Below are positions 1 through 13,007 of a DNA stretch of 13,007 nucleotides, piece after piece. Below the pieces are notes generated by a model. The model did no database searches and was not told the DNA's origin. It worked only from the letters and a program-made list of their open reading frames with translations. Made by a program: the position numbers and the translations under genes. How positions within the stretch are numbered: position 1 is the first letter of the stretch; every line of letters begins with the position of its first letter. The DNA is from Chloroflexota bacterium (GTDB lineage: Bacteria > Chloroflexota > Dehalococcoidia > JACQGW01), in the NCBI GenBank assembly GCA_016199325.1, contig JACQGW010000178.1, forward strand, positions 1 to 13,007, given 5' to 3'.

Positions 1-449
1 CAGAACCAGGCCGAGCGGACGTACCTGCTCAATGACGAGGCGCTGGCCTACTTGGAGGCGGTGGGGCTGTCGGCGGCCCTGCGGCGCCGCCTGACCGCCC
101 TCCCCCGTGCGGGGCCGCAGCCGGAGGCGGTCTTCACCGCCTGGCTCAAGACGCACCTGCCGACGCTGGGGGCGCAGCAGGAGCGGTGGATCCGGGAAGC
201 GACGGCGATAGCGGCCTACCATGCCCAGACGGCGACGCCGGTCGTCCAGGTGTTGCTGTGCGACGATGCGCCGCAGTTCAAATGGGTGACGATCGCGTTG
301 GCGCTGTGCTGGGTCCGTGACGCCCGCCACTCCAAGAAGTTGATGCCGGTGGTGGCCCACCATCGGAAACTGCTCACCGCCTTCCTGGACCGCTGACCTA
401 CTACCGGGCCTTGCGGGCCTACCGGGAGCAGCCGACGGCGGCCGCGGCG
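1..449 (+). pseudogene. Transposase remnant (C-terminal part, frameshifted)
   Basis: The frame is open from base 1, so the N-terminus lies outside the window, and it stops at the TGA at 394-396. It contains LLCDDAPQFKWVT followed by ALCWV and ARHSKKLMPVV. From memory this matches a family of IS66-like or unclassified transposases whose consensus has a DDAPQFK motif and a following CWVH..RHYKKL segment; I infer that the DD pair holds a catalytic Asp. In that family the segment FLDR is followed by YW.YYR.LRAYR. Here that continuation (TYYRALRAYREQPT) is present in a different frame from about 393 to 449, so a small indel near 391-396 caused the early stop. Similarity fades after about 449 and the rest of the C-terminus is missing. 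It is therefore decayed and probably inactive. A complete but divergent short transposase is less likely. Confidence 0.7.
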
Positions 450-613
450 TCCTCCCGGAGCCAGGAGAGCAGCCGTTCATAACAGCGAGGACAAGCGAAC
501 GCATGCGCAGCTACCGCTCGCTGCGCGGTCGGAAGATCGTCGTCCGCCAGCCTGGCCGCAAAGGCGACGTAGTACCCCCGCAGCTCCTCCGCGGCTGGAC
601 AGGACGTGGACAC
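419..613 (-). CDS. Small HxxxCxxC zinc-binding protein (zf-HC2-like), possible
   Basis: This is a 64-residue reading frame with a GTG start at 613, preceded by an AAGGG sequence at about the right distance. The frame is open further upstream (ATG at 781), but that extension looks non-coding and would overlap the promoter region of the next gene. Residues 37-44 read HAFACPRC, an HxxxCxxC arrangement like the zinc-binding motif of ZAS/zf-HC2 anti-sigma factors, set between predicted helices (AQRAVAA and YERLLSWL). No transmembrane segment or sigma factor gene is nearby, so an anti-sigma role is not supported. Its last 10 or so codons overlap the out-of-frame tail of the transposase remnant on the other strand. 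It may instead be a degraded fragment or a spurious frame in GC-rich DNA. Confidence 0.4.
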   Translation of the reverse strand: MSTSCPAAEELRGYYVAFAARLADDDLPTAQRAVAAHAFACPRCYERLLSWLREDAAAAVGCSR

Positions 614-751
614 CGCGCGCCCTTCGCTGCCCCGTCGATGGTCTCCCGTTGCCGAGCCAAGCTCAGCCAGCCAATCTCGCGCCAAGGAGTTCCCCCCACC
701 TGTCGAGTCCACGGCGTTCTCGCCGTCCTCATGATACACTGCAACGGGGAG

Positions 752-760
752 TGGTACAAT
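752..760 (+). promoter_or_regulatory. Possible extended -10 promoter for the beta-lactamase-fold gene
   Basis: TGGTACAAT is a TGN-extended -10 (TACAAT at 755-760, 5 of 6 to TATAAT), placing transcription start near 767 and leaving a leader of about 44 bases before the ATG at 811. No convincing -35 is seen 16-18 bases upstream. A second candidate, TGATACACT at 732-740, lies just upstream. Confidence 0.4.
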
Positions 761-810
761 GCGGCGGCAGCCGGCGCTCACCGCGCGCGTCGCCGGAGGA
801 AAGGAGAATC

Positions 811-1632
811 ATGGTCAGCCAGAAGACGAAGTGGAGCGAGGTCGAGGAGTCGATCCGCAGCGCAGAGGAGACGGGCGGCACCGTCGGCGTGCTGGTGGTG
901 GCGCCGGACGGCGTGGTGTTCTCCCACAACGCCACCCGGCGCTTCCGGGCGGCCAGCACGGTGAAGATCCCGATCATGGTCGAGGTCTACCGGCAGATCG
1001 ACCGCGGCGAGCGATCGCTCGACGATCCCCACGTCTTACGGCAGGAGGAGAAGGCGCACGGCAGTGGGGTCCTGCTCCACCTCCACGACGGCCTCGCGCT
1101 GACGCTGAACGACCTCATCTACCTGATGATCAGCATCAGCGACAACGCGGCGACGAACATCCTGATCGACCTGGCCGGGATGGAGCGGGTCAACGAGACC
1201 ATGCGCTCACTCGGGATGGCCGGCTCGATCCTCGGCCGCAAGATGAAAGGACGTCCGGCGCAGGGCGACGAACAGGAGAACTGGGCAACCCCCGGCGACT
1301 ATGCGGCGGCGGTGGCGGCCATCCTGGACAAGCAGGCGGCATCGGCGGACGCCTGCGAGCGGATGGCCGCCATGCTGGAGTCGCAGCAGAACCGGCGGCG
1401 GATCGCCCGCCATCTGCCGGAGCGGGAGGGCATCCGCTGGGGATCGAAGACCGGCAGCGTCGCCGGGGTGACGAACGACGTCGGGTTCATTCTGACGGAG
1501 AAGGGTCGGCTGATCGTCAGCGTCTTCTGCGAGGGACTGCCCGATCAGCACGTCGGCGAGCAGGCCATCGGCGACATCAGCCGGGCGGCGATGCGGGCCA
1601 CGGGCGTTGTCGAGCCGCTCTCTACGTCCTAG
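811..1632 (+). CDS. Class A beta-lactamase-fold serine hydrolase
   Basis: A 273-residue protein starting at the ATG behind a strong GGAGGAAAGGAG ribosome-binding site; the frame is open upstream but the SD fixes this start. The serine beta-lactamase/DD-peptidase motifs are all present: STVK at 49-52 (nucleophile Ser49, Lys52), SDN at 110-112, and KTG at 213-215. It fits the Beta-lactamase2 family (PF13354). The class A omega-loop motif ExxLN is not clearly present: the stretch QGDEQENWATPGDYA (151-165) sits where Glu166 would be, with E154 or E156 as possible substitutes. There is no N-terminal hydrophobic signal peptide, so it is predicted to stay in the cytoplasm, which is odd for a drug-resistance enzyme or a peptidoglycan hydrolase. 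An esterase, a peptidase or a non-resistance amide hydrolase is as likely as a true beta-lactamase. It converges with aroM across a hairpin. Confidence 0.88.
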   Translation: MVSQKTKWSEVEESIRSAEETGGTVGVLVVAPDGVVFSHNATRRFRAASTVKIPIMVEVYRQIDRGERSLDDPHVLRQEEKAHGSGVLLHLHDGLALTLNDLIYLMISISDNAATNILIDLAGMERVNETMRSLGMAGSILGRKMKGRPAQGDEQENWATPGDYAAAVAAILDKQAASADACERMAAMLESQQNRRRIARHLPEREGIRWGSKTGSVAGVTNDVGFILTEKGRLIVSVFCEGLPDQHVGEQAIGDISRAAMRATGVVEPLSTS

Positions 1633-1636
1633 CCGC

Positions 1637-1708
1637 GAACGGGGTTACTGGTTTCTGGTTTGGGGCTGCGTCGATGCCCCTCGAACCAGAAACCAGAGCC
1701 CCCCGTTC
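1637..1708. terminator. Long hairpin between convergent genes, likely bidirectional terminator
   Basis: Nested inverted repeats: GAACGGGG (1637-1644) pairs with CCCCGTTC (1701-1708), CTGGTTTCTGGTT (1648-1660) pairs with AACCAGAAACCAG (1684-1696), and GGGGC (1662-1666) pairs with GCCCC (1676-1680). It starts 4 bases after one stop codon and ends 4 bases before the opposite one. No T-run follows on either strand, so it is not a classical intrinsic terminator; it may instead block or protect 3' ends. Its stem holds a 7-base repeat (TGGTTTC). Confidence 0.6.
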
Positions 1709-1712
1709 CTGA

Positions 1713-2381
1713 TCACTCCAGGAGCGTTGCGGCGACGTGGGCGAGGGCCGATCGGGCGACGATGGTCGGGATGCCCGCCGTGGCTCGGACGACCTGACCC
1801 ATCGCCCGGGTGTAGCCGATGCAGTCCATGACAATCAGGCCGGCGCCGGCTCGGCGGAGCGTCTCGGCGGCGGCGGGCAGCCTCTCCGCTTCCGTATACG
1901 GCGACGCAGAGGCGACGACGACGTCGGGGACGATCTTGCCCCAGCGCTCGTACTGGAACCCCTCCTGTTCGACCGCCGGGCAGAGAACGCCGAGACGACC
2001 GCCGATCTGCACGGCCCGGACGACGTTGTAGAGGACGTGCTCGGGGTAGATCGCCAGTCGATCCGACCGGATCTCGGGGAAGCTGCCGGTGCAGAGCATC
2101 AGGATCACGTCGACCTGCGGCTGGAGCCAGTCCAGACACGCCTGCATGCGAGGAACGACGAAGCCCTCCCGAATGCGCACCTCGGTGCCGTCCCGCATGC
2201 GCGTCACGAGCACCGGTCCGTTGGCGTCCAGCCCCTTCGCCCGAACGACGTCCATCCCGACCTTGTCGAGCGCGCCGCACTCGACAACCTCGACGTCCGA
2301 CCCGAGAATCGCCAGGACCTCGGGGACGACGTCCGACCGCGGCGCCTGGCCCACCGTTACCGTCCCGATCACTCGACTCAT
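1713..2381 (-). CDS. aroM: AroM family protein
   Basis: A 222-residue cytoplasmic protein, close to the length of E. coli AroM (about 225). The N-terminal GTVTVGQAPRSDVVPE and the C-terminal DCIGYT are typical of the AroM family (PF07302), whose reaction is unknown. Two cysteines sit in loops after beta-strands: C97 in LMLCTGS and C187 in VMDCIGYT. A paired-cysteine layout of this kind is the hallmark of the Asp/Glu racemase superfamily (glutamate, aspartate and hydantoin racemases), so a racemase-like activity is a reasonable inference, not a demonstrated one. The ATG overlaps the stop of the upstream DUF1177 gene (ATGA), which suggests translational coupling. It is the last gene of the minus-strand operon and ends 4 bases from the convergent hairpin. 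The family name comes from linkage to aroL in enterics and does not imply a role in aromatic synthesis here. Confidence 0.9.
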   Translation of the reverse strand: MSRVIGTVTVGQAPRSDVVPEVLAILGSDVEVVECGALDKVGMDVVRAKGLDANGPVLVTRMRDGTEVRIREGFVVPRMQACLDWLQPQVDVILMLCTGSFPEIRSDRLAIYPEHVLYNVVRAVQIGGRLGVLCPAVEQEGFQYERWGKIVPDVVVASASPYTEAERLPAAAETLRRAGAGLIVMDCIGYTRAMGQVVRATAGIPTIVARSALAHVAATLLE

Positions 2382-3313
2382 CGTTTCGCTCCCAGCGTTT
2401 GGAGGTGCGTCATCGGCCCGTAGAGCTCGACCAGACGGGCGAGCTCGTCGGCATCGTAGAAGCGGCAGCGACCGGCGCCGAAGGCTTTGGCGGTCTCGAC
2501 GGCGAATCGGGCAGCCTGCTCGATGTCGACCTCATGGCTTGCACCGGTGGCGACGCCGGGCACGGCGGTCTCCGCCGTAATGGCGACGCCGACGACCGGC
2601 GCGCTCGTCGCCGTCGCCGGCTGCAGGATCGAGTTGAGGTGGAAGACGCCGTTGCCGTACGGCGTGATGTCCTGCGTGGTGACGGCGAACACCACCGGCA
2701 GCCGCCCGGTGACGATCTGCATGATGCCGAGGAGATCCTCGCTGACGCGGAGGATGTACCCCTCTTTGATGGTCGGCGAGATGGCGAAGCCGCGATGGTT
2801 CACGATGCGGTTCCCCTTCGTCGTGTCGAGGGAGAGGATCGCCTCCATCTGCGGCTCGACGCAGGCGCGGTTCATCGCCGGGATGTCGATCGGCGAGCCG
2901 AGAAACGCCACGGGGTCGTGGGGGATGGTGCCGGCGCGCGGGCAGACGTGCGTGGCGACGACGACGTCGCCGGCCAGGAGATCGCCGCTCGCCTGCATGT
3001 CCATGAGCTTGAGCGCCGCCGACAGCGCGGCGACGGCGCCGTCTCCATCGGAGACGAGGCCGATCTGCTCGGGCCGGGCGCCGATGCCGCCCAGAAAGCC
3101 GATGACGCCGAGGGTTGGCGTCCCTCCCCCGCTGCTCCGGCCCGCCGTCCCCGGCACGACGAGCTTGACGAAATCGGTGCTGCCGCGCGGTCCGCTCACC
3201 GTCTCGACCCGGACGTCCGGCCACCCACGGCGGGCGAAGAACGCGGCGACGACGTCCCCGTTGACCTTGGCGCTGTCGAGCAGGTCGTAGATCTCCAACA
3301 CTTGCTTGAGCAT
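2378..3313 (-). CDS. DUF1177 family protein
   Basis: A 311-residue protein recognised as the DUF1177 family (PF06675), function unknown. The start at 3313 is chosen because GAGGGAGGG lies just upstream; the longer in-frame start at 3457 would run into the FAD oxidoreductase gene. Features seen are a conserved GFLGGIG segment near 72-78, SDGDGA at 88-93, THVCP at 121-125 and PHDPV at 131-135. These Asp and His clusters, spaced like metal ligands between beta-strands, make a metal-dependent hydrolase or peptidase-like fold plausible, but that is inference. No signal peptide or transmembrane helix is visible. It starts 16 bases after the stop of the FAD oxidoreductase and overlaps the aroM start by 4 bases, so the three are very likely co-transcribed and act in one pathway. 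Confidence 0.87.
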   Translation of the reverse strand: MLKQVLEIYDLLDSAKVNGDVVAAFFARRGWPDVRVETVSGPRGSTDFVKLVVPGTAGRSSGGGTPTLGVIGFLGGIGARPEQIGLVSDGDGAVAALSAALKLMDMQASGDLLAGDVVVATHVCPRAGTIPHDPVAFLGSPIDIPAMNRACVEPQMEAILSLDTTKGNRIVNHRGFAISPTIKEGYILRVSEDLLGIMQIVTGRLPVVFAVTTQDITPYGNGVFHLNSILQPATATSAPVVGVAITAETAVPGVATGASHEVDIEQAARFAVETAKAFGAGRCRFYDADELARLVELYGPMTHLQTLGAKR

Positions 3314-3329
3314 CTCACCCTCCCTCAAA

Positions 3330-4577
3330 TCAACCGCGGCGAAAGCGCGCCGGGCTGAACGGCTCCAGGACCGCAGGCGGTCGGCCCGACAGGAGCATCT
3401 CTGCCACCGCCTCGCCGGTCGCCGGGCCCAGGCTGACTCCCAGCATGCCGTGTCCACTGGCCACGAAGAGATTGTCGAGCCCGGGGATCGGGCCGATCAC
3501 CGGAATACCGTCGGGGGCGAGCGGCCGCAGACCGCTCCAGGCCGGCTTGTGCGGCGCATCGGCCGGCCAGCCACGCAGGTAGCGCCGGGGAGCACGCAGG
3601 ATCGCCTCCACTCTCGTGTCGAGGATCCGGTCGTTCACGCCCGACAGCTCCATCGTGCCGGCCAATCGGACGGCTCCGTCCAGCGGCGTCACGGCCACCC
3701 GCGGCTCGTGCAGGTAGATGGGCTGAGATACCGCCAGCGGCGGCGGCATGAAGTCGATGCTGTAGCCCTTGGCGGCCTCGACAGGAAGCGACGCCCCGAC
3801 GAGCCGTGCCACCGCCGCGGTCCAGGCGCCGGCGCAGATGACCAGTTGGTCCGCCTCGACCGGCCCGTCGGCGGTCCGAACTGCCCGCACGATGGGGCCT
3901 GTGCGCTCGAAGCCGACGACCGGACATTGGCGCCGGATCTCGACACCCCGACCGAGCAGATGCTCAACGAGCCCGCTCATGAGCGTGTCAACGCGGACGT
4001 GACGCTCGTTGCCGACGAAGATCCCCCCGGCCAGGCCCTCCACCAGCGCCGGCTCCCTGGCGCGAAGGGCATCGCCTTCCAGCAGCTCGGGAGCATACCC
4101 GTACGCCCGGAGCTGCGACAGCTCGTGCCAGTGGCGCTGGAGATCGCCGGGCAGCCGGTGGACGAACAGAATACCGGTCCTGTGGTATTCGAACGGGATC
4201 CCGCAGGCGGCCAGCTCGTCGAAGAGCGCCATGGTCCGGCTCCCCAGCGCAAACGTGGCCTGGAACCCGGCGTGGTGGTCCGCTGCGTTGCAGTGGCGCC
4301 AGAACGCCAGCAGCCACCGTGCGAAGGAGGGATCGGCCCGCGGCTTGATGTACAGCGGGCTATCCGACCGGAGCATCCATTTGAGGGATGCAGCCAGGAT
4401 CCCCGGCCCCGGCACAGGTCCGGAGAGCGACGGCACGATCCAGCCGGCGTTGCCGTGCGAGGCGCCCCGCCCCGGCTCCGCCGCCTCGATCACCGTCACG
4501 CGCGCGCCACGCCGGTCGAGTGCCAGGGCCGTACACAGGCCGATCACGCCGCCGCCGATCAGGACAATTCGCCCCAT
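3330..4577 (-). CDS. FAD-dependent D-amino-acid dehydrogenase-like oxidoreductase (DadA/DAO family)
   Basis: A 415-residue flavoprotein of the DAO superfamily. The N-terminal dinucleotide-binding motif GGGVIG is at 8-13, with E31 at the end of the second strand as the expected ribose ligand and GNAGW at 42-46 as the FAD-contact loop typical of DadA-type enzymes. The C-terminal FAD motif RPLAPDGIPVIGPIPG starts at 351 and is followed by GHGMLGVSLGPATG. Family members oxidise D-amino acids, glycine, sarcosine or similar amines to keto or imino acids and pass electrons to quinone or oxygen; the substrate cannot be read from sequence. The ATG is preceded by GGAGGGG. It lies 85 bases downstream of the TatA-like gene and 16 bases upstream of DUF1177. 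A weak promoter-like TTGCAT/CAGACT pair with 17-base spacing occurs in the 85-base gap, so it may also be transcribed on its own. Confidence 0.88.
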   Translation of the reverse strand: MGRIVLIGGGVIGLCTALALDRRGARVTVIEAAEPGRGASHGNAGWIVPSLSGPVPGPGILAASLKWMLRSDSPLYIKPRADPSFARWLLAFWRHCNAADHHAGFQATFALGSRTMALFDELAACGIPFEYHRTGILFVHRLPGDLQRHWHELSQLRAYGYAPELLEGDALRAREPALVEGLAGGIFVGNERHVRVDTLMSGLVEHLLGRGVEIRRQCPVVGFERTGPIVRAVRTADGPVEADQLVICAGAWTAAVARLVGASLPVEAAKGYSIDFMPPPLAVSQPIYLHEPRVAVTPLDGAVRLAGTMELSGVNDRILDTRVEAILRAPRRYLRGWPADAPHKPAWSGLRPLAPDGIPVIGPIPGLDNLFVASGHGMLGVSLGPATGEAVAEMLLSGRPPAVLEPFSPARFRRG

Positions 4578-4662
4578 GTCCCCTCCACCACGCTCCGAAT
4601 CCGCCGCCGAGACGTCCGGGCACCGGTAAGTCTGCCACTTCGGAGGCGGCGATGCAACTGCT

Positions 4663-5046
4663 CTAAAAGATCAGCCACGGGCCGACCAGGAGGAGGAGGA
4701 CGGCAGGTCCCTGCACAGGCGGGCCGATGTGCCACCAGAACAGGTCTCCGACGATCAGTCCAAGCCCGCCGACGATCATGGCCCAGCCGGCCACGTTGGA
4801 CCACTTCCAGACGAGCTTGAGGGAGCTCCTTCGCTCCGCCCTGGGGCCGTCCACCCTCGCAGCGCCCGCTCCCGGCGAGGGCGCCGGACGGCCACCGTCG
4901 GAATGGCCTTCTCTTCTCGCACGTTTCGCCGCGCTTCGAGACCCCCCGGGCCTTTTCCCGACCAGGAGGCCAGGCATCTCGGCCAGGCGACCAGGACCGA
5001 CCAGGATGAGGATCACCAGGAGCACCAGCACCAGTTCCCCGGCCAT
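4663..5046 (-). CDS. Small membrane protein with TatA-like N-terminus and two C-terminal hydrophobic segments
   Basis: A 127-residue protein. The start at 5046 has a strong GGGAGGGGG site 7 bases upstream; the frame is open to 5265 but that part overlaps palindromic repeat DNA. Residues 4-17 (ELVLVLLVILILVG) form a short hydrophobic helix, followed at once by GPGRLAEMPGLLVGKRPGG. This resembles the TatA/TatB/MttA pattern of a short TM helix with an early Glu, a glycine/proline hinge (usually FG), L.EL.. and an amphipathic stretch. A basic, Pro/Gly/Ala-rich linker (31-75) leads to two further hydrophobic stretches at about 84-103 and 111-125, ending in LIF at the stop. True TatA has no second membrane region, so this is either a TatA-like fusion or an unrelated three-helix protein that resembles it by chance. 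No tatC is in the window. It may head the minus-strand operon. Confidence 0.6.
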   Translation of the reverse strand: MAGELVLVLLVILILVGPGRLAEMPGLLVGKRPGGSRSAAKRARREGHSDGGRPAPSPGAGAARVDGPRAERRSSLKLVWKWSNVAGWAMIVGGLGLIVGDLFWWHIGPPVQGPAVLLLLVGPWLIF

Positions 5047-5101
5047 CGCCGACCCCCTCCCTTCCCAAATCGTCTCAATCCCCCCAATCGACGCCTGCCG
5101 G

Positions 5102-5131
5102 ATCCTAGCACATATCCGCCCAGGCTGACCA
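5102..5131 (-). promoter_or_regulatory. Sigma70-like promoter for the TatA-like gene and downstream operon
   Basis: Read on the minus strand, TGGTCA (5131-5126) is followed after 18 bases by TAGGAT (5107-5102), preceded by TG plus one base, giving an extended -10. The predicted start is near 5095, with a leader of about 50 bases to the ATG at 5046. Confidence 0.5.
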
Positions 5132-5194
5132 GATCCCCCATCAGGCTTCTTGCCATGCACCCCGCCGCAAAGCCCGCGCGCAGCCCGCCCAGCC

Positions 5195-5283
5195 TCCGAG
5201 CCGCGAACGGAAGGGAGCCGCTCCCCTGCGCGCGGGAGTCGATCGCGCGCCGGGGAACGGCTCACTCACGTTCGCGGCTCGGA
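5195..5283. repeat. Large palindrome with 40-bp arms
   Basis: Arms at 5195-5234 and 5244-5283 pair at about 35 of 40 positions around a 9-base loop. The outer 15 bases, TCCGAGCCGCGAACG, are perfect. It lies in the intergenic region between the divergent TatA-like gene and the 59-aa gene and would form a very stable cruciform or RNA hairpin. It is unlike the REP palindrome at 5892-5973, so it represents a second repeat family or a single-copy structure. Confidence 0.75.
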
Positions 5284-5339
5284 TCGGTGCGCTCCGCCGG
5301 TGTTGGTCGCCGGCCAGCGTGGTCGAGACGCTGACGCCA

Positions 5340-5416
5340 GGGAGCGCACGTGCGAGTGTACACGACGAACCTGCGCGCTCCGCCTCCGCGGCCCTCACGC
5401 CTCCGCGTGCGCTCCC
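5340..5416. repeat. Inverted repeat, 11-bp perfect arms
   Basis: GGGAGCGCACG (5340-5350) is matched by CGTGCGCTCCC (5406-5416); with a small bulge the pairing extends outward into CCA/TGG. The 55-base middle is GC-rich and non-coding. Together with 5195-5283 it fills most of the 5047-5480 intergenic space, where no gene was found. Confidence 0.5.
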
Positions 5417-5485
5417 ACCCTGGAGGGGTGAGTCGGGTGTGGCCGCCCCTTCGGCATCGAGCCAACACAGCCCGACGAAACGCTA

Positions 5486-5514
5486 TTGACACTGTGCTCG
5501 GCCCCAAGTACCCT
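5486..5514 (+). promoter_or_regulatory. Sigma70-like promoter for the 59-aa gene
   Basis: A perfect TTGACA (5486-5491), a 17-base spacer and TACCCT (5509-5514, weak -10). Transcription would start near 5521, about 30 bases before the ATG at 5551. Confidence 0.6.
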
Positions 5515-5550
5515 TGAGGCGTGTATCCGGCAAGCCGGGAGGAACAGCCA

Positions 5551-5730
5551 ATGGAGCTCTCTCTCCAACCCGACGAAGTGGCGCTGCTAGACAGGGTTCT
5601 TACCACCTACCTCGGCGACCTGCGGATGGAGGTCTCCAACACGGAGAACTATGACCTCCGCCAGAGTCTGAAGCGGGACGAGGCGCTGATCAAAGCCATC
5701 CTGGTCCGGCTGAGGGAGGGGAGATCGTAG
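5551..5730 (+). CDS. Conserved small hypothetical protein, 59 aa
   Basis: The ATG is preceded by GGGAGGA about 9 bases upstream and by a TTGACA promoter. The sequence (start MELSLQPDEVALLDRVLTTY) is charged and predicted to be almost wholly helical: a Leu-rich first helix, the segment DLRMEVSNTENYDLR, then a second helix LKRDEALIKAILVRLREG. I recall similar 55-65-residue proteins of unknown function with DLRMEI..T.N...R in GC-rich environmental bacteria. Two amphipathic helices suggest a helical hairpin that may oligomerise or bind a partner. There is no Cys, signal or membrane segment. The gene is monocistronic: its stop codon TAG abuts the outer arm of a large repeat block. Confidence 0.8.
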   Translation: MELSLQPDEVALLDRVLTTYLGDLRMEVSNTENYDLRQSLKRDEALIKAILVRLREGRS

Positions 5731-5746
5731 GAACTCGTAGGAGCTC

Positions 5747-5890
5747 GGTCATGCGGAGCCGTTGCGGTTCCACGTTGGGGACTCCGGGGAACTCGGTCAT
5801 GCGGAGCCGCTGCGGGTTCACGCTGGGGACTCGGGGGAGTTCAGTCATGCTGAGCCGCTGCGGGTCCACGCTGGGGACTCGGGGGAGTTC
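5747..5890 (+). repeat. Three tandem 48-bp repeat units
   Basis: The units are 5747-5794, 5795-5842 and 5843-5890. Each begins with RGTCATGCKGAGCCG, continues TGCGG..CACG.TGGGGACTC and ends GGGGRRYTC. Units 2 and 3 differ at about three positions; unit 1 is more diverged. The first 20 bases recur at 5891-5910 as the left arm of the REP palindrome, so the array seems to have grown from that arm. Because 48 is a multiple of 3, spurious ORFs run through it. Confidence 0.85.
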
Positions 5891-5891
5891 A

Positions 5892-5973
5892 GTCATGCGG
5901 AGCCGCTGCGAAGCATCTCCCCGGCAGCTGCGCGTTCGGCCTGGGGAGATGCGTCGCTGCGGCTCCGCATGAC
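5892..5973. repeat. REP-like palindrome, copy A
   Basis: The 31-bp arms at 5892-5922 and 5943-5973 pair at 29 of 31 positions around a 20-base loop. The left arm begins GTCATGCGGAGCCGCTGCG and ends GCATCTCCCC. The same arm type occurs at 12948-12978, so it is a dispersed intergenic family. The right end (ATGACA) is the site where the adjacent 100-bp element sits. Confidence 0.85.
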
Positions 5974-6082
5974 AGGAGTCCACTGAGAAAAGGCTCTCTG
6001 GCGCGATTCAAGCGCCGATTTCACGAGTGTTTCCGCCAGTCGGATACGCGCGATCCGGCTTTTTTCAGTGGACTCATGACAG
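5969..6082 (+). mobile_element. MITE-like element, copy A (100 bp plus 7-bp target duplications)
   Basis: The element spans 5976-6075, exactly 100 bp. Its terminal inverted repeats are GAGTCCACTGAGAAAAG on the left and the complement of GAGTCCACTGAAAAAAG on the right, matching at 16 of 17 positions. It is flanked by the perfect direct repeat ATGACAG at 5969-5975 and 6076-6082. It has no coding capacity. A second copy lies at 12846-12945 in the opposite orientation. The interior can also pair locally (GGCGC with GCGCC; TGGCG with CGCCA). The 7-bp duplication and the TIRs indicate mobilisation by a DDE transposase encoded elsewhere. Confidence 0.8.
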
Positions 6083-6129
6083 AACTCGCCCGAGTTCCTA
6101 CGAGTTCCCCCCCGCTCCGTGACGCGTGC

Positions 6130-7296
6130 TCAGTCGATGTCCGACCCGTCGCCGGTGGCGGTGGCGTCGCCGGCAGCGACGAGCTCCCTGGCCGTCTGGC
6201 CGGGCTCGGGGATCTCCTGCCAGCGGGTCTGGAGTCGGGCCATGATCTGGGGCATCGTCGTGTATTCGAGCTCGTCCAGGTGCAGGCGATGCGGCTCGAA
6301 CGGCCCCTGCCGCCGCATCATGTCGGCCATCTCGTTGGCGATCTGCCGTGCCCGATCGAAGCCGCTGTCGGCAAACATGTCCCGCGGGCCGATGAGCTTG
6401 CCGTTGGCGATCTGGAACCCCAGCGCGACGACCCGCGGCGGGCCATCCATGCGGCTGGGTCGAGCATCCTCGACGGCGCAGGGCATCAGCGGCCCGCAGT
6501 GACTCCCTCGCATCCAGCCGTTGACCCAGTACGGGACCGCAAAGGGCTCGATCACCTCGCCCACCGCCGGCATCCCGCTCTGGCAGCGAACGATGAGCGA
6601 CGGGTCATCCTTGCCGACGTAGCGCCCGGCGATCAGGCTGAGCTTGGTCGTCGTGGCGACGGCGCAGATCTCGTTCATCTCACGCGAGATCACCTGTTTC
6701 ATCACGAAACGCCCCGGCGCGCCGATGAACATCAGCAGGTCGTAGAGCTCCTCCGGGCAGTCGAGCGTGATGCAGGTCCCCGCCTTCAGATCGTGGACCT
6801 CGAAGGTGAATCCCCGATGCATCTTGCTGTCGATCACCAGGCCGGGGGTGTTGAAGGGATCGGCAAAGATCTTGTACAGGGGAAAGTTCCAGGCGCCGGG
6901 CTCTGTCTTGTCGGCCATGAACACGATGATCGGCTCGGACGGCCGCTCCTCGAACTCCATCTCGCAGACCCCGGGCCCCAGGCCCCGAACGTTGCCGGAG
7001 AAGGCGTCGACCAGCAGGTCCTGACCCGCTCCGTACTGCTTGAGCTCCCGTGCCACTTCGGTGACCTGCTTGAAGGTGTCCCAGGCCAACCCATGAATGC
7101 GGGGGCTGTCCACCCCGTGCTGGTGCGTCATGATCAGGTTGATATCGTCGCCGACCCGGGTGACGTGGAAGTCGATGAGCAAGTCCGATTGAGCCAGCAA
7201 CTGCCGCGATCTCTCCATCATCGCCGGATGCACTTCGCCGTGACCGACGTAGCCGCCGACATCGGCTTTGATGACGCTGACGGTGATTCTCGCCAT
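6130..7296 (-). CDS. fbp: Fructose-1,6-bisphosphate aldolase/phosphatase (type V)
   Basis: A 388-residue bifunctional enzyme that condenses dihydroxyacetone phosphate and glyceraldehyde-3-phosphate and then removes the C1 phosphate to give fructose-6-phosphate, making gluconeogenesis one-way. The family is known from Archaea and deep-branching bacteria. The N-terminal SVIKADVGGYVGHGEVHP carries the metal and substrate ligands D12 and H19, and D50-D51 are in VGDDINL. The Schiff-base lysine is K229 in GRYVGKDD with partner Y226, and Y345 near the C-terminus is the further active-site tyrosine. These sit at a constant offset of 3 from the numbering I recall for the Thermoproteus enzyme (Y229, K232, Y348). 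Length is typical; residues after about 370 are a low-complexity tail. The ATG has AGAGGAGA upstream and a good promoter. No classical class II aldolase or FBPase is in the window. Confidence 0.96.
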   Translation of the reverse strand: MARITVSVIKADVGGYVGHGEVHPAMMERSRQLLAQSDLLIDFHVTRVGDDINLIMTHQHGVDSPRIHGLAWDTFKQVTEVARELKQYGAGQDLLVDAFSGNVRGLGPGVCEMEFEERPSEPIIVFMADKTEPGAWNFPLYKIFADPFNTPGLVIDSKMHRGFTFEVHDLKAGTCITLDCPEELYDLLMFIGAPGRFVMKQVISREMNEICAVATTTKLSLIAGRYVGKDDPSLIVRCQSGMPAVGEVIEPFAVPYWVNGWMRGSHCGPLMPCAVEDARPSRMDGPPRVVALGFQIANGKLIGPRDMFADSGFDRARQIANEMADMMRRQGPFEPHRLHLDELEYTTMPQIMARLQTRWQEIPEPGQTARELVAAGDATATGDGSDID

Positions 7297-7323
7297 CGAG
7301 ATTCTCCTCTCAGAAGATTTGGG

Positions 7324-7343
7324 CGGCGGTCACCCAACCGCCG
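7324..7343 (-). promoter_or_regulatory. Small hairpin in the fbp leader
   Basis: CGGCGGT (7324-7330) and ACCGCCG (7337-7343) form a perfect 7-bp stem with a 6-base loop in the predicted 5' leader of fbp, about 27 bases upstream of its ATG. It could affect translation or mRNA stability, or be incidental in GC-rich DNA. Confidence 0.25.
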
Positions 7344-7370
7344 TTCGGCCCACTGCCTGGTAGCTCGGAC

Positions 7371-7399
7371 ATGCTACCACGAGATCGCGTTCAAGTCAA
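7371..7399 (-). promoter_or_regulatory. Sigma70-like promoter for fbp
   Basis: On the minus strand TTGACT (7399-7394), a 17-base spacer and TAGCAT (7376-7371), the latter preceded by TGG, make an extended -10. The start would be near 7364, with a leader of about 68 bases before the ATG at 7296. Confidence 0.65.
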
Positions 7400-7483
7400 C
7401 TGCGGGAGGACATCGGGCACCCAACTGCCGGACAGGCTATTACCCAGCGTTTACGTGCATTGGCGCCGATCTTTACGTCGCAC

Positions 7484-7492
7484 TGCTATGTT
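7484..7492 (+). promoter_or_regulatory. Possible extended -10 for the malic enzyme gene
   Basis: TGCTATGTT is a TGN-extended -10 hexamer (TATGTT, 4 of 6) with no clear -35. It would give a leader of about 65 bases before the ATG at 7563. The region 7297-7562 holds this element, the fbp promoter and no gene. Confidence 0.3.
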
Positions 7493-7562
7493 GGGAGTGC
7501 TTCAGCAAGAAGCCGGCCAGGGCCGGCATCTACGCGCGCACTTTCCGACAAGGGGTACCTCG

Positions 7563-8999
7563 ATGAGTCATGACTTGCACCCGAGCGCCAGTTACAGCAT
7601 CACCCTGCGGTGCGAATACGCCAGCCGGCCGGGGATGCTGGGGCTGATCACCAGCGCCGTCGGCAGTGTCGGCGGCCTCATCGGCGCCGTCGACATCGTC
7701 CGAACCGGCGGGGGCACGACCGTCCGCGACATCACCGTCGCCGCCAGCGATGAAGCGCACGAGCGGCGCATCGCCGACGCCGTCAACGCCGTCGCGGGGG
7801 TCCGGGTTCTCCACGTCTCTGACCGCACCTTCCTGCTGCACCTCGGCGGCAAGATCCAGGTGTCCGGCCGGATCCCGCTCAAGACCCGGGACGATCTCTC
7901 GATGGCCTATACGCCCGGCGTCGCCCGAGTCTGCCGCGCCATCGCCGACCACGCCGACGACGCCTGGAACCTCACCATCAAGGGCAACACCATCGCCGTC
8001 GTCTCCGACGGCTCGGCCATTCTCGGCCTCGGCAATCTCGGCCCGCTGGCCGCCATGCCCGTCATGGAGGGCAAGTGCCTCATCTTCCATGAGTTTGCGG
8101 GCGTCGACGCCTTTCCGCTCTGCCTGGACACCCAGGATCCCGACGAGATCGTCGAGACCGTCGTCCGCCTGGCGCCGGTCTTCGGCGGCATCTACCTCGA
8201 AGACATCGCCGCCCCGCGCTGCTTCGCCGTCGAGGCCCGCCTGCGCGAGCGGCTCGACATCCCCGTCTTCCACGACGACCAGCACGGCACCGCCGTGGTC
8301 GTGTTCGCCGCCCTGTCCAATGCGCTCCAGATCGTCGACAAGGCGCTGGCGGACGTGGAGATCGTCCTGCTCGGCGCCGGCGCCGCCGGCATCGCCACGG
8401 CCCGGATCCTGCTGGCGGCCGGCGCCCGCAACTTGATCGTCTGCGACCGCGCCGGCGCCCTCTACGGGGGCCGGCGCGAGTCCATGACGGCGGAGAAGGC
8501 AGAGTTGAGTGTCATCACCAATCCCGGCCCCCGGCTGGGCGCGGTCGACGAGGTCGTCGGCGGAGCGGACGTCTTTATCGGACTGTCGGGGCCGAATCTG
8601 CTCTCGCCGGACGCCGTGCGCCGGATGGCGCCCGGGGCTATCGTCTTCGCGCTGGCGAACCCGACGCCGGAGGTGGCGCCCGAGGCGATCCAGGGCGACG
8701 TCCGGATTCTGGCGACGGGCCGTTCGGACTACCCGAACCAGATCAACAACGCCCTCGCCTTCCCCGGCATCTTTCGGGGCGCGCTCGACTGTCGAGCCAG
8801 CGAGATCAACGAGGCGATGAAGCTCGCCGCGGCCCGGGCGATTGCGGGGGTTGTCGGGCCCGACCAGCTCCAGGAGGACTACATCATCCCGAGTGTGTTC
8901 GACAAGCGCGTCGTCGCCGAAGTGGCCGCAGCCGTTCGGGATGCCGCCACCGCGACGGGCGCCGCCCGCCGCGTCCGCCAGGTGTCGGTGGCGGTGTAA
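7563..8999 (+). CDS. NAD(P)-dependent malic enzyme with N-terminal ACT domain
   Basis: A 478-residue cytoplasmic enzyme that oxidatively decarboxylates malate to pyruvate. Residues 12-88 are an ACT-type regulatory domain (beta strand YSITLRCEY, helix, VDIVR), which in this family is presumed to sense an amino acid or another small metabolite. The catalytic part begins near 105. It has YTPGV with the catalytic Tyr at 116, the catalytic Lys at 171 (EGKCLIF), the metal ligands E213-D214, and FHDDQHGT at 236-243. The Rossmann motif GAGAAG is at 271-276, and ANPTPE (365-370) and NNALAFPG (395-402) are typical of bacterial malic enzymes. Start: ATG with AAGGGG upstream; the frame is open back to 7371 but that stretch is the intergenic promoter region. 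Cofactor preference is not decided from sequence. It converges with the HD-GYP gene across a perfect hairpin. Confidence 0.95.
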   Translation: MSHDLHPSASYSITLRCEYASRPGMLGLITSAVGSVGGLIGAVDIVRTGGGTTVRDITVAASDEAHERRIADAVNAVAGVRVLHVSDRTFLLHLGGKIQVSGRIPLKTRDDLSMAYTPGVARVCRAIADHADDAWNLTIKGNTIAVVSDGSAILGLGNLGPLAAMPVMEGKCLIFHEFAGVDAFPLCLDTQDPDEIVETVVRLAPVFGGIYLEDIAAPRCFAVEARLRERLDIPVFHDDQHGTAVVVFAALSNALQIVDKALADVEIVLLGAGAAGIATARILLAAGARNLIVCDRAGALYGGRRESMTAEKAELSVITNPGPRLGAVDEVVGGADVFIGLSGPNLLSPDAVRRMAPGAIVFALANPTPEVAPEAIQGDVRILATGRSDYPNQINNALAFPGIFRGALDCRASEINEAMKLAAARAIAGVVGPDQLQEDYIIPSVFDKRVVAEVAAAVRDAATATGAARRVRQVSVAV

Positions 9000-9002
9000 C
9001 GG

Positions 9003-9047
9003 GGTTCACGGTTCACGGTTGGAGGAGTAAACCGTGAACCGTGAACC
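9003..9047. terminator. Perfect 18-bp heptamer hairpin between convergent genes
   Basis: GGTTCACGGTTCACGGTT (9003-9020) and its exact complement at 9030-9047 are separated by 9 bases. The arm is a 7-base repeat (GGTTCAC). It begins 3 bases after the malic enzyme stop and overlaps the last codons of the HD-GYP gene, whose TGA is inside it (9008-9006). No T-run follows, so termination is inferred from structure and position only. Confidence 0.6.
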
Positions 9048-10559
9048 GTGAATCGCCACGAGCTCTTGCTCCGTCCAGTCCCGGAGGGTCTCCAGGAAGG
9101 CTCTAACGACCACAGGATCCCACTTGGTCCCGCTCTCTTGCTGGAGGATGGCGGCGGCCTCGCCGTGGGTCAGGGCCGACCGATAGGGGCGGTCGGAGGT
9201 CAGCGCGTCGTAGGCGTCGACCACCCCGATGATTCGGGCCTCCAGAGGGATTGCCTCGCCGCGCAGTCCGTCGGGATAGCCGCTCCCGTCGAGCTTCTCG
9301 TGATGGGCCCGGATGATGGGTCTGGCGTCCCGCAGGAAGGAGATGTGCTCGATGAGGGACTCGGTGAGCTCGGGGTGTCGGCGGATCTCGGCCCACTCCG
9401 GTGGGCTCAGCGGCCCGGCTTTCAGGAGGATGGCGTCGGGTATCCCGATCTTCCCGTAGTCGTGGAGCTCCGCCGCCAGGGAGAGGGCCCGGATCCGGTC
9501 CCCCGGAAGGTCGAGCCGGCGGGCCACCGCGACGGCGTACTCCCGCACCCGCTGGGCGTGGCCGCGGGTGTACGGGTTGCGGGCGTCCAGGGCCAGGCCC
9601 AGGCTGCGGATGTGCTGGCGGTAGTCCTCCTGGAGCGCCTCGGTCTGGGCTCGGACCGCCTCCTGCAGCCGGCAGGTCTCGGTGACGTCCTGGAGAATCC
9701 CCAGCGCCACGCGATGGCCGTCGAGATCGAAGGCGGTGATGGCGATCTCCCCCAGGAACTCGACGCCGCCTTTTTTCAGGAAGGCCGACTCCCCATGAGC
9801 GTAGCCGTTGTTCAGGGCGTGAGCCAGACCGGTGGGGACTTGCCCCGGGCGAAGGAGCTGGCGGACGTTCATCTTGAGGAACTCGTCGCGCGAGTAGCCG
9901 GTCAGCTCGCAGGCTTTCGGATTCACTTCGAGGTAGTTCCCCCCGACGTCCACCAGGAAGATCGCCTGGGAGTTGTGCTCCACCAGCGCCCGATACTTCT
10001 TCTCCGAGGCGGCCAGTAAGCCGGCGTTGCGCTCCCGCGTCGCCCGCTCCCGCGCCCACTGGCTGACCGCCACGACCGCCAGCGCGGCGCTCATGGTCGT
10101 GCTGATCAGGTGGAGGCCCAGGAGCGTTCGAGTGTCCGCGTCCGTCTCGGCGACGACGTGGCCGGCGAGCAGCGCCAGCGTGGCCACCAGGACAGAGACG
10201 CCGCCCCGCCAGCCAAAGACCCATGCGGCATAGGCGATGGGCAGGACGACGAACGGCAGATGAACGGTGTGGAGGAAGAGCCAGGGAGCGACGAGGCCGA
10301 GGTCGACGAAGCCGGGCAGATCATCGCCGTAGTGGAGCAACATCCCGGCCCCGATGAGCACGGCGACCAGGATTCCTCGCAGAACGCCTTGCCTCTCCAC
10401 CCGCACGAGCGCACGCCGGGAGCTCTCGACATACGCTCGGAGCCGACGCCACCAATCGATAGCCCGCTTTCTGTCAGCAGATGTCGGGGTGGCAACGTCG
10501 TGCGAGGCCGCTTCCGACTTGAGCCGCGGACAGACCTCGACGCCTTCCAGTCCGGCCAT
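9006..10559 (-). CDS. Membrane-anchored PAS/HD-GYP domain protein (putative cyclic di-GMP phosphodiesterase)
   Basis: A 517-residue protein from the ATG at 10559; an in-frame ATG at 10592 lies upstream of the predicted promoter and is rejected. After an N-terminal cytoplasmic stretch, hydrophobic segments occur at about 61-77, 87-116, 121-137 and 146-167 (an integral sensor-like region). A PAS domain follows (about 186-293, with IFLVDVGGNYLEVNP and TGYSRDEF), a short coiled linker (about 294-318), and an HD-GYP domain. The HD-GYP signatures are ELHDYGKIGIPD (His366-Asp367), RRHPELTE, HHEKLDGSGYPDG (GYP at 427-429) and VDAYDALTSDRPYR. The family hydrolyses cyclic di-GMP, or sometimes cGAMP, and all expected metal ligands appear present. 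The last 14 or so residues (from HGSRF to the stop) are encoded by heptamer-repeat DNA. No clear ribosome-binding site precedes the start. Confidence 0.92.
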   Translation of the reverse strand: MAGLEGVEVCPRLKSEAASHDVATPTSADRKRAIDWWRRLRAYVESSRRALVRVERQGVLRGILVAVLIGAGMLLHYGDDLPGFVDLGLVAPWLFLHTVHLPFVVLPIAYAAWVFGWRGGVSVLVATLALLAGHVVAETDADTRTLLGLHLISTTMSAALAVVAVSQWARERATRERNAGLLAASEKKYRALVEHNSQAIFLVDVGGNYLEVNPKACELTGYSRDEFLKMNVRQLLRPGQVPTGLAHALNNGYAHGESAFLKKGGVEFLGEIAITAFDLDGHRVALGILQDVTETCRLQEAVRAQTEALQEDYRQHIRSLGLALDARNPYTRGHAQRVREYAVAVARRLDLPGDRIRALSLAAELHDYGKIGIPDAILLKAGPLSPPEWAEIRRHPELTESLIEHISFLRDARPIIRAHHEKLDGSGYPDGLRGEAIPLEARIIGVVDAYDALTSDRPYRSALTHGEAAAILQQESGTKWDPVVVRAFLETLRDWTEQELVAIHGSRFTVYSSNREP

Positions 10560-10568
10560 ACGGGACTG

Positions 10569-10577
10569 AGTATAGCA
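10569..10577 (-). promoter_or_regulatory. Extended -10 promoter directly before the HD-GYP start
   Basis: On the minus strand TGCTATACT (TATACT at 10574-10569, 5 of 6). Transcription would start about 3-5 bases before the ATG at 10559, implying a leaderless or near-leaderless mRNA, in line with the absence of a Shine-Dalgarno site. No -35 is clear. Confidence 0.5.
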
Positions 10578-10643
10578 CGGATGAGCATGCATTGGAGCAG
10601 GCAGCCGTGTAACAGGTCTGTGTACATTCGGGCGCGCCTCTCA

Positions 10644-10685
10644 TCATGCGTCAGACGTCAGCCGTCATGCGTCATACATCATGGG
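10644..10685. repeat. Heptamer array, six units (TCAKRCG type)
   Basis: Six consecutive 7-base units, each beginning TCA: TCATGCG at 10644 and again at 10665, with variants TCAGACG, TCAGCCG, TCATACA and TCATGGG. It lies in the divergent intergenic region 10560-10815 between the HD-GYP and transketolase genes. Confidence 0.75.
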
Positions 10686-10709
10686 GTGAGTGCCATGCCT
10701 GGCAGAACC

Positions 10710-10750
10710 TGCTGACTGCCGACTGCCGACTGCCGACTGCCGACCGTCGG
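10710..10750. repeat. Heptamer array, five units (TGCCGAC)
   Basis: TGCTGAC at 10710 is followed by four perfect TGCCGAC units to 10744, then CGTCGG, which makes a short dyad (CCGAC/GTCGG). It is 24 bases from the previous array but of different sequence, and it lies just upstream of the transketolase promoter region. Confidence 0.85.
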
Positions 10751-10774
10751 TACTGGCAAAGACTGCCTGGTCAG

Positions 10775-10783
10775 TGATACAGT
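10775..10783 (+). promoter_or_regulatory. Possible extended -10 for the transketolase gene
   Basis: TGATACAGT (TACAGT at 10778-10783) is a TGN-extended -10; the start would be near 10790, about 26 bases before the GTG. A weak -35-like TGGCAA lies 18 bases upstream. Confidence 0.35.
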
Positions 10784-10815
10784 TGAAGAAAGCGGCGATG
10801 AGACGGAGGAGCACT

Positions 10816-12681
10816 GTGGAACCTGGGGTCCTGTCCGACGCAACCCGTGAGCTCTGGCACAATCTGGCCCAACAACTGCGGGCCGACAGCATCCGCAGTA
10901 CGACGGCCGCCGGCTCCGGCCACCCGTCGTCTTCGATGTCGGCCGCCGACCTGATGGCCGCGCTGCTAGCCGGCCACCTGCGCTACGACTTCGCCCACCC
11001 GGACAACCCGAGCAACGACCACCTGGTTTTCTCGAAAGGCCATGCAGCGCCCCTGCTGTACGCCCTCTACAAAGCCGCCGGCGCCATCTCAGATGCCGAG
11101 CTGATGAGCCTGCGGAAGCTCGGCAGCCGTCTGGAGGGCCACCCCGTGCCGACGCTCCCCTGGGTCGACGTCGCCACCGGATCGCTGGGGCAGGGCCTGC
11201 CCATCGGCGTCGGCATCGCGCTGGCCGGCCGGTATCTCGACCGCCTTCCCTATCGCGTCTGGGTGCTGCTGGGCGACGCCGAGATGGCGGAGGGATCCGT
11301 CTGGGAGGCCATCGACAAAGCGGCCCACTACCGCCTGGGCAACCTCATCGCCGTGGTCGACGTGAACCGCCTGGGCCAGAGCGCGCCGACCGAGCTCGAA
11401 TGGAACCTCGATGCCTACGTCGAGCGGGCCCGGGGGTTCGGCTGGCATGCGATCGCCGTCGACGGCCACGACCTCGACCAGATTCACGCCGCCTACACGG
11501 AGGCCGCCGGGCAGACCGAGCGGCCAACGCTGATCGCCGCGCGGACGGTCAAGGGGAAGGGGTTCTCTGCCATCGAGAACCGGCTCGGCATGCACGGCCG
11601 GGCGCTGACGGCCGAGGAGGCGAGCCGAGCGATCGCCGAGCTGGGTGGGGAGCGCGGGCTCGTCGTCGACGTCCGACCGCCGGACGCGGCGCGCCCGGCG
11701 CCCCTGCCCCCGCCCCGGCCCATTGAGCTCCCGCGGTACGAGCGCGGCAGCTCGGCCTCGACGCGCAGGGCGTTCGGCGATGCGCTACGGGCGCTGGGCG
11801 CCGCTCGGCCGGACGTCGTCGCCCTCGACGGCGACGTCCAGAACTCGACCTACACCGAGACCTTCGCGCAGGCGTTCCCCGACCGGTTCTTCCAGATGTT
11901 CATCGCCGAGCAGCAGATGATCGCGGCGGCCATCGGCCTCGACGTCCGCCACTACGTCCCCTTCGCCGCCACGTTCGCCGCCTTTCTGACCCGCGCCGCC
12001 GATTTCATCCGGATGGCGGCGGTCTCCCGGGCCAACCTCCGGCTCTGTGGCTCCCACGCCGGCGTCTCTATCGGCGAAGACGGACCTTCCCAGATGGGCC
12101 TGGAGGACCTGGCGCTATTCCGCGCCGTCCACGGCAGCACCGTTCTCTACCCCTGCGACGCCAACCAGACCACCCACCTCGTCGCCGCCATGGCCGACCG
12201 GGCGGGGATCGTCTACCTGCGCTCGACGCGGGAGCGGACGCCGGTCATCTACGGGCCGGAGGAGCGGTTTGCCGTGGGGGGAAGCCGGGTGCTCCGCCAA
12301 TCTGAGGATGACCGGGCCACGGTCGTCGCCGCCGGCATCGCCGTCCACGAGGTGCTGGCCGCCGCCGAGCAGCTCCGGGCCGAGGGTATCGGCGTCCGCG
12401 TCGTCGACGCCTACTCGGTGAAGCCCATCGACGCCGCCACTCTTCGGGCCGCCGTTCAGGCGACGGGCGGCCGGCTGGTGACCGTCGAAGACCACTATCC
12501 GGAAGGCGGCCTCGGCGACGCCGCGCTGGCCGCGCTGGCCGAGGGCGGGCCGGTCCGGCTCTCCTACCGCAAGCTCGCCGTCGCCGGGATGCCCTGCTCG
12601 GGCAAGCCGGCCGAGCTCCTGCGCTGGGCCGGCATCGACGCCGCCCACATCGTCGAGGCGGTCAAGGGGCTGCTCGACTAG
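10816..12681 (+). CDS. tkt: Transketolase (single-chain, short type)
   Basis: A 621-residue thiamine-diphosphate enzyme of the pentose phosphate cycle that moves two-carbon units between sugar phosphates. The GTG start at 10816 is chosen because GGAGGAG ends 3 bases upstream; an ATG at 10798 lacks a comparable site. Domain 1 has GSGHPSSS with H36, SKGHA with H76, the GSLGQGL loop, and the ThDP motif from GDAEMAEG (G153, D154) to VDVNRLGQ (N184). GMHG at about 258-261 lies before a Pro-rich linker (near 295-310). Domain 2 carries MFIAEQQM, whose Glu should activate the thiazolium, then SHAGVSIGEDGPSQM. The C-terminal domain (DDRATVVAAG onward) is the transketolase C fold. Length fits the roughly 620-residue animal/archaeal-like type, not the 660-residue E. 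coli type. Both halves are fused, unlike split archaeal enzymes. It could act on a related substrate, but all core motifs fit transketolase. Confidence 0.95.
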   Translation: MEPGVLSDATRELWHNLAQQLRADSIRSTTAAGSGHPSSSMSAADLMAALLAGHLRYDFAHPDNPSNDHLVFSKGHAAPLLYALYKAAGAISDAELMSLRKLGSRLEGHPVPTLPWVDVATGSLGQGLPIGVGIALAGRYLDRLPYRVWVLLGDAEMAEGSVWEAIDKAAHYRLGNLIAVVDVNRLGQSAPTELEWNLDAYVERARGFGWHAIAVDGHDLDQIHAAYTEAAGQTERPTLIAARTVKGKGFSAIENRLGMHGRALTAEEASRAIAELGGERGLVVDVRPPDAARPAPLPPPRPIELPRYERGSSASTRRAFGDALRALGAARPDVVALDGDVQNSTYTETFAQAFPDRFFQMFIAEQQMIAAAIGLDVRHYVPFAATFAAFLTRAADFIRMAAVSRANLRLCGSHAGVSIGEDGPSQMGLEDLALFRAVHGSTVLYPCDANQTTHLVAAMADRAGIVYLRSTRERTPVIYGPEERFAVGGSRVLRQSEDDRATVVAAGIAVHEVLAAAEQLRAEGIGVRVVDAYSVKPIDAATLRAAVQATGGRLVTVEDHYPEGGLGDAALAALAEGGPVRLSYRKLAVAGMPCSGKPAELLRWAGIDAAHIVEAVKGLLD

Positions 12682-12709
12682 GGGTCGGGTGCCGGGTGCC
12701 GGGGGTCGG
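12682..12709. repeat. Heptamer array after the transketolase stop
   Basis: Four 7-base units begin right after the TAG: GGGTCGG, GTGCCGG twice, then GGGTCGG. No T-run or strong stem is seen, so a terminator role is not supported. Confidence 0.65.
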
Positions 12710-12731
12710 GGAGGTGGGTACGATGGTGGCA

Positions 12732-12824
12732 TCATCACTCACCGGCGCGGTCCGTTGTCCCGTGATCACGGATGGTTGCATCCGGCAAGGCCGCGGCGAA
12801 CGAGGGATGAGTGATGAGCGACGG
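12732..12824. repeat. Dyad with heptamer right arm and internal 12-bp palindrome
   Basis: TCATCACTCA (12732-12741) is complementary to TGAGTGATGA (12808-12817). The right arm is part of heptamers GGGATGA, GTGATGA and GCGACGG (12804-12824). Between the arms is a perfect palindrome CCGTGATCACGG (12760-12771). The stretch 12682-13007 has no supported gene; it holds only repeats. Confidence 0.5.
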
Positions 12825-12838
12825 GCGAGACCCCTCCG

Positions 12839-12952
12839 TTGTCATGAGTCCCCTGAAAAAAGCCGGACCGCGCGTTTCCGACTGGCGGAAACACTCGGGA
12901 AATCGGTGCGTGAACCGCGCCAAAAGGCCTTTTTTCAGTGGACTCTTGTCAT
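12839..12952 (-). mobile_element. MITE-like element, copy B (100 bp plus 7-bp target duplications)
   Basis: The element spans 12846-12945, again exactly 100 bp, in reverse orientation to copy A. The terminal repeats match at 16 of 17 positions (GAGTCCCCTGAAAAAAG against GAGTCCACTGAAAAAAG). It is flanked by the perfect direct repeat TTGTCAT at 12839-12845 and 12946-12952, the complement of ATGACAA. Compared with copy A over the shared 110 bp I count about 12 differences. Confidence 0.8.
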
Positions 12953-13007
12953 GCTGAGCCGCAGCGAAGCATCTCCCCGTCGCGAGCAGACGTCGTCCGG
13001 GAGATGC
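12948..13007. repeat. REP-like palindrome, copy B (cut by window end)
   Basis: The left arm (12948-12978) starts GTCATGCTGAGCCGCAGCG and ends GCATCTCCCC, differing from the copy A left arm at two positions. After a 20-base loop the right arm begins GGGAGATGC and runs off the window. As at copy A, its outer end abuts a MITE-like element. Confidence 0.8.

Follow-up and report, generated by a model that had tools for sequence, protein, structure and literature searches.

Two 100-bp MITE-like elements in copies of one dispersed host repeat, and an IS1182-like transposase as their probable mobilizer

The window, by which we mean the whole stretch of 13,007 nucleotides of a Chloroflexota bacterium analysed here, contains two 100-bp elements, A and B. 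It is very probable that these are MITEs which were moved in trans by an IS1182-like transposase and inserted separately; present-day mobility is not part of this claim. For this window alone they are ordinary mobile DNA, and the small curiosity is that they share their landing position within one kind of host repeat. Beyond the window, geneless elements in MAGs of several phyla can be tied to one IS1182-like clade with a plain 6–7 bp duplication, a transposase clade that the current curated model of the IS1182 family misses.

Element anatomy and insertion sites

Copy A occupies positions 5976–6075 on the + strand. Copy B, at 12846–12945 on the - strand, is inverted relative to A and agrees with it at 89 of 100 positions in an ungapped alignment, as had been described in an earlier note on this DNA, which gave the same coordinates, length and opposite orientation and an identity of 88–89%. 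The 17-bp terminal inverted repeats reported there are likewise present. In A the left repeat, GAGTCCACTGAGAAAAG (5976–5992, +), matches the right (6059–6075, -) at 16 of 17 bases, and the same score is found in B between the left repeat (12929–12945, -) and the right (12846–12862, +). Each copy is enclosed by the exact 7-bp direct repeat that had been claimed for it. These are ATGACAG at 5969–5975 and 6076–6082 (both +) for A, and ATGACAA for B, on the - strand at 12946–12952 (left in element orientation) and 12839–12845 (right in element orientation).

The end sequence GAGTCCNCTGAAAAAAG has four matches in the window when up to three mismatches are allowed, and these are the four element ends; 0.04 matches were expected. 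Inverted ends with an exact 7-bp flanking repeat occur twice in the window and in none of 200 first-order Markov resamplings, the ends being defined as 15 bp with at most two mismatches and 60–200 bp apart. The features of a MITE are present in both elements, which are short and without a transposase gene, have terminal inverted repeats and are flanked by an exact target site duplication, with an uninterrupted paralogous site in the case of A. As for copy number, two elements are seen within 13 kb of host sequence. The ends match those of autonomous IS, at loci L180 and L071, with all such IS coming from other genomes. The reading of A and B as MITEs with 7-bp target duplications is therefore supported by the anatomy, by the resampling test and by the related ends on full IS elsewhere.

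Other bacterial MITEs are of this kind, and MITEAba12 is reportedly an example, geneless with terminal inverted repeats and short direct repeats. QMITE2 of Coxiella burnetii also has no gene, with terminal inverted repeats and direct repeats of 7–9 bp (PMC10969869). The ends of both are unlike those of the window elements. The 15-base end sequence was found in no open PMC paper, and the MITE review PMC10969869 makes no mention of IS1182 or of Chloroflex-.

A repeat search of the window paired 5943–6081 with 12840–12978 (139 bp, 90%), which is longer than the elements themselves. Similarity is thus not confined to the element, a point absent from the earlier note, since 33 bp of one flank are also alike (30 of 33 bases shared by A and B). 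Were an element and its adjoining host repeat copied together after a single insertion, through segmental duplication, gene conversion or recombination between repeats? The shared flank would be accounted for in that way. However, this flank is itself a dispersed repeat of the host, GGGGAGATGCTTCGCTGCGGCTCAGCATGACA, of which there is a copy without an element at 5892–5917. A interrupts the repeat at its outer end (5943–5974, +) and B interrupts it at the same position (12947–12978, -), and the 33-bp similarity arises because the two insertion points within this dispersed repeat coincide. The other flanks of A and B have nothing in common beyond six of the seven bases of the duplication. In addition, both duplications of A carry G as their seventh base and both of B carry A, as two separate staggered insertions would directly produce. 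Copying of a single insertion is for these reasons improbable. The shared flank, the differing seventh base and the unlike other flanks together argue for separate insertions of A and B, as had been proposed, each into its own copy of the repeat. The flank might also be taken as a sign that the elements belong to a larger repeat unit; this reading was rejected. Homology extends through one flank only, that of the shared landing repeat, and does not always run through both.

Rejoining the flanks of A with one duplication kept restores an intact repeat. The joined sequence aligns through the insertion point with an uninterrupted copy of the landing repeat at 5874–5922 on the - strand (5922–5874, 49 bp, 90%), about 50 bp from A. 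Further matches to the joined flanks are at 5761–5715 (83%), 5862–5826 (86%) and 5814–5778 (81%). The search for empty sites that had been suggested was thus successful for A, in the form of this paralogous site. For B the joined flanks have window matches on the repeat side only, and an empty site was not found within the window. The region 5730–5922 is an array of three to four 48-bp units, each of which includes the inner portion of this repeat.

Related elements and full insertion sequences in other genomes

When 84,980 species genomes were scanned for the pattern of both ends, at 80–140 bp overall, 18 loci were identified, and these are in MAGs labelled Sediminispirochaeta, Spirochaetaceae, Campylobacterales, Magnetococcales and Anaerolineales. 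One of the related MITEs, in a Sediminispirochaeta MAG (L001:480-590), is inside a palindrome with 21-bp arms. One Anaerolineales MAG, G004, contains 48 occurrences of the 15-base end, compared with none for the reversed control. Among 201 Anaerolineales genomes the 17-base end is present in seven, with 41 occurrences in G004 and 20 in G416; its control had one match in the same genomes (G432). In the phylum at large the exact 17-base end is rare, being found in two of 400 genomes, and control matches were also found in two. In one of the former two genomes, G520, there is a 99-bp element flanked by AAGAAT.

Do the related elements also make target duplications? Of 72 end pairs, 21 have an exact duplication of 6 bp and six have one of 7 bp, and shuffled flank pairs gave means of 0.47 and 0.15, respectively. 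The remaining 45 pairs are without an exact duplication of 6–7 bp. This count omits loci L019–L074 except L071; most of these are places fetched a second time, but some, such as L019–L021, thereby went uncounted. It also omits pairs with fewer than 10 flank bases, where the element lies at the end of a contig (L002 and L015, for example). The 72 include a few cases in which a single end was paired in more than one way (L003, L079). In a set of 80 fetched loci, 27 had no second end at the threshold used.

A DDE_Tnp_1 search of G004 found an IS of 1836 bp (L071:748-2583). Its ends have two and no mismatches, it is flanked by the duplication ATGTAT, and it contains a single open frame of 576 amino acids. 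The transposase aligns to the IS1182 model NF033551 over residues 46–521 of 576 (E 7.5e-39, 134 bits) and carries DUF772 and DDE_Tnp_1_6, both above the Pfam cut-off. These two domains are the typical make-up of the IS1182 family. Relatives of the transposase at E 1e-20 or better are present in 30 of 400 genomes of the order to which G004 belongs. The search gave 30 loci in all (L175–L204, L175 being the same as L071), of which 16 (L176–L191) were inspected for ends. Nine of these have ends on both sides within four mismatches of the consensus, a tenth, L189, has ends further from it, and at the other six the pair of ends that was sought was not found. A duplication is present in seven of the ten, six times of 6 bp and once of 7 bp. 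The closest ends are those of the L180 IS, where GAGTCCACTGAAAAAAC is present at both ends and is the same as the window consensus except for the 17th base. The flank of this IS permits a register of 6 or 8 bp, and the GAG register (6 bp) was adopted. Full IS of about 1.8 kb with near-identical ends are therefore present in other Chloroflexota, and the check for a full IS whose ends match the terminal inverted repeats was positive in those genomes (L180 and L071).

Of 7,998 candidate proteins scored, 4,368 are homologous at E 0.001 or better. Relatives of the transposase on haloarchaeal plasmids have 33% amino acid identity; the ends of their IS are of the type GAGGGC.C.G.A.AAAG, and two of the three examined are flanked by 7-bp duplications. 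Duplications of 6–7 bp are thus a property of the transposase clade and explain the 7 bp seen in the window.

Residues D157, D349 and E482 are invariant across nine aligned proteins and are read here as the putative DDE triad. The clade resembles the IS1182 family in this D/D/E, in its DDE_Tnp_1_6 and DUF772 domains and in its alignment to NF033551. It differs in that its proteins score below the curated cut-off of 270, all seven of seven giving 108–135 bits, compared with 299 and 326 for the annotated controls. Because of this we label the clade, and with it the putative parent of the window elements, IS1182-like.

The putative parent and the host lineage

By the mechanism that we propose, an IS1182-like IS, itself with ends close to GAGTCCNCTGAAAAAAG, would supply in trans a DDE transposase that binds and cuts the 17-bp ends of the element. 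This enzyme would then excise the element and insert it with staggered cuts of 6–7 bp at Y|AT sites. Each copy would have been inserted separately in a different copy of the dispersed hairpin repeat, with duplication of ATGACAR. From the ends, the duplication length and the target we infer that this transposase clade moved both copies and that its source exists or existed in the host. No other element or IS found has a counterpart of the 66-bp interior of A and B, and it is for this reason that the parent is linked by these three features only. Ends alone were rejected as proof of the parent.

Could the mobilizer have come from another transposase family, IS5/ISNCY-like or, like a gene fragment at the left edge of the window, IS66-like? 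The ends of an IS5-type IS in G005 (L074:1328-3194), GAGTCTCCTCAAAAA, are related, and this IS is flanked by the 6-bp duplication TAATTA, but its ends are further from those of the window elements than are the ends of L180 or L071. The fragment, at 1–396 on the + strand, encodes a piece of an IS66-like transposase unrelated to the IS1182-like clade. Its plasmid matches are 41–60% identical, with 'transposase' annotated in three of five records, and the IS66 domain PF03050 is found in one of nine other database homologues; Pfam alone gave no match for the piece itself. Its own ends are outside the window or were not recognised, and nothing was seen to connect it with the ends of the 100-bp elements. 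The closest ends found belong to the IS1182-like clade, and a mobilizer from another family is unlikely. The statement of the earlier note that nothing in the window encodes the transposase is correct for the IS1182-like clade, of which a Pfam scan of ten ORFs in the window found none, but a piece of the unrelated IS66-like transposase is encoded there.

The preferred source, an IS1182-like IS, was also sought closer to the host. The L180 transposase, searched against 29 genomes of the class, matched in three (G096, G072 and G168). In G096 there are two close pieces, 54% and 69% identical and with one stop codon, plus a distant one; the distant matches in the three genomes are 25–28% identical. 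These matches suggest that the clade was apparently once in the host lineage, and on such sequence comparison an IS1182-like transposase seems to have been present there.

When the element itself was compared with 301 Chloroflexota, matches at E 0.002–0.008 were obtained in five genomes. Two of these, in G004, are 19-bp element ends, and the other four matches, pieces of 26–50 bp, are taken as chance. In 16 genomes of the order of the nearest relative the 100-bp element was not found, in a search that had no known positive. End matches with up to two mismatches in the order of the host were found at seven places in four of 16 genomes, compared with five control places in two; six of these seven loci were read, and all six lack a second end. 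A 143-bp query found no match to the element in plasmids and phages. In viral contigs the 20-base element core was found at no place, a scan for single ends gave six loci with a second end at none, and a search for the transposase found none.

Hairpins, target choice and gene context

Copy A is at the foot of a REPIN-like doublet (5892–5973, +), in which two inverted copies of the host repeat surround a short loop and which folds as an RNA hairpin with an energy of -70.2 kcal/mol. Near B, a second inverted copy of the repeat seems to begin at 12999, with nine bases visible before the window ends. In the single repeat the outer pair is ATGCT/AGCAT at B and ATGCG/CGCAT at A, so that pairing is kept. 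The host repeat beside A is like REPINs, or REP doublets, in being an inverted doublet with a strong hairpin. It differs in that the doublet here is the landing site and not the 100-bp element itself. A variant of the host repeat, with two mismatches and uninterrupted, occurs at three places in G096, the only one of 16 genomes from the order of the nearest relative to have it. At a threshold of two mismatches the repeat is absent from the two nearest relatives, G176 and G240, and it was found in none of the viral contigs searched. A different inverted repeat, at 5195–5283, has 40-bp arms that are 88% complementary and separated by 9 nt; its sequence differs from that of the host repeat.

The elements too can fold. 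Are they domesticated RNA or DNA hairpins, such as terminators or mRNA stabilisers, with a regulatory role rather than mobile DNA? Both copies have strong folds (z -6.0 and -4.8) and lie outside recognisable genes, and A has one terminator-like stem followed by T, where 0.3 is expected in shuffles. Against this, the fold is mostly due to the terminal inverted repeats, a terminator-like site is lacking in B and no Rfam family reaches its gathering score. The target duplications and the IS with closely similar ends also show a mobile origin, which makes domesticated hairpins a most improbable explanation. The fold was rejected as an indication of functional RNA. The elements may have been put to regulatory use later.

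Of 29 duplicated sites (27 of the 72 pairs and two haloarchaeal IS, with the window sites excluded), 26 begin with A, 21 have T in second place and 27 are preceded by Y; these counts are without a composition control and the flanks are visibly A/T-rich. Both window sites read C|AT. Both are also at the edge of the hairpin repeat, with the duplication retained. Among the 29 related sites one (L001) is within a long palindrome, a count that has no shuffled control.

Members of the IS1182 family that target palindromes have been described (Siguier et al., as cited in PMC5678879). For IS1272, which is counted in this family, the same paper gives target stem-loop replacement as the proposed mechanism (PMC5678879). 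This differs from the IS1182-like clade here, which makes ordinary duplications of 6–7 bp. It is conceivable, and we put it forward as a tentative suggestion that is more doubtful than not, that the clade homes on REPIN-like hairpins in this lineage, recognising the foot C|ATGACAR and making a 7-bp duplication. If true, homing of this type would be a middle form between ordinary target use and stem-loop replacement of the IS1272 type, and the parasite would have a safe landing pad in the host repeat. Likewise, were landing at the hairpin foot to hold for further copies, it would show how closely related transposases shift between sequence-led and structure-led target choice.

Both elements are outside recognisable genes. 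Copy A lies between an ORF of 69 amino acids that ends at 5730, the standing of which is uncertain, and an FBPase gene (6130–7296), and B lies beyond a transketolase gene that ends at 12681. Elsewhere in the window, a gene for a protein with a predicted beta-lactamase fold is at 649–1632 on the + strand (Pfam Beta-lactamase2, E 2.8e-59), and adjacent AroM, DUF1177 and FAD-dependent oxidoreductase (DAO) genes are at 1713–4577 on the - strand. The FBPase gene, also on the - strand, encodes an archaeal-type fructose-1,6-bisphosphatase family protein (FBPase_3), with matches in 58 of 400 sampled Chloroflexota genomes. This protein is 78% identical to one from a Chloroflexota bacterium record and 82% identical to one from G176, of the phylum Chloroflexota.
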